Source: Urbifossiella limnaea (GTDB lineage Bacteria > Planctomycetota > Planctomycetia > Gemmatales > Gemmataceae). From it: a stretch of 64,000 nt of DNA. Under the pieces are notes generated by a model, which was not told where the DNA came from, ran no database searches, and saw nothing but the letters and a program-made list of their open reading frames with translations. The position numbers and the translations under genes are program-made. Shown here one piece after another: positions 1 to 64,000 of the stretch (the first letter of the stretch is position 1; every line of letters starts with the position of its first letter). Location of the stretch: positions 7,176,322-7,240,321 of the forward strand of contig NZ_CP036273.1 in assembly GCF_007747215.1 (NCBI RefSeq). The letters are read 5' to 3'.

Positions 1-2850
1 GCGGCCGAAGGCCCGGCGGTACGCCTCGGTGACGCGGGCCGGGTCGTCGCCGGGCGCGGCCAGAAGCACGCGGGCGAACGCCTCCGCGGCGCGATCGACG
101 AGCCCGCCGTTGAGCATGAACAGCGCCTGCGTCGGGACGACGGTGGTCGGCCGCTGGCCGGCCGGGACCGACGGGTCGGGGAAGTCGAGCGTCTGGAGCA
201 CGTCGTACACGGCACTGCGGACCACCGGCAGGTACACGGTGCGGCGCGGGTGGTCGTAGTCCTCGTAGTTCCGACTGCCGGTCCCGGTGACGTACTGCCG
301 CGGGGTCGCCTTCAGCAGCGATCCGCCGACGGTCCGGTCGAGCAGGCCGGACACGGCGAGCATCCCGTCGCGCACCTCCTCCGCGTCGAGCCGGCGGCGG
401 GGGAAGCGCGACAGGAGGCGATTCTCGGGGTCACGTCGGAGCGCCGTCGCGTCCGCCTGCGAGACGGAGCGGTAGGCCGCGGACGTGACCATCAGCCGGT
501 GCATGTACTTCAGCGACCACCCCTTCTCGACGAACTCGGCGGCGAGCCAGTCGAGCAGCTCGGGGTGGCTGGGCCGCTCGCCGAGGCGGCCGAAGTTGTC
601 CGGCGTCCGCACCAGCCCGGTTCCGAAGTGCCCGGCCCAGAGGCGGTTCACCATCACGCGGGCGGTGAGCGGGTTCGCGGGCCGGGTGAGCCAGTCGGCC
701 AGTTCGAGCCGGCCGCTGCGGTCGGGGCCGATCGGCGCCGCGGCGTCGCCGAACACCTGTGGGACGCGGCGCGGCACCTCGGCGCCGAGCGTGAGGTGGT
801 TGCCGCGGAGGTGGACGCGCAGGTTCTCGCCCTTGGCGTCCTCGACCGCCATCGCCTCGTCTACCGGCGGCCGCGCCTTCTCGGCCGCGGCGAGCGCCTC
901 GCGCCGCAACGTCGCCTCGCGCTTCGCTTCGGGCGCCGCTTCCGCCTCCACCGCCGGCGACGTGCGGAACGAATCGTTGCCCTTCGTCTTCGCGTCCTCA
1001 GCGAACTGGCGGAGGACCGAAGCGAGGAGTTTGCGATCCGCCGCGAGCTGCTCGACCGACAGCGGCGCCGCCGCGACCTGCTCCGGCGTCATCGGCAGGA
1101 GGGCGAACTTGTCGAGGTGCGGGAACGGGCCGGCGCGCTCGAACCGCACCACCGCCTTCCCGGCCGGCAGCGCGACGACGCCCTCGGCGTGCCACGTCTG
1201 CGTGTCGGGGTTCCACGAGCCGGTCTTCGCCCCGCACGCCGCCCCGGCGAGCAACCTGCCGCCGACCGTCACGCGCACCGGCCGCGGCTCGGCGGCGGCG
1301 TAGCGGACGGCGAGTTGGTACGTCCCCGCCGCGGGAACCTCCACGTCGTACTCGGCGACGTTCGGCAGCGGCCCGGCGTTGATGACGACGCCGATCCCGG
1401 CGCCGTAGCCGTCGGTGAGTTTCAACACGTTCCCGCGGGCGAACGCCTCGGCCTCCACGCGGACCGTACCGGCCGGCGCGTCCTTCGTCGGGTCGGCGAC
1501 GACCAGCTTCAGCGGCCCGGAGCGCCGCGCCACCTCGGCCGCGGCCGAGGTGTACTCGGCCGCGCGCTTCCGCTCCTCCGTCAGCCGCGCCGCCACCGCG
1601 GCCTTGAGCTTGGCGTCAGCCGCATTCACCTCCGCCTTCGCGGCGGCCACCGTCTTCTCGTGAGCCGCCAGCGCCGCGGCCGAAGCGGCGCTGCCGATCG
1701 GGCGCTCGTTCCACGCCGCCACGACCGTGTGGTTCTTCATCGTCTTCGTGGAGGAGAACATGCCGGCGAGCGCGTAGTAGTCTTCGGCGCGGATGGGGTC
1801 GAACTTGTGGTCGTGGCAGCGGGCGCAGCCGAGTGTCAGGCCCAGGAACGCCTGGCCGAGCGCGTCGAGTTGCTCGTCCACGATGTCCATCCGCATCTTC
1901 ATCGGGTCGTCCTCGGCGAGCATCTTGGGCCCGACCACGAGGAACCCGGTGGCGGTCAGCCGGTCGGCGCGCTCGGCGTCGGTGCCGCCGGGGAGGAGGT
2001 CGCCGGCGACCTGCTCGCGCACGAATTGGTCGTACGGCTTGTCGGCGTTCAGGCTGCGGATCACCCAGTCGCGGTACCGCCACGCGTTGACGTACGCGAG
2101 GTTCTCGTCCATCCCGTTGCTGTCGGCGTAGCGGGCCACGTCGAGCCAGCGCCGGCCCCACTTCTCGCCGTAGGCCGGCGACGCGAGGAGCCGCTCGACG
2201 ACCCGCTCGTAAGCGTCCGCCGCAGTGTCGCGCAGGAAGGCGTCGGTCTCGGCGGGCGTCGGCGGGAGGCCGGTGAGGTCGAACATGACGCGGCGCAGGA
2301 GTAAGCGCCGGTCGGCGGGCGGCGCGAGCGCGAGCCCCTGTTCGGCGAGGCGCGCGACGAGGAAGGCGTCGATCGGGTTGGGGAACGCGGACTGCGGCAC
2401 CGGCGGCCGCCTGACGGGCTGGAACGCCCAGAACCCCCGCTCCTCGGCGGTGATCGGGCGCGGCCCGGTGGCTTTCGGCGCGGCGGCCGTGGGGGCGGAG
2501 TCGGGCCACGGGGCGCCGGCCTTCACCCACGCGGCGACGGCGGCGACCGTGGGCGCGGGGAGCTTGTCCTTCGGCGGCATCCGCAGTTCGCCGTCGTGGG
2601 CGAGGGCGTGGAGCAGGACGCTCTTGCCCGGGTCGCCGGGGACGAGCGCGGGGCCGCGGTCGCCGCCGGCGAGCAGGGCGGCACGCGAATCGACGCGCAG
2701 CCCGCCCTTCTGCTTCTCCGGCCCGTGGCACGAGACGCACTTCTCGACGAGGACCGGGCGCACGGACTTCTCGAAGTGCGCGGCGGCGTCCGGCTGGGCC
2801 GCCGCGGGGGCGGCGAGGAGCAGGACCGCGGTGAGCGAGGCGGAGCGCAT
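1..2850 (-). CDS. DUF1549/DUF1553 (PSCyt1/PSD1) protein, 3' end outside the window
   Basis: The frame is open from an ATG at 2850 to the left edge, so at least 950 codons with the C-terminus missing. The start opens a signal peptide (MRSASLTAVLLLAAPAAA) that ends before QPDAAAHFEKSVRPVL. A planctomycete cytochrome-c motif CVSCHGPEK follows at about residue 38, then the DUF1549 core (PPTPAETDAF, RWLDVARYADSNGMDENL, CARCHDHKFDPI as a second CxxCH) and a DUF1553 C-terminal part (PLTARVMVNRLWAGHFG, NRLLSRFPRRRLDAEEVRD). An inserted carbohydrate-binding-like stretch lies between the two. Family members are exported and usually partner a DUF1501 protein; their biochemical role is not established. 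It is a paralogue of the gene at 6080. It lies downstream of, and on the same strand as, the CxxCH dehydrogenase gene ending at 2931, 80 nt away, so co-transcription is likely. Confidence 0.9.
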   Translation of the reverse strand, partial: MRSASLTAVLLLAAPAAAQPDAAAHFEKSVRPVLVEKCVSCHGPEKQKGGLRVDSRAALLAGGDRGPALVPGDPGKSVLLHALAHDGELRMPPKDKLPAPTVAAVAAWVKAGAPWPDSAPTAAAPKATGPRPITAEERGFWAFQPVRRPPVPQSAFPNPIDAFLVARLAEQGLALAPPADRRLLLRRVMFDLTGLPPTPAETDAFLRDTAADAYERVVERLLASPAYGEKWGRRWLDVARYADSNGMDENLAYVNAWRYRDWVIRSLNADKPYDQFVREQVAGDLLPGGTDAERADRLTATGFLVVGPKMLAEDDPMKMRMDIVDEQLDALGQAFLGLTLGCARCHDHKFDPIRAEDYYALAGMFSSTKTMKNHTVVAAWNERPIGSAASAAALAAHEKTVAAAKAEVNAADAKLKAAVAARLTEERKRAAEYTSAAAEVARRSGPLKLVVADPTKDAPAGTVRVEAEAFARGNVLKLTDGYGAGIGVVINAGPLPNVAEYDVEVPAAGTYQLAVRYAAAEPRPVRVTVGGRLLAGAACGAKTGSWNPDTQTWHAEGVVALPAGKAVVRFERAGPFPHLDKFALLPMTPEQVAAAPLSVEQLAADRKLLASVLRQFAEDAKTKGNDSFRTSPAVEAEAAPEAKREATLRREALAAAEKARPPVDEAMAVEDAKGENLRVHLRGNHLTLGAEVPRRVPQVFGDAAAPIGPDRSGRLELADWLTRPANPLTARVMVNRLWAGHFGTGLVRTPDNFGRLGERPSHPELLDWLAAEFVEKGWSLKYMHRLMVTSAAYRSVSQADATALRRDPENRLLSRFPRRRLDAEEVRDGMLAVSGLLDRTVGGSLLKATPRQYVTGTGSRNYEDYDHPRRTVYLPVVRSAVYDVLQTLDFPDPSVPAGQRPTTVVPTQALFMLNGGLVDRAAEAFARVLLAAPGDDPARVTEAYRRAFGR

Positions 2851-2930
2851 CAAGGGTGGCCCGTGTGGCCGGCGGGGGGGACGGGATTCATCCTACCCGA
2901 GCCCGGGGACGAACACCAATCCCGCCGGAC

Positions 2931-5762
2931 CTACTTCCGCGAAAGGAGGTACGCGACGAGGTCGCGGGCCTCCTGGTCGGTGAGGCCGTCGAGCAGGCCG
3001 TCGGGCATCAGCGACCCGCGGGCCGGCGTGATCCCGGCCTCGTCGCCCGCGCGGACGCGGAACCGCTCCCCCTTCTCGTCCACGTACACCGACTCGTCCA
3101 GATGCGTACCGACCAGTAGGCCCGTCCGCGACCGGCCGTCGAGCGTTTCCACCCGCCACGCCTGGTAGTGCGGGGCCACCGCGGCGGACGGCTGAACGAT
3201 CGACTCCACCACCCACCGCCGGTCCGTCCGCCCGATTCGGCTCAGGTCCGGGCCGACGCCCGCCCCCCGGCCGTCGGCCGCGTGGCAGCGGGCACACCCG
3301 GCCACCCGCGGGTGCTCGAACACGCGCCGCCCGGCCTCGGCGTCGGCCGGGCCGTCGAGCCGCTTCAGCCACGCGGCCGTGTCGGTCGCCGGCGGGCGGC
3401 CGGCGTGGAACGGCTTCCCGAGCACCCGCGCGGCCAGTTCCTCACGCTCCGCCTGACCGGCCGCCGCCGGTTCGAGTCGCCCGCGCTGTACCGGGGTGAG
3501 TGTGGCGCCGGATAGCGACCGGATCGCCTCGCGGCTCAGTACGGCGTCCCCGCCGGCGGCCAGCCCGAGGAGGAAGTCGGCGTCTGGTGCGCCCGCCGCC
3601 GCGAGCGTGACGAGCGCCTGCGCCCGCACCGCGGTCGGCGCCTTCGCGTCGGCGGCGACGGCCCTCGCCGCGGCCGCCGCGGCCGGGTCGGCCCGGTCCT
3701 TCAGCGCACGTAGAGCTTCGACGCGCAGCGCAGCGGAGGGGTCGCGCAGGAACCCGACGAGCGTGTCCGTCCGCAGCCGCTTGCTCGCCGCCGGCACCGC
3801 CCGCAGCGCCGCGAGGCGGAGCGCCGCGGGCGCGGCCGGGTCGGCGAGGCGGTCGAGGAAGTACTTCGCCAGCCCGTCCTCGTCGATGGGCTGGTTGTCG
3901 ATCCGGGCCAGGGCCGTCGCGAGCCCGGTCAGCCCGCGCGGGTCGATCCTGGGGTCCGCCATCATCTCGACGACCCGCGGCCGGTAGCGCGCCAGCCGCT
4001 CGTCCGCCACCCACTTCGCCGCCAGGAAGCGGACGTCCGGGTCGGGGTCGGCGAGGAACAGGGCCAGCGCCCGCACCGCGTCGGCGTGGCCGGTCGCCCG
4101 CCACACGAGCAGCAGCCCGGCGCGCACCTTCGGGTCTTCGGTCAGCGGGTGGCGGTCGAGCCGCACGAGCAAGTCCGGATGACGGGCCAACTGCCGGACC
4201 GCGGCATGTCGCAGGAACGGGTCCGCGTCGGCGAGCAACTTCAGCAGCACCGGGACCGTGGCCTCGCCCGTCAGCCCGGCGACCGCCTCCGCGCGAACGG
4301 CGGCGCCCACCCCGTCCGCCGCGAACTCGGCCACGTCCGCCTTGCGGGCGACCAGCCCGCGAACGGCCATCGCCCTCACCGCCGGCTCGGCGTCGGTGCG
4401 GGCGACCGAGGCGAGATCGGTACTACCGTCGTTCACCGCGATGAGGCCGTCGAGCGCCGCCGCCCGCGTGCGCACGTCGGCGGCCTTCAGTTGCCCGCGG
4501 AGGAACGACCGCCCGGCCTCGTCGCGCGCCAGCGTGCGTGCCGCCGCGTCGCGCGCCGGGCGGTGCGGGCTCGCCAGCGCGAGCTTCGGGTCGGCCGGCC
4601 GCGGCGCCGGCTTCGCGTCCTTCCAGCGGACGTGCCACACCGCCCCCTTGCCGTGCAGGGTGTACTCCTTCGAGCCCCAGTCGCTCACGAACAGCGAGCC
4701 GTCCGGGGCGGTCGCCAGGCCGGACGGGTGGAACGCGGGGCCGCCCTGCACGAACGGCCGGCGCTCCGCCACGACGGTCGCCCCCTTCGCCCGCGGGGTG
4801 TAGCGCTCGACGCGGTGGTCGGCCCACGCCGGCACGAGCAGGTCGCCGCGGTACTCGGCCGGCAGCCCGTCCGACTCGTAGCAGACGACCTCGCACGGCG
4901 ACTCGCCGGTGCCCGCGGCGAACGGCAGCGTGCCGGGGAGCTCGCCGTTCCACGCCTGGAACGGGTGCCGCCCGGAGCGCCCGTAGCGGAACTGGAAGCC
5001 GTAGTCGCCGCCCTCGACGGCGTGCAGCAGCCGACACGGCGGCGACGAGTCCGGGTCGTTGTCGGCGACGATCAGGCGGCCGAAGATGTCGCGGCCCGTG
5101 CCGAACGGGTTCCAGAAGCCGGTCGCCATCCGGCGCAGCTGCTTCCCGTCGGCGGTGCAGCGGAACAGGTTCCCGCCCTCGCCGCCGCCGGTGAGCGTGG
5201 TGCCGTCGGCGCCGACCAGCTTGTACGGGGCGCCGAGGTTCTCGCCCATGCCGAAGATCAGGTCGCCGCGGGCGTCGAACGCCAGCCCGGCGAGGCCGTT
5301 GTGCGGGTAGTTGCCGGCGGTGTCGAGGAACGCGACGCGGGTCTTCTCGTCGGCCGTGCCGTCGCCGTCGGTGTCGCGGAGGCGCAGCACCTCGTTGCGG
5401 GTGGCGAGGTACACCGACCCGTCCGGGTGGACGGCGAGGTCCATCGTGGCGGTCGTACCCTCGAAGAAGGTGGTGAACTTGTCGGCGCGGCCGTCGCCGT
5501 CGGTGTCTTCGAGCACGCGGACGCGGTCGGCCTTCGGGCCGGCGTAGTTCGCCGGGCGGAAGTGCGTGTGGCTCTCGACGACGAGCAGCCGGCCGCGGGC
5601 GTCGAAGTCGAGGGCGATGGGTTGAACGATGTCCGGGGCGGCGGCGAACCGCTCGACGACGAGCCGCGGGTCGGCCGCGGTGGGTGCGGCGGGCGGCGCG
5701 GGCTGCGCGTTCGCCACGGCCAGGATCACGACGACGGCGGCGGCGGCGAGAGAGGGACGCAC
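2931..5762 (-). CDS. PVC-type heme-binding CxxCH protein (GSDH-like propeller, HEAT repeats, cytochrome c)
   Basis: Exported 943-residue protein. The frame is open much further upstream, but the GTG at 5762 directly opens a signal peptide (MRPSLAAAAVVVILAVANA), so it is preferred. Residues ~25-400 resemble the planctomycete 'putative membrane-bound dehydrogenase' beta-propeller (VLEDTDGDGRADKFTTF, NGLAGLAFDARGDLIFGMG, PSGLATAPDGSLFVSDWG). Residues ~430-780 are Ala/Arg/Asp-rich HEAT-like repeats. The C-terminus carries one c-type heme motif, VAGCARCHAADGRG, and the family's usual end, GLLDGLTDQEARDLVAYL. The family is presumed to oxidise a sugar or alcohol and pass electrons to its heme, but substrate and activity are unknown. 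It is divergent from the DUF1549/DUF1553 gene at 6080. Confidence 0.88.
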   Translation of the reverse strand: MRPSLAAAAVVVILAVANAQPAPPAAPTAADPRLVVERFAAAPDIVQPIALDFDARGRLLVVESHTHFRPANYAGPKADRVRVLEDTDGDGRADKFTTFFEGTTATMDLAVHPDGSVYLATRNEVLRLRDTDGDGTADEKTRVAFLDTAGNYPHNGLAGLAFDARGDLIFGMGENLGAPYKLVGADGTTLTGGGEGGNLFRCTADGKQLRRMATGFWNPFGTGRDIFGRLIVADNDPDSSPPCRLLHAVEGGDYGFQFRYGRSGRHPFQAWNGELPGTLPFAAGTGESPCEVVCYESDGLPAEYRGDLLVPAWADHRVERYTPRAKGATVVAERRPFVQGGPAFHPSGLATAPDGSLFVSDWGSKEYTLHGKGAVWHVRWKDAKPAPRPADPKLALASPHRPARDAAARTLARDEAGRSFLRGQLKAADVRTRAAALDGLIAVNDGSTDLASVARTDAEPAVRAMAVRGLVARKADVAEFAADGVGAAVRAEAVAGLTGEATVPVLLKLLADADPFLRHAAVRQLARHPDLLVRLDRHPLTEDPKVRAGLLLVWRATGHADAVRALALFLADPDPDVRFLAAKWVADERLARYRPRVVEMMADPRIDPRGLTGLATALARIDNQPIDEDGLAKYFLDRLADPAAPAALRLAALRAVPAASKRLRTDTLVGFLRDPSAALRVEALRALKDRADPAAAAAARAVAADAKAPTAVRAQALVTLAAAGAPDADFLLGLAAGGDAVLSREAIRSLSGATLTPVQRGRLEPAAAGQAEREELAARVLGKPFHAGRPPATDTAAWLKRLDGPADAEAGRRVFEHPRVAGCARCHAADGRGAGVGPDLSRIGRTDRRWVVESIVQPSAAVAPHYQAWRVETLDGRSRTGLLVGTHLDESVYVDEKGERFRVRAGDEAGITPARGSLMPDGLLDGLTDQEARDLVAYLLSRK

Positions 5763-5816
5763 GACGGTCTCCGGGTTCGGGTCAGGCCACGCGGGTCGTT
5801 CGGACCGCGGGCATTG

Positions 5817-5868
5817 TGTGTACGACTCCCCCCCGGGGGGTCGAGGCACGAATTGAGTCGAGTACACA
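5817..5868. promoter_or_regulatory. Imperfect inverted repeat in the divergent intergenic region (5763-6079)
   Basis: The 317-nt gap between two divergent cytochrome-c-type genes holds no gene. It contains TGTGTACGACTC (5817-5828) and GAGTCGAGTACACA (5855-5868), which pair apart from a 2-nt insertion. A C7/G6 block inside the loop can also pair. The position suits an operator or a divergent promoter element. No function is known and no clear sigma-70 hexamers stand out. Confidence 0.3.
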
Positions 5869-6079
5869 AAAGATCGTTGTGGCGCAGCCGCGACGGCGGC
5901 GCTGGCCATCGGCACGTTCCGGTCGGCGGGCGGGCGTGGGTGGTTCCCCTCACGGTAGCCCGCGCCGGCGCCGCGGCCACGGCCGGCGAGGGTCCGACCG
6001 AACGACGCTTGAAGCCGTCGGCGATGTGGGCGAGAATACCCTGAGCCCTCCGCACCGCGCCTCCCCGGCCTGCCCGCGC

Positions 6080-8335
6080 ATGAACCGCCACTCCCTCCCG
6101 CTCGTCGTCGCGCTCCTGGTCGTGCCCGCCGCACGTGCCCAGGACACGCGGCACTTCGAGACCCGCGTCCGGCCGCTCCTGGCCGAGAACTGCTTCAAGT
6201 GCCACGGCCCCGACCGGCAGCGCGGCGACCTGCGGCTCGACACGGCGGACGGCTTCAAGAAGGGCGGCGGGTCCGGCACCCCGCTCGTCACCCCCGCGCG
6301 ACCGGACGACAGCCTCCTCCTCCGCGCCGTCCGTCACGCCGACGGGGTCGAGAAGATGCCGCCGGAGGGGAAGCTCACCGCCGCCCAGGTCGCCGACCTG
6401 GCGGCGTGGGTGAAGGCGGGAGCGCCCTACCCGGCCTCGGTGGCGAAGGCGCCCGCTGCCGACCCGGCGAAGCACTGGGCGTTCCTCCCGCTTCAGCAGG
6501 CACGAAATCCGAAGCCCGAGATTCACAACCCGATCGACGGCTTCGTCCTGGCGAAACTCGCCGCCGCCGGCCTGACCCCGGCCCCGCCGGCCGACGCGCG
6601 GGCGCTGATCCGCCGCGCCACGTTCGACCTCACGGGCCTGCCGCCGACGCCGGACGAGATCGACGCCTTCCTCCGGGATTCCGCACGCCGCACGCCGGAC
6701 GCCGCGTTCGAAGCGGTGGTGGACCGGCTGCTCGCGTCGCCGGCCTACGGCGAGCGGTGGGGGCGGCACTGGCTCGACGTGGCCCGCTACGCCGACAGCA
6801 ACGGGCTCGACGAGAACGTCGCCCACGGCACCGCCTGGCGGTACCGCGACTACGTCGTCCGCAGCCTCAACGCCGACAAGCCGTACGACCAGTTCCTCCG
6901 CGAGCAACTCGCCGGCGACCTCCTCCCCGCGGCCGACCCCGCCGCGCGGGCCGAGCGGCTCGTCGCCACCGGGTTCCTGGCCCTCGGGCCGAAGGTGCTC
7001 GCCGAGCCCGACGAGAAGCGGATGGAACTCGACATCGTGGACGAGCAGATCGACACCGTCGGCCGCGCCGTGCTGGGGATGACGTTCGGCTGCGCCCGCT
7101 GCCACGACCACAAGTTCGACCCGATCGAGCAGGCCGACTACTACGGCCTCGCCGGCGTGTTCGTGAGCACGCGGACGATGGAGCACTTCAAGAAGGTGGC
7201 CCGCTGGCACGAGAACTCCATCGCCACGCCCGCCGAGCAGCGGGCGAAGGCCCAGATCGACGCCGCCGGCGCCGTGGTGAAGTCGCTGCCCGCGGCCGCG
7301 GCGGCGCTGGCGGCGGCTTCGCCCGACCTGCCGACGGCGATGGGCGTGGCCGACGGCACGCCGACCGACGTGCGGGTGCTGCGCCGGGGGAACCACCTCA
7401 CCCCGGCGGACGTGGTGCCGCGGCGGTTCCCGCTCGTGTTCGCCGGCGCGGGGCAGCCCGCGCTGCCGAAGGGGCAGAGCGGCCGGCTCGAACTCGCGGC
7501 GTGGCTCACCGACCCGCGGCACCCGCTCACCGCCCGCGTGATCGTCAACCGCGTGTGGCGGTGGCACTTCGGCAAGGGGCTGGTGCGGTCCGTGGACAAC
7601 TTCGGCCTCACCGGCGACGCCCCGACGCACCCGGAGCTGCTCGACTACCTCGCCGCCGGGTTCACGGCCGACGGCTGGAGCCTGAAGCGCCTCCACCGCC
7701 GCATCATGCTCTCGGCCACGTACCGGATGAGCACCGCCCACGACGCGAAGGCCGCGACCGCCGACCCGGACAACCGCCTGCTGTGGCGGGCGAACCCGCG
7801 CCGGCTGGAGGCCGAGGCGATCCGCGATTCCTTGCTGGCCGTCGGCGGGCTGCTCGACCGCACCGCCGGCGGCCCGGCGCTCGCGGGCGTCAAGAACCGC
7901 GACTACCTGTTCGACCACACCTCGAAGGACCGCACGAGCTACGCCAGCGACCGCCGGTCGCTGTACCTGCCGGTGATCCGCAACAACCTGTACGACGTGT
8001 TCCAGCTGTTCGACGCCCCCGACCCGGCCGTGCCGACTGGCGACCGGGCGACGACCACCGTACCGACGCAGGCGCTGTTCTTCCTCAACAGCGACCTGTC
8101 GGCGCGGGCCGCCGACGCGCTCGCCGGCCGGTTGCTCGCCGCCCCGGGCCTCGACGACGCGGGCCGCGTGCGGCTGCTGTTCGAGTTCGCCTACAGCCGC
8201 CCGCCGACGACAGCCGAGACCGCGCGGGTGGTCGCCGGCGTGGCCGCGTTCGAGGCCGACGCGGGCCGCCGCGCCGCGTGGGCGGCCGTGTGCCAGGCGG
8301 TGCTGGCGGGGAACGAGTTCATCCACCTGAACTGA
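6080..8335 (+). CDS. DUF1549/DUF1553 (PSCyt1/PSD1) exported protein
   Basis: 751 residues from ATG 6080, which opens a signal peptide (MNRHSLPLVVALLVVPAARA) and is therefore chosen over longer in-frame starts. Heme-type motif NCFKCHGPDRQRGDLRLD comes directly after the signal peptide, then DUF1549 (FDLTGLPPTPDEIDAF, RHWLDVARYADSNGLDEN, CARCHDHKFDPIEQADYYGL). DUF1553 follows (PLTARVIVNRVWRWHFGKG, NRLLWRANPRRLEAEAIRD) and the protein ends in GNEFIHLN. It lacks the long insertion present in the paralogue at 1-2850. It is followed 20 nt later by its usual DUF1501 partner, so the two probably form an operon. Substrate unknown; the family is expanded in Planctomycetota. Confidence 0.92.
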   Translation: MNRHSLPLVVALLVVPAARAQDTRHFETRVRPLLAENCFKCHGPDRQRGDLRLDTADGFKKGGGSGTPLVTPARPDDSLLLRAVRHADGVEKMPPEGKLTAAQVADLAAWVKAGAPYPASVAKAPAADPAKHWAFLPLQQARNPKPEIHNPIDGFVLAKLAAAGLTPAPPADARALIRRATFDLTGLPPTPDEIDAFLRDSARRTPDAAFEAVVDRLLASPAYGERWGRHWLDVARYADSNGLDENVAHGTAWRYRDYVVRSLNADKPYDQFLREQLAGDLLPAADPAARAERLVATGFLALGPKVLAEPDEKRMELDIVDEQIDTVGRAVLGMTFGCARCHDHKFDPIEQADYYGLAGVFVSTRTMEHFKKVARWHENSIATPAEQRAKAQIDAAGAVVKSLPAAAAALAAASPDLPTAMGVADGTPTDVRVLRRGNHLTPADVVPRRFPLVFAGAGQPALPKGQSGRLELAAWLTDPRHPLTARVIVNRVWRWHFGKGLVRSVDNFGLTGDAPTHPELLDYLAAGFTADGWSLKRLHRRIMLSATYRMSTAHDAKAATADPDNRLLWRANPRRLEAEAIRDSLLAVGGLLDRTAGGPALAGVKNRDYLFDHTSKDRTSYASDRRSLYLPVIRNNLYDVFQLFDAPDPAVPTGDRATTTVPTQALFFLNSDLSARAADALAGRLLAAPGLDDAGRVRLLFEFAYSRPPTTAETARVVAGVAAFEADAGRRAAWAAVCQAVLAGNEFIHLN

Positions 8336-8355
8336 GTGACGGAGACCGGCCCGTG

Positions 8356-9729
<1,374 letters not shown>

Positions 9730-9759
9730 TCGGATGACGGGTCCGCATATCGGACCACT

Positions 9760-9826
9760 CGTTAGGCCGGGGCGCAAGCCCCGTCGGGCGTCGAAACCCC
9801 GACGGGGCTTGCGCCCCGGCCTAACG
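9760..9826. repeat. Perfect 29-bp inverted repeat (REP-like hairpin or terminator)
   Basis: Arms 9760-9788 and 9798-9826 are exact reverse complements, starting CGTTAGGCCGGGGCGCAAGC on the left, with a 9-nt loop. It stands between the stop of the DUF1501 gene and the start of the PHP gene. The stem is long enough to act as a terminator, but there is no T-run. The length and perfection look more like a dispersed palindromic repeat than an ordinary terminator. Only one copy is seen in this window. Confidence 0.75.
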
Positions 9827-9844
9827 ATGCACCCCGAGGTCGCG

Positions 9845-11185
9845 ATGCCCCTTCACCGCTCGCTCGTCGCCGTCGGGGTCGTGATCCTGCTGACGGCCGC
9901 CGAGCCGCTGCCCCGGAAGCACACCAACGTCGAGCGCCTGGCGCCGGAGCGCCTCGCCGCCGTGCGGGCGGGCGTGGAGCGCCTTTACGCGAAGCGCGTC
10001 GCGGTGCCGCCGCGGCCGGGGCTGACGGACTACAAGTGTATTCTTCACGCCCACGCCGAGGACTCGACGCACACCGGCGGCACGCTGCCGGAGATGCTCG
10101 CCGACGCGAAGAAGGCCGGCGTCCACGCCGTCCTCCTCACCGACCACTACCGCCCGCCGACCGACTTCATCGACGGCCGCTGGCGCGGCCTGAAGGACGG
10201 CGTCCTGTTCATCCCCGGCTCCGAGGCCCGCGGGTTCCTGCTGTACCCGAGCAAGTCCATCCTCAACCGCATGGAGCTGAAGGGCGCCGACTTCATCGAC
10301 ACCGTCACCGCCGACGACGGCATGATCTTCCTGTCGCACGTCGAGGAGCGGAAGGGCCACCCGGTGGACGGCCTGACCGGGCTCGAAATTTACAACCGCC
10401 ACTGGGACGCGAAGCGCGACCCGGCGTCGATCGTCGCGCTCGCGCTGATGCTCACCGACCCGCGGCAGGTCGCATCGCTGGAGAAGAGCCTGCGGCAGTT
10501 CCCCGACGAGGTGCTGGCGTTCCAGTGCGACTACCCGACGGTCTACCTGGACAAGTGGGACGAGGGGACGAAGCGGCGGCGGCTCACGGGTGTCGCCGCC
10601 AACGACTGCCACCACAACCAGGTGTTCCTGGTGAAGATGGTGGACGCGGACACCGTGCTGGTCGGGACCAACGTGGAGCCCGACGACAAGATGCGGCGCG
10701 TCTCCGCCGCGCTGCGGCCGGGCATCCGCGAGATGACGCGCGGCCGGACGGCGGGCGACGTGCTCGCGCGGCTCGACTTCGACCCGTACTTCCGCTCGTT
10801 CCGCAACTCCAGCACCCACGTCCTGGCGCCGCGGCTCGACGAGCCCGCGATCCGTGCCGCGCTCCAGGCCGGCCACGCCTACGTCTCGCACGACTGGATG
10901 GGCGACCCGACCGGCTTACGGTTCGAGGCGGCCGCCGGCGCCGCGCGGGCGGAGATGGGCGACGAGATCCGCCTCGCTGCCGGCCCGAAGCTCACCGCGC
11001 GGCTGCCGCAGCCGGCGTGCGTTCGGCTGCTGCGCCACGGCCGCGAGGTGGCGCGGGCGGAGGACGCGGCCGCGTTCGAGTACACGCCGACGGAGCCCGG
11101 CGCCTACCGGCTGGAGGCGTGGCTCCGCCTCGACGACGAGTGGCGGCCGTGGCTGTACTCGAACCCGATCTACGTGCGCGGGTGA
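9845..11185 (+). CDS. PHP-domain protein, predicted metal-dependent phosphoesterase, exported
   Basis: 446 residues. ATG 9845 is preferred over ATG 9827 because GAGG lies just before it, it opens a hydrophobic leader (MPLHRSLVAVGVVILLTAAE), and 9827 abuts the hairpin repeat. PHP-type metal ligands are visible: CILHAHAEDSTHTGG, VLLTDHY, FIPGSEA, FLSHVEE, then GVAANDCHHNQ. The C-terminal ~100 residues (from RAALQAGHAYVSHDW) form a beta-rich domain that other exported PHP proteins share. Such enzymes hydrolyse phosphoesters with a trinuclear metal site, but the substrate here is unknown. It stands alone; the next gene is convergent. Confidence 0.82.
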   Translation: MPLHRSLVAVGVVILLTAAEPLPRKHTNVERLAPERLAAVRAGVERLYAKRVAVPPRPGLTDYKCILHAHAEDSTHTGGTLPEMLADAKKAGVHAVLLTDHYRPPTDFIDGRWRGLKDGVLFIPGSEARGFLLYPSKSILNRMELKGADFIDTVTADDGMIFLSHVEERKGHPVDGLTGLEIYNRHWDAKRDPASIVALALMLTDPRQVASLEKSLRQFPDEVLAFQCDYPTVYLDKWDEGTKRRRLTGVAANDCHHNQVFLVKMVDADTVLVGTNVEPDDKMRRVSAALRPGIREMTRGRTAGDVLARLDFDPYFRSFRNSSTHVLAPRLDEPAIRAALQAGHAYVSHDWMGDPTGLRFEAAAGAARAEMGDEIRLAAGPKLTARLPQPACVRLLRHGREVARAEDAAAFEYTPTEPGAYRLEAWLRLDDEWRPWLYSNPIYVRG

Positions 11186-11232
11186 CGCCGTCGTGGTCTC
11201 TGGCCGCCACCAGGTCCGCGGGCGCGCGTGCG

Positions 11233-12090
11233 TCAACTCGGCCCGTCGAACCGGGCGACGACGGCGGTCACGTTGTCCTTCCCCCCGTTCCGGTTGGCCT
11301 CGTCGACCAGCCGCCGGCACGCCGCCTCGGGGTCCGCTTCGGCGGCGAGAACGGCCGCGATCGCCTCGTCCGCCACCATGTCCGTCAGCCCGTCCGAGCA
11401 GAGCAACAGCGCGTCGCCGGCGTGCAGGTCGAGCAGGTGAACCTCCGCCCGCACCCCCGGTTCCGTCCCGCCCAACAAGTTGGTGACCACGTGCCGCCAC
11501 GGGTGGTGGGCTTGCTCGGCCCGGGTCAACAACCCGGACCGGGCCAGGTCGGCGACGACCGTGTGGTCGGCCGTCAACTGCCGGAGGGCGTCGCCGGAGT
11601 ACAGGTAGCAGCGGCTGTCGCCGGCGTGGGCGACGAACAGCCGCCGGCCGGCGGCGAGGGCCAGCGTGAGCGTCGTCCCCATACCCCGCCACTCCGGGTG
11701 CCGGCCGGCGGCGTCGAACAGTCGGGCGTCGGCCCGCCGGAGCGCCGCCTGGAGTTCCTGGAGGGCGGCCTGCCCGTCCCCGGACGGGGCGGCGGCGACG
11801 CGGCGGAACGTGTTCAGCAGGAACTCCTCGACGGACGCGGCGCCGAGCTGGCTGGCCACGTCCCCGGCCTCGTTCCCGCCGACCCCGTCGGCGACCAGGA
11901 ACACGTACCCGCGGTGCCGGCTGTGCGTCTCGTCCGGCTGCGGGATGTTCGTGTGGCGGACGATCAGGGTGCGGGCCAACTCGCCCACCAGGAACACGTC
12001 CTCGTTGTTCGGCCGCACCCGGCCGGGGTCGGTCAGGCCGAAGCTCCGGACGGTCAGGGGTTGGAGGTCGGGTGAAGCGGATGCAGACAT
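11233..12090 (-). CDS. PP2C-family protein serine/threonine phosphatase
   Basis: 285 residues from ATG 12090. PP2C metal-binding motifs appear in order: RPNNEDVFLV near residue 27, FLVADGVGGNEAGDVAS near 68, GMGTTLTLAL near 132, FVAHAGDSRCYLY near 151, LLCSDGLTDMV near 231 and GGKDNVTAVV near 271. All four metal-coordinating aspartates are present, so activity is expected. It is a short, soluble stand-alone phosphatase of the PrpC/Stp type, which in many bacteria reverses Ser/Thr kinases. No kinase gene is nearby. It lies downstream of the efflux operon on the same strand but 137 nt beyond its end. Confidence 0.93.
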   Translation of the reverse strand: MSASASPDLQPLTVRSFGLTDPGRVRPNNEDVFLVGELARTLIVRHTNIPQPDETHSRHRGYVFLVADGVGGNEAGDVASQLGAASVEEFLLNTFRRVAAAPSGDGQAALQELQAALRRADARLFDAAGRHPEWRGMGTTLTLALAAGRRLFVAHAGDSRCYLYSGDALRQLTADHTVVADLARSGLLTRAEQAHHPWRHVVTNLLGGTEPGVRAEVHLLDLHAGDALLLCSDGLTDMVADEAIAAVLAAEADPEAACRRLVDEANRNGGKDNVTAVVARFDGPS

Positions 12091-12227
12091 GGGAGGCCTC
12101 GGACAGTCCGGCTCAGGATTTCGGAAACACGTCGAGCGTCCGCTTCGGCCCCGTCGCCGGCGGGGCGGGCGGCGGCGGGGTCCAGCCGGCGGACCGGGCG
12201 AGCGTGCCGCCGGTCGCGGTCGGCCGC

Positions 12228-13637
12228 TCACGGGCCGGGTGGGCGCTCGGGCCACGCCTCTTCGAGCAGGAGGCCCGAAATCTCGCCCGCCGCCCGCCAC
12301 GCGTCGCCGAGCGACCGGTTGAGTTCGAGCCGCGCCTCGGCCACCGCCCGCTGGGCCTGGATCACCCGCAGGTACTCGAACTGCCCGCCGCGGAACGCCT
12401 CCATCGACAGTTTGTACGTCTCCTCCGCCCGCGGCACGACCCGCGTGCGGTAGTTCTCGGCCCGCTCCCGCGCGGCGGCGTAGCCGCGGAACGCCGCCGC
12501 CAGCCGGTCGGCCAGGTCGTTTTCCACCCGGCCGACGTTCTGCACCGCCATCCCCAGCTCGGCGCGGGCGGCCCGAACGTTCCCCTGGTTGCGGTTCCAC
12601 ACCGGGATCGGGGCCGACAGCCCCACCGCCGCGTCGTGCGACTGATTCTCGTACTGCCGGATGTAGGCGCCGGTGAGCGCCACGTTCGGGATCACCTGCG
12701 CCTCGGCCGCCCGGATCGCCGCCTGGGCGCGCTCCACGCCGACCCGCGCCGACCGGGCCTGCGGGTGGTACGCGAGCAGCACCTCGCGGGCGGCGTCGAG
12801 GTCGTAGGCGGGCGGCGCGTCGAACGGGCCGGTCAGCCGGCCGACCGGGAGGCGCGGGTCGCCGGCCACCGCCGCGAGTCGCTGGTAGGCGGCCGGCAGC
12901 TCTCGCTCGACGGCGCGGGCCTCCGCCCGGTACCGCTCCAGCTCGACCTCCAGCTGCACGAGGTCGAGCCGGGCGACGCGTTCGGCCGCGAGCAGCGCCT
13001 TCCCCTGCTCGACGCCCTGCTCGGCGAGCCGCACCAACTCGGCGAGAATCTCCCGCCGCTGCTGGAGGGCGTAGGCGTCGTAGAACTCCGCGCGGACGGA
13101 GCCGATGACGGCGAACCGCTCGGCCAGCACGTCGAGCGCGGCCTGGTCCACCTCCCGGCCGGCGACCGCCTGCGCGAGCGTCAGCTTCCGGCCGGTGACG
13201 ATCGTCTGCGTGACGCGCGGGGCGGTGAGGATGCCGCCGGCGCCGGTGCGGTCGCCGATCTCGTCCCACGCCAGGGCGAGGTCCGGGTTCGGGTACAGCC
13301 CGGCCTGGACGTACCGCCCCTGCGCCGCGTCCACCGCGATCGCGGCGCGCGCGACCCGCGGGTTCCGCTCGACCGCGAACCGGACGAGGTCGTCGAGCCC
13401 GAACACGGCCGGCGCCGCGGGACCGGGCGCGGCTTGCTCCTCAGCCGTCTCGTGGCGAACTGGCTGAATTGTGGCGGGATCGCGGGCGAGGGCCGAGAGG
13501 GGTGGCGGGGCGGGAATCGTCATCGGCCGCCACGGCTCGGGTGCCGCACACCCGACCGCGCACGTCGCGGCGAGGGTGGCGGCCCGGAACCCGGGGCGCG
13601 CCGTCCACCGCCGTGACGGGATGATCCAGCACGTCAA
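12228..13637 (-). CDS. czcC: CzcC/TolC-family outer-membrane efflux protein
   Basis: 469 residues, last gene of a minus-strand RND efflux set. The N-terminus has a lipobox-like LAATCAVGCAAPEP, so it may be a lipoprotein. The rest is the long alpha-helical OEP repeat pattern: LVRFAVERNPRVARAAIAVD, LYPNPDLALAWDEIG, then the second copy VLLAYHPQARSARVGVERAQ and SAPIPVWNRNQGNVRAARAE. It would form the outer-membrane duct for the CzcA pump. If the frame shifts just before the TGA, 39 further residues ending in TLDVFPKS become available; this is either chance or a C-terminal frameshift. The symbol reflects family and operon only; the metal is not known. Confidence 0.88.
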   Translation of the reverse strand: MTCWIIPSRRWTARPGFRAATLAATCAVGCAAPEPWRPMTIPAPPPLSALARDPATIQPVRHETAEEQAAPGPAAPAVFGLDDLVRFAVERNPRVARAAIAVDAAQGRYVQAGLYPNPDLALAWDEIGDRTGAGGILTAPRVTQTIVTGRKLTLAQAVAGREVDQAALDVLAERFAVIGSVRAEFYDAYALQQRREILAELVRLAEQGVEQGKALLAAERVARLDLVQLEVELERYRAEARAVERELPAAYQRLAAVAGDPRLPVGRLTGPFDAPPAYDLDAAREVLLAYHPQARSARVGVERAQAAIRAAEAQVIPNVALTGAYIRQYENQSHDAAVGLSAPIPVWNRNQGNVRAARAELGMAVQNVGRVENDLADRLAAAFRGYAAARERAENYRTRVVPRAEETYKLSMEAFRGGQFEYLRVIQAQRAVAEARLELNRSLGDAWRAAGEISGLLLEEAWPERPPGP

Positions 13638-13726
13638 GGTTCACCCTCCGGGGCCGGCCCTACTACCGCTTCATCCCTCACAATCGGCCCGACCCGGGGG
13701 GCAACTTGATCCAACCCCGTGAAGGG

Positions 13727-15007
13727 CTACGGGCCGGTCGCCTCCACCTTCAGGGCGACCCCGTCGGCGCCGAGCTTCGCCTCACCGGCGTCACCGGTGT
13801 GGAACGCCGCGAGCGTGGCGTGGGCGTCGTTCCGCTCGACCCGCGTGCCCGGCCCGGTCTTCACGACCACCGACGTGCCGTCCGCCCGGCGGATCGTCAC
13901 CGTGCCGGCCGTGGTGTCCACCGCGGTGATCGTCCCCTCCACCTCGGCCGCGACGGTCAGGCTCCCGCCGCCGCCCGCCCCGCCCCCGCCCCCGCCGCCC
14001 TCGGCGAGGTCGTCCGCCGACGGGTTGTCGTCCACCGTGCGGGTGAACGTGCGGACCTGAACGCCGGTCACGCTGTCGAACCCGAGCAGGAGCACGTCGT
14101 TCCCGTGGCGGGTGTGGGTGATCACGTCGTCGCGGCCGTCGCCGTTGATATCCGCGGCCTCGACGCGGACGCCGCCGCGGAACCCGGCGTCGTCGCCCAG
14201 CAGCCGCCGCAACTCCCGGCCGTCGCGACCGTCCACCACCCGGACGACCGGCCCGCCGCCCGGGCCGGTGCCGGTCAGGATGTCGTCGTCCCCGTCCCCG
14301 TCCACGTCCCCGGCCGCGACCAGCACGCCGCCGCGGAAGCTGTCCTCGTAGGCGAAGAAGTTGCCCAGCACGCGGTCGTCGGCCCCGGAGAAGGTGATGA
14401 CGCGCGGTCCGCCGCCGACCCCGGTGCCGGTGATCACGTCGGCCCGGCCGTCGCCGTCCACGTCCCCGGCCGCGACCAGCACCCCGCCGCGGAACGACCC
14501 CTCGTAGGCGAGGAAGTCGTTCAGCGCGGTCCGCCCCAGGTCGGCCCCGCTGAGCACCCGCACCCGCGGGCCGCCGCCGTTGCCGGTCCCCGTGATGATG
14601 TCGCCGAACCCGTCTCCGTTCACGTCGCCGACCGCGACGTACAGCCCGCCGGTGAACGTCGGCTCGTACACGAAGAAGTCGGCGAGCTGGGTGCCGGTCC
14701 GGCCGTCGATGATCTTCACCCGCGGCCCGCCGCCGGGGCCGGGGGCGACGACGAGGTCGTCCACCCCGTCGCGGGTGACGTCGCCGAGGGCGGTCCGGAC
14801 GCCGCCGCGGAACGCCCCCTCGTAGGCCTCGACCTCGGCGACGTCCTCGCCGGTCGCCGGGTCGATGATCTTCACCCGCGGGATGCCGCCGTCGTCGGGA
14901 CCGACGGCGATCGAGTCGTCGGGGATGGGGGACAGGATCGCGGGCACGGCCCGCGCCTCCAGCACGTCGAGGCTCGGGCGGAACCGGCTGTCACTGCTGC
15001 GAGTCAT
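13727..15007 (-). CDS. FG-GAP/VCBS-repeat surface protein with C-terminal DUF5666-like domain, inside the efflux operon
   Basis: 426 residues from ATG 15007, chosen because AGGAGA lies just upstream and it opens the planctomycete leader motif SLDVLEARAVPA. Five to six FG-GAP repeats follow, each ~50 residues with calcium-loop motifs (DVNGDGFGD, DVDGDGRAD, DVDGDGDDD, DINGDGRDD). After a Gly-rich linker (residues ~345-360) comes a DUF5666-like domain (GTITAVDTTAGTVTIRR, GTRVERNDAHATLAAF). It sits 54 nt after czcA and 89 nt before czcC, so it is probably co-transcribed with the pump. A role in the metal response or as a cell-surface anchor is inference only. Confidence 0.82.
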   Translation of the reverse strand: MTRSSDSRFRPSLDVLEARAVPAILSPIPDDSIAVGPDDGGIPRVKIIDPATGEDVAEVEAYEGAFRGGVRTALGDVTRDGVDDLVVAPGPGGGPRVKIIDGRTGTQLADFFVYEPTFTGGLYVAVGDVNGDGFGDIITGTGNGGGPRVRVLSGADLGRTALNDFLAYEGSFRGGVLVAAGDVDGDGRADVITGTGVGGGPRVITFSGADDRVLGNFFAYEDSFRGGVLVAAGDVDGDGDDDILTGTGPGGGPVVRVVDGRDGRELRRLLGDDAGFRGGVRVEAADINGDGRDDVITHTRHGNDVLLLGFDSVTGVQVRTFTRTVDDNPSADDLAEGGGGGGGAGGGGSLTVAAEVEGTITAVDTTAGTVTIRRADGTSVVVKTGPGTRVERNDAHATLAAFHTGDAGEAKLGADGVALKVEATGP

Positions 15008-15061
15008 CACGGTCTCCTGGGAACGAATGGGGTCACCGAACAACGGAGAAACGCGGGCGAG

Positions 15062-18000
15062 TCAAGCCGCCGGGCGGTCGGTCGGGTCGAACCAGCGGTA
15101 CACGGCGGGGATGACGAACAGCGTCAGGAGCGTGGACGTGACCAGCCCGCCGATCACGACCGTGGCGAGCGGCCGCTGCACCTCCGCGCCGGAGCCCGCC
15201 GACACGGCCATCGGGATGAACCCGAGCGTCGCCACGAGCGCGGTCATCAGCACCGGGCGCAGCCGCATCATCGCCCCGTCGAACGCCGCCGCCGCGGGGT
15301 CGCGCCCGGCCTTGCGCAGGTCCACGATGTAGGTGACCAGCACCACGCCGTTCAGCACCGCGACGCCGAACAGGGCGATGAACCCGACCCCCGCCGAGAT
15401 GGAGAACGGCAGCCCCCGCAGCCACAGCGCCAACACCCCGCCGGTCGCCGCCATCGGCACGTTCATGAAGATCAGCAGGGCCAGCTTCGACGAGTTGAAC
15501 GTCGAGTGGAGGAGCACGAAGATCATCACCAGCGCGACCGGCACGGCGATCGCCAGCCGGGCGCTCGCCTCCTGGAGGTTCTTGAACGTCCCGCCCCACG
15601 CCACCGTGTACCCGGTCGGCAGCGCCACCTCCCGGTCCACCGCGGCCCGGGCCTCGCCGACGAACCCGGCCAGGTCGCGGCCGCGGACGTTGCACTGGAT
15701 CACGATCCGCCGGCGGATCGCGTCCCGGCTGATCTGCGCCGGGCCTTCTTCGAGCTTCAGCGCGGCCAGCTGCTCCAGCGGCACCGGGCGGCCGGCCTTG
15801 TCCGCGACGCGAATCTGGCGGATGGCTTCGAGCCGGTCCCGCCACTCGGGGCCGAGGCGGACCTGGATCGGGAACCGCCGCTGCCCCTCGTACACCTGCC
15901 CGACCTCCTTGCCGCCGATCACGGCCACCGCGTCGAGCACGTCGCGCACGTTCACCCCGTGCCGGGCCACCGCCGCCCGGTCGGCGACCACCCGCAGGAC
16001 CGGCAGCCCGCCGGTCTGCTCGACCGACACGTCCGCCGCCCCCGGCACCCGCGACAGCACCTTCGAGATGTCCTCCGCCTTCGCCCGGAGCAGGTCGAGG
16101 TCGTCGCCGTACAGGCTGATCCCCACGTCCGACTTCACCCCCGCGACCAGCTCGGCGACGCGCAGCTCGATCGGCTGCGAGAAGCTGAAGGCGTTGCCCG
16201 GCACCTCCGCCTCCAGCGCCGCCTCCATCGCCTCCACCAGCTCCTCCTTGCCCGGGAACCGCCACCCCGCGGCCGGCTTGAGCGTGACCATGATGTCGGT
16301 CAGGTTCACCGGCATCGGGTCGTTGGCGATCTCGGGCCGGCCGGTCTTGCACACCACCGACTCGACCTCCGGGAACTTGAGGAGGCACTTCTCGATCTTC
16401 GTCGTCATCGCCACCGACGTTTCGAGCGACACGCTCGGCAGCCGCACGGCCTGGATGGCGATCGACCCCTCGTCGAGCTTGGGGATGAACACCGCCCCGA
16501 GCTGCGTGGCGACCACCACGCTCAGGCCGAACGCGACCGCGGCCGCGGCGAACGTCAGCGCCGGGGCCGCGACGGCGGCGCGGAGCAGCGGCCGGTACAC
16601 GGCCTTCGCCCAGCGGATCAGGAACGGCTCGGTCTCGCTCACGCCGCGCAGGAACACCGACGCCAGCACCGGCATCAGCGTCAGGGCCAGCACCAGCGAC
16701 GTGAGCAGGGCGAAGATCACGGTCAGGGCCATCGGCCGGAACATCTTCCCTTCGAGGCCGCGGAGCGACAGGATCGGCAGGTACACGAGCAGGATGATGC
16801 CGACGCCGAACACCACCGGCCGGGCCACCTCCCGGCAGGCGTCGCGGACCACCTCGACCGGGGCGCGGTCGGCCTTGTGCTCGTGCCGGTGCTCGGCCAC
16901 GCGGCGGACGACGTTCTCGATCAGCACGACCGACCCGTCCACGATCAGCCCGAAGTCGATGGCCCCGAGGCTCATCAGGTTCCCGGACAGGCCGGCGTAC
17001 AGCATCCCGACGAACGCCCCGAGCATCGACAGCGGCACCGCCAGCGCCACCACCAGCCCGGCCCGCAGGCTGCCGAGCAGCACCAGCAGCACGACCACCA
17101 CCAGCACGCCGCCCTCGATCAGGTTCTTCGTCAGCGTGCTCACCGTCCGCTCGACCAGCTCGGTGCGGTCGTAGAACGGCGCGACCTCGACGCCGGGCGG
17201 GAGCGTCCGCTCGATCTCGGCCATCTTCTCCTTCACCCGCTGCACCACCGCCCGCGAGTTCTCCCCGGCCAGGAGCATGACGATGCCGACGACGCCCTCG
17301 CCCTTGCCGTCGCGGGTGACCGCCCCCTGCCGGATGACCGGGGCGAACGTGACCGCGGCCACCTGCCCGAGGTACACCGGGGTGCCGTCGGCCCGGGTGT
17401 CGAGGACGATCTTCTCGACGTCGGCCGGCGACCGGACCAGCCCCTCGCCGCGGACGATCCGCTGCTCGTCCGAGTGGAGGATGAGGTAGCCGCCGCCCTC
17501 GTTGGCGTTGTTCCGCTGGAGCGCCTCCACGACCTGGGAGATGGACACCCGGAAGTCGTGCAGCTTCCGCGGGTCGATCCGCACCTCGTAGGCCCGCAGC
17601 TCGCCGCCGCTGGTGTTCACCTCGATCACCCCCGGCACGCTCCGCAGCTGGTAGGCGATCTGCCAGTCGAGCACCTCGCGGAGTTCCATCAGGCTGTGCT
17701 TGTGGCCGGGCTTCGAGCGGACTTCGAACTGGTAGATCTCGCCGAGCCCGGTGGCGATCGGCCCCATCTGCGGGGTCGGCACGCCGGCCGGGATGCGCTC
17801 CCGGGCCTGCCCGAGCCGCTCGCCGACGAGCTGCCGCGCCCAGTAGAGGTCGGTCCCCTCCTCGAACACGACGGTGACGACGGACAGGCCGAACTGCGAG
17901 ACGGAGCGGATCTCCTCGACCCGCGGCATGCCGCTCATCGCGGCCTCGACCGGGCCGGTGATGAACTGCTCGACCTCCAGCGGGCCGAGGGCCGGGGCGG

Positions 18001-18151
18001 TGGTCATCACCTGCACCTGGACGTTGGTCACGTCCGGCACGGCGTCCACCGGGAGTTTCGTCATCGCCCAGAACCCGCCGCCGGCGAGGAGCAGCGAGCC
18101 GAGGATCACGAGGAAGCGGTTCGCCAGGGCGAAGTCGATCACGCGGGTCAC
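15062..18151 (-). CDS. czcA: CzcA/CusA-type heavy-metal efflux RND permease
   Basis: 1029 residues with a GTG start at 18151 and GGAGA six nt upstream. Length and layout match HME-RND pumps: TM1 near residue 12-30, a large periplasmic loop (VDAVPDVTNVQVQV, VSQFGLSVVTVVFEEGTD), TM2-6, a second loop, then TM7-12. The HME-specific TM4 signature GAIDFGLIVDGSVVLIENV, with both acidic residues, is intact, as are LEGKMFRPMALTVIFALL and FIPKLDEGSIAIQAVRLPSV. It exports divalent or monovalent metal cations using the proton gradient; sequence alone does not say which. It begins 25 nt after the adaptor gene. Confidence 0.95.
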   Translation of the reverse strand: MTRVIDFALANRFLVILGSLLLAGGGFWAMTKLPVDAVPDVTNVQVQVMTTAPALGPLEVEQFITGPVEAAMSGMPRVEEIRSVSQFGLSVVTVVFEEGTDLYWARQLVGERLGQARERIPAGVPTPQMGPIATGLGEIYQFEVRSKPGHKHSLMELREVLDWQIAYQLRSVPGVIEVNTSGGELRAYEVRIDPRKLHDFRVSISQVVEALQRNNANEGGGYLILHSDEQRIVRGEGLVRSPADVEKIVLDTRADGTPVYLGQVAAVTFAPVIRQGAVTRDGKGEGVVGIVMLLAGENSRAVVQRVKEKMAEIERTLPPGVEVAPFYDRTELVERTVSTLTKNLIEGGVLVVVVLLVLLGSLRAGLVVALAVPLSMLGAFVGMLYAGLSGNLMSLGAIDFGLIVDGSVVLIENVVRRVAEHRHEHKADRAPVEVVRDACREVARPVVFGVGIILLVYLPILSLRGLEGKMFRPMALTVIFALLTSLVLALTLMPVLASVFLRGVSETEPFLIRWAKAVYRPLLRAAVAAPALTFAAAAVAFGLSVVVATQLGAVFIPKLDEGSIAIQAVRLPSVSLETSVAMTTKIEKCLLKFPEVESVVCKTGRPEIANDPMPVNLTDIMVTLKPAAGWRFPGKEELVEAMEAALEAEVPGNAFSFSQPIELRVAELVAGVKSDVGISLYGDDLDLLRAKAEDISKVLSRVPGAADVSVEQTGGLPVLRVVADRAAVARHGVNVRDVLDAVAVIGGKEVGQVYEGQRRFPIQVRLGPEWRDRLEAIRQIRVADKAGRPVPLEQLAALKLEEGPAQISRDAIRRRIVIQCNVRGRDLAGFVGEARAAVDREVALPTGYTVAWGGTFKNLQEASARLAIAVPVALVMIFVLLHSTFNSSKLALLIFMNVPMAATGGVLALWLRGLPFSISAGVGFIALFGVAVLNGVVLVTYIVDLRKAGRDPAAAAFDGAMMRLRPVLMTALVATLGFIPMAVSAGSGAEVQRPLATVVIGGLVTSTLLTLFVIPAVYRWFDPTDRPAA

Positions 18152-18176
18152 GGGGAGTCTCCGGTTCGGTGTGGGA

Positions 18177-19676
18177 TCAGTCCCCGGCCAGTTGGTCGCG
18201 GTACAGCTCGGACTTCAGCACGAACCCGCCGGCGACGGCGATCACGTCGCCGGGCCGCAGCCCGGCCTTCACCTCCACCCGGTCCCCGGCCTCGCGGCCG
18301 AGTTCCACGTCGGCGCGGCGGAACTCGTCGCGGCCGTGCAGCACGAACACGAACGTGCCGCCCTGGTGCCGCTGGACGGCGGCGGCGGGGACGTGGACGA
18401 CCGGCGCCGCGTCGCCGCGCGGCAGCCCCACCTCGACGTACATCCCCGGCTTCAGGGTGCGGTCCGGGTTCGGGGCCGCGGCCGAGACGGTGACGGCGCG
18501 GGAGGCGCGGTCCACCAGGTCGCCGGCGTAGAACACCGTCGCCGGCCGCTCGGCGACGCCGGCCGCCGGGGCGCGGAACACCACCCCGCGCCCGGCCAGC
18601 CCGCGGAGCAGCGGCAGGTCGGCCTCGAAGGCGTCGGCCTGCACCCACACCGCCGACAGGTCGGCGAGCTGGAACAGCTGGAACTGCGCCGACACCCGCT
18701 CGGACAGGACCGCGTGCTTCTCGACCACCGTCCCGGCGAACGGCGCCACGACCTCGTACCGGGCCGCGGCCGGCCCCTCCTTCACCGGGTCCGTCCGCTC
18801 GATCTGGTCGGCCGTGTACCCGAGCGTCAGGAGCCGGGTGCGGGCCACGTCGTGGGCGGCGCTGGCCTCCTTCAGCTTCAGGTCGGCGGTCCGGGCCTGC
18901 TGCCGGGCCTGGAACCGGAACTCCTCCCGCAACCCCTGGAGCGCGGCCTCGGCCGCGTCGTAGTCCGCCTCCGTCTTGCGGCGGGTGATGCCCGGGATCG
19001 CCCCCGTGCTGGCCCGGTCCGACGCGAGCTGGGCCTTGAGCTGGTTCCGGCCGGTGTACGCGGCCATCAACAGCTGCCGGCGGTCGCCGACCGGGCGGTC
19101 CTTGAACGCTGCGTCGATCTCGGCCACCGACTTCCCGGCGGCGACGGCGGCGACCAGCGCCTCGGTGTTGGCGGCGGTCGTCCGGGCCCACTCCTCGCGC
19201 TCGCGCTCGGCGGCCAGCGCGACGCGGGTGGTGACGAGGTCGAGTTTGGCCTGGCTCACCTCCTTACTGTCGAGGACGGCGAGGACCTGCCCGGCGGTCA
19301 CGTCCTGCCCGAGCCGGACGCGGACCTCGCGGATGATCCCCTCGACCGGCGGCGACACGTGGGCGACCCGGTCGTCGTTCAGCACCACCCGGCCGGACCG
19401 CCAGGCGTGGTCCGCGAGCGGGGTGGCGGTCACCGGCTCGGTGCGGACGCCGGCGGCTTCCCACCGGTCGCGGGCGAAGTGGACCGCGGTCGGGTCGTCG
19501 GCGGCCGGCGGGGCGGCGACCGGGGCGGGCGGAGGCGCGGCCGGCGGGGTCAGCGCGCGGGTGCCGGCGACGCCCAGCGCGGCCCCGACCGGCAGGAGGA
19601 GGAGGGCGGTGAGCCGGCGGACGAACGGCCGCTTCGGCCGTGGGCCGGCCGGTGACGGCGGGGCTGCGACGGACAT
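18177..19676 (-). CDS. czcB: RND efflux periplasmic adaptor (CzcB/membrane fusion protein)
   Basis: 499 residues from ATG 19676, preceded by GAGGAG. One N-terminal membrane segment (RLTALLLLPVGAALGVAGT), then a lipoyl/barrel-sandwich half (VSPPVEGIIREVRVRLGQDV), a long helical hairpin (residues ~140-300), and the second lipoyl half (YEVVAPFAGTVVEKHAVL). Beta-barrel and membrane-proximal domains follow (RTLKPGMYVEVGLPRG, GDVIAVAGGFVLKSEL). It bridges CzcA and CzcC across the periplasm. Translation is probably coupled to czcA, 25 nt downstream. Confidence 0.94.
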   Translation of the reverse strand: MSVAAPPSPAGPRPKRPFVRRLTALLLLPVGAALGVAGTRALTPPAAPPPAPVAAPPAADDPTAVHFARDRWEAAGVRTEPVTATPLADHAWRSGRVVLNDDRVAHVSPPVEGIIREVRVRLGQDVTAGQVLAVLDSKEVSQAKLDLVTTRVALAAEREREEWARTTAANTEALVAAVAAGKSVAEIDAAFKDRPVGDRRQLLMAAYTGRNQLKAQLASDRASTGAIPGITRRKTEADYDAAEAALQGLREEFRFQARQQARTADLKLKEASAAHDVARTRLLTLGYTADQIERTDPVKEGPAAARYEVVAPFAGTVVEKHAVLSERVSAQFQLFQLADLSAVWVQADAFEADLPLLRGLAGRGVVFRAPAAGVAERPATVFYAGDLVDRASRAVTVSAAAPNPDRTLKPGMYVEVGLPRGDAAPVVHVPAAAVQRHQGGTFVFVLHGRDEFRRADVELGREAGDRVEVKAGLRPGDVIAVAGGFVLKSELYRDQLAGD

Positions 19677-19758
19677 GGTCCGCTCCTCGGGAATGGGTGG
19701 ACGCGGGCACGGAGGCCCGAGTGGGTGTGGGTGACGGAGGCGACGGAGCTGGAGGGGG

Positions 19759-20190
19759 CTACGAGCGGAGGACGCCGGTGCGGGCGTGGGTGACGAGTGC
19801 GCAGGAGGTGGCGGGGCGGGCGTGTGCGGCCCGGCCGACCGCGGCGAGGGCACCAGCCGGTGCGAACGCGGGGGTCGGCGGAAGTGGCTCGGCGGCGGTC
19901 GCGGCGTCGGGCGGCTCCGCCTCGGTCACGGCCAACATGCCGGCCGCCGTGCCCGACCCGGCGGACGTGTCGCCGTCCGCCGGGACGCCGGTCGGGCCGA
20001 ACTCGATCCCAAGCAGTACGAGGTGGCGGTGGTCGAGCGGGAGCGACTCAGACCCGGGCGTGCCGGGGATGACGGCCCACCCGAGCCCGTGCGAGTGGGC
20101 CTGCGCGGCGGCGTGACGGTGCCCGACCGCCGTCCCGGTGAGGACGACGACGAGCCAACACGTCAGGAGGGTTCGCCCCGGGTACGCCAT
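19759..20190 (-). CDS. Small exported His-containing protein heading the efflux operon
   Basis: 143 residues from ATG 20190. The N-terminus is a signal peptide or anchor (RTLLTCWLVVVLTGTAVG) and is followed at once by a His-rich patch, HRHAAAQAHSHGLGW, and later LDHRHLVLLG. The rest is Ala/Pro/Gly-rich and low complexity. It matches no family I recognise. Its place 82 nt upstream of czcB and its clustered histidines suggest a periplasmic metal-binding or sensing accessory, but that is inference. The operator-like repeat at 20206-20238 lies immediately ahead. Confidence 0.6.
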   Translation of the reverse strand: MAYPGRTLLTCWLVVVLTGTAVGHRHAAAQAHSHGLGWAVIPGTPGSESLPLDHRHLVLLGIEFGPTGVPADGDTSAGSGTAAGMLAVTEAEPPDAATAAEPLPPTPAFAPAGALAAVGRAAHARPATSCALVTHARTGVLRS

Positions 20191-20205
20191 ATGACGGGTG
20201 CAAAA

Positions 20206-20238
20206 GTATCGGTCGATACGGCTGTAGTATACCGTATC
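20206..20238 (-). promoter_or_regulatory. Operator/promoter candidate of the efflux operon (alternating GTATC/GATAC)
   Basis: Three GATAC units alternate in direction at 20206-20210, 20215-20219 and 20234-20238. The outer pair extends to a 7-bp inverted repeat, GATACGG (20215-20221) and CCGTATC (20232-20238), with a 10-nt spacer. Read on the minus strand, TATACT (20231-20226) inside the spacer is a good -10 box, about 40 nt before the first start codon at 20190. A palindrome over the -10 box is what a metal-responsive repressor operator would look like. No regulator gene is in the window. Confidence 0.5.
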
Positions 20239-20471
20239 AGGCGGTCGAGAAAACCCGAAGGTCCCCGGACCCGACACGGTCGGCGGCGTGTTGCACAGTA
20301 CCAGCCCGGTCGAGGTGTCGTTCCAGCGGGTCTACCCGAAGCGGCCGACTCGTGGGTCGTGATCGGCTTCCGGCCGGAGGTGCCGAAGGCCGTGGCTATT
20401 GACCCGACGCGCCGGTCCCGGTGCGGGTCGGGGAGCCGGCGCGGAAGGCGACCGTCGTACGCGAGAGACTG

Positions 20472-21467
20472 ATGGGCGACGTGGTCCACTGGGCGTTGAC
20501 GGTGCTGGTGCTCGCCGCCGCGGGCGTGGTTACCGCGTGGACGGCCGGCGCCGTCTACTTCGACGTCGGGGGCGGGAGCCGGTGGGGCCGGGCCCTCGCG
20601 TGGGGGTGGGTGGGCGCGGTCGTGGCGGCGTTCGTCGCGTGGCAGCCGCTCTGGCAGCCGGCCCTCGCCCTGCTCGCCGCGACGGCGCTGTTCATGGCCT
20701 GGTGGCTCTCCCTCAAGCCGAGCCACGACCGCGACTGGGACGCCAGCGTCGCCTGGCTGCCGCGGGCCGAGCGCCGCGGCGACGCCGTCACGATCGAGAA
20801 CGTCCGCAACAACGAGTACCGGTCGCTGCAGGACTTCACGCCGCGGTACGAGACGCGCACCTACGCCCTCTCGAACCTGCGGGGGGTGGACGTCATCTTC
20901 TTCTACTGGGGCTCCCAGTGGATGAGCCACCCGGTGCTCGTGTTCGACTTCGGGCCGGACGGCCGCGTCTGCATGTCGATCGAGGTCCGCTTCCGGAAGG
21001 GGCAGACGTATTCGGTCGTCAACAGCCTGTACCGGCAGCAGGAACTGATCTTCGTCGCGGCCGACGAGCGCGACGTGATCCTCCGGCGCACCAAGTACGG
21101 GAACTGCAAGGACGCGTACCTGTACCGGCTCACCACGCCGGCCGACGAGGCGCGGCGGGTCTTCCTCGACTACGTCGGGACCATCAACGCCATCCACGCC
21201 GCCCCGCGGTGGTACCACGGCGTGTGCGCGAACTGCACGACCAACTTCTACCGCCTGCCGAACAGCCGGTACCGCCGCGACTGGCGGGTGATCGTCAACG
21301 GGAAGCTGGACCGCGCGCTGTACGAGGCCGGGAGCCTCGACCGGTCGGTACCGTTCGAGGTTCTCCGCCGCCGGGCGTACGTCGGCGACATCGCGAACGC
21401 CGCCCCCGCCGCCGGCTTCGGCGACCACGTCCGCGCGGAGCTGGAACGAGGCCGCCAGGACCACTGA
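20472..21467 (+). CDS. DUF4105-domain membrane protein
   Basis: 331 residues from ATG 20472. Three hydrophobic segments fill residues ~5-80 (HWALTVLVLAAAGVVTAW, WGWVGAVVAAFVAWQPL, LALLAATALFMAWWLSL). They are followed by a periplasmic DUF4105 domain: ENVRNNEYRSLQDFTPRYE, the HPVLVFDFGPDGRVCMSIEV core, and a conserved cysteine stretch YHGVCANCTTNFYRL. The family is common in Gram-negative bacteria and has no established function; some relatives look like papain-fold or lipid-linked enzymes. The next gene begins 15 nt later, so the two are probably one operon. Confidence 0.85.
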   Translation: MGDVVHWALTVLVLAAAGVVTAWTAGAVYFDVGGGSRWGRALAWGWVGAVVAAFVAWQPLWQPALALLAATALFMAWWLSLKPSHDRDWDASVAWLPRAERRGDAVTIENVRNNEYRSLQDFTPRYETRTYALSNLRGVDVIFFYWGSQWMSHPVLVFDFGPDGRVCMSIEVRFRKGQTYSVVNSLYRQQELIFVAADERDVILRRTKYGNCKDAYLYRLTTPADEARRVFLDYVGTINAIHAAPRWYHGVCANCTTNFYRLPNSRYRRDWRVIVNGKLDRALYEAGSLDRSVPFEVLRRRAYVGDIANAAPAAGFGDHVRAELERGRQDH

Positions 21468-21482
21468 TCGAAGGAGGCACCC

Positions 21483-22286
21483 GTGAAGACGATCCTCGGC
21501 CTGCTCGCGATGCTCCTCGGCGGAGTCGGCGTGGTGCTGCTCGTCGCGTGCGGGGTCGCGGTCTGGCGGGCGGAGGGCGTCGTCGTCGACCGCACCGACC
21601 GGGTCGCGGCCCGGACGGCCGAGCGGCTCGTCAAGGTCGAGGGCCGGCTGACCCGGCTGGAAGGCCGGGTCAAGGACCTGACGGTGGACGTGGACGTGGT
21701 CCGCTCGGCCGCCGCGCGCCTCGTCGAAAAGGCCGTCGCGGACGTGGTGGCCCGGACGGAGGTCGAACAGCTCGTCGAACGCCTGGACCGCTCGCTGTCG
21801 AAGGCCGACGAGTTGGGGGAGACGCTGGACGTGATCGCGCGGCTGGTCGAAGACGTGGCGGACCTCGCGGCGCAGCTCGACGGCGCGCCGGAACGGGTGG
21901 AGCTTCTGAGGCGCGTCGCCGACGCGCTCGAACAGGCCGCCGCGGTGCTCACCGGCATCCGTGCGGAACTGGCCGAGCTCCGCACCCGGAAGGCCGCCCC
22001 GGACCCCCGAAAGCTGACCGACCTCGCCGCGCGCACCCGCGGGCCGCTCGAGCGAGTGGCCGACGGCATCGGCGCGGTCCGCCAGCACTCCGTCGACGCG
22101 CGCGGCGAGCTGGAGGAGTTGCGAGGAAAGGTCCACTTCTGGTCGAGAGCGGTGGCCGCGGCCCTGAGTTTCGTGGTCGTGTGGTTTGGGCTGGGCCAGG
22201 TGTGCCTCGTCGGCTGGGGCTGGAAGCGGGTGCGAGTATCGCCACAGCGGGCCATGGCGCCGGGGGCGGCCGGGTCCCGAAGTTGA
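21483..22286 (+). CDS. Two-TM coiled-coil protein, unknown function
   Basis: 267 residues. An N-terminal membrane helix (residues 5-28) and a C-terminal one (residues ~222-244) flank about 190 residues of charged heptad-like sequence (VEGRLTRLEGRVKDLTVDVD, ALEQAAAVLTGIRAELAEL). It therefore looks like a membrane-anchored coiled coil. GGAGG at 21473-21477 gives a good ribosome site. It belongs to the DUF4105 gene's transcript by spacing. I recognise no family. Confidence 0.7.
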   Translation: MKTILGLLAMLLGGVGVVLLVACGVAVWRAEGVVVDRTDRVAARTAERLVKVEGRLTRLEGRVKDLTVDVDVVRSAAARLVEKAVADVVARTEVEQLVERLDRSLSKADELGETLDVIARLVEDVADLAAQLDGAPERVELLRRVADALEQAAAVLTGIRAELAELRTRKAAPDPRKLTDLAARTRGPLERVADGIGAVRQHSVDARGELEELRGKVHFWSRAVAAALSFVVVWFGLGQVCLVGWGWKRVRVSPQRAMAPGAAGSRS

Positions 22287-22338
22287 CGCCCGGCTGCGAG
22301 AATCGGCAGGCGGGGCGTGACCCCGGAAGGATTGCCCG

Positions 22339-23280
22339 ATGAGCCGACCCGAACACGTCGTGGTGGTGGGCAGCGTGAACGTGGACCTGGTGGTGCGGGC
22401 GGGCCGGTTGCCGCGGCCGGGGGAGACGGTCGGCGACGGGACGTTCCTCCAGGCCCACGGGGGGAAGGGGGCGAACCAGGCGGTCGCGGCGGCCCGGCTC
22501 GGGGCGGCCGTCGGGCTGGTCGCTCGCGTCGGGACCGACTCGTTCGGCGACGAGGCTCTCGCCCACTTCCGCGCCGAGGGGATTCGGACCGACCACGTGA
22601 CGCGGGACCCGGCCCACGCGACCGGGGTCGCGGTCATCACCGTGGACGCCGCCGGGCAGAACGCGATCGCGGTCGCGCCCGGGGCGAACGCCGCCCTGAC
22701 CCCCGCCGACGTCGACCGGGCGGCGGACAGTATCCGGAGCGCGGGCGTGCTGGTGGCCCAGCTGGAGACGCCGCTCGAAACCGTCCGGCACGCGGTCCGG
22801 CTGGCGGCCGAGGCCGGGGTGCCGGTGGTGCTCAACCCCGCCCCCGCGCCGGACCGGCCACTTCCCGCGGACCTGCTCCGGGCGGTCGCGGTGCTGACGC
22901 CGAACGAAACGGAAGCGACCGCACTATCCGGGGTGCCGGTCGGTGATGAGGCGTCCGCCCGGCGGGCCGCTCTCACCCTCCTTGAGTCGGGGGTGAGGAC
23001 GGTGGTCGTCACCCTCGGGGGGCGTGGCGTCCTGATCGCCGACGCGACCGGAGTCGAAGCTGTCCCCGCCGCGCGGGTGCGGGCGGTCGACACGACGGCC
23101 GCGGGGGACGCGTTTACCGGCGCACTCGCGCGGTTCCTGGCGGCCGGGCTGGACGTGCGTGCGGCCGCGCGCCGGGCCTGTGCCGCGGCCGCCCTCTCGG
23201 TCACCCGGTTTGGGGCGCAGCCGTCGCTCCCCACCGCGGCAGAGTTGTCGGCGTTCGAGGGCGCGCGCCACTCGCGTTAG
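22339..23280 (+). CDS. rbsK: Ribokinase (PfkB family)
   Basis: 313 residues, the usual ribokinase length. The N-terminal motif GSVNVDLVVR, PfkB signature 1 (GGKGANQAVAAARLGA), the ribokinase-like VLNPAPAP and LTPNETEA, and signature 2 with the catalytic aspartate (VDTTAAGDAFTGAL) are all present. It phosphorylates D-ribose to ribose-5-phosphate. No ribose transporter or repressor lies nearby, so a housekeeping or salvage role, or a related sugar or nucleoside substrate, remains open. Confidence 0.92.
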   Translation: MSRPEHVVVVGSVNVDLVVRAGRLPRPGETVGDGTFLQAHGGKGANQAVAAARLGAAVGLVARVGTDSFGDEALAHFRAEGIRTDHVTRDPAHATGVAVITVDAAGQNAIAVAPGANAALTPADVDRAADSIRSAGVLVAQLETPLETVRHAVRLAAEAGVPVVLNPAPAPDRPLPADLLRAVAVLTPNETEATALSGVPVGDEASARRAALTLLESGVRTVVVTLGGRGVLIADATGVEAVPAARVRAVDTTAAGDAFTGALARFLAAGLDVRAAARRACAAAALSVTRFGAQPSLPTAAELSAFEGARHSR

Positions 23281-23347
23281 CAGTCTGGGCGGTGCCCGGG
23301 CAGTAACGGGGTGAGCGGCGGGGGTGGAATCGGTCACCGGAGTGCCG

Positions 23348-24262
23348 TCACTGTCCGCCGACCGGCGCGTCCGCCGAGGGGTGGCTGTCAAGGCCGGCGA
23401 GGACGTGGCCGGTGCGATCGGCCCGGTAGTAGGTGATGTCGGTCCCGTACCCCGACTCGTCGGCCGCGTGCAGGTAGACCGGCCCGGGGCCCCACTTCCC
23501 CTCGACCAGGACCGGCATCCCCGGGGACACGTACCGGACCACGGCGGTGTGGGTCACCACCCCGTCCGCGCGGTAAATGGCGAGGTCGGAGGGCCGCGGG
23601 TCGGGCACCGCCCGGTAGCCGTTCTCGGCCAGGATGACGTCCACGTCGGTCTCACTCACCCAGTACCGCCCGCGGGTGAACACCCACCCGTGGCAGTTCG
23701 ACCGGTCGTCCGCCGGGTAGGAGCGGATCGCCGTGGGCGCGACGGCCGGGGTGTCGGCCGGGCGGACCTCCAGGGCGGCCAGTTCGGCACGCGACCGGGG
23801 GCGGGTGGCTTGCCACGCGCCCACGCGGGTGCCCCGGTCGGTGAACACGGGGACCGGGGCCGGGCGGGTCGGGGGTCGCTGGGCGGCCGCCAGCAGTTCC
23901 GCCTGCGCCTGGTCGTCGTCGGCGTCTTCCGCCGCCCCGTGCCAGACCACCGCCCCGACCGCCAGGACGAGACCGGCGGCCCCCGCCACCGCCCACCGGG
24001 CGCCCGGCCGGCGGGGTGCGGCCAGGGCCAGCCCGACCGCCGCGAACCCGCCGCCGGCGGCCGCCGACGCGGCGGACCCGGCCGCCGCCCACACCCCGAC
24101 TGCCGCCCCCGAGCACGCCACGGCGGACCCGGCCGCCCGCGCCCACGGCCGCGCCCGGCCCAGTACCGTGTTCGCGACCCCGCCCAGGAACAGCCCCACC
24201 CCGGCGGCAAAAGCCACCGCGAGGAGGGACACGTCCGCTTGGCCTGGGTCGGACACGGGCAT
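23348..24262 (-). CDS. Membrane protein with C-terminal NlpC/P60-like cysteine hydrolase domain
   Basis: 304 residues from ATG 24262. About four hydrophobic segments make up residues 8-115 (VSLLAVAFAAGVGLFLGGV, WAVAGAAGLVLAVGAVVW). The C-terminal ~110 residues carry a plausible Cys-His pair: SNCHGWVF and, ~45 residues on, DLAIYRADGVVTHTAVVRYV, then VLVEGKWGPG. That is the order and spacing seen in NlpC/P60 and related amidases, which often cut peptidoglycan peptides. No domain beyond this resemblance is claimed. Convergent with rbsK. Confidence 0.55.
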   Translation of the reverse strand: MPVSDPGQADVSLLAVAFAAGVGLFLGGVANTVLGRARPWARAAGSAVACSGAAVGVWAAAGSAASAAAGGGFAAVGLALAAPRRPGARWAVAGAAGLVLAVGAVVWHGAAEDADDDQAQAELLAAAQRPPTRPAPVPVFTDRGTRVGAWQATRPRSRAELAALEVRPADTPAVAPTAIRSYPADDRSNCHGWVFTRGRYWVSETDVDVILAENGYRAVPDPRPSDLAIYRADGVVTHTAVVRYVSPGMPVLVEGKWGPGPVYLHAADESGYGTDITYYRADRTGHVLAGLDSHPSADAPVGGQ

Positions 24263-24433
24263 GCTTCGGCTCCGATGCCTGTCCCCCGCGCGGGCCGGCG
24301 GGGCGTGAGCACACCTACACCTACCGCGCCGCGAATGAAGCCCTGATGAATCGTCGCCGGATGCCTGGTCGGCCGCCCCCGGGGTCACGGCCCAAGACCA
24401 CGTGAGTCGAACGTCGGCCCACGGCGTGTGCCG

Positions 24434-24721
24434 TCAGCCCACGAACACGCCGGCGGTCAGCACCGCCCCGCCGAACGGGTCGAGCTCGACCGCGGTCGGC
24501 GTGCCGGGCCCGAAGCCCGCGCCCGGGAACAGCCACACCTGCGCCGGCCGACCGGCGCCGCTCCCCACGGCCACGTCCGCCTTCGCGCCGGCCGTGTACG
24601 TGAGCGTGCCGCCGGTGAGGTCGAGCGTGGCGGGGAGGTCGCGGGGTTCGAGCCCCTCCACGCGGAGGGACGGGCGGCGGGCGGGGCGGGCGAACAGCGA
24701 GCGGATCCACCGGCGGGACAT
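24434..24721 (-). CDS. Minimal FG-GAP-type surface protein (possible deletion derivative)
   Basis: 95 residues with an N-terminal SLRVEGLEPRDLPA, the planctomycete LExRxxPA leader motif. It runs straight into a single terminal repeat (VAVGSGAGRPAQVWLFPG ... DPFGGAVLTAGVFVG). That end closely matches the last 50 residues of the 736-residue protein at 29082-31292. The whole repeat region between leader and final repeat is absent. It is either a natural minimal member or the product of an internal deletion. Confidence 0.6.
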   Translation of the reverse strand: MSRRWIRSLFARPARRPSLRVEGLEPRDLPATLDLTGGTLTYTAGAKADVAVGSGAGRPAQVWLFPGAGFGPGTPTAVELDPFGGAVLTAGVFVG

Positions 24722-24930
24722 GGAGTGCGTGCTCCGAACGAGCAGCAGCCGGCCGCGGGCGCCGGGGCGGGGTCGGGTGCTGTTGTCCGCGGGGGTGTGT
24801 GCGTCGCGTGGCGGCGGCGTGAAGAGCCGGAGAAGGCCAGTAATTTCTCCGACTATTCATTCTGACCACGGGCCGCCCGGTACAACCACGCGACCGGTGG
24901 AATAGAGCTGATGGCCGACGGGAGGGCGTT

Positions 24931-25626
24931 GTGTCACCGACCGAGGGTTCGCCGTTCGAGCTCGCGGCGGAGGCGTGCTGGCCGACGCTCCTGTTCCACC
25001 GCCGCTGGCGCGACCACGACGCCGAGGCGCCGGCGCTGCTGAAGTTCCTGGCCCAGCGGCGCGCCGAGCAGGCCGGCCGCGTCGCCAGCGGGGTGGCGGT
25101 GCGGGCGAAGTCGGGGCACGGGCTCTACGAGAGCGGGTTCGACCTGTTCACCCACGCCCACCCCGCGCTCGACCGGCTGAAGGGCTTCATCGGCCAGAGC
25201 CTCGCCGCGGCGGTGTGCCACGCCGAGGGCGGCCGGGTGCGGCCGGCGGAGTTGGAGATCGCCGTCGTCGAGAGCTGGTTCCACGTCACCAACGGCGGCG
25301 GCTTCCACGACGCCCACGTCCACCCGAACTGCTCGTGGTGCGGCGTGTACTACGTGCAGGTGGGCGACAGCGGGGCCGCGGCCGACGGCGGCGCCCCGAA
25401 CGGCGGCACGCGCTTCTACTCCCCCCTCTCGCTCGGCTACCGCGACGCCGGCAACGCCCACCAGATCGAGGAGCTCGACGCCCCGCTGGCGGACGGGCTG
25501 CTGGTGCTGTTCCCGTCGTACCTGCGGCACAGCGGGCTGCCGTACACCGGGGCGCGCGACCGGGTGGTGATCGCGTTCAACGCCCGCGTCTTCCTCCGCG
25601 GCGTGCCGTCGAACCTGCGGCCGTGA
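24931..25626 (+). CDS. 2OG-Fe(II) oxygenase family protein
   Basis: 231 residues with a GTG start at 24931. It matches the small putative 2-oxoglutarate/Fe(II) oxygenase family (PF13759 type). The motif FHDAHVHPNCSWCGVYYV provides the first metal ligands, and LLVLFPSYLRHSGLPYTG plus RVVIAFN provides the distal His and the Arg that binds 2-oxoglutarate. The substrate is unknown. It stands alone between an intergenic region and the 25747-25952 element. Confidence 0.85.
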   Translation: MSPTEGSPFELAAEACWPTLLFHRRWRDHDAEAPALLKFLAQRRAEQAGRVASGVAVRAKSGHGLYESGFDLFTHAHPALDRLKGFIGQSLAAAVCHAEGGRVRPAELEIAVVESWFHVTNGGGFHDAHVHPNCSWCGVYYVQVGDSGAAADGGAPNGGTRFYSPLSLGYRDAGNAHQIEELDAPLADGLLVLFPSYLRHSGLPYTGARDRVVIAFNARVFLRGVPSNLRP

Positions 25627-25746
25627 CGGGGGGTGTTCCGGGTGACGGACCCGCAGGTTGCTCGGGATGGGTGCGTGGAGTTGGTCCCCGTCCGACGTGG
25701 TTAACCCCCTCACCCCGCGTGCTCCGCCGCGACCCTCTCCCCCGAC

Positions 25747-25952
25747 GGGCTGGCGGCCCGACACTTATTGGAGGACCTGGAAACGCTGGGGTCGTGGCTC
25801 GGTCGCCCGGCCCGCCCGGCCCCAGGATTCCCGGAGGATTCGATGGGGTGGCGGTGATCCCGACAATCCGCATCCGCGAGAAGAGGATTGTCGCCAACCT
25901 CAGAATACCCAGGGAAATCGCTCCTCCGAAATAAGTGTCGGGCCGCCAGCCC
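25747..25952. mobile_element. MITE-like element with 23-bp terminal inverted repeats
   Basis: The gap 25627-26018 holds no gene but has arms 25747-25769 and 25930-25952 that are exact reverse complements (GGGCTGGCGGCCCGACACTT on the left). Pairing continues imperfectly inward (GGAGGA against TCCTCC). The 206-bp unit between the two genes has no coding capacity. This is the look of a non-autonomous transposable element. I cannot see a clear target-site duplication, so a long-range hairpin is an alternative. Confidence 0.5.
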
Positions 25953-26018
25953 CCCGGGGGGGGTCCGCTGCACACAATGAACCCCACCTGAGCGTCGGCC
26001 GGCGGCTACACTTCCCCC

Positions 26019-27497
26019 ATGACCCGTGCCGACATGCTCGCCCGCGCGGCCGACCGCCGCGACCCCTGGGACGTGGTCGTGGTCGGCGGCGGGGCTACCG
26101 GCGCGGGCGTCGCCGTGGACGCCGCCGCCCGCGGCTACTCCGTTCTGCTGCTGGAGCGCGCCGACTTCGGCAGCGGCACGTCGAGCCGCAGCACGAAGCT
26201 GGTTCACGGCGGCGTCCGCTACCTGCGGCAGGGGAACCTCGGCCTCGTGACCGGCGCGCTGCGCGAGCGCGGCCGCCTCCGCCGCAACGCCCCGCACCTC
26301 GTCCACGACCTGCGGTTCGTGCTGCCGTGCTACCGCCGGCTCGACCTGCTGAAGTTCGGCGCCGGCCTGACGGCCTACGACCTGCTCGCCGGCCGCGAGC
26401 GGTTCGGCCGGTCGAAGCTGCTGTCGGCCGGCCGCGTGAGCCGCCTCCTTCCCACGGTACGGACCGGCGGCTTGCGCGGCGGCGTCCTCTATCACGACGG
26501 GCAGTTCGACGACGCGCGGCTGCTCATCGCGCTGATCCGCACCGCCGCCGACCGCGGCGCCGTGGTGCTGAACCAGGCCCCCGTGACGGAGTTGCTGTCG
26601 CACCAGGGACACGTCCGCGGGCTGATGTTCCACGACGCCGAGACGGGCACCCAGGTGAGGGCCGCGGCGCGGGTGGTGGTGAACGCGGCCGGCCCGTTCT
26701 GCGACGAGGTGCGCCGGCTGGCCGACCCCGCGACGGCACCGCTGCTCGCGGCCAGCCAGGGGAGCCACGTCGTGCTGCCGCGGCGCTTCCTGCCGACGGA
26801 CCACGCGCTGCTGATCCCCGAAACGCCCGACGGCCGCGTGCTGTTCGCCATACCGTGGCACGGCCACACGGTCGTGGGCACCACCGACGTGCCGATCCCG
26901 GCGGCGCCGACCGACCCGACCGCGAGCGACGCCGAGATCGATTTCATCCTGGAAACGGCGGGCCGCTACCTGGCCACGCCGCCGACGCGGGCCGACGTAC
27001 TGGCGACGTTCGCCGGGGTGCGGCCGCTGGTGAAGGGCGACGCGGCGAGCACGGCGGGGCTGTCGCGGGACCACGTCATCCGCACCGACCAGCCGGGGCT
27101 GGTGACAATCACCGGCGGGAAGTGGACGACGTACCGGGCGATGGCCGAGGAGTGCGTCGACGTGGCGGCCCGGCTGGCGAACCTGCCGCCGCGCCCGTGC
27201 CCAACCGCGGAGCTGCGCTTGCACGGCGCCGCGGACGTGGACGCGACCGATGAGTACAGCGGCTACGGGAGCGATGCGTCGGCCGTGCGGGCGATCGTGG
27301 AGTCGGACGCGGCGCTGCGCGAACGGCTGCACCCGGACTTGCCTTATCGGGCGGGCGAGGTGCTGTGGGCGGCGCGGCACGAGATGGCGCGCACGGCCGA
27401 CGACGTGCTGTTCCGCCGGCTCCGGGCGGGGGCGCTGAACGCGGCCGCGACCGCGGCGATGCGGCCGCGCGTGGAGGCACTTCTTCGCGAGGCATGA
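26019..27497 (+). CDS. glpD: Aerobic glycerol-3-phosphate dehydrogenase
   Basis: 492 residues. The FAD-binding VVVVGGGATGAGVAVDAAAR is followed by the GlpD signature FGSGTSSRSTKLVHGGVRYL and FDDARLLIALI. VVVNAAGPF, GTTDVP, FAGVRPLVKG and TITGGKWTTYRAMAE complete the catalytic core, then the C-terminal domain. It oxidises sn-glycerol-3-phosphate to dihydroxyacetone phosphate and feeds the quinone pool. No glycerol kinase or facilitator is adjacent. It starts 67 nt after the MITE-like repeat. Confidence 0.94.
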   Translation: MTRADMLARAADRRDPWDVVVVGGGATGAGVAVDAAARGYSVLLLERADFGSGTSSRSTKLVHGGVRYLRQGNLGLVTGALRERGRLRRNAPHLVHDLRFVLPCYRRLDLLKFGAGLTAYDLLAGRERFGRSKLLSAGRVSRLLPTVRTGGLRGGVLYHDGQFDDARLLIALIRTAADRGAVVLNQAPVTELLSHQGHVRGLMFHDAETGTQVRAAARVVVNAAGPFCDEVRRLADPATAPLLAASQGSHVVLPRRFLPTDHALLIPETPDGRVLFAIPWHGHTVVGTTDVPIPAAPTDPTASDAEIDFILETAGRYLATPPTRADVLATFAGVRPLVKGDAASTAGLSRDHVIRTDQPGLVTITGGKWTTYRAMAEECVDVAARLANLPPRPCPTAELRLHGAADVDATDEYSGYGSDASAVRAIVESDAALRERLHPDLPYRAGEVLWAARHEMARTADDVLFRRLRAGALNAAATAAMRPRVEALLREA

Positions 27498-27655
27498 GCG
27501 CCGGAAGCGGCTCGCCCACACTTCCCATCCCGCCCGACCGGCACAACCCGAACCGTCGCGCCCCGCGGCCACCAATCGCGCCCCATTCGACGCCGCGCTC
27601 GTGGACCGCGGCCCGCCGCCGCGGGTACGATCGACGCACACCCGGGGACGACACC

Positions 27656-29053
27656 ATGCGGCGCTGGCTGGCGGCGGTCGGGGCGGTCGGCATCGCAGCG
27701 GTCGCCCCCGCGGCGGACCCCGCCGACCTGGCCCGCCGCCTCGCGGCCCCGGTTCCCGCCGAGCGCGAGGCCGCCACCCGCGCCCTCGCCGCCCTCGGCC
27801 CCGCGGCGCTGCCGGCACTCGAAGCGGCCGCCGCGAGCCCCAACCCCGAAGTCGCCCGCCGCGCGGCGCCGCTGCTGGCCCGCGCCCGCCTCACCGCCGA
27901 CTCCGCGAATCGCCTCCGGGTCCCGCCCGTTCGGCTGAGCCTCCACAACACCCCGCTCCGCGACGCCGTCGGGAAGTTGCGCGACGTCACCGGCGTCGAG
28001 GTACAGCTGGCCGGCGTCGCCGACGTGACGCGGCCGGTGACGTGCGACACGGGCGCGGTGCCGCCGTGGGAGGCGGTCGCGGCCTTCGCCCGCGCCGCGG
28101 GGTTGCGTGAGGCGATCGACGCCGAGGTGGGCATTCCCGCGCCGCCGCCGCAGGCGCGGAACCGTTCGTACTACACCCCGCCGCCGCCGCTCGGCCCCTC
28201 CGACGTGCCGGTCCGCTTCGTGGACGGCTCCGCGGAGCTGCCCGCGGTCCGCGCCGGTGCCGTCCGCGTGACGGCGCTGCCGCCGAGCTTCCCCGGCGGG
28301 CGGATCGACGGGCAGCGCACGCTGCACCTCGACGTGACGCCGCTCCCCGGCGTGAAGTGGGAGGGCACCACCGGCGTGCGCCTGACCCGCGTCGTGGACG
28401 ACACCGGCCGCGCGGGCGCCCGCGGGCACGACGCCGCGCCGCCGCCGCTGCCGGTGTTCGCGTTCGAGCCGCCGGCCGCCGGGCGGGTGCTGATCGCGCC
28501 GCTGCCGCCGGTCGAAATCCAGCCGCCGGCGACGCGGCCGAACCCGCGGGTGGTCGCGGTGCCGGTGCGGCCGGGCTCGGCCGACGCGCGGGTGCTGACC
28601 GTGGTCGAAGGCGAGGTGTTCGGCGAGGTCGCCGCCGCGGGCGAGGAGCTGGCGGCGCTGACGGACGTGGCCACGGGCCGGGTGGGCGTCGGCGGCGGCG
28701 GCCGGCTGGTCGTGCGCGGCGTGGACACGCACCCCGGCGGCGTGCGGCTGACGGCGGAGCTCGAAGCGCCGTCGCCGTGGGAGCGGCTGCGGCGGCGGCA
28801 GCCGGACGGGCCGCTGTGGCCGGACGTGGCGACGCCGGTCGGCGCCGGGTACGCGGTACGCGCCACGGACGCCGCCGGCCGCGAGTTGCCCGCGGCGACG
28901 CGCCCGACGCCGCGCGTGTCGGACGACGGCGTGGTGAAGTCGGTGGCGTGGGAGCTGAGTTACCCCGTGATGCCGGCGCGGCTCGTGGTCGTCGGCCCGC
29001 GGGTGGTGCCGGTGGCGGTGCCGTTCCGGCTGTCGAACCTGCCGCTGCCGTGA
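27656..29053 (+). CDS. Exported HEAT-repeat/secretin-STN-like protein, unknown function
   Basis: 465 residues from ATG 27656, which opens a short signal peptide (MRRWLAAVGAVGIAAVAPAA). Residues ~25-85 form HEAT-like helical repeats (ATRALAALGPAALPALEAAA). Next comes a stretch resembling the STN/short secretin domain (LSLHNTPLRDAVGKLRDVTG). The remaining ~300 residues are beta-rich and Pro/Gly-rich without a recognised family. Planctomycetes have many such exported proteins; no function can be assigned. Confidence 0.65.
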   Translation: MRRWLAAVGAVGIAAVAPAADPADLARRLAAPVPAEREAATRALAALGPAALPALEAAAASPNPEVARRAAPLLARARLTADSANRLRVPPVRLSLHNTPLRDAVGKLRDVTGVEVQLAGVADVTRPVTCDTGAVPPWEAVAAFARAAGLREAIDAEVGIPAPPPQARNRSYYTPPPPLGPSDVPVRFVDGSAELPAVRAGAVRVTALPPSFPGGRIDGQRTLHLDVTPLPGVKWEGTTGVRLTRVVDDTGRAGARGHDAAPPPLPVFAFEPPAAGRVLIAPLPPVEIQPPATRPNPRVVAVPVRPGSADARVLTVVEGEVFGEVAAAGEELAALTDVATGRVGVGGGGRLVVRGVDTHPGGVRLTAELEAPSPWERLRRRQPDGPLWPDVATPVGAGYAVRATDAAGRELPAATRPTPRVSDDGVVKSVAWELSYPVMPARLVVVGPRVVPVAVPFRLSNLPLP

Positions 29054-29081
29054 CGGCGGACGCGCGGCGACGAGCCGCGCC

Positions 29082-31292
29082 CTACCCGACGTACACGCCG
29101 TCGGTGAGGAACGCGCCGCCGAACGGCGCCAGGTCTTGCAGCACGGCCGGCTCGCCGCCGCCGCCGAGGCTCACCCCCGAGTACACCCGCACCCGCGCCG
29201 GCCGGCCCGCGCCGCTGCCGACCGCCACGTCGCCGACGCCGTCGCCGTCGGCGTCGGCCACGGCCACGCGCACGCCGCCGCGGTCGTCGGCGTCGCCGGC
29301 CACGAAGAAGTTCGCCACCGGGCTCGCCTGCGCGGCGTCCACCTGACCCACACTCACCAGCGCCCCGCTCAGCACGAACACCCGCGGGGCGCCGCCGGGG
29401 CCGCCGCCGAACACGAGGTCGGCGAACCCGTCGCCGGTCACGTCGCCGGCGGCCACGAAGCTGCCGTTGCGCAGGTTCACGGCGTCGGACCCGGGGAAGG
29501 CGAAGAAGTCGTCGACGAGCCGCGTCGGCCCGCCGGCCAGGACGCTGGCGCCGCCGAAAATGGCGGTGCGCGGCCCGCCGCCGAACCCGGCCGCGACCAC
29601 CACGTCGGGCGTGCCGTCGCCGTTCACGTCGCCGAGCGCGGCGCGGGCGCCGCCGCGGAAGTTGGCGTCGTCGATGCCAAAGAAGTTCGCCCGCACGCCC
29701 ACGGCCGCGGACCCGACGGCGAGGCTGAACACGGTGACGCGCGGGCCGCCGCCCTCGTCCGGCGTCACCACGAACTCGGCCCGACCGTCGCCGTCCAGGT
29801 CGCCGGCGGCGACGTACCCGCCGCCCTGGAAGTCGCCGCCGAACGGGTCGAACGGCTGCACCAGCGGCTGCCCCGTGGCGCCGCTGACGACGGCCACCCG
29901 CAGCGCCGTGCCGGGGCCGCTGACGAGCACCGTGTCGGGGACGCCGTCGCCGTCCACGTCGCCGCTGGCGCCCCGGAGCCCGAGGAGGCCGAGGCCGCCG
30001 AGCGGCCCGACGGTCGCGGTCGGCGTGGTGCCGAACGCCCCGGTCGCCGGGTCGGCGGTGTACACCAGCGCCTGTCCGCCGCCCTGCCCGGTGACGGTGA
30101 GCGTGTTTCCCGGCCCGGCCGGCGCCGTGAACAGCTGCACCAGCACGCCGTCGGTGGCGGCCCCGCCGCCGATCACGAGTTCGCCCGTGGGCGCCAGCCC
30201 CGCCGCCGAGCCGATGTCGGACGCGGTCAGGTCCACCAGCGTCGCGCCGCTCGTGCCGAACACCGGGTCGAGGCGGCCGGCGGCGTCGAGGCGGAGCGCG
30301 AAGATGTCGGAGTTGGCGTCGCCGACGAGCACGACCTTGCCGTCGGCCTGGACGACGACGGCGTTCGCGGACGTGGCGGCGCCGAGGCCGAGGACGACGC
30401 GGCCGGCGGTGCCGAACGACGGGTCGAAGCCGCCGTTCGTGGCCAGCAGCCGCACCGCGACCAGGTCGGTGCCGTCGCTGCCGGCAACGACGATGCGGCC
30501 GTCCGGCTGCACGGCCACGGCGTTGCCGGCGTCGGCCCCGCCGGCGTCGATCACGACCGCGCCGCCGGTGCCGAACCCGCCGTCGAGCGTGCCGAGGGCG
30601 GTGAGGCGGACGACGCCGACGTCGGACCCCGCGGTGCCGGCGAGGACGAGCTTGCCGTCGGCCTGCAGCGCCGCGGCGAAGGCCCCGTCGGCACCGCCGA
30701 GGTCGATCAGCTGGATGCCGCCGCCGTTGAACGTGCCGTCGAGGCCTCCGCTGGTGGTGAGGCGGACGGCGGCGAAGTCGGCGCCGGCCCCGCCGCCGCC
30801 GGCGACGACGATGCGGCCGTCTGGCCGGACGGCGACGGCCTGGGCGAAGTCGGTTCCGCCGAGGTCGAGCACGAGTCGGCCGCCGGAGCCGGGGTTGAAG
30901 GTCGCGTCGGGTTGCCCGGTGGGGGTGAGTTTGGCGATGGCGAAGTCCGAGCCGCCCGGCCCGTCGGCGCCGCCGGCGACGACGACGGAGCCGTCGGGGC
31001 CGACGGCCACGGCCTGGGCGATGTCGATACCGCCGAAGTCGATGGCGCGCTGCCCGGTGCCGTTGAACGTGGTGTCGAGGGTGCCGTCGGCGTTGAACCG
31101 GGTGACGACCATGTTGTCGCCGGCGGTGCCGACGGTGACGACCTTGCCGTCGGCCTGCACGGCCATGTCGGCGACGGGTACGCCGACGACCGTGGCGGCA
31201 CCGCCCGTGCCGAAGGTGGGGTCGAGGCCGCCGACGGCGGGGACGACGCGGGCGTCGAGCGGCTCAACGGCGAGGCGGGTGCGCAGGGTCAT
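29082..31292 (-). CDS. Delta-60 repeat plus FG-GAP repeat surface protein
   Basis: 736 residues from ATG 31292, chosen because it directly opens the leader AVEPLDARVVPA. Residues ~20-380 hold about seven delta-60-type repeats (LDPTFGTGG ... AVQADGKVVTVG, VAVRPDGRIVVAGG). Residues ~430-736 hold FG-GAP/VCBS repeats with DxDGDG loops (DVDGDGVPD, DLDGDGRAE, DVNGDGTPD, DADGDGVGD). It should be a cell-surface or secreted beta-propeller-rich protein. The frame is open 270 codons further upstream, but that stretch is low-complexity and antisense to pseudogene sequence. Convergent with the gene at 27656. Confidence 0.85.
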   Translation of the reverse strand: MTLRTRLAVEPLDARVVPAVGGLDPTFGTGGAATVVGVPVADMAVQADGKVVTVGTAGDNMVVTRFNADGTLDTTFNGTGQRAIDFGGIDIAQAVAVGPDGSVVVAGGADGPGGSDFAIAKLTPTGQPDATFNPGSGGRLVLDLGGTDFAQAVAVRPDGRIVVAGGGGAGADFAAVRLTTSGGLDGTFNGGGIQLIDLGGADGAFAAALQADGKLVLAGTAGSDVGVVRLTALGTLDGGFGTGGAVVIDAGGADAGNAVAVQPDGRIVVAGSDGTDLVAVRLLATNGGFDPSFGTAGRVVLGLGAATSANAVVVQADGKVVLVGDANSDIFALRLDAAGRLDPVFGTSGATLVDLTASDIGSAAGLAPTGELVIGGGAATDGVLVQLFTAPAGPGNTLTVTGQGGGQALVYTADPATGAFGTTPTATVGPLGGLGLLGLRGASGDVDGDGVPDTVLVSGPGTALRVAVVSGATGQPLVQPFDPFGGDFQGGGYVAAGDLDGDGRAEFVVTPDEGGGPRVTVFSLAVGSAAVGVRANFFGIDDANFRGGARAALGDVNGDGTPDVVVAAGFGGGPRTAIFGGASVLAGGPTRLVDDFFAFPGSDAVNLRNGSFVAAGDVTGDGFADLVFGGGPGGAPRVFVLSGALVSVGQVDAAQASPVANFFVAGDADDRGGVRVAVADADGDGVGDVAVGSGAGRPARVRVYSGVSLGGGGEPAVLQDLAPFGGAFLTDGVYVG

Positions 31293-31578
31293 GCGAGCTC
31301 GGGGGAAGTCGGCGGACGGGGCGGCGTACACCCGCAAGTGCCGTGCCCCAACCTGCCGCGTGGGATCGACCGTCGGCGCCGGTTGTGTGGAGTCGAACTG
31401 CGCGGCACCGGCGGTGCGGCGGGCGGCGCGACCGGCGCAGGCGGCAGAGCTTGCCAGCCACTCCTTGACGTCCCACGAGCCGTCCGCGTGACCCGGAGGG
31501 GTCAGAATCCGCTGACGGCGGAGACGTTGAGGGTGCTCCCCCTCGGGGCCCACACCCCTCACCTGGAGACTAGGATAC

Positions 31579-32141
31579 TTGGGGAGCGTCAGCCTGGGAA
31601 ATGCTGGCACGGCCGGACCTCGCCCCGGCCCCGGCCGGCCCCGGGCGGCCCGCGTGACCGCCGCGAGCGGCGAGGCGTGGCTGGCGTTCGACGACGCCTC
31701 GCCACCGCAGGCGGTCGCGCGGGGCGACGTGCTGGTCGTGAACGTCGTCCTCGACCCGGCCGCGCCGCCCGCCGAACTCCTCGTCGAGTTCCGCGTCGAC
31801 ACCGCCGAGCACCGGGCGTTCTGGGGCGAGAACCGAATCGCCCGCGGGCTGGACGGGTCGGCCGGCCGGCACCGGCTCGGGCCGCTCCCGCCGGCCGGCG
31901 CGTGGGTGCGGCTCGAAATCCCGGCCGAGGCCGTCGGGCTGCCGGCGGGCAACGGCGTGAGCGGGCTCGCGGTCGGGGTAGTGTGGTCGGCACGGACCGA
32001 GTCGCTCGCGGCCTGGGAGGCGTTCGAGCGCGACCGCGACGACGGGAACCTCCCGCGGGCGCCGACCCGGCCGAGCTCGCCGCCCTGACGGTCGCGGCGC
32101 ACCTGCTCCTCAACCTCGACGAACCGATCACCCTGGAGTAG
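31579..32141 (+). pseudogene. Remnant of a DUF1549/DUF1553 gene (internal deletion and frameshift)
   Basis: Residues encoded from ~31650 (EAWLAFDD, VLDPAAPPAELLVEFRVDT, EHRAFWGENRIARG, AGAWVRLEIPAEAVGLPAG) match the carbohydrate-binding-like insertion found in many PSCyt1/PSD1 proteins. After a shift of frame near 32062 the sequence reads DPAELAALTVAAHLLLNLDE and PITLE, then TAG at 32139-32141. That is the typical DUF1553 C-terminus. The DUF1549 and most DUF1553 sequence between the two is missing, as is any proper start, so the gene is dead. 31293-31578 upstream shows no gene. Confidence 0.65.
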
Positions 32142-32144
32142 CCG

Positions 32145-32550
32145 ATGGCGCCCGCGCTGGCGCTGACGAGCCGGGACTAGTTCGCCCGGAGCGGGACGTT
32201 CCTCCGGGGGCTAGCCGCGGCCGGGCTGCTCGGCCGCGACGGCGGCGCGTACCCGGGGCCGCACAACCCCGCCCGGGCGCGGCGGGTGATCTACCTGTTC
32301 CAGTCCGGCGGCCCGAGCCAGACGGACCTGTTCGACCCGAAGCCGAAGCTGGCCGAGATGCACGGCCGCGAGATCCCGCCGTCGGTCCGCGGCGACCAGC
32401 GGACCACGGCGATGACGCGCGACCAGCCGGGCTTTCCGCTAGCCGGCAGCCCGTTCGCGTTCCGCCGGCACGGCCGCGGCGGCATCGAGCTGTCCGAGCT
32501 GATCCCGCACACGGCCGGCGTGGTGGACGACCTCACGCTGATCCGCCCGC
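32145..32550 (+). pseudogene. Remnant of a DUF1501 gene (nonsense codon, 3' truncation)
   Basis: ATG 32145 lies 3 nt after the DUF1553 remnant and the frame reads MAPALALTSRD, then a TAG at 32178-32180, then FARSGTFLRGLAAAGLLGRD. It continues as a clear DUF1501 N-terminus: RRVIYLFQSGGPSQTDLFDP, KLAEMHGREIPPSVRGDQRT, ELIPHTAGVVDDLTLIR. Similarity stops near 32550, at about one third of the family length, where the convergent oxidoreductase gene begins. The usual DUF1553-DUF1501 order is kept, so both remnants come from one lost operon. Confidence 0.75.
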
Positions 32551-32598
32551 CCGGCGCTCCCGGAGTGCAAGGTTTCGCCGGACGTCCGACCCGGGGCA

Positions 32599-33651
32599 CT
32601 AGCCCGGCAGGCCGCTCGCCTTCAGCAGCGTGTCCTGCACCGCGAGGTCGTGGGCCGGCGGGAAGTCGGTCGGCTTCTCGCCGCGGATCACCCGGGCCAT
32701 GTCGGCCGCGTCGGCGACGTACCGGGTGTACCGCGGGAACGTCACCGCCTGCGTCCCCTTCCTGTACCCGTCCCGGTCGCGGGACAGCGCCACCCGTGCG
32801 GCCGGGTTGTCGAGCGGCTGGACGTGGAACGTCCCCGCGGTGCCGCACACCACGAGGTGGCGCCGGTCGCCGCCCTCGACCTCCAGCGCGGTCGACCGCA
32901 CCGTCGCCGTCGCCCGCGGGTACGACAGTACCGCCAGCGTGTTGTCGAGCAGGCCGTCGGCCCCCGTGCGCGTGTTGAACGGCGCCACCGCCGCCGGCTT
33001 GCCGAGCACGCCGACGACGAGGTCGAGTACGTGGCAGCCGAGCTCGAACATCATGCCGCCGGGGTACGCGGCCAGCTCGCGGCGCCCGGCCGGGTCCACG
33101 ACCTTGCTCATCACCGCGTGCACCTCGAACACGTCGCCGAGCCAGCCCTTCCGCAGGAAGTCGCGGAGCAGCACGACCGCCGGGTTGTAGCGGTACATGT
33201 AGCCCAGCTGCACGAGCAACTTCTTCTGTCGGGCGACGGCGAGGACGCGGGCGAGGTGGGCGAGCGACTCGCCGGCCGGCTTGTCGATGTGGACGTGCAT
33301 TCCCGCCGCGACGCAGGCCTCGGCGTGGCCGAGCAGGTCGCGGACGCGGGTCTCGACGAGCACGGCTTGCAGCCCCGCCGTGCCGAGCAGCTGGTCGCGG
33401 GTCAGCCAGCGGAGCCCGCGGTACGCCGGCTGGTCCGCGGCCCGCGTCCGGAGTTCCTCGTCCGGCTCGACGACGCCGACCACCTCGTAGTCCGGCGACG
33501 CCCGGTAGGCGGCGAGCTTGGTGGCGTGGGCGTGGCCGACGCCGATCTGGCCGACCTTGATCCGCGGCGGGGCGGGCTGGCCGGCGGCGCGGCCGGCGAC
33601 GAGCGCGGCCCCGGCGGCGACGACGGTACGGCGGGTGACGGTGCGGGTCAT
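32599..33651 (-). CDS. Gfo/Idh/MocA-family oxidoreductase with Tat-type leader
   Basis: 350 residues from ATG 33651. The N-terminus MTRTVTRRTVVAAGAALVAG is a Tat-type signal, as in many planctomycete members. The Rossmann part follows (KVGQIGVGHAHATKLAAYR, VVGVVEPDEELR, VLVETRVRDLLGHAEACVAA, HVHIDKPAGES with the EKP-like motif as DKP), and then the C-terminal GFO domain (YPGGMMFELGCHVLDLVVGV). It should be an NAD(P)-dependent sugar or inositol oxidoreductase or aldose lyase-type enzyme; the substrate is unknown. Stands next to the DUF1501 remnant, with which it is convergent. Confidence 0.88.
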   Translation of the reverse strand: MTRTVTRRTVVAAGAALVAGRAAGQPAPPRIKVGQIGVGHAHATKLAAYRASPDYEVVGVVEPDEELRTRAADQPAYRGLRWLTRDQLLGTAGLQAVLVETRVRDLLGHAEACVAAGMHVHIDKPAGESLAHLARVLAVARQKKLLVQLGYMYRYNPAVVLLRDFLRKGWLGDVFEVHAVMSKVVDPAGRRELAAYPGGMMFELGCHVLDLVVGVLGKPAAVAPFNTRTGADGLLDNTLAVLSYPRATATVRSTALEVEGGDRRHLVVCGTAGTFHVQPLDNPAARVALSRDRDGYRKGTQAVTFPRYTRYVADAADMARVIRGEKPTDFPPAHDLAVQDTLLKASGLPG

Positions 33652-34200
33652 GGCGGGCCTCTCGGTACGCGGACGCCACCCGGCTTCATTCCCGGGATGC
33701 CGTCCTCCCAACCCGTGCGAACCCGGTCGAGCACGAAGCCGATCGGTTCGCCGCGGATCATGCTACTGTCGAAACTCGAAGCCCCATCGTCCGCCGACCG
33801 GCCAGCCAGCCGGCGTCATGGACCTTCACGCGGGTGCCCGGCTGTAGCTCCTTAACTTATGGGGGTGGGTGTCGGCGATGGAAGGGTCGAGCACGGGGGC
33901 GTCATCCCCCGCGGGCGACGCGACGGTTGGGGACGCGCCGGCGAGGGGGTCCACGAACGGGATAGGCTTCGAGGCACACTCGGTAGAATCCCACGGGGCG
34001 CGGGAGACCCACTCCCCGCCGACCGATCAGCGGGCGGAGTCGCTCGACGGGTGCGTGCCGGAGGTCGGGACGGGGTTGCGGGGACGGGCCACGGCAGCGC
34101 CACCGGGTGCTTCCGGTCCGCGGACCGAATCGAACTGTACTCCGGGGCCGGAGCCAGACCGATTTTCGTGGCCGTTGATCCAAGAATTCCGGCGCTATTC
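33652..34200. other. Gene-free stretch left of the island
   Basis: About 550 nt between the oxidoreductase start and the left direct repeat. Overlapping frames exist on both strands but none shows a family, a sensible start or a ribosome site. GC content drops near 34130-34200. I see no gene or RNA here. Confidence 0.5.
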
Positions 34201-34227
34201 GCAGTGGGTCGGGCGGGAGTCGAACCC
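34201..34227 (-). repeat. Left attachment-site repeat (tRNA 3' fragment)
   Basis: 27 nt beginning GCAGTGGGTCGGGCGGGAGT and identical to 53474-53500. On the minus strand it reads as the T-arm, acceptor 3' strand and discriminator of the tRNA at 53478-53549, plus CTGC. Upstream sequence on that strand lacks the matching 5' acceptor (GGGTCGG) and a D-arm, so it is a fragment and not a second tRNA gene. Confidence 0.78.
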
Positions 34228-34368
34228 ACAACCACCCGCTTAAAAGGAAGACTGCAATTGCCCCCGAAAACGCTCCGAACGCCTGCGTTTTCCAGGACTT
34301 TGATACTACCTACACGTCTTGCACGGTGCCAGAACCGTTGCGTGGATTTCCTAGGATTTCTGGATGCT

Positions 34369-34394
34369 CCACGGCATTCCGCGGAATGCCGTGG
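34369..34394. promoter_or_regulatory. Perfect 26-bp palindrome near the island's left end
   Basis: The sequence is fully self-complementary around the centre TTCCGCGGAA, with half-site CCACGGCATTCCG. It lies 142 nt inside the left attachment repeat, in a gene-free stretch. It could be a recombinase accessory or excisionase site, or a dimeric regulator operator. A related but imperfect TTCCGTGGAA palindrome stands upstream of the integrase at 53368-53392. Confidence 0.5.
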
Positions 34395-34801
34395 TACCTT
34401 TCTGGCCTCAGTGGCAGGCTGTCCTCTCCACCACAATTTTGCCGGTTACTGGTCGGAGTGAAGACAGGGAACGCGTTCGTCGGCGCCACGCGGCCGCATC
34501 ACAGTATTCCCACACCACCCCTCTGTTCCAGTCACCGGGACAACCGGGACAGGTGTAGTGTGTCATGCGAACGAGAGCGGAACTCTTGTCCCGGTTCGCG
34601 CCAATCCGGAAAGCAACCCGGCACGCGAAACCGGGACGACAAGATTCCGGCGGGCTGACCTCCGCCGGGTAGCCGTCTTCTCAGCGATCGGCCTGGGTCC
34701 AGTTGTGCGAGGCACTCGTGCGTTTCGACGAGGCAGTCGCGGATGATCTCGTTCACGGTGCGATTCATTCGCACGCCCCGTGGGTGCCCGCCCGGTCGTG
34801 G
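34395..34801. other. No gene seen
   Basis: About 400 nt between the palindrome and the porin stop codon. It is rich in CCGGGAC-type words that resemble the coding repeats of the truncated gene at 50128-50474, so it may hold worn-down mobile DNA. No frame is convincing. Confidence 0.4.
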
Positions 34802-36121
34802 TCAGAAGAACAGCGCGTACCGGACGCCGAAGATGTGGGCGACCGTCGACGGGGCGCCGACCGGGTACGGGATCCCGGCGGTGTAGTTCAGCATCACCCG
34901 GGTGTAGCTGTTCAGGTACCAGTTCGCCCCCGTGGTGAACTCGTAGAGGCGGGTGGCAGCCGGGAACCCGTTGGCGTCGGGGGGGAGGTTCGGGGAGGTG
35001 AAGTCGAGGTACGCGAACCGCGCGACCAACTCCACAGCACCCCACCCGCCGCGCGGGTCGGTCCGCGACCGGATCAGCGGCCGCCGGACCCCCACCTGGT
35101 CGAACGAGCCGCGGGTCCGGTTGTAGCCCCGATGTTCGCCGGTCGTGAAGTAGCTTACCGCGAGGTAGCTCCCGTGCACGAACACCGACCCCGCGTCCGT
35201 CTGCTGCACCCCGGCCGCCGACCACTCGGCCTGCGCCGAGAACGACCCCCACACGCCGGCGGCCTGGAGGTTGTACAGCTGGTACCCATTCGCCGGGATG
35301 TCCACGGGGGCGAGGAACGGCGACCCCGGGTTGTCGTCCACCGACAGGAGGTTCGACCCGGTCCGCGGGGTGAAGTTGATGACCCCGTTCGGCGGCACCC
35401 GCTGTGAGAACGCGCCGCCCAGGTGGACCAGCCGGAAAGCGTCCTCGTCCGGTTCGTACACGGGGAGGCCGGTCAGCCGCGTGGTGACCGCCCAGTTGCC
35501 GTCGTCGCCGAGGCTCTGCCCGTTGCTCGGGGTGCCGTCCCGGAAGGCGCCGACCGAGAACAGCACCCGCTCGTCGTCCGGCCACCAGAAGCCGCACACG
35601 CCCCAGTTCCGCGCGGGGGCGAGGACGTTCTGCGGGGCGCGCTCCAGGAACGTGATGAAGTTCGAGCTGGTCATCCCTTCGAGGCTGTACGGCTCGCGGA
35701 AGTGCCCGATGCGGACCTGGCGCACCCCCGGGATCGCGTCCAGCCCCACGAACACGTCGCGCAGGCGGACGTTTCCCCCGGCCAACTCGACCTCCGAGAC
35801 CCAGCTCGTGGAGTCGCCGACGGTCCCCTGCGCCCCGAGCCGGACGCGGCGGAAGCCGTAGCCGTTCATCAGGTCGCCGAGCGTCGCCTTGCTCTGCTCC
35901 GACTGCGACGCGAGGACCGCGTCGGCCTCGACCCGGCCCCGCATCTGGATCGTCGGCTTGAGGTCGAGCAGCCCGGCGAGTCGGTCCGCCGCCGGCGGGT
36001 CTTCGGCCTCGGGCGGTCTCGCGGCGACGGGGCTCGCGGGCGGCTCGGGCGGTGGCTCCGCGCGAACCGTCCCAACCCCGGTCAGGACGGCGAGCAGTGC
36101 GTGCAGCGCCGCACGGGTCAT
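34802..36121 (-). CDS. OprP/OprO-type porin
   Basis: 439 residues with a signal peptide (MTRAALHALLAVLTGVGTVRA) and a Pro/Ala-rich linker to ~residue 50. A 16-strand porin pattern follows: GYGFRRVRLGAQGTVGDS, VSEVELAGGNVRLRDVFVGL, VRIGHFREPYSLEGMTSSNF, FLERAPQNVLAPARNWGV. It ends in aromatic strands (HIFGVRYALFF with a C-terminal Phe, as outer-membrane barrels do). Phosphate-selective porin O/P relatives pass anions, so a sulfated or phosphorylated solute is conceivable. It is 80 nt downstream of the FadL-like gene and probably shares its promoter. Confidence 0.85.
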   Translation of the reverse strand: MTRAALHALLAVLTGVGTVRAEPPPEPPASPVAARPPEAEDPPAADRLAGLLDLKPTIQMRGRVEADAVLASQSEQSKATLGDLMNGYGFRRVRLGAQGTVGDSTSWVSEVELAGGNVRLRDVFVGLDAIPGVRQVRIGHFREPYSLEGMTSSNFITFLERAPQNVLAPARNWGVCGFWWPDDERVLFSVGAFRDGTPSNGQSLGDDGNWAVTTRLTGLPVYEPDEDAFRLVHLGGAFSQRVPPNGVINFTPRTGSNLLSVDDNPGSPFLAPVDIPANGYQLYNLQAAGVWGSFSAQAEWSAAGVQQTDAGSVFVHGSYLAVSYFTTGEHRGYNRTRGSFDQVGVRRPLIRSRTDPRGGWGAVELVARFAYLDFTSPNLPPDANGFPAATRLYEFTTGANWYLNSYTRVMLNYTAGIPYPVGAPSTVAHIFGVRYALFF

Positions 36122-36201
36122 GGGGCCCTCGCGGGATCAGCGGGTCGGCACCGACCCCGGGGAATAACCCGGTCCGACCGGGCGGTCAACGCCTGGTCGC
36201 G

Positions 36202-37548
36202 TCACGGCGCCGCCACGACCGCCTCGCCGGCCGGCGGGCAGGCCGCGGCCCCGCCCCACGCGCCGCCGAACTTGATCTGGAGGTTGAACAGCAGGGAGTG
36301 GCTCGACGCCTCGAGGCCGACGTTCGTGTTCGGGATCCGGTCGACCACGCCGTTGATTTCGTTCTGGAACCCGTAGGCGTAGCCGACGGACAGCGCCATC
36401 GCCTCGGTCAGGTTCATGGTCGTCCCGACGCTGATCGTGTGCTGGATGATCGCCGGCGACTGGAGGTTGAACAGGGCGCGGGTGTTCTCGAGCGGGTTCG
36501 TGTTGTACTGGTACCCGGCGCGGACGGCGACGCGGTCGGTGAGCTGGTAGTTGCCGCCGACGGCCGCGGCGAAGGCGCTCTCCCACCCCAGTCCGCCCTC
36601 GCTGGTCGGGGTGCCGAACAGGTCCGTGTTCGCGTAGTCGAAGTACCGCATGTCCACCCCCAGCGTCAGCCGGTCGATCCCCCGCCACGCCACGCCCCAC
36701 GAGTAGATCGCCGGCAGGCTCGCCTTGAGCGACAGCGTCTGCGCGTTCCCGAGGTTGTCGCGGGTGTTGAACTTCCACGTCTCCAGCCACTGCGGGCTGG
36801 TGTACCCGAAGCCGACGTCGAGGGCGTCGGTGACCGAGTAGACCAGACCCGCCCGGACGCCGCCGCCCCAGAACGGCCGGGAGTCCGTCGCCGCCAGGAA
36901 CGTGTTCGGCTGCCCGGGGATCTGGTTCGGCGGGGCGAAGTAGGCCGGGTCGAACGACACGAACGTGATGTCCACCGTCGGGCCGACGCCGACGACCAGC
37001 CGGTCGGTGACCTGGTACGACACGGTCGGGGTGAGCTGCAGCAGTTGCATGTTCGCGAACGTCGGGCCGAGGACGACCTGGCCGAACGGGCCGGTCGGCG
37101 AGAGGATCGGGTTGTTCGCGTCCCCGGGGAAGTTGACCCCGCCGCCGCCGAGGGCGATGAGCCCGGTCCCGAAGGTCAGGGGGCTCTCCTCGTCCAGCTT
37201 GGACACGACCCCGAGGGTCGGGATCAGGGGGAAGCCGTTGTCGCTCCGGGTGCGGCCGGACAGGACGGTGCCCTGGAGCGGGGCCGGGCGGCTCGACGAG
37301 ACGTAGATCTCGGGGTACACGAACGCGCCCCCGATCGAGGCCTCGTTCCGCCCGAGCCGGCCGATGGCGGCGGGGTTCCAGTACAGCGCCCCGATGGCGT
37401 CGATCGGCGTCGCGGTCGAGACGCCGGCCATGCCGGCGTGCGTCGCTCCCGCGCCGGGCAGGTACACGCCCGGCTGAGCGTTCGCCGTGGCGGGGGCGGC
37501 CGCGAGGAGTACCGCAACGCCGAGCCCGAGCCGGCACGTTCGTGTCAT
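36202..37548 (-). CDS. OmpP1/FadL/TodX-family outer-membrane transporter
   Basis: 448 residues from ATG 37548, which opens a signal peptide (LGLGVAVLLAAAPATANA). The FadL-type mature start is visible: GAGATHAGMAGVSTATPID followed by AIGALYWNPAAIGRLGRNE (the NPA motif). Beta-strand-rich sequence ends with SHSLLFNLQIKFGG and a Cys/Pro tail. The family imports hydrophobic compounds such as fatty acids and aromatics through a lateral channel. This points to an amphiphilic or aromatic substrate for the island. A copy of the 19-nt island box lies 87 nt upstream. Confidence 0.86.
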   Translation of the reverse strand: MTRTCRLGLGVAVLLAAAPATANAQPGVYLPGAGATHAGMAGVSTATPIDAIGALYWNPAAIGRLGRNEASIGGAFVYPEIYVSSSRPAPLQGTVLSGRTRSDNGFPLIPTLGVVSKLDEESPLTFGTGLIALGGGGVNFPGDANNPILSPTGPFGQVVLGPTFANMQLLQLTPTVSYQVTDRLVVGVGPTVDITFVSFDPAYFAPPNQIPGQPNTFLAATDSRPFWGGGVRAGLVYSVTDALDVGFGYTSPQWLETWKFNTRDNLGNAQTLSLKASLPAIYSWGVAWRGIDRLTLGVDMRYFDYANTDLFGTPTSEGGLGWESAFAAAVGGNYQLTDRVAVRAGYQYNTNPLENTRALFNLQSPAIIQHTISVGTTMNLTEAMALSVGYAYGFQNEINGVVDRIPNTNVGLEASSHSLLFNLQIKFGGAWGGAAACPPAGEAVVAAP

Positions 37549-37634
37549 AGCCCTCTCCCGAACAGTGGGATCACAGCAGGAATATCGGTTGGGTGAATTA
37601 CGCCACTTGAGCAGGCTGTACCACGAAGGGAGCG

Positions 37635-37653
37635 GATCATCCAAAAGCGGCAA
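37635..37653 (-). promoter_or_regulatory. Island box 1: candidate AraC operator in the fadL/oprB divergent region
   Basis: On the minus strand it reads TTGCCGCTTTTGGATGATC. Fourteen of 19 positions are shared by all three copies (consensus TTGCCGNTTNTGGATNNNC). It lies 87 nt before the FadL-like start and 107 nt before the OprB-like start on the other strand, so it could serve both. Confidence 0.55.
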
Positions 37654-37759
37654 TCACGTTCCCGTCTGTTCCGGTCCCGAATCCGACCTCATGCGGGCGA
37701 TTGAGAAGAAGGTGGTCGCCAGGATGGCGGCACTCGAACGACCCGCAACGGAGTGCGTG

Positions 37760-39223
37760 ATGTCACGGCGAGCGTTTTTGGCGGCGTGCGCCGCACTGCT
37801 GGGGGTCGCCCCGGCGGCCCGAGCCCAGGCACCGGCCGACGTGCCACCGGTCCCCGCGGTCCAGCCGGCCCCCGGGGACGCCCCGCCCGGCCTGAACGGG
37901 CTCTACCCGACCATCCGCCCGGCCGAGGGCGTCGCCCCACTCCCGACCGGCGGAGCGGCCGCCTGTCCGACGTGCGACCTGCGCGGGCACGACCTCTGGA
38001 CCCGCCCGACGCTGACCGGCGACTGGGGCGGGCTGCGGCCCAACCTCCGGGACCACGGCGTCCAGTTCAACGCCAGCGTCACCCAGTTCGGGTTCGGCCT
38101 CGGCGGGGGGATTAACTCGCCGCGCGTCCCGCCGCTGCTCGGGCAGGGGGATACGAGCGCGTACACCGGCCGGGGCGACTACGAGTTGCTGTTCGACCTG
38201 GAGAAGTTCGGCGGGCTGCCGAAGGGAACCCTCACCGTTCGCGCCCAAAACTGGTGGGGCCAGTACGGGAACGTGAGCCTGAACACCGGGGCGTTCCCGC
38301 CGGCGGTCTTCCCCGCCGCCCTGCCGCCCGTCCCGAACGACCCGGGCGTGCCGATGCTCACCGACTTCTTCGTGACCCAGCCCTTCTCGCCGAACTTCGT
38401 GGTGTTCGCGGGGAAGAAGAACGTGATCGGGGCGGCCGACCAGGACGACTTCGCCGGCGGCAACGGCACCGTCCAGTTCATGAACCAGGCGTTCATCGCC
38501 AACCCGGCGTTCCTGCTCGCCCTCCCGTACACCGGGTTCACCGCCGGCGTGGTCAGCCCGCAGGAGTGGGGGGCCGTGTCCGCGTACGTGTACGACCCGC
38601 AGAACCGGACCAAGGACTTCTTCCGGTTCGACGACCTGTTCTCGACGGGCGTCATCGTCGGCACCGAGGTGAAACTGAAGACGAACTTCTTCGAACTCCC
38701 GGGCGAGCAGCACGTCGGCGGCATCTGGAAGCACCTGGCGCTGACGAACCTGGCGTTCAACGAGCCGCCGCCGGGCGTCTACCCGTACCAGGCGGTCGGC
38801 GGGTCGCCCACCCTCAACGACTCGTACACGGTCTACTACGGGTTCGACCAGTACGTGCAGGTGTACTCCGAGGACACGAAGCGCGGGTGGGGGCTGTTCG
38901 GGCGGGCGTCGATCAGCGACGGGAACCCGACCCCGATCCGCTACTTCCTCAGCGCCGGGGTCGGCGGGTACAGCCCGATCCGCCACCGCCAGGGCGACCA
39001 GTTCGGCGTCGGCTTCTACTACACCGGGCTGAGCCAGGAATTCGGCCCGCGGCCGCGGGCGGCCTTCGGCCCGCGCGACGGGTACGGGCTCGAAGTGTTC
39101 TACAACGTGCGGGTCACCCCCTGGATGAGCCTCACCCCCGACTTCCAGATCGTGAAGCCCGAGGCCGGGGCGATCGCTGACATGGCGTACATCGGCGGCT
39201 TCCGGCTGAAGCTCGACTTCTGA
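37760..39223 (+). CDS. OprB-family carbohydrate-selective porin
   Basis: 487 residues from ATG 37760, with GGAG seven nt upstream and a leader (MSRRAFLAACAALLGVAPAA) behind it. The mature part begins with a Pro-rich linker and then the OprB hallmark TLTGDWGGLRPNLRDHGVQF. It continues with alternating strands (YELLFDLEKFGGLPKGTL, FVVFAGKKNVIGAADQDDFA, FYYTGLSQEFGP) and ends in aromatic strand GGFRLKLDF with C-terminal Phe. OprB porins pass sugars. It is divergent from the FadL-OprP pair across a 211-nt region that holds island box 1. Confidence 0.87.
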   Translation: MSRRAFLAACAALLGVAPAARAQAPADVPPVPAVQPAPGDAPPGLNGLYPTIRPAEGVAPLPTGGAAACPTCDLRGHDLWTRPTLTGDWGGLRPNLRDHGVQFNASVTQFGFGLGGGINSPRVPPLLGQGDTSAYTGRGDYELLFDLEKFGGLPKGTLTVRAQNWWGQYGNVSLNTGAFPPAVFPAALPPVPNDPGVPMLTDFFVTQPFSPNFVVFAGKKNVIGAADQDDFAGGNGTVQFMNQAFIANPAFLLALPYTGFTAGVVSPQEWGAVSAYVYDPQNRTKDFFRFDDLFSTGVIVGTEVKLKTNFFELPGEQHVGGIWKHLALTNLAFNEPPPGVYPYQAVGGSPTLNDSYTVYYGFDQYVQVYSEDTKRGWGLFGRASISDGNPTPIRYFLSAGVGGYSPIRHRQGDQFGVGFYYTGLSQEFGPRPRAAFGPRDGYGLEVFYNVRVTPWMSLTPDFQIVKPEAGAIADMAYIGGFRLKLDF

Positions 39224-39258
39224 CCTCGCCGACGGCGGGGGCGGGCGCTCGCGGCCCG

Positions 39259-40182
39259 TCACCCCCGCCCGGTCTCCGACGGCCGCTCGCCGAAGTGGCG
39301 GCGGTAGTCGGCGGCGAAGTTCCCGAGGTGCGTGAACCCGTACTCCCGTGCCGCCGCGGCGACCGGCACGCCCGCGTCCGCCGCGAGCCGGGTGCGGACC
39401 GCGTTCAGCCGGAGCCGCCGGTAGAAGGTCATCGGGCCGCACCCGTACTGCTCCTTGAAGACGAGCCGCAGGGTGCGGTCGCTCGCGCCGAGCGCGGCAC
39501 ACAGGTCGAGGACGCCGAGCGGGCTCCGGAGGCTGCCGCGCATCAACTCCTCGGCCCGGCTCAGCAGGCTCAGCCGGGCCGGGAGCGTCGGGCTACGCCC
39601 GGCCTCCTCCCCGGTGCCGAGCGCCCGGGCGACCAGCCGCAGGTACTCCTGTTCGAACTGCCCGGCCTCGGGGTCGCTGAGGACCGGCCAGTCGCCGGTC
39701 GCGCCGAGCAACCGGTCCGTCGCCAGTCCCAGCGCGCGGTAGTCGTCGGGGCGCGGCGTGAGCACGGCCCACGCCCGCAGGGCGGGGAGCGGGTCGGGGC
39801 CGCCGATCGCGCGCGTCGCGGCCTCCAGCGCGGCCACGGGCACCGAGACGTTGAGGTACTCGGACGTCCGCGCCGACCGGTGATCGATGCCCGCGTCGGG
39901 GCCGCGGACGACCACCTGCCCGGGGTCCAGTCGCTGCCCGTGCCACACCCCGGCGGCGTTGCCCGGGAGCACGGGGGTGAGCGAGACGATGGTGCCGTTC
40001 TCCTGTCCGCGGAGGCGGAGGCTCTGCGTGCCGGTGATGCGGATGACCCGCACCGCACGGCTCCGCACCACCTGGAGCGACCCCTCGAAGCGCCCGCACG
40101 TGACCTGCTCGATGGTCCCGTCCCACCCCGCGAAGCACATGGGCACCTGCTCGAAGCTCGTCAGCCTGGAGCGAACCGCCAT
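39259..40182 (-). CDS. AraC-family transcriptional regulator
   Basis: 307 residues. The N-terminal ~200 residues are a cupin-like sensing domain of the AraC_binding_2 kind. The C-terminal ~100 residues carry the double helix-turn-helix: LDLCAALGASDRTLRLVFKE, then YGCGPMTFYRRLRLNAVRTR and VPVAAAAREYGFTHLGNFAA with the terminal YRRHFGERPSE. It is the only regulator on the island and is divergent from sulfatase gene 1 across 223 nt. It is the obvious candidate to bind the three 19-nt boxes. Convergent with the OprB gene (35 nt). Confidence 0.93.
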   Translation of the reverse strand: MAVRSRLTSFEQVPMCFAGWDGTIEQVTCGRFEGSLQVVRSRAVRVIRITGTQSLRLRGQENGTIVSLTPVLPGNAAGVWHGQRLDPGQVVVRGPDAGIDHRSARTSEYLNVSVPVAALEAATRAIGGPDPLPALRAWAVLTPRPDDYRALGLATDRLLGATGDWPVLSDPEAGQFEQEYLRLVARALGTGEEAGRSPTLPARLSLLSRAEELMRGSLRSPLGVLDLCAALGASDRTLRLVFKEQYGCGPMTFYRRLRLNAVRTRLAADAGVPVAAAAREYGFTHLGNFAADYRRHFGERPSETGRG

Positions 40183-40271
40183 CGCGCGTGTCCTCCCGAG
40201 GAGGGTTCGTGGCCGGCCGTCGTCCGCATCACCAACACATCAACCGGACTTCATCCGTTCTTCTGCAACAC

Positions 40272-40290
40272 TTGCCGTTTTTGGATAACC
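40272..40290 (+). promoter_or_regulatory. Island box 2: candidate AraC operator in the araC/sulfatase 1 region
   Basis: Reads TTGCCGTTTTTGGATAACC. It lies 90 nt before the AraC start (minus) and 116 nt before the sulfatase start at 40406. TTGCAC (40305-40310) followed 17 nt on by TACCCT (40328-40333) downstream of it is a possible weak promoter for the sulfatase, with the box just upstream of -35 as for an AraC activator. Confidence 0.55.
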
Positions 40291-40405
40291 CACCCACCCG
40301 CTGCTTGCACCGGTGTCCGAACACAATTACCCTACTGGGCTGGATAAGATTCAGCCAATCCGGTCGGGCGTGTTGTCATCCCCTTTCCCGCGTGAGGTCG
40401 CAGCT

Positions 40406-42166
40406 GTGAAGAGATCGTACCTCGGTAGCCTGGCGCTGGTCGCGCTCGGCAGCGCCCTCGGGTGGGCGGCGGCGTCGGGCAAGTTCGAGCTGCGGCCGGT
40501 CGCCGCGGCCCCGGAAGTGTCGGTCCCGCTCCCCACGCCGAGCGTCGCCCGCGCGACGCCGGGCGCGCCGGCCTGCTGCGACGTCGGCGGGGGCCGTGCC
40601 CCCAACGTGAGCCCGGCCGAGGCGGCGGCGCTGCTGGCGCACAACCAGCAGGTGACGGCCCAGGCGCAGAAGGACGGGAAGAAGCCGAACATCCTCGTGA
40701 TCTGGGGCGACGACATCGGGGTGCACAACATCTCGGCGTACAACCACGGCATCATGGGCTACCAGACGCCGAACATCGACCGCATCGCCCGCGAGGGCGC
40801 GCTGTTCACCGACGCCTACGGCGAGCAGTCGTGCACCGCCGGCCGGGCCGCGTTCCTCCTCGGCCAGCACCCGTTCCGCACCGGCATGCTCACCATCGGC
40901 ATGCCCGGCAGCACCCACGGCATCCCGCCCTGGGCGCCGACGATCGCCGACCTGCTGCTGAACCACGGCTACCTGACCGCGCAGTTCGGGAAGAACCACC
41001 TCGGCGACCAGGACAGCCACCTCCCGACCGCCCACGGGTTCGGCGAGTTCTTCGGCAACCTGTACCACCTGAACGCCGAGGAAGAGCCCGAGACGTACTA
41101 CTACCCGAAGGACCCCGAGTTCCGCAAGAAGTTCGGCCCGCGCGGCGTGATCAAGTCCACCGCCGGCGGCGAGATCAAGGACACCGGGCCGCTCAACCGC
41201 AAGCGGATGGAGACGATCGACGAGGAGATGCTGGCGTCCAGCCTCGACTTCATGGACCGGGCGGTGAAGGCCCAGAAGCCGTTCTTCCTGTGGCACAACA
41301 GCACCCGCATGCACGTGTGGACGCGGCTGAAGAAGGAGAGCGAGGGGAAGACCGGCATCGGCCTGTACCCGGACGGCATGGTCGAGCACGACGGCCACGT
41401 CGGCCAGCTGCTCAAGAAGCTCGACGACCTGGGGATCGCCGACAACACCATCGTGATGTACTCGACCGACAACGGGGCCGAGTCGGGGTCGTGGCCGGAC
41501 GGCGGGATCACGCCGTTCTTCGGCGAGAAGGGGACCACCTGGGAGGGCGGGCACCGGGTGCCGCTGCTGGTCCGGTGGCCCGGGGTGCTCAAGGCGGGGA
41601 GCAAGATCATCGACCCGATCGCCCACAACGACTGGCTCCCGACGTTCCTGGCCGCGGCCGGCGAGCCGGACGTCAAGGAGAAGTTGAAGACCGGCCACCG
41701 AGCCAACGGGAAAGACTTTAAGGTCCATTTGGACGGGTACAACTGGTTACCATTCTTCCAGGGGCGGGAGGCGCGGAGCCCCCGGAACGAGTACCTGTAC
41801 TTCGGCCAGGGCGGCGAGCTGAACGCGGTCCGCTACCGCAACTGGAAGGTCCACTTCGCCACCTTCCAGGGGAACATCGCGACCGGGGTGCGGCAGGTGT
41901 CGAACTGGCCGCTCATCATCAACCTCCGGGCCGACCCGTACGAGATGATGTGGAAGCACGGCGAGATGGGGTACCTCCGCTGGTACGCCGACAACATGTG
42001 GATCTTCGTCCCCATCCAGGGGGTCATCCGCGACTTCTTCGCCGACTACGACAAGTTCCCCCGCCAGGAGGGGAGCAGCCTGAACGCCGCGGGGATCAAC
42101 TACAACTCGATCCGCGTCCAGGAGCTGATGCGCCGCCTCGAGGCGCCGGCGACGCCGCGGAACTGA
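40406..42166 (+). CDS. Exported Cys-type sulfatase 1 (arylsulfatase family)
   Basis: 586 residues from GTG 40406, preceded by GAGG and opening a leader (SYLGSLALVALGSALGWAAA). Sulfatase fold: KKPNILVIWGDDIGVHNIS gives the metal aspartates. The active-site motif SCTAGRAAFLLGQHPFRTG has Cys143, the residue to be oxidised to formylglycine, in C-x-A-x-R form where C-x-P-x-R is canonical. QFGKNHLGD, FLWHNSTRMHVWT and YSTDNGAESGSW (metal Asp-Asn) complete the site. It hydrolyses sulfate esters; the substrate is unknown. It is a paralogue of the gene at 43057. A hairpin at 42178-42210 follows. Confidence 0.93.
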   Translation: MKRSYLGSLALVALGSALGWAAASGKFELRPVAAAPEVSVPLPTPSVARATPGAPACCDVGGGRAPNVSPAEAAALLAHNQQVTAQAQKDGKKPNILVIWGDDIGVHNISAYNHGIMGYQTPNIDRIAREGALFTDAYGEQSCTAGRAAFLLGQHPFRTGMLTIGMPGSTHGIPPWAPTIADLLLNHGYLTAQFGKNHLGDQDSHLPTAHGFGEFFGNLYHLNAEEEPETYYYPKDPEFRKKFGPRGVIKSTAGGEIKDTGPLNRKRMETIDEEMLASSLDFMDRAVKAQKPFFLWHNSTRMHVWTRLKKESEGKTGIGLYPDGMVEHDGHVGQLLKKLDDLGIADNTIVMYSTDNGAESGSWPDGGITPFFGEKGTTWEGGHRVPLLVRWPGVLKAGSKIIDPIAHNDWLPTFLAAAGEPDVKEKLKTGHRANGKDFKVHLDGYNWLPFFQGREARSPRNEYLYFGQGGELNAVRYRNWKVHFATFQGNIATGVRQVSNWPLIINLRADPYEMMWKHGEMGYLRWYADNMWIFVPIQGVIRDFFADYDKFPRQEGSSLNAAGINYNSIRVQELMRRLEAPATPRN

Positions 42167-42177
42167 CCCGTCCCGCG

Positions 42178-42210
42178 AGCGGCCCGGCGGAGAACACCCG
42201 CCGGGCCGCT
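42178..42210 (+). terminator. GC-rich hairpin after sulfatase 1
   Basis: Arms AGCGGCCCGGCGG (42178-42190) and CCGCCGGGCCGCT (42198-42210) pair perfectly over 13 bp with a 7-nt loop. It starts 12 nt after the stop codon. There is no T-run, so it is a weak terminator or an mRNA-stabilising hairpin. Confidence 0.55.
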
Positions 42211-42244
42211 CCCCCGTTGACCCTCACCCGAACCGACTCCCACG

Positions 42245-42688
42245 ATGAGTGCCACACCCGTCGGGCCGATCGGGCAATTCTTCGTCCGAACCGTCCGCCC
42301 GTTCTTCCTGCTCACGGGGGCCGGGACGGCGCTGGTCGGGCTCTACGCCGTCGCCCCCGCGTGGGCCATGCCCAACGTGGCGAAGTTGCCCTACCTGCGG
42401 GACTACACGGTCATCGTCCAGCACTGGGGGATCATGGTCGGCCTCATGGGCGCGGCCATGATGCTCGCCGCCGTGGTCCCGGCCTGGCGCGTCCCGATCC
42501 TGCTCTACAGCGCGCTGGAAAAGGCGTTCATGGTGTGGCTCGTGCTGTCCAACGCCGGCGAGCCGTTCGTGAGCGGGTTCTGGGTTCCGTTCGCGGTCGA
42601 CGCCACCGTGGTGATCTACACCGTCGGCTACTTCGCCGCCGTCGGCTTCCGGGCGCCGCCACCGACACACCCGCCGCGGGCAAATTGA
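42245..42688 (+). CDS. Four-TM membrane protein, unknown function
   Basis: 147 residues with four hydrophobic helices: ~18-40 (FFLLTGAGTALVGLYAVAPA), ~60-82 (GIMVGLMGAAMMLAAVVPAW), ~86-104 and ~110-135 (FAVDATVVIYTVGYFAAVGF). No catalytic motif is visible. It sits between the two sulfatase genes, 34 nt beyond the hairpin, on the same strand. It could be an accessory of the sulfatase module, but I cannot name a family. Confidence 0.75.
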   Translation: MSATPVGPIGQFFVRTVRPFFLLTGAGTALVGLYAVAPAWAMPNVAKLPYLRDYTVIVQHWGIMVGLMGAAMMLAAVVPAWRVPILLYSALEKAFMVWLVLSNAGEPFVSGFWVPFAVDATVVIYTVGYFAAVGFRAPPPTHPPRAN

Positions 42689-42942
42689 TACCAGAGCGGG
42701 TAGATCCGCGGCTGGTAGTCGCAAGTGTCGTCGGGCCAGAGACTCCCGCCGCGGCCGACCCGAACGAATCGTTCCAACAGTATTTCTTCCAGACGACTCA
42801 GTGCTTCCACGGACGGGGTGTCTCCGTCCCTGGAACCAATGAGAGCCGCCCGAGCCCGCCGGCGTGCGAGCCCGGCCAGCCCTCGCGGGTAACGAACGTG
42901 GCGAGGTGCTCGAAATCGGTGTGGGTCGCTTACCCCAGCCGT

Positions 42943-42961
42943 TTGCCGATTGTGGATAGTC
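42943..42961 (+). promoter_or_regulatory. Island box 3: candidate AraC operator upstream of sulfatase 2
   Basis: Reads TTGCCGATTGTGGATAGTC. It lies 96 nt before the sulfatase 2 start, in a 368-nt gene-free stretch (42689-43056). Its presence suggests that sulfatase 2 has its own regulated promoter and is not only read from sulfatase 1. Confidence 0.5.
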
Positions 42962-43056
42962 GACTGGTTTGACTTTGGGAGTTACCGGTCTTGCACGTAT
43001 GGCAGACCGTGGGACGCGCTCGCACCGCCGCCCCACATGTCTCCACGGGACACAAC

Positions 43057-44847
43057 ATGATGACTCGCTCCAACCTCGTCGCGGGGGCGTTCGTCGCCCT
43101 CGCGGCCACACTCGGGTGGGCGGCCGGGGCCGACCGCCTCAGCCTCCCGTTCGCCCGCACGGTCGCCGCCGAGCCTGCCGAGCAGCCCGTCGCGGTGCCG
43201 CTCCGCGCGCCCGCGGCGCGGCCCGGCCCCGCCGCCGGTCCCGTCGATTGTGCCCCGGCCGACCCTGTCGCCGCCGCGGTCGCCATCCACAACCAGCAGG
43301 TCGTGGCCCAGGCGCAGAAGGACGGGAAGAAGCCGAACATCTGCGTCATCTGGGGCGACGACGTCGGGCAGTCGAACGTCAGCGCCTACACGATGGGGCT
43401 GATGGGCTACCGCACCCCGAACATCGACCGGATCGCCCGCGAGGGCATGATCTTCACCGACTACTACGCCGAGCAGAGCTGCACCGCCGGCCGGGCGTCG
43501 TTCATCACCGGCCAGCACGGGCTCCGCACCGGGCTCACCAAGGTCGGCCTCCCCGGCGCCACCCTCGGCCTCCAGGCCGAAGACCCGACCATCGCGATCA
43601 TCCTCCAGATGCTCGGGTACGCGACCGGGCAGTTCGGCAAGAACCACCTCGGCGACCGGAACGAGTTCCTCCCCACCGTCCACGGGTTCGACGAGTTCTA
43701 CGGCAACCTGTACCACCTGAACGCGGAGGAGGAGCCCGAGCTGCCGGACTACCCGCGCGACCCGGCGTTCCGCGCCCGGTACGGCCCGCGCGGGGTGCTC
43801 GACACCAAGGCCAGCGACAAGGACGACCCGACCGTGGACCCGCGGTTCGGCAAGGTCGGCAAGCAGGTCATCAAGGACACCGGCCCGCTGACCAAGAAGC
43901 GGATGGAGACGATCGACGACGACGTGGCCGCCCGGTCGGCCGAGTTCATTCAGCGGCAGGCGAAGGCGGGCAAGCCGTTCTTCGTGTGGGTGAACTTTAC
44001 CCACATGCACCTGCGCACCCACGTCAAGCCGGAGAGCCGTGGCCAGTCCGGCCCGGGGATGAGCGCGTACATCGACGCGATGATCGACCACGACAAGAAC
44101 GTCGGCACCGTCCTCAAGGCGCTGGAGGACGCCGGGGTGTCGGACAACACGTTCGTGATGTACGGCACCGACAACGGCCCGCATATGAACTCGTGGCCGG
44201 ACGGCGCCATGACCCCGTTCCGGAACGAGAAGAACTCGAACTGGGAGGGCGCCTACCGGGTGCCGTGCATGGTCCGGTGGCCCGGCCGGATCCGCCCGGG
44301 GAGCGTGTCCAACGAGATGGTCGCGCACCTCGACTGGCTGCCGACGTTCGCGGCGATGGCCGGCGACGACCAGATCACCCAGAAGCTGCTGGCGGGGCTG
44401 CGGGTCGGGGACCGGACGTACAAGGTCCACCTCGACGGGTACAACCTCGTCCCGTACCTGACCGGGCAGGTGCCGAAGAGCCCGCGCGAGTCGTTCATCT
44501 ACTGCAACGACGACCAGCAGGTCACCGGCCTGCGGTACCACCAGTGGAAGATCGTGTTCATGGAGCAGCGGGTGCAGGGAACGCTACGCATCTGGGCCGA
44601 GCCGTTCGTGATGCTGCGGGTGCCGAAGATTTTCAACCTCCGGCTCGACCCGTACGAGCGGGCCGACATCACCTCGAACACCTACTACGACTGGCTGATG
44701 GACCATGTGTTCCTGCTGGTCCCGGCGCAGGACTACATCGGCAAGTTTCTGATGACGTTCCGCGACTACCCGCAGCGGCAGAAGGCCGCGAGCTTCAACC
44801 TCGACGACGTGATGCGCCGCCTGTCGGAAGGCCACGGGAGCCGGTGA
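43057..44847 (+). CDS. Exported Cys-type sulfatase 2 (arylsulfatase family)
   Basis: 596 residues. ATG 43057 (an ATGATG pair) opens a signal sequence (SNLVAGAFVALAATLGWAAG). The layout is the same as sulfatase 1, including the shared block NQQVVAQAQKDGKKPNI and the active-site motif SCTAGRASFITGQHGLRTG with Cys142. QFGKNHLGDRNEFLPTVHGF, FVWVNFTHMHLRTH and YGTDNGPHMNSWPDG follow. The two proteins are clear paralogues but differ in the middle (residues ~230-290) and in the C-terminal part, so they may act on different substrates or positions. Both need formylglycine formation, supplied by the gene at 46614. Confidence 0.93.
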   Translation: MMTRSNLVAGAFVALAATLGWAAGADRLSLPFARTVAAEPAEQPVAVPLRAPAARPGPAAGPVDCAPADPVAAAVAIHNQQVVAQAQKDGKKPNICVIWGDDVGQSNVSAYTMGLMGYRTPNIDRIAREGMIFTDYYAEQSCTAGRASFITGQHGLRTGLTKVGLPGATLGLQAEDPTIAIILQMLGYATGQFGKNHLGDRNEFLPTVHGFDEFYGNLYHLNAEEEPELPDYPRDPAFRARYGPRGVLDTKASDKDDPTVDPRFGKVGKQVIKDTGPLTKKRMETIDDDVAARSAEFIQRQAKAGKPFFVWVNFTHMHLRTHVKPESRGQSGPGMSAYIDAMIDHDKNVGTVLKALEDAGVSDNTFVMYGTDNGPHMNSWPDGAMTPFRNEKNSNWEGAYRVPCMVRWPGRIRPGSVSNEMVAHLDWLPTFAAMAGDDQITQKLLAGLRVGDRTYKVHLDGYNLVPYLTGQVPKSPRESFIYCNDDQQVTGLRYHQWKIVFMEQRVQGTLRIWAEPFVMLRVPKIFNLRLDPYERADITSNTYYDWLMDHVFLLVPAQDYIGKFLMTFRDYPQRQKAASFNLDDVMRRLSEGHGSR

Positions 44848-44861
44848 CGCCGTAATGCTCG

Positions 44862-44899
44862 GGGGCGCCCGGCCGGTCGCACGACCGGCCGGGCGCCCC
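44862..44899 (+). terminator. Strong GC-rich hairpin after sulfatase 2
   Basis: Arms 44862-44879 (GGGGCGCCCGGCCGGTCG) and 44882-44899 are perfect reverse complements, an 18-bp stem with a minimal loop. It begins 15 nt after the stop codon. It probably ends or attenuates the sulfatase 2 transcript before the 2H-HAD gene. Confidence 0.65.
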
Positions 44900-44945
44900 G
44901 TCGTACAACGTGAGTGATCGGTTCACATCTCTGCGGGAGCAGGCA

Positions 44946-46577
44946 ATGCGATCGCTATTGGCCGCGATGCTGGGGGCTGCCTGTCTGCTGGCGGGCCTCG
45001 CGCCGGTCGTGCCGGCCCAGCCGCCGGCAGACGCCGGGGTGACGGCGATCGACGTGCTCCTCGACCCGGACGCGGTCATGGCGGACCGGGCCGGCGCGGC
45101 GAACGCCCGACTCCGCGGCGACTTCCCGAAGGGCTTCGCCCTCGACGCCGACCACGCCCCGCACGTCACCATCGTCCAGCGGTACGTCCGCACCGCCGAC
45201 CTGGAGAAGGTCTACTCCGCCGTGGCGAAGGTCGCCGCGGACGAGAACCCGACCGCGCTGGAGCTCCGGGCGACGGGATACTACGACATCCCGTTCCAGG
45301 AGCTGGGCCTGGCCGGGATCGTGGTCCGCCCGACGCCCGAGTTGCTCCGCCTCCAACAGAAGGTGATCGACGCCGTCGCCCCGTACACGGTCGCGAAGGG
45401 GACCGGCGCCGCGTTCGCCCCCGACCCCACCGGCGCGGCCATCAACCAGCCGACTATCGACTACGTCGCCGGGTTCGTGCCGGCGGGCAGCGGCGCGAAG
45501 TACAACCCGCACGTGACCGTGGGCATCGGCACGCGGGCGTTCGTCGACAAGCTCAAGGCCGAACCGTTCGACTCGTTCACCTTCAAGCCGCGGGCGGTCA
45601 GCGTCTACCAACTCGGGAATTTCGGCACGGCCCAGAAGCGGTTGTGGACCTCGGCCCCCGCCGACCCGCTGCCGTCGTGGAAGGACACCGCGAGCAAGGG
45701 GGCCGTCCTCGCCTTCGTCGCCAAGACGACGAAGGCCGGCGGCCCCGACTTCGTGCCCCCGGCGGAGCGGATCGCCGTGTTCGACAACGACGGCACGCTG
45801 TGGTGCGAGCAGCCGATCGTCCCCCAACTCGTTTTCGCCCTCGACCGGGTGAAGGCGCTCGCCCCCCAACACCCCGAATGGGCCGACAAGGAGCCGTTCA
45901 AGGCGGCGCTCGCCGGAGACGTGAAGGCGCTCGCGGCCGGCGGGACGAAGGGAGTCGTCGAGCTGATGATGGCGACGCACGCCGGCAACACCACGACCGA
46001 GTTCGAGGCGATCGTCGCCGCCTGGATCGCCGCCGCGAGGCACCCCAAGTACGACCGGCCGTACACCGAGACGGTGTACCAGCCGATGCTGGAGGTGCTG
46101 AGCCACCTGCGCGCGAGCGGGTACAAGACGTACATCGTGTCCGGCGGCGGGGTCGAGTTCATGCGGGTGTGGGCCGACCGGGTGTACGGCATCCCGCCCG
46201 AGCAGGTAATCGGCAGCACCATCGCCACTGAATACCAGGAGCGGGACGGCGTGCCGGTCCTGGTGCGGCTGCCCCGGCTCGACTTCAACGACGACAAGGG
46301 CGGGAAGCCGGTCGCCATCAACAAGTTCATCGGCCGCCGGCCGGTGATGTGCTTCGGCAACTCGGACGGCGACTACGAGATGCTCCGGTACACGACGGCC
46401 GGCGCCGGCCCGCGGTTCGGCCTGATCGTCCACCACACCGACGCCGCGCGCGAGTACGCCTACGACCGCACGTCCCACATCGGGCGGCTCGCCAGGGCGC
46501 TGGACGAAGCCCCGGCGCGGGGCTGGTCCGTGGTCAGTATGAAAGACGACTGGGCCACGATGTTCCCGCCCCGGTAG
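44946..46577 (+). CDS. Exported fusion of a 2H-phosphoesterase domain and a HAD phosphatase
   Basis: 543 residues from ATG 44946, with GGAG eight nt upstream and a signal peptide (MRSLLAAMLGAACLLAGLAP). Residues ~25-235 are a 2H (LigT/2'-5' ligase-like) domain with two H-x-T motifs: HVTIVQRYV (His73, Thr75) and HVTVGIGT (His189, Thr191). Residues ~265-543 are a HAD hydrolase: motif I VFDNDGTLW (Asp280, Asp282), motif II YIVSGGG, and motif IV CFGNSDGDYEML. All catalytic residues look intact. 2H enzymes open cyclic phosphodiesters and HADs remove phosphate, so a two-step dephosphorylation in the periplasm is a reasonable guess. It lies 36 nt ahead of the FGE gene, so the two are likely one operon. 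Confidence 0.87.
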   Translation: MRSLLAAMLGAACLLAGLAPVVPAQPPADAGVTAIDVLLDPDAVMADRAGAANARLRGDFPKGFALDADHAPHVTIVQRYVRTADLEKVYSAVAKVAADENPTALELRATGYYDIPFQELGLAGIVVRPTPELLRLQQKVIDAVAPYTVAKGTGAAFAPDPTGAAINQPTIDYVAGFVPAGSGAKYNPHVTVGIGTRAFVDKLKAEPFDSFTFKPRAVSVYQLGNFGTAQKRLWTSAPADPLPSWKDTASKGAVLAFVAKTTKAGGPDFVPPAERIAVFDNDGTLWCEQPIVPQLVFALDRVKALAPQHPEWADKEPFKAALAGDVKALAAGGTKGVVELMMATHAGNTTTEFEAIVAAWIAAARHPKYDRPYTETVYQPMLEVLSHLRASGYKTYIVSGGGVEFMRVWADRVYGIPPEQVIGSTIATEYQERDGVPVLVRLPRLDFNDDKGGKPVAINKFIGRRPVMCFGNSDGDYEMLRYTTAGAGPRFGLIVHHTDAAREYAYDRTSHIGRLARALDEAPARGWSVVSMKDDWATMFPPR

Positions 46578-46613
46578 TCGTCTTCTTCCACTTCCACAAC
46601 GTCGTGTAGGGCC

Positions 46614-47735
46614 ATGTCCGCCAAGAACCGCGAGCGCCGCGCGAAGAAACAGACCCCGACCGCGGTCGTCCCGGCTGTACCGACACCACCGTGGTGGCGG
46701 CGTGTCCTCCGACCGCTCGTGTACCTCGCCCTCCTCACGGCCGCGTTCGGCGCCGCTTACGGCGTCACGCTCCTCACCCGCCGCGGCAACCCGCCCGGGA
46801 TGGTGGCGGTCCCCGGCGGCGAGTTCGTGATGGGGGCCGACGACCTCCGCCACCGGAACGAGATGCCCGCCCACAAGGCGGTCGTGTCCCCGTTCTTCAT
46901 GGACCAGACGGAGGTGACGAACGCCCAGTTCCGGGCGTTCGTCGACGCCACCGGGTACGTCACCACGGCCGAGAAGCCGCCCGACTGGGAGGTGATGAAG
47001 AAGCAGTTCCCGCCCGAGACGCCGCGGCCCCCGGCCGAGAAGCTTGTGGCCGGGTCGATGGTGTTCACGCCCCCGGCCGAGGCCGTGCCCACGTCGGACA
47101 TGGCCCGGTGGTGGACGTGGACCCCCGGGGCGTGCTGGAAGCACCCCGAAGGCCCGGGGAGTGACCTCGCCGACCGCGACGAGCACCCGGTCGTCCACGT
47201 CTCGTGGGACGACGCGACCGCTTACGCCCTCTGGGCCGGGAAGCGCCTGCCGACGGAGGCCGAGTGGGAGTACGCCGCCCGCGGCGGCCTCGCCGGCAAG
47301 CGGTACGTCTGGGGTGACGAGCCCGCGACCGACACCGACGGCCGGGCCAACATCTGGCAGGGGACGTTCCCGCACCTGAACACCAAGGCCGACGGGTGGG
47401 ACCGGACCGCGCCGGTCCGCCGCTACCCGCCGAACGGGTACGGGCTGTACGACATGGCGGGGAACGTGTGGGAGTGGTGCGGCGACTGGTACCGGCCGAA
47501 CACCTACATCGGCCGCGTCGGGGTCACGACGGACCCGACCGGGCCGAAGACCTCGTGGGACCCGGGCGAGGCGTCGTCCCAGCGGCGGGTGACCCGGGGC
47601 GGGTCGTTCCTGTGCCACGCCTCGTACTGCGAGAGCTACCGCCCGTCGGCGCGGCGCGGCACCCCGTTCGACACGGGGATGTCCCACATCGGGTTCCGCT
47701 GTGTCATCAGCAAGACCGTCTGGGACGGTCGGTAG
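46614..47735 (+). CDS. Formylglycine-generating enzyme (sulfatase maturation), membrane-anchored
   Basis: 373 residues with one N-terminal membrane helix (~residues 38-55, after a basic N-terminus). The FGE fold is marked by GMVAVPGGEFVMGADD, DQTEVTNAQFRAFVDATGY, VSWDDATAYALWAGKRLPTE and AGNVWEWCGDWY. The decisive motif RGGSFLCHASYC holds both copper-binding active-site cysteines, Cys334 and Cys339, at the same four-residue spacing as in SUMF1. Many bacterial relatives lack these cysteines; this one keeps them. It should convert the active-site cysteine of the two island sulfatases to formylglycine, using O2, probably on the outer face of the inner membrane. Confidence 0.93.
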   Translation: MSAKNRERRAKKQTPTAVVPAVPTPPWWRRVLRPLVYLALLTAAFGAAYGVTLLTRRGNPPGMVAVPGGEFVMGADDLRHRNEMPAHKAVVSPFFMDQTEVTNAQFRAFVDATGYVTTAEKPPDWEVMKKQFPPETPRPPAEKLVAGSMVFTPPAEAVPTSDMARWWTWTPGACWKHPEGPGSDLADRDEHPVVHVSWDDATAYALWAGKRLPTEAEWEYAARGGLAGKRYVWGDEPATDTDGRANIWQGTFPHLNTKADGWDRTAPVRRYPPNGYGLYDMAGNVWEWCGDWYRPNTYIGRVGVTTDPTGPKTSWDPGEASSQRRVTRGGSFLCHASYCESYRPSARRGTPFDTGMSHIGFRCVISKTVWDGR

Positions 47736-48045
47736 CGGCGCACCGGTCGGTTCGCCGTTTCCGGCACCACGGTGGCAGGATGTCCGGGACGAGCAGCTTC
47801 CGGTTCGGGGTCGTCGCCATTACCGCCTACGACCCGCGGGGACCCCGGCCGAGTTGGTCGGCCGGACCAGCTGGAAGCGGAAGTGTGGTACATCGCGGCC
47901 GGGAGCCGGACCCGGGGCGAGAACTCCCGCGGCGGGGTGACCGCCGTGCAGGATCGGTCGATATTCCGCAACACCCTTCCCGCCGCCTCAACGAATTGAG
48001 TCGCGGTGACACGCCCGTGTCCGCAGGGCCGAAGCCCTTCCTCCG
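47736..48045. other. No gene seen
   Basis: 310 nt between the FGE stop and the first mobile-type gene. Short frames exist but have no family, ribosome site or leader. The boundary between cargo and recombinase-side genes lies here. Confidence 0.5.
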
Positions 48046-48627
48046 CTACGAGTGGGTGGAACGGCCGCGTTGTTTCTCGCGCAGGGTCGCAACCTTCAAC
48101 ATGAAGCCGAGTTGCTCGACCGACAGCCGATCGAGCAAGCTGGCATGGCCCAACCCCACGCCGGTGCGGACGGCGGCGTACACCCGGCTGTCGCTCTGCT
48201 GACGGCTTCTGTAGGTCAGGTCGTGGCAGCCTCGGCACCCGAAGTACCGGCCGACCAGGAACAACTTGCGGACGCGCCGCCGGCAAGGCGTCCCGCCCCG
48301 GACGAGGGGGCACTGGAACCACCAGCGACGGCCGCCGAGGTGGCATGCCGTCGTGACCAGCGACACCCGGTAGTCGATCACGGCTTTTGGGTCGCCGGCC
48401 AGCGCATACCGGAGGCCGACCGATCCCGCTGACTCCCCGACCGTCAGGTCGTACTGGATCTCGGCCTCGTGGCGCCCGGCGCGGACCGCACCCCAGCCGA
48501 GGCTACCAGACCGGGAACCCGGGGCGGCAAGCCACCCCCACTGCCGAAATGCCCGGGTGTCGAGCCACATGCAGCTGTCGGCCGTCCGCTTCTTTCGCCA
48601 GCGTTCGCCACTCCCGAGCCCGCCCAT
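48046..48627 (-). CDS. Mobile-element-associated protein with putative zinc ribbon
   Basis: 193 residues from ATG 48627 (MGGLGSGERWRKKRT). This glycine-rich start and the following MWLDTRAFRQWGWL are a recognisable pattern of small hypothetical proteins on bacterial mobile elements. Two cysteine pairs, CPLVRGGTPC and FGCRGCHDLTYRSRQ, could bind zinc. Function unknown. It is the last of several minus-strand genes reading away from the integrase end. Confidence 0.6.
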   Translation of the reverse strand: MGGLGSGERWRKKRTADSCMWLDTRAFRQWGWLAAPGSRSGSLGWGAVRAGRHEAEIQYDLTVGESAGSVGLRYALAGDPKAVIDYRVSLVTTACHLGGRRWWFQCPLVRGGTPCRRRVRKLFLVGRYFGCRGCHDLTYRSRQQSDSRVYAAVRTGVGLGHASLLDRLSVEQLGFMLKVATLREKQRGRSTHS

Positions 48628-48662
48628 GACGCCTTCCGTTATTCCGAAATCAATTGGGTCTC

Positions 48663-49679
48663 TCACGCCGCGGGATCATCGCCCTGGGGTGCAAGTGCGG
48701 CCGTCCTGATCGGTGCGTTCTCGTTGCCGGCCATTCCGCAGAGTCCACCCGTACCATGCCATGGGGCCGGGGGCAGGGCCGCTGGTGCTGAGGGCGCGAT
48801 GGCCGGCGGCGGGGTGATGGTCGCCCGCGTCAGGACCGCCGGCACCGACAGACGGCGGAGGCGGGCGAGTTCGCGGGCGGCATCGGTCATCCGCTTCTGG
48901 GCGCGGGTCAGCGCCCGGTCGAGGTAGTCTCGCGCCTTCCGCTCCCCCGGGGGGCGGACGGCGAGTTCCAACTCCAGGGCGTGAACGGCCACCCACCCGT
49001 TGACCACCCGCCGGACCAGCAAGTCGTCCAGCGCCGTCGGGTTCGGCCCGAGCAGCTCACGCCGCAGGGCCGCCACCTTCTCGGTAATCCCGGCCTCCCA
49101 CACCGGGTCGTTGGCGGCCGCAGCCCGGATGAGCTGGCGGGTGGCCTGCTGCCCGATGTCGCCGAGCCACCCGGTCCACCCCCGGGCGGCGATCACACCT
49201 CGCACACGCTCGAGTGCCGCCGCGTCCCCCGCCCGGGCTTTGGCGAACATCTCGATCGCCTCGGCGTCCCCAGCGGGAGCCTGGTAGTTGACCAGCGGCC
49301 CGGGCTTCGCCAACTGGGCCTCCAGAAGGTCGATCTGCTCGGCCAGATGTTTCAGTCCCCGGCGCATCCGCCACTCCCCCCGCTTGTGGTTGTGGAACCC
49401 GACCGCGGTCAGGATTCCCTCGGCGATAACCCGGAGGGCGGCGTTGACCGCCCCCGCGGCGGCAAGCAGCACTCCGATCCGCCCTCGGAACTCGGCGTCC
49501 GCCCGACGCTCCAGCGCTCGGGCCTTCGCGGCCCGTCGCTGGACGTGGGTGAGGTTGTCGGCCAGCTCTGCCCCGAACCCGAACTGGTCGTCCGGGCCGA
49601 GGTACTCCTTGACTGGCTTCCCGTTCACCCGGCGGTTCCGGTACAGGTAGCGCCGGCCGCCCCGCAATTCCCAACCCAT
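48663..49679 (-). CDS. Mobile-element-associated hypothetical protein
   Basis: 338 residues from ATG 49679. The N-terminus MGWELRGGRRYLYRNRRVNG is typical of a family found repeatedly on planctomycete and chloroflexus mobile DNA. The middle is helical and Ala/Arg-rich (YLDRALTRAQKRMTDAAREL). The end is Pro/Ala-rich. No catalytic motif is visible and the function is unknown. The next gene is 35 nt away. Confidence 0.62.
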   Translation of the reverse strand: MGWELRGGRRYLYRNRRVNGKPVKEYLGPDDQFGFGAELADNLTHVQRRAAKARALERRADAEFRGRIGVLLAAAGAVNAALRVIAEGILTAVGFHNHKRGEWRMRRGLKHLAEQIDLLEAQLAKPGPLVNYQAPAGDAEAIEMFAKARAGDAAALERVRGVIAARGWTGWLGDIGQQATRQLIRAAAANDPVWEAGITEKVAALRRELLGPNPTALDDLLVRRVVNGWVAVHALELELAVRPPGERKARDYLDRALTRAQKRMTDAARELARLRRLSVPAVLTRATITPPPAIAPSAPAALPPAPWHGTGGLCGMAGNENAPIRTAALAPQGDDPAA

Positions 49680-49711
49680 GACGACCTCCAATTGCAGACC
49701 CGCGGCGTGTA

Positions 49712-50131
49712 CTACGCGCCCGGCGGGTGCCCCGCTCCGGCGCCCACGCGCGGACGACCCGCCAGCCGGCGGACCACCCGCTCGAACTCCGCTACTGCGA
49801 ACCGGACAGCGGCAAGGTCGCCGGTGGCGTACGCGCGACACACCATAGCGGCCGCCGCGTTGACTTCTGGGCGGGTGCCGCTCACCCTCAGCCGCTCGAC
49901 TAGCGTGTCGGCATCGGTCAGCAGGCGGACCGCGGTATCGTTGTCCCGGTCGCCCACGGCCGGAGTGACACCGGTGGCTACCGCGGCGACCAGTCCCGAC
50001 AGGTGTGTCACGATCGCGGCCTGCTCAGCCGTCGTGAGCGCCGATGCCGGCCGCACGGTCAGCTTCCCCCCGGTCGCGGCGACGGCGAACCCGCGACCTC
50101 GGAGGGCGGAGAGCAGGGCGGACGGAGTCAT
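49712..50131 (-). CDS. Small protein with TubC_N-like N-terminus
   Basis: 139 residues. The first ~50 residues (MTPSALLSALRGRGFAVAAT, GKLTVRPASALTTAEQAAIV) resemble the TubC N-terminal docking fold, which in planctomycete mobile elements is seen beside primase-like genes. The remainder is helical without a family. Its ATG overlaps the stop of the upstream truncated gene (ATGA at 50131-50128), so the two were translated as a coupled pair. Confidence 0.55.
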   Translation of the reverse strand: MTPSALLSALRGRGFAVAATGGKLTVRPASALTTAEQAAIVTHLSGLVAAVATGVTPAVGDRDNDTAVRLLTDADTLVERLRVSGTRPEVNAAAAMVCRAYATGDLAAVRFAVAEFERVVRRLAGRPRVGAGAGHPPGA

Positions 50132-50474
50132 GGGGCAAACACCTCCACGTCGCCCTCAACCACGCCGGCCCCGGTACTCGCCGCCGGGTCTATCTCCCAC
50201 GTCGCGGAAGCCGGGACACCCGGGATGTTCGGGACGAAGCTCGCGTTCCTCGCGGGGTTCGTCCCGGTTCGGTGTCCCGGGTACGAGACCGCGGTGGCGG
50301 ACACGGGACACGAGGCTGGGTCGGATTCGACGGGGATCTCGGCCTCCCGTCCCGGGTGTCCCGGTTTCGGGAAGACGATAGCGGCGGCGACGTGCAGGAC
50401 GCGGCGACGGGAGCCCTCAAGGGTCACCGGGTAGGCGGTCCGATCGCCGTCGGTGCGGAGGAGCACCCCACGGT
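50128..50474 (-). pseudogene. C-terminal fragment of an IS-interrupted gene
   Basis: An open frame enters from the IS end at 50474 and runs to TGA at 50128 (about 115 codons), overlapping the next gene's ATG. It contains repeated PGH/PG words (FPKPGHPGREAEIP, VSYPGHRTGTNPARN, VPNIPGVPASATWE). The translational coupling shows it was a real gene. Its 5' part was removed or displaced by the insertion. I do not recognise the family. Confidence 0.6.
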
Positions 50475-51773
50475 CAGCGCGTATCAGACTGCTGGTAATG
50501 TCAGGACTTCGTCGAGGAACTGTGTATTCATCAGGCAGCGAATCATCTTCCCCCGGATGCTGTCCTTGATGGGATGCCGCTTCAGTAGCGTGACGGCGAA
50601 CCGCCGGAGCCAACTCAAGTTGTTCGCCAGCACCCGCTCGCGCGTCCGGCTCTCGTCCTCGCGGAACGTCACGTCCAAGACCCAGTGCATCGACTCGATG
50701 CCCCAGTGCGCCCGAACCGCCTCCCCGAAGCGTTTGCCGCTCAGGAACCGGCTCAGCATGTAGTACCGCACCTCGTCGCTCTGGGTCCCGTCGGCGTGCG
50801 TGGTGACCCGCACCGCCGTGCCGACGGCCTTGACCCACGGCCACTCCGCTCGGGCCGCAAAATCCGGCGGCACCTGGGCCACGAAGTAGAACCGCTCGTC
50901 ACGCCGGCCGTGCCCACGCTCGTCGGTCTCGTGGCGCCGGCGTTTGCGTGCCTCCAGTTCGCCGTCCAGGTGCTTCTCGACGACCGACCCGATGGCCTCG
51001 GCGAGCTTCGGCTGGTTGTCCTTCACGGCGATCACGAAGTCCCCGCCGCCGGCCACGACGTCCCGCGCGACGTCCTTCTGGCACCCCATCGCGTCGATCG
51101 TGACCACGGCCCTGGCGAGCTCGATCTGCTTCAGCAGGACGGGGATGGCAGTGATCTCGTTCGACTTCTCCCCGGTCGCGACCTGGCCCAACGCGACCCC
51201 GTGCTCGCTCGCCCAGGCGCTGACGACGTGCAGCGGACCCAGCCCGTTGGCCGCATCGTGGGACCGCCGGAGCGTCTTGCCGTCGATGGCGACCAGGCGG
51301 CCGGGGCCGCCCCCGGCGGGTGCCAGGGCGTCGGCGATCCACTCCTGGAAGCAGCGCTGGAAAGCCTCGGGCTGGAGGGCGATCAGCACCCGGCGGATGC
51401 AATCCCGTGAGGGGACGCCGTTGGGCAGCGTGAGGAACTCGTCGAGCCAATCCCGGCGGTTGGCGGCCCACCGGTGGATGGCGGTCGGGCCGTCGCACCC
51501 GCACACCAGGCCGCACACGGCGATCACCACGACGTCAACCAGGAGGTGCTTCCGGTTGCGGACGTGCCGGGGGTCGGACAACGACTCGAAGTAGGAGCCG
51601 ATGGCTTCGACGTTGACCCTCGTGGTCGCCATGCCGGTGGCCCCTCGGTGAGCGGGGCGGTGCCGGGATGCCCCCGACGGTCGTGTGGCCCGACGGCCCC
51701 GGCCCCAGGCCCTGGTGTACGCCGATGCGGCCCCTCGCGCAATGCCCCCCAGATTGCCCAGTTATGCGCGCTG
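50475..51773 (-). mobile_element. ISAs1-family insertion sequence
   Basis: 1299 bp bounded by CAGCGCGTATCA at 50475 and its counterpart at 51773 (CAGCGCGCATAA on the minus strand), 10 of 12 matching. It holds one transposase gene. The flanks (CCCACGGT on the left, GCCGTGCC on the right) are not a direct repeat, so no target-site duplication is visible. Confidence 0.72.
50484..51632 (-). CDS. ISAs1-family transposase
   Basis: 382 residues, full length for the family. Typical blocks are FESLSDPRHVRNRKHLLVDV, LVAIDGKTLRRSHD (first catalytic Asp), VTIDAMGCQKDVARDVVAGG (second Asp) and VRAHWGIESMHWVLDVTFRE (catalytic Glu), with the family's C-terminal LSWLRRFAVTLLKRHP. The DDE triad appears intact, so the element may still be active. 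Confidence 0.94.
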   Translation of the reverse strand: MATTRVNVEAIGSYFESLSDPRHVRNRKHLLVDVVVIAVCGLVCGCDGPTAIHRWAANRRDWLDEFLTLPNGVPSRDCIRRVLIALQPEAFQRCFQEWIADALAPAGGGPGRLVAIDGKTLRRSHDAANGLGPLHVVSAWASEHGVALGQVATGEKSNEITAIPVLLKQIELARAVVTIDAMGCQKDVARDVVAGGGDFVIAVKDNQPKLAEAIGSVVEKHLDGELEARKRRRHETDERGHGRRDERFYFVAQVPPDFAARAEWPWVKAVGTAVRVTTHADGTQSDEVRYYMLSRFLSGKRFGEAVRAHWGIESMHWVLDVTFREDESRTRERVLANNLSWLRRFAVTLLKRHPIKDSIRGKMIRCLMNTQFLDEVLTLPAV

Positions 51774-52017
51774 GCCGTGCCTCCAAGCCCCATACCGTCC
51801 CGCGCGAACTGGCCCGGGTCGGACGCCCGGGGTGCTGGTTCATCGCGCTGGTCAGTTCCGAATCCAGATCGCGCCGGACCGTTCGGTCGTACCAGGCCGA
51901 GTAGGTGTCGTAATCCGGAAACGCCGTGAGTGCGACTTTAACCCGATGGGGCTCGTTCGCGGCGGTGAGGAATTGTTCGCGGAGGAGGCGGAAGGGTGCC
52001 TGCCAATCCCGGGACAT
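51774..52017 (-). pseudogene. N-terminal fragment of a gene cut by the IS
   Basis: ATG 52017 starts MSRDWQAPFRLLREQFLTAA, VALTAFPDYDTYSAWYDRTV and RRDLDSELTSAMNQHPGRP, then the frame crosses into the IS end. Composition is less Ala/Gly-biased than the neighbours and looks like true coding sequence. It shares no obvious similarity with the fragment at 50128-50474, so the two may be ends of different genes joined by an IS-linked deletion. Family unknown. Confidence 0.5.
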
Positions 52018-52149
52018 GCTGGACACCTACGGCACGGGCCGACCGGCGGAGCGAGACCGAGTGGTCGTCGCCCGCCGACTGGCTTGCTGACCATAAGTAT
52101 ACCACCGCCTTGCGAGGCTTGCGTAGGGCACTTTTCCCGTGCAGTCTCG

Positions 52150-53349
52150 TTACCCGATCTTCGCGGCCACGTTCACGGCGAGTTGCTCGTCCCGCTCCGC
52201 GTAAACCTCCGTGGCGCTCATCCGCGTGTGGCCGAGTGCCGCCCCCGCCGCCTCCAGACCGTGGTGTCGGCGGACCTTCGTGGCGTAGCTGTGCCGTAGT
52301 TGGTAGGGGTGCCAGTGCGGCACCCCCGCCTTCTCGGCCGCGACGAGGACCGCGTGGGCCAACGCCCGGGCCGTGTACAGTACCGCCGGCTGCCGCTTCG
52401 GGCGTGCCTTCTTCCGCGACACCTGCGACGGCTGCACCTTGCTCTTGCGGGCGGCCCGGAGGCGGGCGTGCCGTTCCTCTCCCGCGCGCCGCGGTGAGAA
52501 GACGGGCTCGGTCGCGCTCGGTTCCTGGCCCGCCAGGAATGCCGAGAGGACCGCGCGAGCCTTCGGCCCGAACGGGATCACCCGCGGCTTGCCGTGGTGC
52601 GCCGTCTTGTGCTTCTCCGGCCGGTACACCCACACCTCGCTGCCGCGGTCGAGTCGGTCGAGCGTCAGCCTGCACGCCTCCGACGGCCGCATCCCGGTGT
52701 GCATCATCAGCTCCACAATCACCCGGACGTGGTGCGGCAGGTAGGGTAGCGTCGCCGCGACGACCTCGTCGGCCACCGGCCGGACCGGCTCGCTTTCCCT
52801 CGCCTCGGTCCGGCCCCGGCGGAGACCGGCAAGCGTGCGGAGGGCCTCGTAGGTGCTCCCCGGGATCAGCTCCTCGCTCGCCGCCCACCGCAGCACCCGG
52901 CGGATGCGGTCCACCTGTCGGTTGACGAGGGACCGGCACCACCCGAGCCCGACCATGTGTTGCCGCACGGCAGCCAGTGCCTTCGGGCCGAACTGCGCGG
53001 CCGGAGTCGCCGCGTACAACTCGCGGGCGGGCTTGATCGCCGACTTCATGTTGTCGAGTTCCTTCGTCGGCTTCCCCGCGGCATCGACGTAGTACCGCGT
53101 GGCGTGGGTGAGGTACGCGGCCAACACCTCGGCGAGCGTGATGTCGGTCGGGGTGACCGAGGAGTGGGTGGGCGAGGTGGCGATCTCCAACTCCAGCCGG
53201 GCCTTCGCGGCGAGTGATTCGGTGCTGCCGTGCTGCCCGGGTAGGAGTTTCTCGTGGCGGACGCCCGCGATATCGGTCCACGTGAGCCGGCCGCGGCCGG
53301 ACTGCTTGTGGCGGGAATATGTGGGGGTCAGGTTCCGGGGACGGGGCAT
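52150..53349 (-). CDS. Tyrosine recombinase/integrase of the island
   Basis: 399 residues. The N-terminal ~180 residues are the SAM-like core-binding domain (TLAEVLAAYLTHATRYYV). The catalytic domain has the family residues in order: the first Arg in MHTGMRPSEACRL, the Lys region KTAHHGKPRVIPFG, H-x-x-R in YQLRHSYATK, the His in LGHTRMSATEVYAERD and the nucleophile Tyr in the same block. It would catalyse integration and excision at the 27-bp repeats. It reads in the same direction as the tRNA upstream, 128 nt away, so tRNA transcription could pass into it. An inverted repeat lies just upstream. Confidence 0.95.
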   Translation of the reverse strand: MPRPRNLTPTYSRHKQSGRGRLTWTDIAGVRHEKLLPGQHGSTESLAAKARLELEIATSPTHSSVTPTDITLAEVLAAYLTHATRYYVDAAGKPTKELDNMKSAIKPARELYAATPAAQFGPKALAAVRQHMVGLGWCRSLVNRQVDRIRRVLRWAASEELIPGSTYEALRTLAGLRRGRTEARESEPVRPVADEVVAATLPYLPHHVRVIVELMMHTGMRPSEACRLTLDRLDRGSEVWVYRPEKHKTAHHGKPRVIPFGPKARAVLSAFLAGQEPSATEPVFSPRRAGEERHARLRAARKSKVQPSQVSRKKARPKRQPAVLYTARALAHAVLVAAEKAGVPHWHPYQLRHSYATKVRRHHGLEAAGAALGHTRMSATEVYAERDEQLAVNVAAKIG

Positions 53350-53367
53350 GGTGCGGTTCCTCGATCC

Positions 53368-53392
53368 GTTCCGTGGAACGATTCCACGAAAC
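53368..53392. promoter_or_regulatory. Inverted repeat upstream of the integrase gene
   Basis: GTTCCGTGGAA (53368-53378) and TTCCACGAAAC (53382-53392) pair at 10 of 11 positions. It stands 18 nt before the integrase ATG, where an autorepressor or excisionase might bind. Its core resembles the palindrome at 34369-34394. Confidence 0.4.
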
Positions 53393-53473
53393 CGTCGTTC
53401 GGAAGCCGCACCCGGTCACGCACCGGGGTAAGCAGAAAATGCTTCGGCCAAAGGGACTTTGCTATTCTACCCG

Positions 53474-53500
53474 GCAGTGGGTCGGGCGGGAGTCGAACCC
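53474..53500 (-). repeat. Right attachment-site repeat (tRNA 3' end)
   Basis: Exact copy of 34201-34227. It spans the T-arm 3' part, the acceptor 3' strand, the discriminator and 4 nt downstream of the tRNA at 53478-53549. An insertion here leaves the tRNA gene intact, as is usual for tRNA-targeting integrases. Confidence 0.78.
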
Positions 53501-53549
53501 GCGCTTCCCCGCGTATCAGACGGGGGCCTTACCACTTGGCGACCGACCC
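53478..53549 (-). tRNA. tRNA with GAT anticodon (Ile-type reading), island integration target
   Basis: 72 nt without encoded CCA. Acceptor GGGTCGG pairs with CCGACCC, discriminator A. D-arm GCC-AAGTGGTAA-GGC, anticodon stem CCCGT/GCGGG with loop CTGATAC (anticodon GAT), 5-nt variable region GAAGC, T-arm GCGGG-TTCGACT-CCCGC. All stems close, with one G-U. The D-arm is the one usually seen in bacterial tRNA-Gln, whereas the anticodon as folded would read isoleucine AUC. Shifting the loop to place CTG breaks the stem. The isotype is therefore not certain. Confidence 0.75.
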
Positions 53550-54780
53550 ACCACACCAGACGGCCGCCGCCGCCAACGGGTTCGCGGTCACGTACACCGC
53601 CCGCGTCGTCTTCCCGGTCGCCGGGCCGCCGCTGCCGGGCGGCACGCTCACCGTCGCCGGTGACCGCATCCTCGCCGTCGAGCCGCGCGGCGCCCGCGCC
53701 GCCGACGTGGACCTCGGCAACGTCGCGCTGATCCCCGGGCTGGTGAACGCGCACACGCACCTCGACCTGAGCGGCGCCCGCGGCCTCGTCCCGCCGGCCG
53801 ACGCGGCGCACTTCACCGACTGGCTCCGCGGCGTCATCGCCTACCGCCGCGGCCGCACGCCGGAGCAGGTGCAGGCCGACATTCGGGTCGGCCTCGCCGA
53901 GGCGCTGCGGGCCGGCACGACGCTGCTCGGCGACATCGCCGCCGAGGGGGCCAGCTGGGACGCGGTCGCCGCGACGCCGCTGCGGGCGGTGGTGTTCCAC
54001 GAGCTGATCGGGCTGCCGCACGCCCGGGCGGTGCTCGGGATCGCGACGGCCCGGGGGTGGGTGAGTGGTCGAACTCCGACGCCGCTGTGCCGCCCGGGCC
54101 TGAGCCCGCACGCCCCCTACAGCGTCAACGCGCGGCTGCACAAGGAGGCGGTGAATCTGGCGCGCGAGACCCGGTTCCCCGTCGCGGTTCATCTGGCCGA
54201 GTCGCCGGCGGAACTCGAGCTGCTCCGCCGCCGCCGCGGGCCGCTCGTCGAATTCCTCAAGCGGGTCGGCGCCTGGGAGCCCGACGGGTTGGCTCACGAG
54301 CACGAAGAGTGGTTGGTGCGCCGCCTTCGCCGCGCGCCCGACCTGTACGTCCACGCCAACTACCTGACCCCGACGCGACGACTGCCGCGGAGCGCGACGG
54401 TCGTGTACTGCCCCCGCACGCACGCGGCGTTCGGCCACCCGCCGCACCCGGTCCGCGACTTCCTGGCGCGCGGCGTCCGCGTCTGCCTCGGCACCGACAG
54501 CCTCGCGTCAAACCCCGACCTCGACCCGCTCGCCGAGGCGCGGTTCGTCCGCGCCCGCCGGCCGGACGTTGCTGCCGACTTGATCCTGAAGATGGTGACG
54601 CTGGCCGGCGCGGAGGCGCTCGGCTGGGCCGACGAGGCGGGGAGCCTGGAGGCGGGGAAGTCGGCCGACGCGGTGGCGGTGCCGCTGCCGGACCGCGACG
54701 CCGCCGACCCGCACGAGCTGCTGCTGGCCGACCACCCGGGCGCGCGGCGGACGCTGTTCCGCGGGGCGTGGCGCGACTGA
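53536..54780 (+). CDS. Amidohydrolase-family deaminase (aminofutalosine/chlorohydrolase-like)
   Basis: Metal-site motifs of the TrzN/SAH-deaminase/aminofutalosine-deaminase branch are clear: GLVNAHTHLDLSGARGL, VVFHELIGLP, LSPHAPYSVNARL, VAVHLAESPAELELL and CLGTDSLASNPDLDPLAEA, then the usual C-terminal EAGKSADAVAVPLP. The frame is open to 53254 but the first ~90 codons are antisense to the tRNA and integrase region. No ATG or GTG lies between the tRNA and the conserved FAVTYTARVVFPV. TTG 53536 is the nearest standard start and would overlap the tRNA by 14 nt, so the true start is unresolved. Confidence 0.8.
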   Translation: MATDPPHQTAAAANGFAVTYTARVVFPVAGPPLPGGTLTVAGDRILAVEPRGARAADVDLGNVALIPGLVNAHTHLDLSGARGLVPPADAAHFTDWLRGVIAYRRGRTPEQVQADIRVGLAEALRAGTTLLGDIAAEGASWDAVAATPLRAVVFHELIGLPHARAVLGIATARGWVSGRTPTPLCRPGLSPHAPYSVNARLHKEAVNLARETRFPVAVHLAESPAELELLRRRRGPLVEFLKRVGAWEPDGLAHEHEEWLVRRLRRAPDLYVHANYLTPTRRLPRSATVVYCPRTHAAFGHPPHPVRDFLARGVRVCLGTDSLASNPDLDPLAEARFVRARRPDVAADLILKMVTLAGAEALGWADEAGSLEAGKSADAVAVPLPDRDAADPHELLLADHPGARRTLFRGAWRD

Positions 54781-54783
54781 CCG

Positions 54784-54823
54784 CCGCTCGCGGCGTAGCA
54801 CCGCGGTGCCACGCCGCGAGCGG
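54784..54823. terminator. Bidirectional hairpin between convergent genes
   Basis: CCGCTCGCGGCGT (54784-54796) pairs exactly with ACGCCGCGAGCGG (54811-54823), and the loop contains a second palindrome, GCACCGCGGTGC. It lies between the amidohydrolase stop and the stop of the DUF1559 gene, the right place for a shared terminator. Confidence 0.65.
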
Positions 54824-54831
54824 CACGGCCG

Positions 54832-55677
54832 TCAGAAGTCCGGCGGCAGCGGCAGGCCGTCGTTGACGGTGGCCGCGATCCGGCGGGCGGCGTCGGGCGT
54901 GCTCTCGCGGCCGAACCGGACGCTGCCGTCGGCCATCGCGAAGATGAACCCGTTCCGGTGGACCTGGCCGAGCTGCGGCAGCGGGCCGTCCTTCGTGTAC
55001 GTCAGTTCGCGCGGCTGCGGCCACGGCACCGTCTCGCGCGCCTCCACCACCAGGAACGTCGTGCTCGTCCCGTCCGGAATCTGGCCGTTCCGGGGGTTAA
55101 TGCTCAGCGGCGGGCGGCCCGGCGGGAACAGCGTGTCCGGCCCGGTGAAAACCCGCGCGTGCGTCTGCTTCGTGTCTCCCGGGTCGGACGGCGAGACGTA
55201 CACCGGTACCGGCACGTTGGCGTGCGGCCGGTTCTTGCCGTCGTCCCACGGCTGCGTCACGTCGAACTGGCGGTACAGGTTCTCCTGTTCCAGGAACGGC
55301 AGCAGGTGGACGCGCCAGCTCACGGGGCCGTCGGCCGCCGGGAGCCGGCCGTTCGTGTCGTGGTAGTTGTGGAACCCGAGCGCCACCTGCTTGTAGTTGT
55401 TCATGTCCTTGGTCCGCGCCGCCGCCTCGCGGACCTTCTGCACCGCCGGCAGCAACAGAGCGATGCCGCCCCCAGCGCAGCAGAACAGGATCACCACCAC
55501 GATGCCGACGATGGCCGCAACGCTCATCCCGGCCGCGGCGCCGGCCCCCCCGCCGCTCCCGCCGCCGCTGGCCCGGCCGCGGCGCGGGCGGTCGTCGTAG
55601 TCGTCGTCGTAATCGTCGTCGCGCGGGCGGCGGCGGCGCGGGCGGTCGTCGTAGTCGTCGTCGTCGGCGCGGCTCAT
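54832..55677 (-). CDS. DUF1559-domain protein with Asp/Arg-rich N-terminus in place of a prepilin leader
   Basis: 281 residues. Residues 1-35 are a repetitive acidic/basic stretch (DDDYDDRPRRRRPRDDDYDD), then a Gly/Ala linker and one membrane helix (~50-75, VAAIVGIVVVILFCC). The DUF1559 block starts with the conserved LLLPAVQKVREAAART and continues with FHNYHDTNGRLPAAD, WRVHLLPFLEQENLY and the end HRNGFIFAMADGSVRF. Ordinary family members begin with a type IV-pilin-like FTLIELLVVIAII leader, which is missing here. It should therefore be a plain membrane-anchored protein. Function unknown. Confidence 0.85.
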   Translation of the reverse strand: MSRADDDDYDDRPRRRRPRDDDYDDDYDDRPRRGRASGGGSGGGAGAAAGMSVAAIVGIVVVILFCCAGGGIALLLPAVQKVREAAARTKDMNNYKQVALGFHNYHDTNGRLPAADGPVSWRVHLLPFLEQENLYRQFDVTQPWDDGKNRPHANVPVPVYVSPSDPGDTKQTHARVFTGPDTLFPPGRPPLSINPRNGQIPDGTSTTFLVVEARETVPWPQPRELTYTKDGPLPQLGQVHRNGFIFAMADGSVRFGRESTPDAARRIAATVNDGLPLPPDF

Positions 55678-55714
55678 GGGGCGGGCTCCGGAGTCGAAGG
55701 CGGATTCTACCCGC

Positions 55715-58315
55715 TCACCCGGCGAGCAGCCAGACGCCGAGTGCGACCACCGCGGCGAACCCGACCACGGCCCCGGCGGCGACGAGGAGCTTGGCCCGCT
55801 TCAGCGCCGTCTGCTTCTGCGGCACGAACCGCTCGGGCCGGCCGAAGTCGGTCACCGCCACCGCCGGCGGGGGCGCCGCGTCGGCGGGGCACGCCGCGGT
55901 GTAGCCGAGCGACAGCAGCAGCACCACCGGCCGGCACAGCGTCCGCGTCGGGAACGCCGTCAGGCGCGCGATCGAGTCGCTGAAGAAGAAGCGCGCCCGC
56001 TCGCGGAAGCGCTCGGCGTCGGGGCCGGCGTGGCGCGCGGCGAGGCGGAGCACCTCGAACTTACGCACGTCCTGCGCCGCCCACGTCTCGTTCGGGTACT
56101 CGAGGATGTCGGGCCGGCTCAGCGTCGGCACCTCGTGGTCGGCCATCCAGCGGGCGTAGTGCAGCAGGCTGGCGCGGGCGTAGGCGTACATCGCGTCCAG
56201 CTGCCCGAGTTCGGCCTTGTGGTCGAGGTACTTGCCGAGCGAATGCAGGAACATCGTGTAGAACCAGCGGTTCTCCACGTCGAGAAGCTTGCGCGCCGGC
56301 ACGTCGTCGGCGGGATGCACGACGCGGCGGATGAGCCGCTCGGCCTTCGCCAGGAACTTCGCGTCGCCGGTGAGGGTGTGGCCGACGAGCAGGGCGGCGA
56401 GCGAGTTACCCGAACCGCGGCCGGGGCCGTGGTACTCCGGCCCGCGGCTCTGGCTGGCGAGACCGGTGTCGCCGCGGGCCAGCCAGCGGAAGACGGTCTT
56501 CGAGCCGTCGTCCATGTCGATGACCCACTGCGCCAGCCCGATTGCGGCGGCGCGCGACTGCTCGCTCCCGGTGAGGAAGTAGTGCAGCGCGAGGCCGGCG
56601 GCGTAGTTCTGCTCGTTGCCGGGGCCGCCGCCGAGCGCGTAGACGTGCTTCGACTTCTTCGCCTTCGGATCGTTCGGGTCGAGTCCGGCAGGACCGCCGA
56701 GGGTGCGGAGCAGCTTCGGGTACGAGCGGTGCGTGGCGGTGTCGGCGGGGGCGTAGTGGTAGGTGTGCCAGAACAGGCCGCCGTTGTACGCCGCCTTGTC
56801 GCGGGTTGTGTGATAGATGTCGATGTCGGCGACGTGCGCGGCGAGGGCGTCCATGTGCTCGGCCCAGCGCGGGTCGCCCGAGCGGAGCAACTGCACGCCG
56901 AAGCCGAACACGGGGTCGTACTGGTTGTTGTAGTGCGACACCATCGGCGCCGGGCCGGCGTCGTAGACGGCCTCGTGGTCGCCCCAGATGTCGCCGAAGT
57001 GGCGCCAGCCGTACTCGTCGATCGTCTCGCGCTTCTGAACGAAGGTGTCCGGGCCGTCGAGGGCGGCACCGACGAGCGCGAGGTAGTCGGCGTGGGGGTC
57101 GGTGGCTTGCGGCGTGAGGTACGGCACGGCCCCGGTGGCGGCGACCCACTCGGGCGGCAGCGTGACGCGCGGCGGCGTGCGGAACCACTCCAGCGCCTCG
57201 GCGGTGGCGTCGGCCCCGAAGGCGACGGCGAACGTGTGCGTCTTCTGCTCGCCGCCCTGGAGCTCGTGGAGGTCGCCGGCCTGCTGCGGGAACAGCCGCA
57301 GGGTGATGGCGTCGGCGGTGGCTTCGATCGCCTTCGGGAAGTTCTCCCAGAAGTGCTCCGTCGTGACGCCGAGACCCGGCAGCAGGACGATCGGCGTGGC
57401 GCGGCGGCCGCTCGCTGCGTTGAGCCGGTAGCCGCGGAATGGGAGCGTGACAGTGCCGGCGCGGGTGACGTGGTTGCGGCCGTTCCAGTTCTCCCCACCG
57501 CTGGACGCCTGGAACAGCTCGAACGGCAGCGGGTACGGCACGACGGGGGCGCCGCGCTCTGGGGAGTAGCGGAGTTCGCCGCCGCGCCCTTCCGGCAGCG
57601 CGAACGTGATCGACGCATCCTTCAGGAACACCGAGCCCGGGTCGCCGAGATCCCAGAGGCCGCCAGGGTGCTCGGCGCGGCGCGGGTTCCGCAGCGTGAA
57701 CTCGACGCGCACAACTGTTGAGCCGGAGAAGAAGTGTATCCGGGCGTCGAAGTCGAGCAGTGAGTCCGATCGCGACCCCTGCTCCGAAACGAGTTGACCC
57801 GTCAGATGCAAGATCGACCGGCACGGGCCGGGCGCCTCAATCTCGACCGTCCGTACATCCGCCAGCCAGGTGTGCCCGTTACCGTCCGTCACCAGGAACC
57901 CGCGTGGGCTCGGCTCGGGCGATACGCCCGTGCCCACGGCGAGGGCGACGCTCATGAACGGGAAACAACTACCCGGTCGGACGATGAATAGCGCCGCTCC
58001 CGGGTGAACCCACACGGCATTGCCGGTTCGCTCGGCGAGGTTCCGTCCCTCAAGCCTCGACTGATCTCCGACGAACAGCGTGTACGGCCCCGCCCCCGAC
58101 TCCGCGATCCAGTCCAGTAGCACCCACCGGGCGGAGCCGTCGGCCCAGCGGTCGGTCACCTTCGCCTGGAGCGGAACCGGGCGGCCGGCGGCATCGGTCA
58201 GGGCGAGCCGCGCCGCGTCGGTCACGACGCCGCGCGGCCACGGGACGCCGGCCGTCACCGGGCCGCGGCCGGCGGCCGGGGTAGTCACCGTCAGCACGAC
58301 GCGGGGCGATTCCAC
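55715..58315 (-). CDS. PcRGLX/YetA-like polysaccharide-lyase-type protein with C-terminal membrane anchor
   Basis: 866 residues with a GTG start at 58315. The N-terminal ~90 residues (GPVTAGVPWPRGVVTDAARL, DGSARWVLLDWIAE) look like the RIFT-barrel domain of exo-rhamnogalacturonan lyases. Residues ~150-400 are beta-rich. Residues ~450-760 are helical (YGWRHFGDIWGDHEAVYD, HYNNQYDPVFGFGVQLLRSG), consistent with an (alpha/alpha) barrel. There is no N-terminal signal peptide, but a membrane helix ends the protein (residues ~843-864). It is divergent from a polysaccharide operon, which fits a role in glycan trimming. Substrate and activity are inferred from the family only. Confidence 0.65.
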   Translation of the reverse strand: MESPRVVLTVTTPAAGRGPVTAGVPWPRGVVTDAARLALTDAAGRPVPLQAKVTDRWADGSARWVLLDWIAESGAGPYTLFVGDQSRLEGRNLAERTGNAVWVHPGAALFIVRPGSCFPFMSVALAVGTGVSPEPSPRGFLVTDGNGHTWLADVRTVEIEAPGPCRSILHLTGQLVSEQGSRSDSLLDFDARIHFFSGSTVVRVEFTLRNPRRAEHPGGLWDLGDPGSVFLKDASITFALPEGRGGELRYSPERGAPVVPYPLPFELFQASSGGENWNGRNHVTRAGTVTLPFRGYRLNAASGRRATPIVLLPGLGVTTEHFWENFPKAIEATADAITLRLFPQQAGDLHELQGGEQKTHTFAVAFGADATAEALEWFRTPPRVTLPPEWVAATGAVPYLTPQATDPHADYLALVGAALDGPDTFVQKRETIDEYGWRHFGDIWGDHEAVYDAGPAPMVSHYNNQYDPVFGFGVQLLRSGDPRWAEHMDALAAHVADIDIYHTTRDKAAYNGGLFWHTYHYAPADTATHRSYPKLLRTLGGPAGLDPNDPKAKKSKHVYALGGGPGNEQNYAAGLALHYFLTGSEQSRAAAIGLAQWVIDMDDGSKTVFRWLARGDTGLASQSRGPEYHGPGRGSGNSLAALLVGHTLTGDAKFLAKAERLIRRVVHPADDVPARKLLDVENRWFYTMFLHSLGKYLDHKAELGQLDAMYAYARASLLHYARWMADHEVPTLSRPDILEYPNETWAAQDVRKFEVLRLAARHAGPDAERFRERARFFFSDSIARLTAFPTRTLCRPVVLLLSLGYTAACPADAAPPPAVAVTDFGRPERFVPQKQTALKRAKLLVAAGAVVGFAAVVALGVWLLAG

Positions 58316-58380
58316 GGGGCCGCCTTTCGTTCCGGGAGCGCTGTAGTATAGTTCGGTGCTCCGTCCGGCCCGGGGGGTGT

Positions 58381-59673
58381 GTGAAGCAGACGCTGTTCAT
58401 GGCCGCCCTGACCGGGTTCGCGGTCGTCGGGTCGTTCGCCAGCACCCCGTTCGTCGGGTTCTGCGTCTACGTCCTCTACGCCGTCCTCCGCCCGCAGTAC
58501 ATGTGGCAGTGGTCGCTCCCCGTGGGCGTCAACTGGTCGCTGTACGTGGCGCTGGCCACCATCCTCGCCACCGCCGTGTTCGGCCCGCGCCCGCCGCGCC
58601 CCGCGCCCGGCCGGCTGCCGCCGAGCCGCGTCACGATCGCCCCGCTGCACGTCGCCATGTTCCTGTTCGGGCTGTGCCTGGTCGCCAGTTACTTCACCGC
58701 GCGTGTCCCCGAGGCCGGCGACCGCATGGTCGGCGACTACTGGAAGATGTTCCTGATGTTCGGCGTCGGCGCGGTCGTGACGCGGTCCGTCGGGCAGGTG
58801 TGGGCGCTGTACCTCACGTACACCCTGTCGCTGGCGTACATCGCGTACGAGGTCAACTTCCTGTACTTCCGGCACGGCTACCTCGGCATCGCCACGAACG
58901 GCTACGGCGGGGCCGACAACAACGGCGCCGGCATGCTCCTGGCGATGGGCGTGCCGCTGTGCGCGTTCGCCTGGGAGAGCACGACCCGGTGGTGGCGGTG
59001 GGCGTTCGCCGCGTTCATCCCCGTCATCCTCCACGCCGTGCTGATGACGTACTCCCGCGGGGCCATGGTCGCGCTCGTCGTGGCCGCCCCGTTCTGGATC
59101 CTCCGCGGCCGCTACCGCAAGCCGAAGATCGCCCTCGGCGTGTGCGTGCTCGCGTGCCTGCCGTTCCTGGCCGGGCAGGAGATCCGCGACCGCTTCTTCT
59201 CCGTGGAGAAGTACCAACAGGACAACAGCGCCAACAGCCGGCTCACGAGCTGGAAGATCGGCGTCCAGATCGCCAACGAGAACCCGGTGTTCGGCGTCGG
59301 CATCCGCAACTCGCCGCTGCTCACGTACTCGTACGGGGCCGACATGGAAGGCCGCGTCATCCACAGCCAGTACATCCAGATCGCCGCCGACAACGGGTAC
59401 GTCGGCCTGGCCTGCTACCTGGCCGTGGTCGGGCTCGCCATGTGGGACTTGGAGAAGGTGATCCGCCGGTCCCGCCCCCTCGACGACCCCGACTCCGTGC
59501 GCGCCTACGTGTCCGCGGCCGGCTTCCAGGGGGCGATCGTCACGTTCCTGGTGGGGGCGACGTTCCTGTCGGCCGAGGCGTTCGAGCCGCAGTACTGGCT
59601 GTTCCTCGCCGCGGCCCAACTGCGGCTCGCGTACTTCGCCGCGCCGGTTCCCGGCACGCCCACCCGGAGCTGA
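58381..59673 (+). CDS. O-antigen ligase/polymerase-like membrane protein (Wzy_C type)
   Basis: 430 residues with a GTG start at 58381 and about ten to eleven membrane helices. Family marks are TYSRGAMVALVVAAPFWIL in the middle, the NSANSRLTSWKIGVQIANEN stretch, VFGVGIRNS and the periplasmic loop end HSQYIQIAADNGYVGLACYL. This pattern is shared by O-antigen ligases and exosortase-associated O-glycosylation ligases. It would polymerise or transfer lipid-linked glycans at the periplasmic face. It leads a packed operon; TAGTATAG at 58342-58349 in the short 65-nt divergent region may be its -10 box. Confidence 0.88.
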   Translation: MKQTLFMAALTGFAVVGSFASTPFVGFCVYVLYAVLRPQYMWQWSLPVGVNWSLYVALATILATAVFGPRPPRPAPGRLPPSRVTIAPLHVAMFLFGLCLVASYFTARVPEAGDRMVGDYWKMFLMFGVGAVVTRSVGQVWALYLTYTLSLAYIAYEVNFLYFRHGYLGIATNGYGGADNNGAGMLLAMGVPLCAFAWESTTRWWRWAFAAFIPVILHAVLMTYSRGAMVALVVAAPFWILRGRYRKPKIALGVCVLACLPFLAGQEIRDRFFSVEKYQQDNSANSRLTSWKIGVQIANENPVFGVGIRNSPLLTYSYGADMEGRVIHSQYIQIAADNGYVGLACYLAVVGLAMWDLEKVIRRSRPLDDPDSVRAYVSAAGFQGAIVTFLVGATFLSAEAFEPQYWLFLAAAQLRLAYFAAPVPGTPTRS

Positions 59674-59679
59674 GCTGCG

Positions 59680-60507
59680 ATGCGGCTGTCGATCTACACC
59701 TGCGTCCGCGACGGGCTGTACCACGACTACCACGTCGTGCAGATGATCCGCCACCACCTCGCGGTCGCCGACGAGATCGTTGTCCACGACGGCAACTCGA
59801 CCGACGGTACCGCCGAGGCCGTGGCCGCGATCGGCTCGGACAAGGTGAAGCTGTTCCGCTCCGACTGGGGGAAGCCGACCGGCCTGGACTGGATCACCAA
59901 CTTCAAGAACGCCGCCCGCCGGCGCTGCACCGGCGACTGGGCCATCAACCTCGACTGCGACGAGTTCCTGCCGGAGTGGGACTTCGCGCCGTTCCGCGAG
60001 TGGCTGGCGCAGGCGCCGCCCGACGCCGACGTGCTGCCGCTGCGGATGATGAACTTCTACGGCAGCTACCGCGTCTACCACCGGCACCCGGAAAAAGTGC
60101 CGTGGCCGGACGTGAAGTGGAACGTTCACCGCAACAAGCCCGACATCGAAGTCTACAACGACGGGTCGAACGTGCGGCGCGTCGGCGAGTCGGCCACACG
60201 CCCGGCGGTGGACGCGAAGTTCGCGGTGCATCACTTCGGCTTCGTGCGGAACCCGGCCCGGCTGCGGCAGAAGTGGCGGAACGTGCTGGCCAACCTGTAC
60301 GCCCGCCGCGACGGCAAGCGCACCACCCGCTTCGGCCTGCCGACGTTCCTGTTCGACCTGTTCCCGCACCGCTGGAAGGACCCGCAGTTCCTGCCCGACC
60401 TGGCCGTGTACGACGGGCCGTACATCACCCCGGTGCGCGACGACCCGGCCGAGTTCACCCGCGACAAGGATTCGCTGTACCAGTTGCTCCGCGCGAAGGC
60501 GGACTGA
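59680..60507 (+). CDS. Glycosyltransferase family 2-like protein
   Basis: 275 residues, 6 nt after the ligase gene. The GT-A start is visible (VADEIVVHDGNSTDGTAEAV) with the donor-binding INLDCDEFLPEWDF in the position of the DxD motif. The C-terminal part (AKFAVHHFGFVRNPARLRQK) matches the large group of GT2-like proteins annotated with polysaccharide loci. It should add a sugar in the cytoplasm to the growing lipid-linked glycan; donor and acceptor unknown. Confidence 0.88.
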   Translation: MRLSIYTCVRDGLYHDYHVVQMIRHHLAVADEIVVHDGNSTDGTAEAVAAIGSDKVKLFRSDWGKPTGLDWITNFKNAARRRCTGDWAINLDCDEFLPEWDFAPFREWLAQAPPDADVLPLRMMNFYGSYRVYHRHPEKVPWPDVKWNVHRNKPDIEVYNDGSNVRRVGESATRPAVDAKFAVHHFGFVRNPARLRQKWRNVLANLYARRDGKRTTRFGLPTFLFDLFPHRWKDPQFLPDLAVYDGPYITPVRDDPAEFTRDKDSLYQLLRAKAD

Positions 60508-60525
60508 CCCACCGAGGATCGTCGC

Positions 60526-61191
60526 GTGTCCCTCCCGTCCTCCCTGCTCGGCCCGGTCCGCCGCCTGACCACGGCCGCCCGCCACGGCTGGGGGCCCACG
60601 CGCCTGGCTGACCACGCCATCCGCCGCCACCAGGCCGTGCAGCGGCTCCCCGAGCTGGCCGGCCTCGTGAGCATGGTCGCCGCCCTGAAGCCGAACGTGG
60701 TCGTCGAGGTGGGCACGCGCCACGGCGGCACCTTCTCGTGCTGGCCGACCGTCGCCGCCGACGGCGCCCTGCTCGTGAGCATGGACCTGCCCGCCGGCTC
60801 GTTCGGCGGCGGCTCCGGCGACCCCGTGCTGGCGCGGCTGGCCGAGTTCCTGCGCCCCGGGCAGCGGCTCGAAACGCTCCGCCAGGACTCACACCTCCCC
60901 GCCTCGCGGGAGTGGCTGGTCGGCGTGCTGGCCGGCCGGCCGATCGACTTCCTGTTCCTCGACGGCGACCACTCGCTCGCCGGCATTCGCCAGGACTTCG
61001 AGACGTACGGCCCGCTCGTCCGGAAGGGCGGGCTGGTGGCCTTCCACGACATCCTGCCCGACCCCGGGAACGCGCACATCCAGGTGCCCGAGTTCTGGGC
61101 CGAGCTGCGCGGCCGGTACGACGCCCGCGAGTTCATCGACCCGCCCGGCCGGACCAGCGGCGGGATGGGGATCGGGGTGGTCCGCGTATGA
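60526..61191 (+). CDS. Class I SAM-dependent methyltransferase
   Basis: 221 residues with a GTG start. The SAM-binding motif is NVVVEVGTRHGGTFSCWPTV, followed by LLVSMDLPAG, then FLFLDGDHSLAGIRQDFETY and GLVAFHDILPD. The last two are typical of the Methyltransf_24/CmcI-like group. It probably methylates a sugar of the polysaccharide. Its stop overlaps the next start (ATGA at 61188-61191), so translation is coupled. Confidence 0.87.
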   Translation: MSLPSSLLGPVRRLTTAARHGWGPTRLADHAIRRHQAVQRLPELAGLVSMVAALKPNVVVEVGTRHGGTFSCWPTVAADGALLVSMDLPAGSFGGGSGDPVLARLAEFLRPGQRLETLRQDSHLPASREWLVGVLAGRPIDFLFLDGDHSLAGIRQDFETYGPLVRKGGLVAFHDILPDPGNAHIQVPEFWAELRGRYDAREFIDPPGRTSGGMGIGVVRV

Positions 61192-62309
61192 CCCGACCGC
61201 TCCGCGTCGGGTTCGTCGTCCACGTCATGCAGGTGGCCGGCGCCGAGGTGCTCGTCCGCGAGACGGTGGCGCGCTTGGCCGGGCGCGTGCAGGCGACCGT
61301 GTTCTGCCTCGACGCGATCGGCCGCATCGGCGAGGAGATGACGGCCGACGGCGCGGACGTGATCGCCTTCGGCCGCCGGCCCGGCCGCGACTGGGGCGTG
61401 GCCCGCCGCCTCGCCGCCGCGGCCCGCGAGCGCGGCGTCGAGGTGATGCACGCCCACCAGTACACGCCGTTCTTCTACTCGGCGCTGGCGAAGGTGCTGA
61501 ACCCGCGCTGGCGGCTGATCCTGACCGAGCACGGCCGGCACTACCCGGACCGCGTGTCGCCGCTGCGGCGGGCCGTGAACCGGCTGGCGCTCGACCGCCT
61601 CGCCGACGCCGTGACAGCGTGCTGTCACTTCAGCGCCGAGGGGCTGACCCGCACCGACGGCTTCCGCGGCAACCGCATCGAGATCGTCGAGAACGGCATC
61701 AACGTGGACCGGTACGGCCCCGCGGCCGACCCCGCGGCGCAGAAGGCGGCGCTCGGCCTCGACCCGGCGCGGCGGTACGTCGTGCATGTGGCCCGGCACC
61801 ACCCGGTCAAGGACCAGGCGACGCTGCTCCGCGGCTTCGCCGCGGCGGAGCTGGAGGGTGTCGAGCTGCTGATGGCCGGCGACGGCCTACTGCGCGAGGA
61901 GTTGGAAACGCTGGCGGCGCGGCTCGGCGTGCGGGAGCGGGTGCGCTTCCTCGGCATCCGCACCGACGTGGCCGAGCTGATGCGCGCCGCGGACGTGTTC
62001 GCGCTCACGTCGGTGAGCGAGGCCGCGTCGCTGACGCTGCTGGAGGCGATGGCGACGGGGCTGCCCTCGGTGGCGACGGCCGTGGGCGGCAACCCCGAGC
62101 TGGTGCGGCACGAGCGCGAGGGGCTGCTGTTCCCGCGCGGCGACGCCGCCGGCTGCGCCGCCGCGTTCCGTCGGCTGTTCGCCGACGCGGCGCTCGCGGC
62201 CCGCCTCGGCGCCGCGGCCCGGCAGCGGGCGCGGCAGCGCTACCAGCTCGACCGCACCGTGGACGAATACTTCCGCCTGTACTGCCGCCTCGCCGGACGC
62301 ACGCCGTGA
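61188..62309 (+). CDS. Glycosyltransferase family 4
   Basis: 373 residues from ATG 61188. GT-B fold: N-terminal GFVVHVMQVAGAEVLVRETV, MHAHQYTPFFYSAL and ENGINVDRYGP; C-terminal VVHVARHHPVKDQATLLRGF, then ALTSVSEAASLTLLEAMATG, the E-x7-E type donor site, and VGGNPELVRHEREGLLFPRG. It transfers a nucleotide-activated sugar with retention. It overlaps both neighbours by 4 nt. Confidence 0.93.
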   Translation: MTRPLRVGFVVHVMQVAGAEVLVRETVARLAGRVQATVFCLDAIGRIGEEMTADGADVIAFGRRPGRDWGVARRLAAAARERGVEVMHAHQYTPFFYSALAKVLNPRWRLILTEHGRHYPDRVSPLRRAVNRLALDRLADAVTACCHFSAEGLTRTDGFRGNRIEIVENGINVDRYGPAADPAAQKAALGLDPARRYVVHVARHHPVKDQATLLRGFAAAELEGVELLMAGDGLLREELETLAARLGVRERVRFLGIRTDVAELMRAADVFALTSVSEAASLTLLEAMATGLPSVATAVGGNPELVRHEREGLLFPRGDAAGCAAAFRRLFADAALAARLGAAARQRARQRYQLDRTVDEYFRLYCRLAGRTP

Positions 62310-62914
62310 ATGCCACCCGCGAAACCGCGAAGCGCCTCGCCCGCGCCGCCGCGCTCGTCGCCGTACTGCCGGTGCTGCTGCACTACTGGTTCTGGTCGCT
62401 CGTCGTCGGCCACCACGCCGCGTTCCGCGGCGCCGTGCAGTTCGTCTCGCTCCTCCCCGGCCTCCCCGGCATCTACATGCGCGGCGCCTTCCTGACCCAC
62501 ACGCTCGCCGGGTGCCACCCGTCGGCGCGGGTCGAGTTCGGCGTGCTGTTCTCGGAGCCCGGCGCGGAACTCGGCGAAGGCGTGTACGTCGGCCCGCGCT
62601 GCATCCTCGGTCTGGTCCGCGTCGGCAAGGACGCACTACTGGCGTCCGGCGTGCAGGTGCCGTCCGGCGGCAAGACGCACCGGTTCGACGACCCCGACGT
62701 ACCGATCCGCGACCAGGGCGGCGAACTGACGCTCGTCACCATCGGCGAAGGAGCGTGGGTCGGCGCCGGGGCCATCGTTCTGGCCGATGTCGGCAAGGGC
62801 ACCGTGGTCGCGGCCGGGTCGGTGGTGACGAAGCCGCTGCCGGACTACGTGGTGGCCGCCGGCGTTCCCGCGAAGGTGCTGCGGCCGCGGTTCGGGGGCG
62901 CCCCCGATGCCTGA
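62306..62914 (+). CDS. Hexapeptide-repeat acyltransferase (serine acetyltransferase/WcaF-like)
   Basis: 202 residues with a GTG start overlapping the previous stop (GTGA). An N-terminal hydrophobic helix (LVAVLPVLLHYWFWSLVVG) comes first. Left-handed beta-helix hexapeptides follow (GVLFSEPGAELGEGVYVGPR, VTIGEGAWVGAGAIVLADVG) with the standard end GSVVTKPLPDYVVAAGVPAK. It likely O- or N-acetylates a sugar of the polymer. The expected catalytic His is probably the one in GGKTHRFDD. Confidence 0.9.
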   Translation: MNATRETAKRLARAAALVAVLPVLLHYWFWSLVVGHHAAFRGAVQFVSLLPGLPGIYMRGAFLTHTLAGCHPSARVEFGVLFSEPGAELGEGVYVGPRCILGLVRVGKDALLASGVQVPSGGKTHRFDDPDVPIRDQGGELTLVTIGEGAWVGAGAIVLADVGKGTVVAAGSVVTKPLPDYVVAAGVPAKVLRPRFGGAPDA

Positions 62915-64000
62915 CCCGACGCCACTGGTGGTCTTCTCGGACGACTGGGGCCGGCACCCGTCGAGCTGCCAGCACCTGATCTCGCACCTGCTGCCGACGC
63001 GGCCGGTGGTGTGGGTGAACACGATCGGCACCCGCCCGCCGCGGCTCGACCGGGCGACGCTGGCGCGGGTCGTCGAGAAGCTCAAACAGTGGGGACGCCC
63101 GCCGAGCCCGGCGCAGGCGCCGGCGCCGCGCGTGCTGAACCCGCGCATGTGGCCGTCGTTCCGCGGCCGGTTTGCCCGCGGGCTGAACCGCCACGTCCTC
63201 GGCCGCGCCGTCCGTGCCGCACTCGCCGACCTGGCCGCTCCGCCGGTCGTCGTCACCACACTGCCGATCACCGCCGACCTCGTCGGCACGTTCCCCGCCG
63301 CGCGGTGGGTGTACTACTGCGTCGACGACTTCGCCGTGTGGCCCGGCCTCGACGGTCGCACCATGCGCGACATGGAGGCCGAGCTGGCGGCGAAGGTGGA
63401 CGCCGTGGTCGCCGTCAGCGAGACGCTCCAGCGGCACCTCGCGGCGCTCGGCCGGCCGTCGCACCTGCTGACACACGGCGTCGATTTGGACCACTTCCGC
63501 CGCACGCCCGAAGTGCTGCCCGAGTCGCTGCGCCGGCTCGACGCGCTGGCGGGGCCGCTGGTCGTGTTCTGGGGCGTGATCGACCGGCGGATGGACACCG
63601 AATTCGTGCGGGTACTCGCCGCCTCGCTCGATGCCGGGACCGTCTTGTTGGTCGGCCCACAGGACGACCCCGACCCGGCGCTGCTGGCGCTACCGCGGGT
63701 GGCGACACTGCCGCCGGTGCCCTACGCCGACCTGCCGGCGCTGGCGGCGCGGGCGGCGGTGCTGGTGATGCCCTACGCCGACCTGCCGGTGACGCGGGCC
63801 ATGCAGCCGCTGAAGCTCAAGGAGTACCTGGCGACGGGGAAGCCGGTCGTGGTCCGCGAGCTGCCGGCGACGCGCGAGTGGAGCGACTGCCTCGACGCGG
63901 CGGCGACGCCGGCGGCCTTCGCGGCCGCGGTACGCGAGCGGCTGGCGACGGGGGTGCCGGCGGCGCAGGCGGACGGGCGGAAGCGGCTCAACGCCGAGGG
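62907..64000 (+). CDS. Glycosyltransferase (GT-B), 3' end outside the window
   Basis: ATG 62907 overlaps the previous stop by 8 nt and the frame is open to the right edge (364 codons). The N-terminal part (PLVVFSDDWGRHPSSCQHLI, VVWVNTIGTRPPRLD) and the middle block WVYYCVDDFAVWPGLDG resemble the TuaH-like glycosyltransferases. The C-terminal half has VVAVSETLQRHLAAL, LTHGVDLDHFRR, PYADLPVTRAMQPLKLKEYL and ATGKPVV. It continues the polysaccharide operon. Confidence 0.87.
   Translation, partial: MPDPTPLVVFSDDWGRHPSSCQHLISHLLPTRPVVWVNTIGTRPPRLDRATLARVVEKLKQWGRPPSPAQAPAPRVLNPRMWPSFRGRFARGLNRHVLGRAVRAALADLAAPPVVVTTLPITADLVGTFPAARWVYYCVDDFAVWPGLDGRTMRDMEAELAAKVDAVVAVSETLQRHLAALGRPSHLLTHGVDLDHFRRTPEVLPESLRRLDALAGPLVVFWGVIDRRMDTEFVRVLAASLDAGTVLLVGPQDDPDPALLALPRVATLPPVPYADLPALAARAAVLVMPYADLPVTRAMQPLKLKEYLATGKPVVVRELPATREWSDCLDAAATPAAFAAAVRERLATGVPAAQADGRKRLNAE

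Follow-up and report, generated by a model that had tools for sequence, protein, structure and literature searches.

An exported 2H–HAD fusion protein of Urbifossiella limnaea and the recurrent coupling of its 2H family to phosphatases

Introduction

Chains that join a 2H phosphoesterase domain to a phosphatase are already known from eukaryotes, where STS-1/UBASH3 (TULA) carries a phosphatase of a different fold from the one described here (PMC10218301). The exported 2′,3′-cyclic phosphodiesterase/3′-nucleotidase CpdB performs both consecutive steps, ring opening and phosphate release, with catalysis assigned to its N domain (PMC7922932). In end healing by T4 Pnkp and by the yeast and plant tRNA ligases, 2′,3′-cyclic phosphates are processed by either a DxDxT (HAD) module or a 2H module (PMC3400036). 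Among 2H enzymes of known activity, LigT opens a 2′,3′-cyclic phosphate to give 2′-AMP (PMC5283653) and STS-1 opens one to give a 3′-nucleotide (PMC10218301); the 2′- or 3′-phosphate of these products would then be freed by a phosphatase.

Here we describe a 2H–HAD fusion encoded in a 64,000-nucleotide stretch of the Urbifossiella limnaea chromosome (hereafter the window), which departs from each of these systems. STS-1/UBASH3 is eukaryotic and cytosolic, has UBA and SH3 domains and draws its phosphatase from the histidine-phosphatase (PGM) superfamily, whereas the window protein has a HAD domain and neither UBA nor SH3, and thus falls outside that family. CpdB is an unrelated metallophosphoesterase, whereas the window chain holds two different enzymes, and Pfam finds in it neither the metallophosphoesterase N domain nor the 5_nucleotid_C domain of CpdB and UshA. 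In the T4 Pnkp and tRNA ligase modules, HAD and 2H are alternatives in different systems, serving intracellular RNA repair together with a kinase or ligase, whereas the window protein has both in one chain. The first-pass annotation knew of no characterised enzyme with this domain order; that holds for the searchable literature (subscription papers and architecture databases lay outside its scope), in which no report of a 2H–HAD or PAP2–2H protein was found, although STS-1/UBASH3, with its other phosphatase fold, has to be acknowledged as a known 2H-plus-phosphatase chain. The pieces, namely the 2H-and-phosphatase chain of STS-1/UBASH3 and the two-step exported CpdB, are thus already known.

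Architecture of the fusion protein

The gene is an open reading frame on the forward strand with an ATG start and 543 codons free of stops and frameshifts, and an alternative GTG at 44910 would lengthen it by 12 codons. It is present as a single copy in the window's own genome. Pfam recognises two domains in the protein and no others: 2_5_RNA_ligase2 (PF13563, 2.4e-6, residues 55-196), which at 28.1 bits narrowly clears its cutoff of 27, and HAD (PF12710, 5e-12, residues 277-481). One chain with a predicted export signal, a 2H domain and a HAD domain, as proposed at first pass, is borne out by the reading frame, Pfam and fold matches, and the residue numbers given there (H73/T75, H189/T191, D280/D282, SGGG and GNSDGD, all in one frame) prove exact. 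The SGGG motif spans residues 399-402, GNSDGD spans 471-476, and T284 completes a DxD(x)T signature.

44946..46577, + strand: 2H–HAD fusion protein, predicted to be exported, 543 aa (open reading frame, Pfam, 4OVY match, AF2, fold comparison)
44946..45017, + strand: predicted signal peptide, residues 1-24, MRSLLAAMLGAACLLAGLAPVVPA, followed by Q; cleavage placed by eye after VPA
45036..45665, + strand: 2H phosphoesterase domain, residues 31-240 (AF2 pLDDT 79.2, pTM 0.81; Z about 15 to LigT/CPDase folds)
45162..45170, + strand: first H-x-T motif, H73-V-T75 (H in 17/17 and T/S in 17/17 relatives; both motifs in 21/21)
45510..45518, + strand: second H-x-T motif, H189-V-T191 (17/17; both motifs in 21/21)
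45663..46571, + strand: HAD phosphatase domain, residues 240-542 (4OVY, E 9e-127; PF12710; Z 18.5 to 4OVY)
45783..45791, + strand: HAD motif I, nucleophile and acid, D280-N-D282 (64/64)
46140..46142, + strand: HAD motif II, S399 (S in 57 or T in 7 of 64)
46305..46307, + strand: HAD motif III, K454 (64/64)
46365..46373, + strand: HAD motif IV, metal ligands, D474-G-D476 (D474 in 58/64, D476 in 64/64)

The 2H domain

Because the Pfam score of the window's 2H domain is marginal, its reality was checked in three ways, through the scores of its relatives, motif conservation and the predicted fold. The 2H parts of close relatives score much better (to 1.1e-11, with LigT_PEase over its cutoff, and with 45.5 bits to PF13563 in L002), and both H-x-T/S motifs are retained in all 21 intact relatives, which come from three phyla and one viral contig. 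An AF2 model of the full 543-residue chain, built from 11 sequences, reached a pLDDT of 57.7 with most of the 2H part below 50, and the 2H part was therefore refolded alone; the model of residues 31-240, from four sequences only, has the pLDDT and pTM listed above. Nearly all of its Foldseek matches in the PDB at E <= 0.001 are 2H proteins, with Arabidopsis CPDase at the top (1.6e-6), and VIA-align gives Z scores of 15.1 to TT0787 (1IUH), 15.0 to Deinococcus CPDase (5H7E) and 14.4 to LigT (5LDM). The lack of a structural 2H fold in the N-terminal part, named at first pass as what would overturn the assignment, is thus not what the model indicates. As judged by its motifs, the bilobal fold of the model and the profile match, the N-terminal domain is a genuine member of the 2H phosphoesterase superfamily.

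Its place within the superfamily is more distant. LigT/ThpR and the plant and Deinococcus CPDases resemble it in fold (Z about 14-15), in the two H-x-T motifs and in the ring-opening chemistry to be expected, but the window domain is only 12-20% identical to them, exported and fused to a phosphatase. It has no match to the NCBIfam LigT/ThpR model TIGR02258, against which the Rhizobium jaguaris relative reaches E 0.15 and 11.9 bits (cutoff 65.7), and by this profile it would lie outside that equivalog. Nor does it match any other family in NCBIfam or any in PHROGs. A PDB sequence search with a 2H profile returned no credible match, so that the domain is placed among solved structures by fold comparison only. 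Some proteins with the 2H fold, such as 2′-5′ PDE, Usb1 and AKAP18, are inactive on cyclic diesters or non-catalytic.

The HAD domain

The C-terminal 303 residues match the structure of a Planctomyces limnophilus HAD protein solved by structural genomics, 4OVY, at 57-60% identity (E 9e-127), and across 64 HAD homologues D280, D282, K454 and D476 never vary, position 399 holds S or T, and D474 is kept in 58. The HAD part of the full-length model is usable, with 4OVY as its best structural match (Z 18.5), followed by 4AS2, the exported phosphorylcholine phosphatase PchP of Pseudomonas aeruginosa (Z 13.4, 21% identity). By motifs and fold, the domain is assigned to the HAD-superfamily phosphatases. 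Exported HADs of the 4OVY type resemble it over the whole C-terminal 300 residues, in motifs and in their sulfatase neighbourhood, but 4OVY has no 2H domain. PchP shares the DxD...S...K...D/D motifs and likewise lacks a 2H domain; at that identity, the likeness is one of overall fold, apart from choline specificity.

This HAD family is frequent without a 2H partner: it occurs in 50 of 392 planctomycete genomes and, in the order to which the Bradyrhizobium genome G442 belongs, in 33 of 199. At 37 of 61 HAD loci a sulfatase gene shares the strand of the HAD gene (mostly within a 1.5 kb flank, with a few loci overlapping each other). Since most of these HADs have no 2H partner, the family has a function beside sulfatases that is independent of 2H. 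No paper was found in the searchable literature on 4OVY, on its function or on this HAD beside sulfatases.

The sulfatase and FGE neighbourhood

The fusion gene lies in a one-strand cluster at 40313-47735, with two FGly-type sulfatases (motif CTAGR) and a small membrane protein upstream and a formylglycine-generating-enzyme-like protein (FGE) downstream.

39259..40182, - strand: AraC-family regulator, divergent from the cluster (Pfam HTH_18, 1e-20)
40313..42166, + strand: sulfatase 1, exported, start codon uncertain, motif CTAGR (Pfam Sulfatase, 3.2e-46)
42245..42688, + strand: 147-aa membrane protein between the sulfatases (no Pfam match above cutoff)
42991..44847, + strand: sulfatase 2, exported, start codon uncertain, motif CTAGR (Pfam Sulfatase, 8.9e-48; best PDB match 7aj0)
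44862..44899, + strand: perfect GC-rich hairpin with 18-base arms and no T-run, in the gap between sulfatase 2 and the fusion gene (-61.6 kcal/mol, z -5.3; single copy in the window)
46614..47735, + strand: FGE (Pfam FGE-sulfatase, 1e-84), 36 bases past the fusion gene
50484-51632, - strand: DDE transposase (DDE_Tnp_1 and associated domain), downstream of the cluster

An operon of the fusion gene with FGE is plausible. On the forward strand of the cluster no sigma-70-like promoter and no T-run terminator was found, so the operon limits are provisional, and with the strong hairpin before the fusion gene, which may be a terminator, an attenuator or a stabiliser, a single transcript with the upstream sulfatase is not certain. 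Among the sulfatases around these HADs, 19 of 27 have CTAGR, the less usual C-x-A-x-R maturation motif, in place of C-x-P-x-R.

The link to sulfatases and FGE is genuine, and it is chiefly a feature of the HAD. The actinobacterial HAD/2H pairs and the rhizobial pair of G1003 have neither a signal peptide nor a sulfatase in the stretch examined, which makes the 2H–phosphatase logic separable from sulfated substrates. The same pairs leave unsupported, as it was stated, the earlier suggestion of substrates that bear both phosphate and sulfate.

Recurrent coupling of the 2H family to phosphatases

The 2H family is rare, being found in 1 of 392 planctomycete genomes (the window's own), 4 of 102 from the window's order and 5 of 397 from that of G442, and its gene neighbourhoods are therefore informative. 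Of 21 intact 2H relatives, 15 have a phosphatase either in the same chain or encoded close by (in two of these cases the HAD gene is damaged), and the coupled 2H genes span Planctomycetota, Alphaproteobacteria and Actinomycetota. The partners comprise five 2H–HAD fusions, two HAD–2H fusions, one PAP2–2H fusion and seven cases of separate neighbouring genes.

Fused 2H–HAD: the window, L002, L003, G397 and G798 (five genomes)
Fused HAD–2H, reverse order: Bradyrhizobium G930 and G1262 (Rhizobiales)
Fused PAP2–2H: Ensifer sp. PDNC004, L069:6125-7633, 503-aa open reading frame (PAP2 8.7e-19, C-terminal 2H PF13563 5e-5)
Separate genes, sulfatase-2H-HAD: G396 and G908
Separate genes, 2H-HAD: G1003
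Separate genes, sulfatase-HAD-two ORFs-2H: Rhizobium jaguaris
Separate genes, HAD-2H: Streptomyces NBC_01276, 13 bases between
Separate genes, HAD-2H: Streptomyces NBC_01343, HAD truncated
Separate genes, HAD-2H: Rhodococcus qingshengii djl-6, HAD N-terminus apparently frame-shifted

Six of the 21 loci (two Rhodococcus plasmids, a phage contig, G920, G1323 and G1312) have no HAD or PAP2 in the stretch examined; G920, G1323 and G1312 each encode the HAD elsewhere in the genome. Among loci reached by 2H-only queries, 9 of 15 have a phosphatase, counts in which two loci are nearly identical to each other and one duplicates an earlier locus. The HAD is present in all eight rhizobial genomes with a 2H gene (including G1139, whose 2H gene is broken) against 33 of 199 (17%) in the order, a comparison in which three of the eight genomes came from sampling within Bradyrhizobium and the baseline is the whole order rather than Bradyrhizobium.

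Several further features of these and other loci are recorded here as observations. The Ensifer PAP2–2H frame, in a region left unannotated in its record, is flanked by sulfatases on both sides. The HAD–2H fusions are at L090:6033-7754, without a signal peptide and facing a calcineurin-like phosphoesterase gene, and at L105:6007-7776, exported and convergent with three sulfatase genes. In two Rhizobiales (L106:4326-6868 and L107:5022-8450, the latter with a broken 2H frame), 2H and HAD lie between lolA-like and exodeoxyribonuclease III-like genes, named by eye. The order at L104:6188-8432 is FGE-2H-sulfatase with no HAD nearby, the HAD being elsewhere in that genome. Fragments of 2H genes in three Bradyrhizobium genomes (L094, L095 and G864:C1:2679268-2679399) suggest frequent gain and loss. 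Scans of viral contigs for more 2H sequences yielded one contig only, an IMG/VR contig with an exported stand-alone 2H (L073:4875-5654) by phage-like genes and a resolvase, possibly phage cargo or a mis-bounded provirus. The idea of a CpdB replacement was dropped, as PF02872 is present in G000, G798, G908 and G930, is absent in six other genomes tested, and follows no pattern.

The couplings have arisen more than once. In the 2H tree, the Ensifer PAP2–2H domain and the two HAD–2H domains form one clade (support 100/99), which indicates that the N-terminal phosphatase was swapped between unrelated superfamilies while the 2H domain was kept. The HADs coupled to 2H domains fall in separate clades of the HAD tree, and the AU test rejects a single origin for them (p 1.3e-73). 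It also rejects a common clade for the HADs of the five 2H–HAD fusions, because the L003 HAD groups with that of Bradyrhizobium G930; the p of 0.0065 is indicative only, as the AU tests used a rapidly built tree and an earlier tree had in part prompted the choice of one group.

A proposed two-step reaction

We propose that the window protein is an exported tandem phosphoesterase that releases phosphate in two consecutive steps, a reading to which we give a probability of roughly 0.6. The 2H domain, through H73/T75 and H189/T191, would convert a small cyclic phosphodiester, either 2′,3′-cyclic-nucleotide-like or some other vicinal cyclic phosphate, into a phosphomonoester by opening the ring, and the HAD domain, with D280 as nucleophile and D282 as acid, would then take the phosphate off this monoester. 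Candidate substrates are cyclic phosphates based on inositol, glycerol, ribose or nucleotides, and the neighbouring sulfatases and FGE would form an associated scavenging or catabolic module outside the two-step reaction itself.

The proposal rests on both folds, on the conservation of both active sites and on the repeated, independent coupling of 2H to phosphatases. Consecutive steps would be expected to leave just this pattern, one enzyme joined time and again, on either side, to phosphomonoesterases of two folds. No evidence speaks better than this recurrent pairing for a 2H product that may feed the phosphomonoesterase, and the support it gives is indirect but strong. The two-step idea of the first-pass annotation thus gains from the coupling to two unrelated superfamilies in either order; catalysis, step order, the cyclic substrate and a periplasmic or extracellular location are what we infer. 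Against the proposal stand the six 2H genes with no phosphatase in the stretch seen and the many HADs without 2H. HAD-type phosphatases, with T4 Pnkp as precedent, can moreover process cyclic phosphates alone.

The recurrence of the pairing also bears on how else the two domains might be related. They could share a compartment and a scavenging programme and still act on separate substrates, the 2H domain on a linear or cyclic diester and a phosphorylcholine-phosphatase-like HAD on a small phosphomonoester such as phosphocholine, beside the sulfatases. The likeness of the HAD part to PchP, an exported HAD that acts on phosphocholine (PMC3170909), would fit such an arrangement, as would the prevalence of this HAD without 2H and beside sulfatases, and G1312, where 2H accompanies FGE and a sulfatase with the HAD not nearby; yet both domain orders and the replacement by PAP2 are hard to explain without a shared flow of substrate, and the actinobacterial pairs exist without a sulfatase, so that we regard separate substrates as unlikely.

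That the protein degrades a cyclic nucleotide second messenger or an RNA-end signal in the manner of Acb1 or 2′-5′ PDE, with the phosphatase finishing the product and possibly with a part in counter-signalling or defence, seems to us improbable: the structural matches do include cGAMP and 2′-5′A phosphodiesterases and Acb1, and there are a stand-alone 2H in a phage contig and cytoplasmic versions on actinobacterial plasmids, but LigT and CPDase are the closest structures by Z, the window form and most relatives have signal peptides, and the surroundings hold sulfatases and FGE and no defence genes that we could see. AKAP18 is also among the structural matches, which raises the thought of a catalytically idle 2H module that binds or anchors substrate for the phosphatase or regulates it; the presence of both HxT/S motifs in all 21 proteins, stand-alone 2H included, makes this very improbable. 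An assembly or frameshift artefact that merges two adjacent genes might be suspected from relatives in which 2H and HAD are separate, but the 2H–HAD layout is found again in four further genomes from separate assemblies, of which one is a single contig, and with the intact frame this refutes an artefact for practical purposes.

Implications

Beyond the two-step reaction of the window protein, a broader and more tentative picture is that this undescribed 2H subfamily is a modular phosphate-release enzyme that combines an exported cyclic phosphodiesterase with interchangeable phosphatases (several HAD lineages and PAP2) for a specific, so far unrecognised environmental cyclic phosphodiester tied to sulfatase-driven degradation. 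The exchange of HAD for PAP2 on one 2H clade offers a clear-cut natural test of how modular such enzymes are. If the two-step reading is true, it would become possible to test directly what an exported 2H enzyme does physiologically, since the genomes already identify the following step as that of a phosphomonoesterase; a widespread, uncharacterised family of exported HADs found with sulfatases would gain a function as well, and a cyclic phosphodiester would be indicated as a source of phosphate in the environment.
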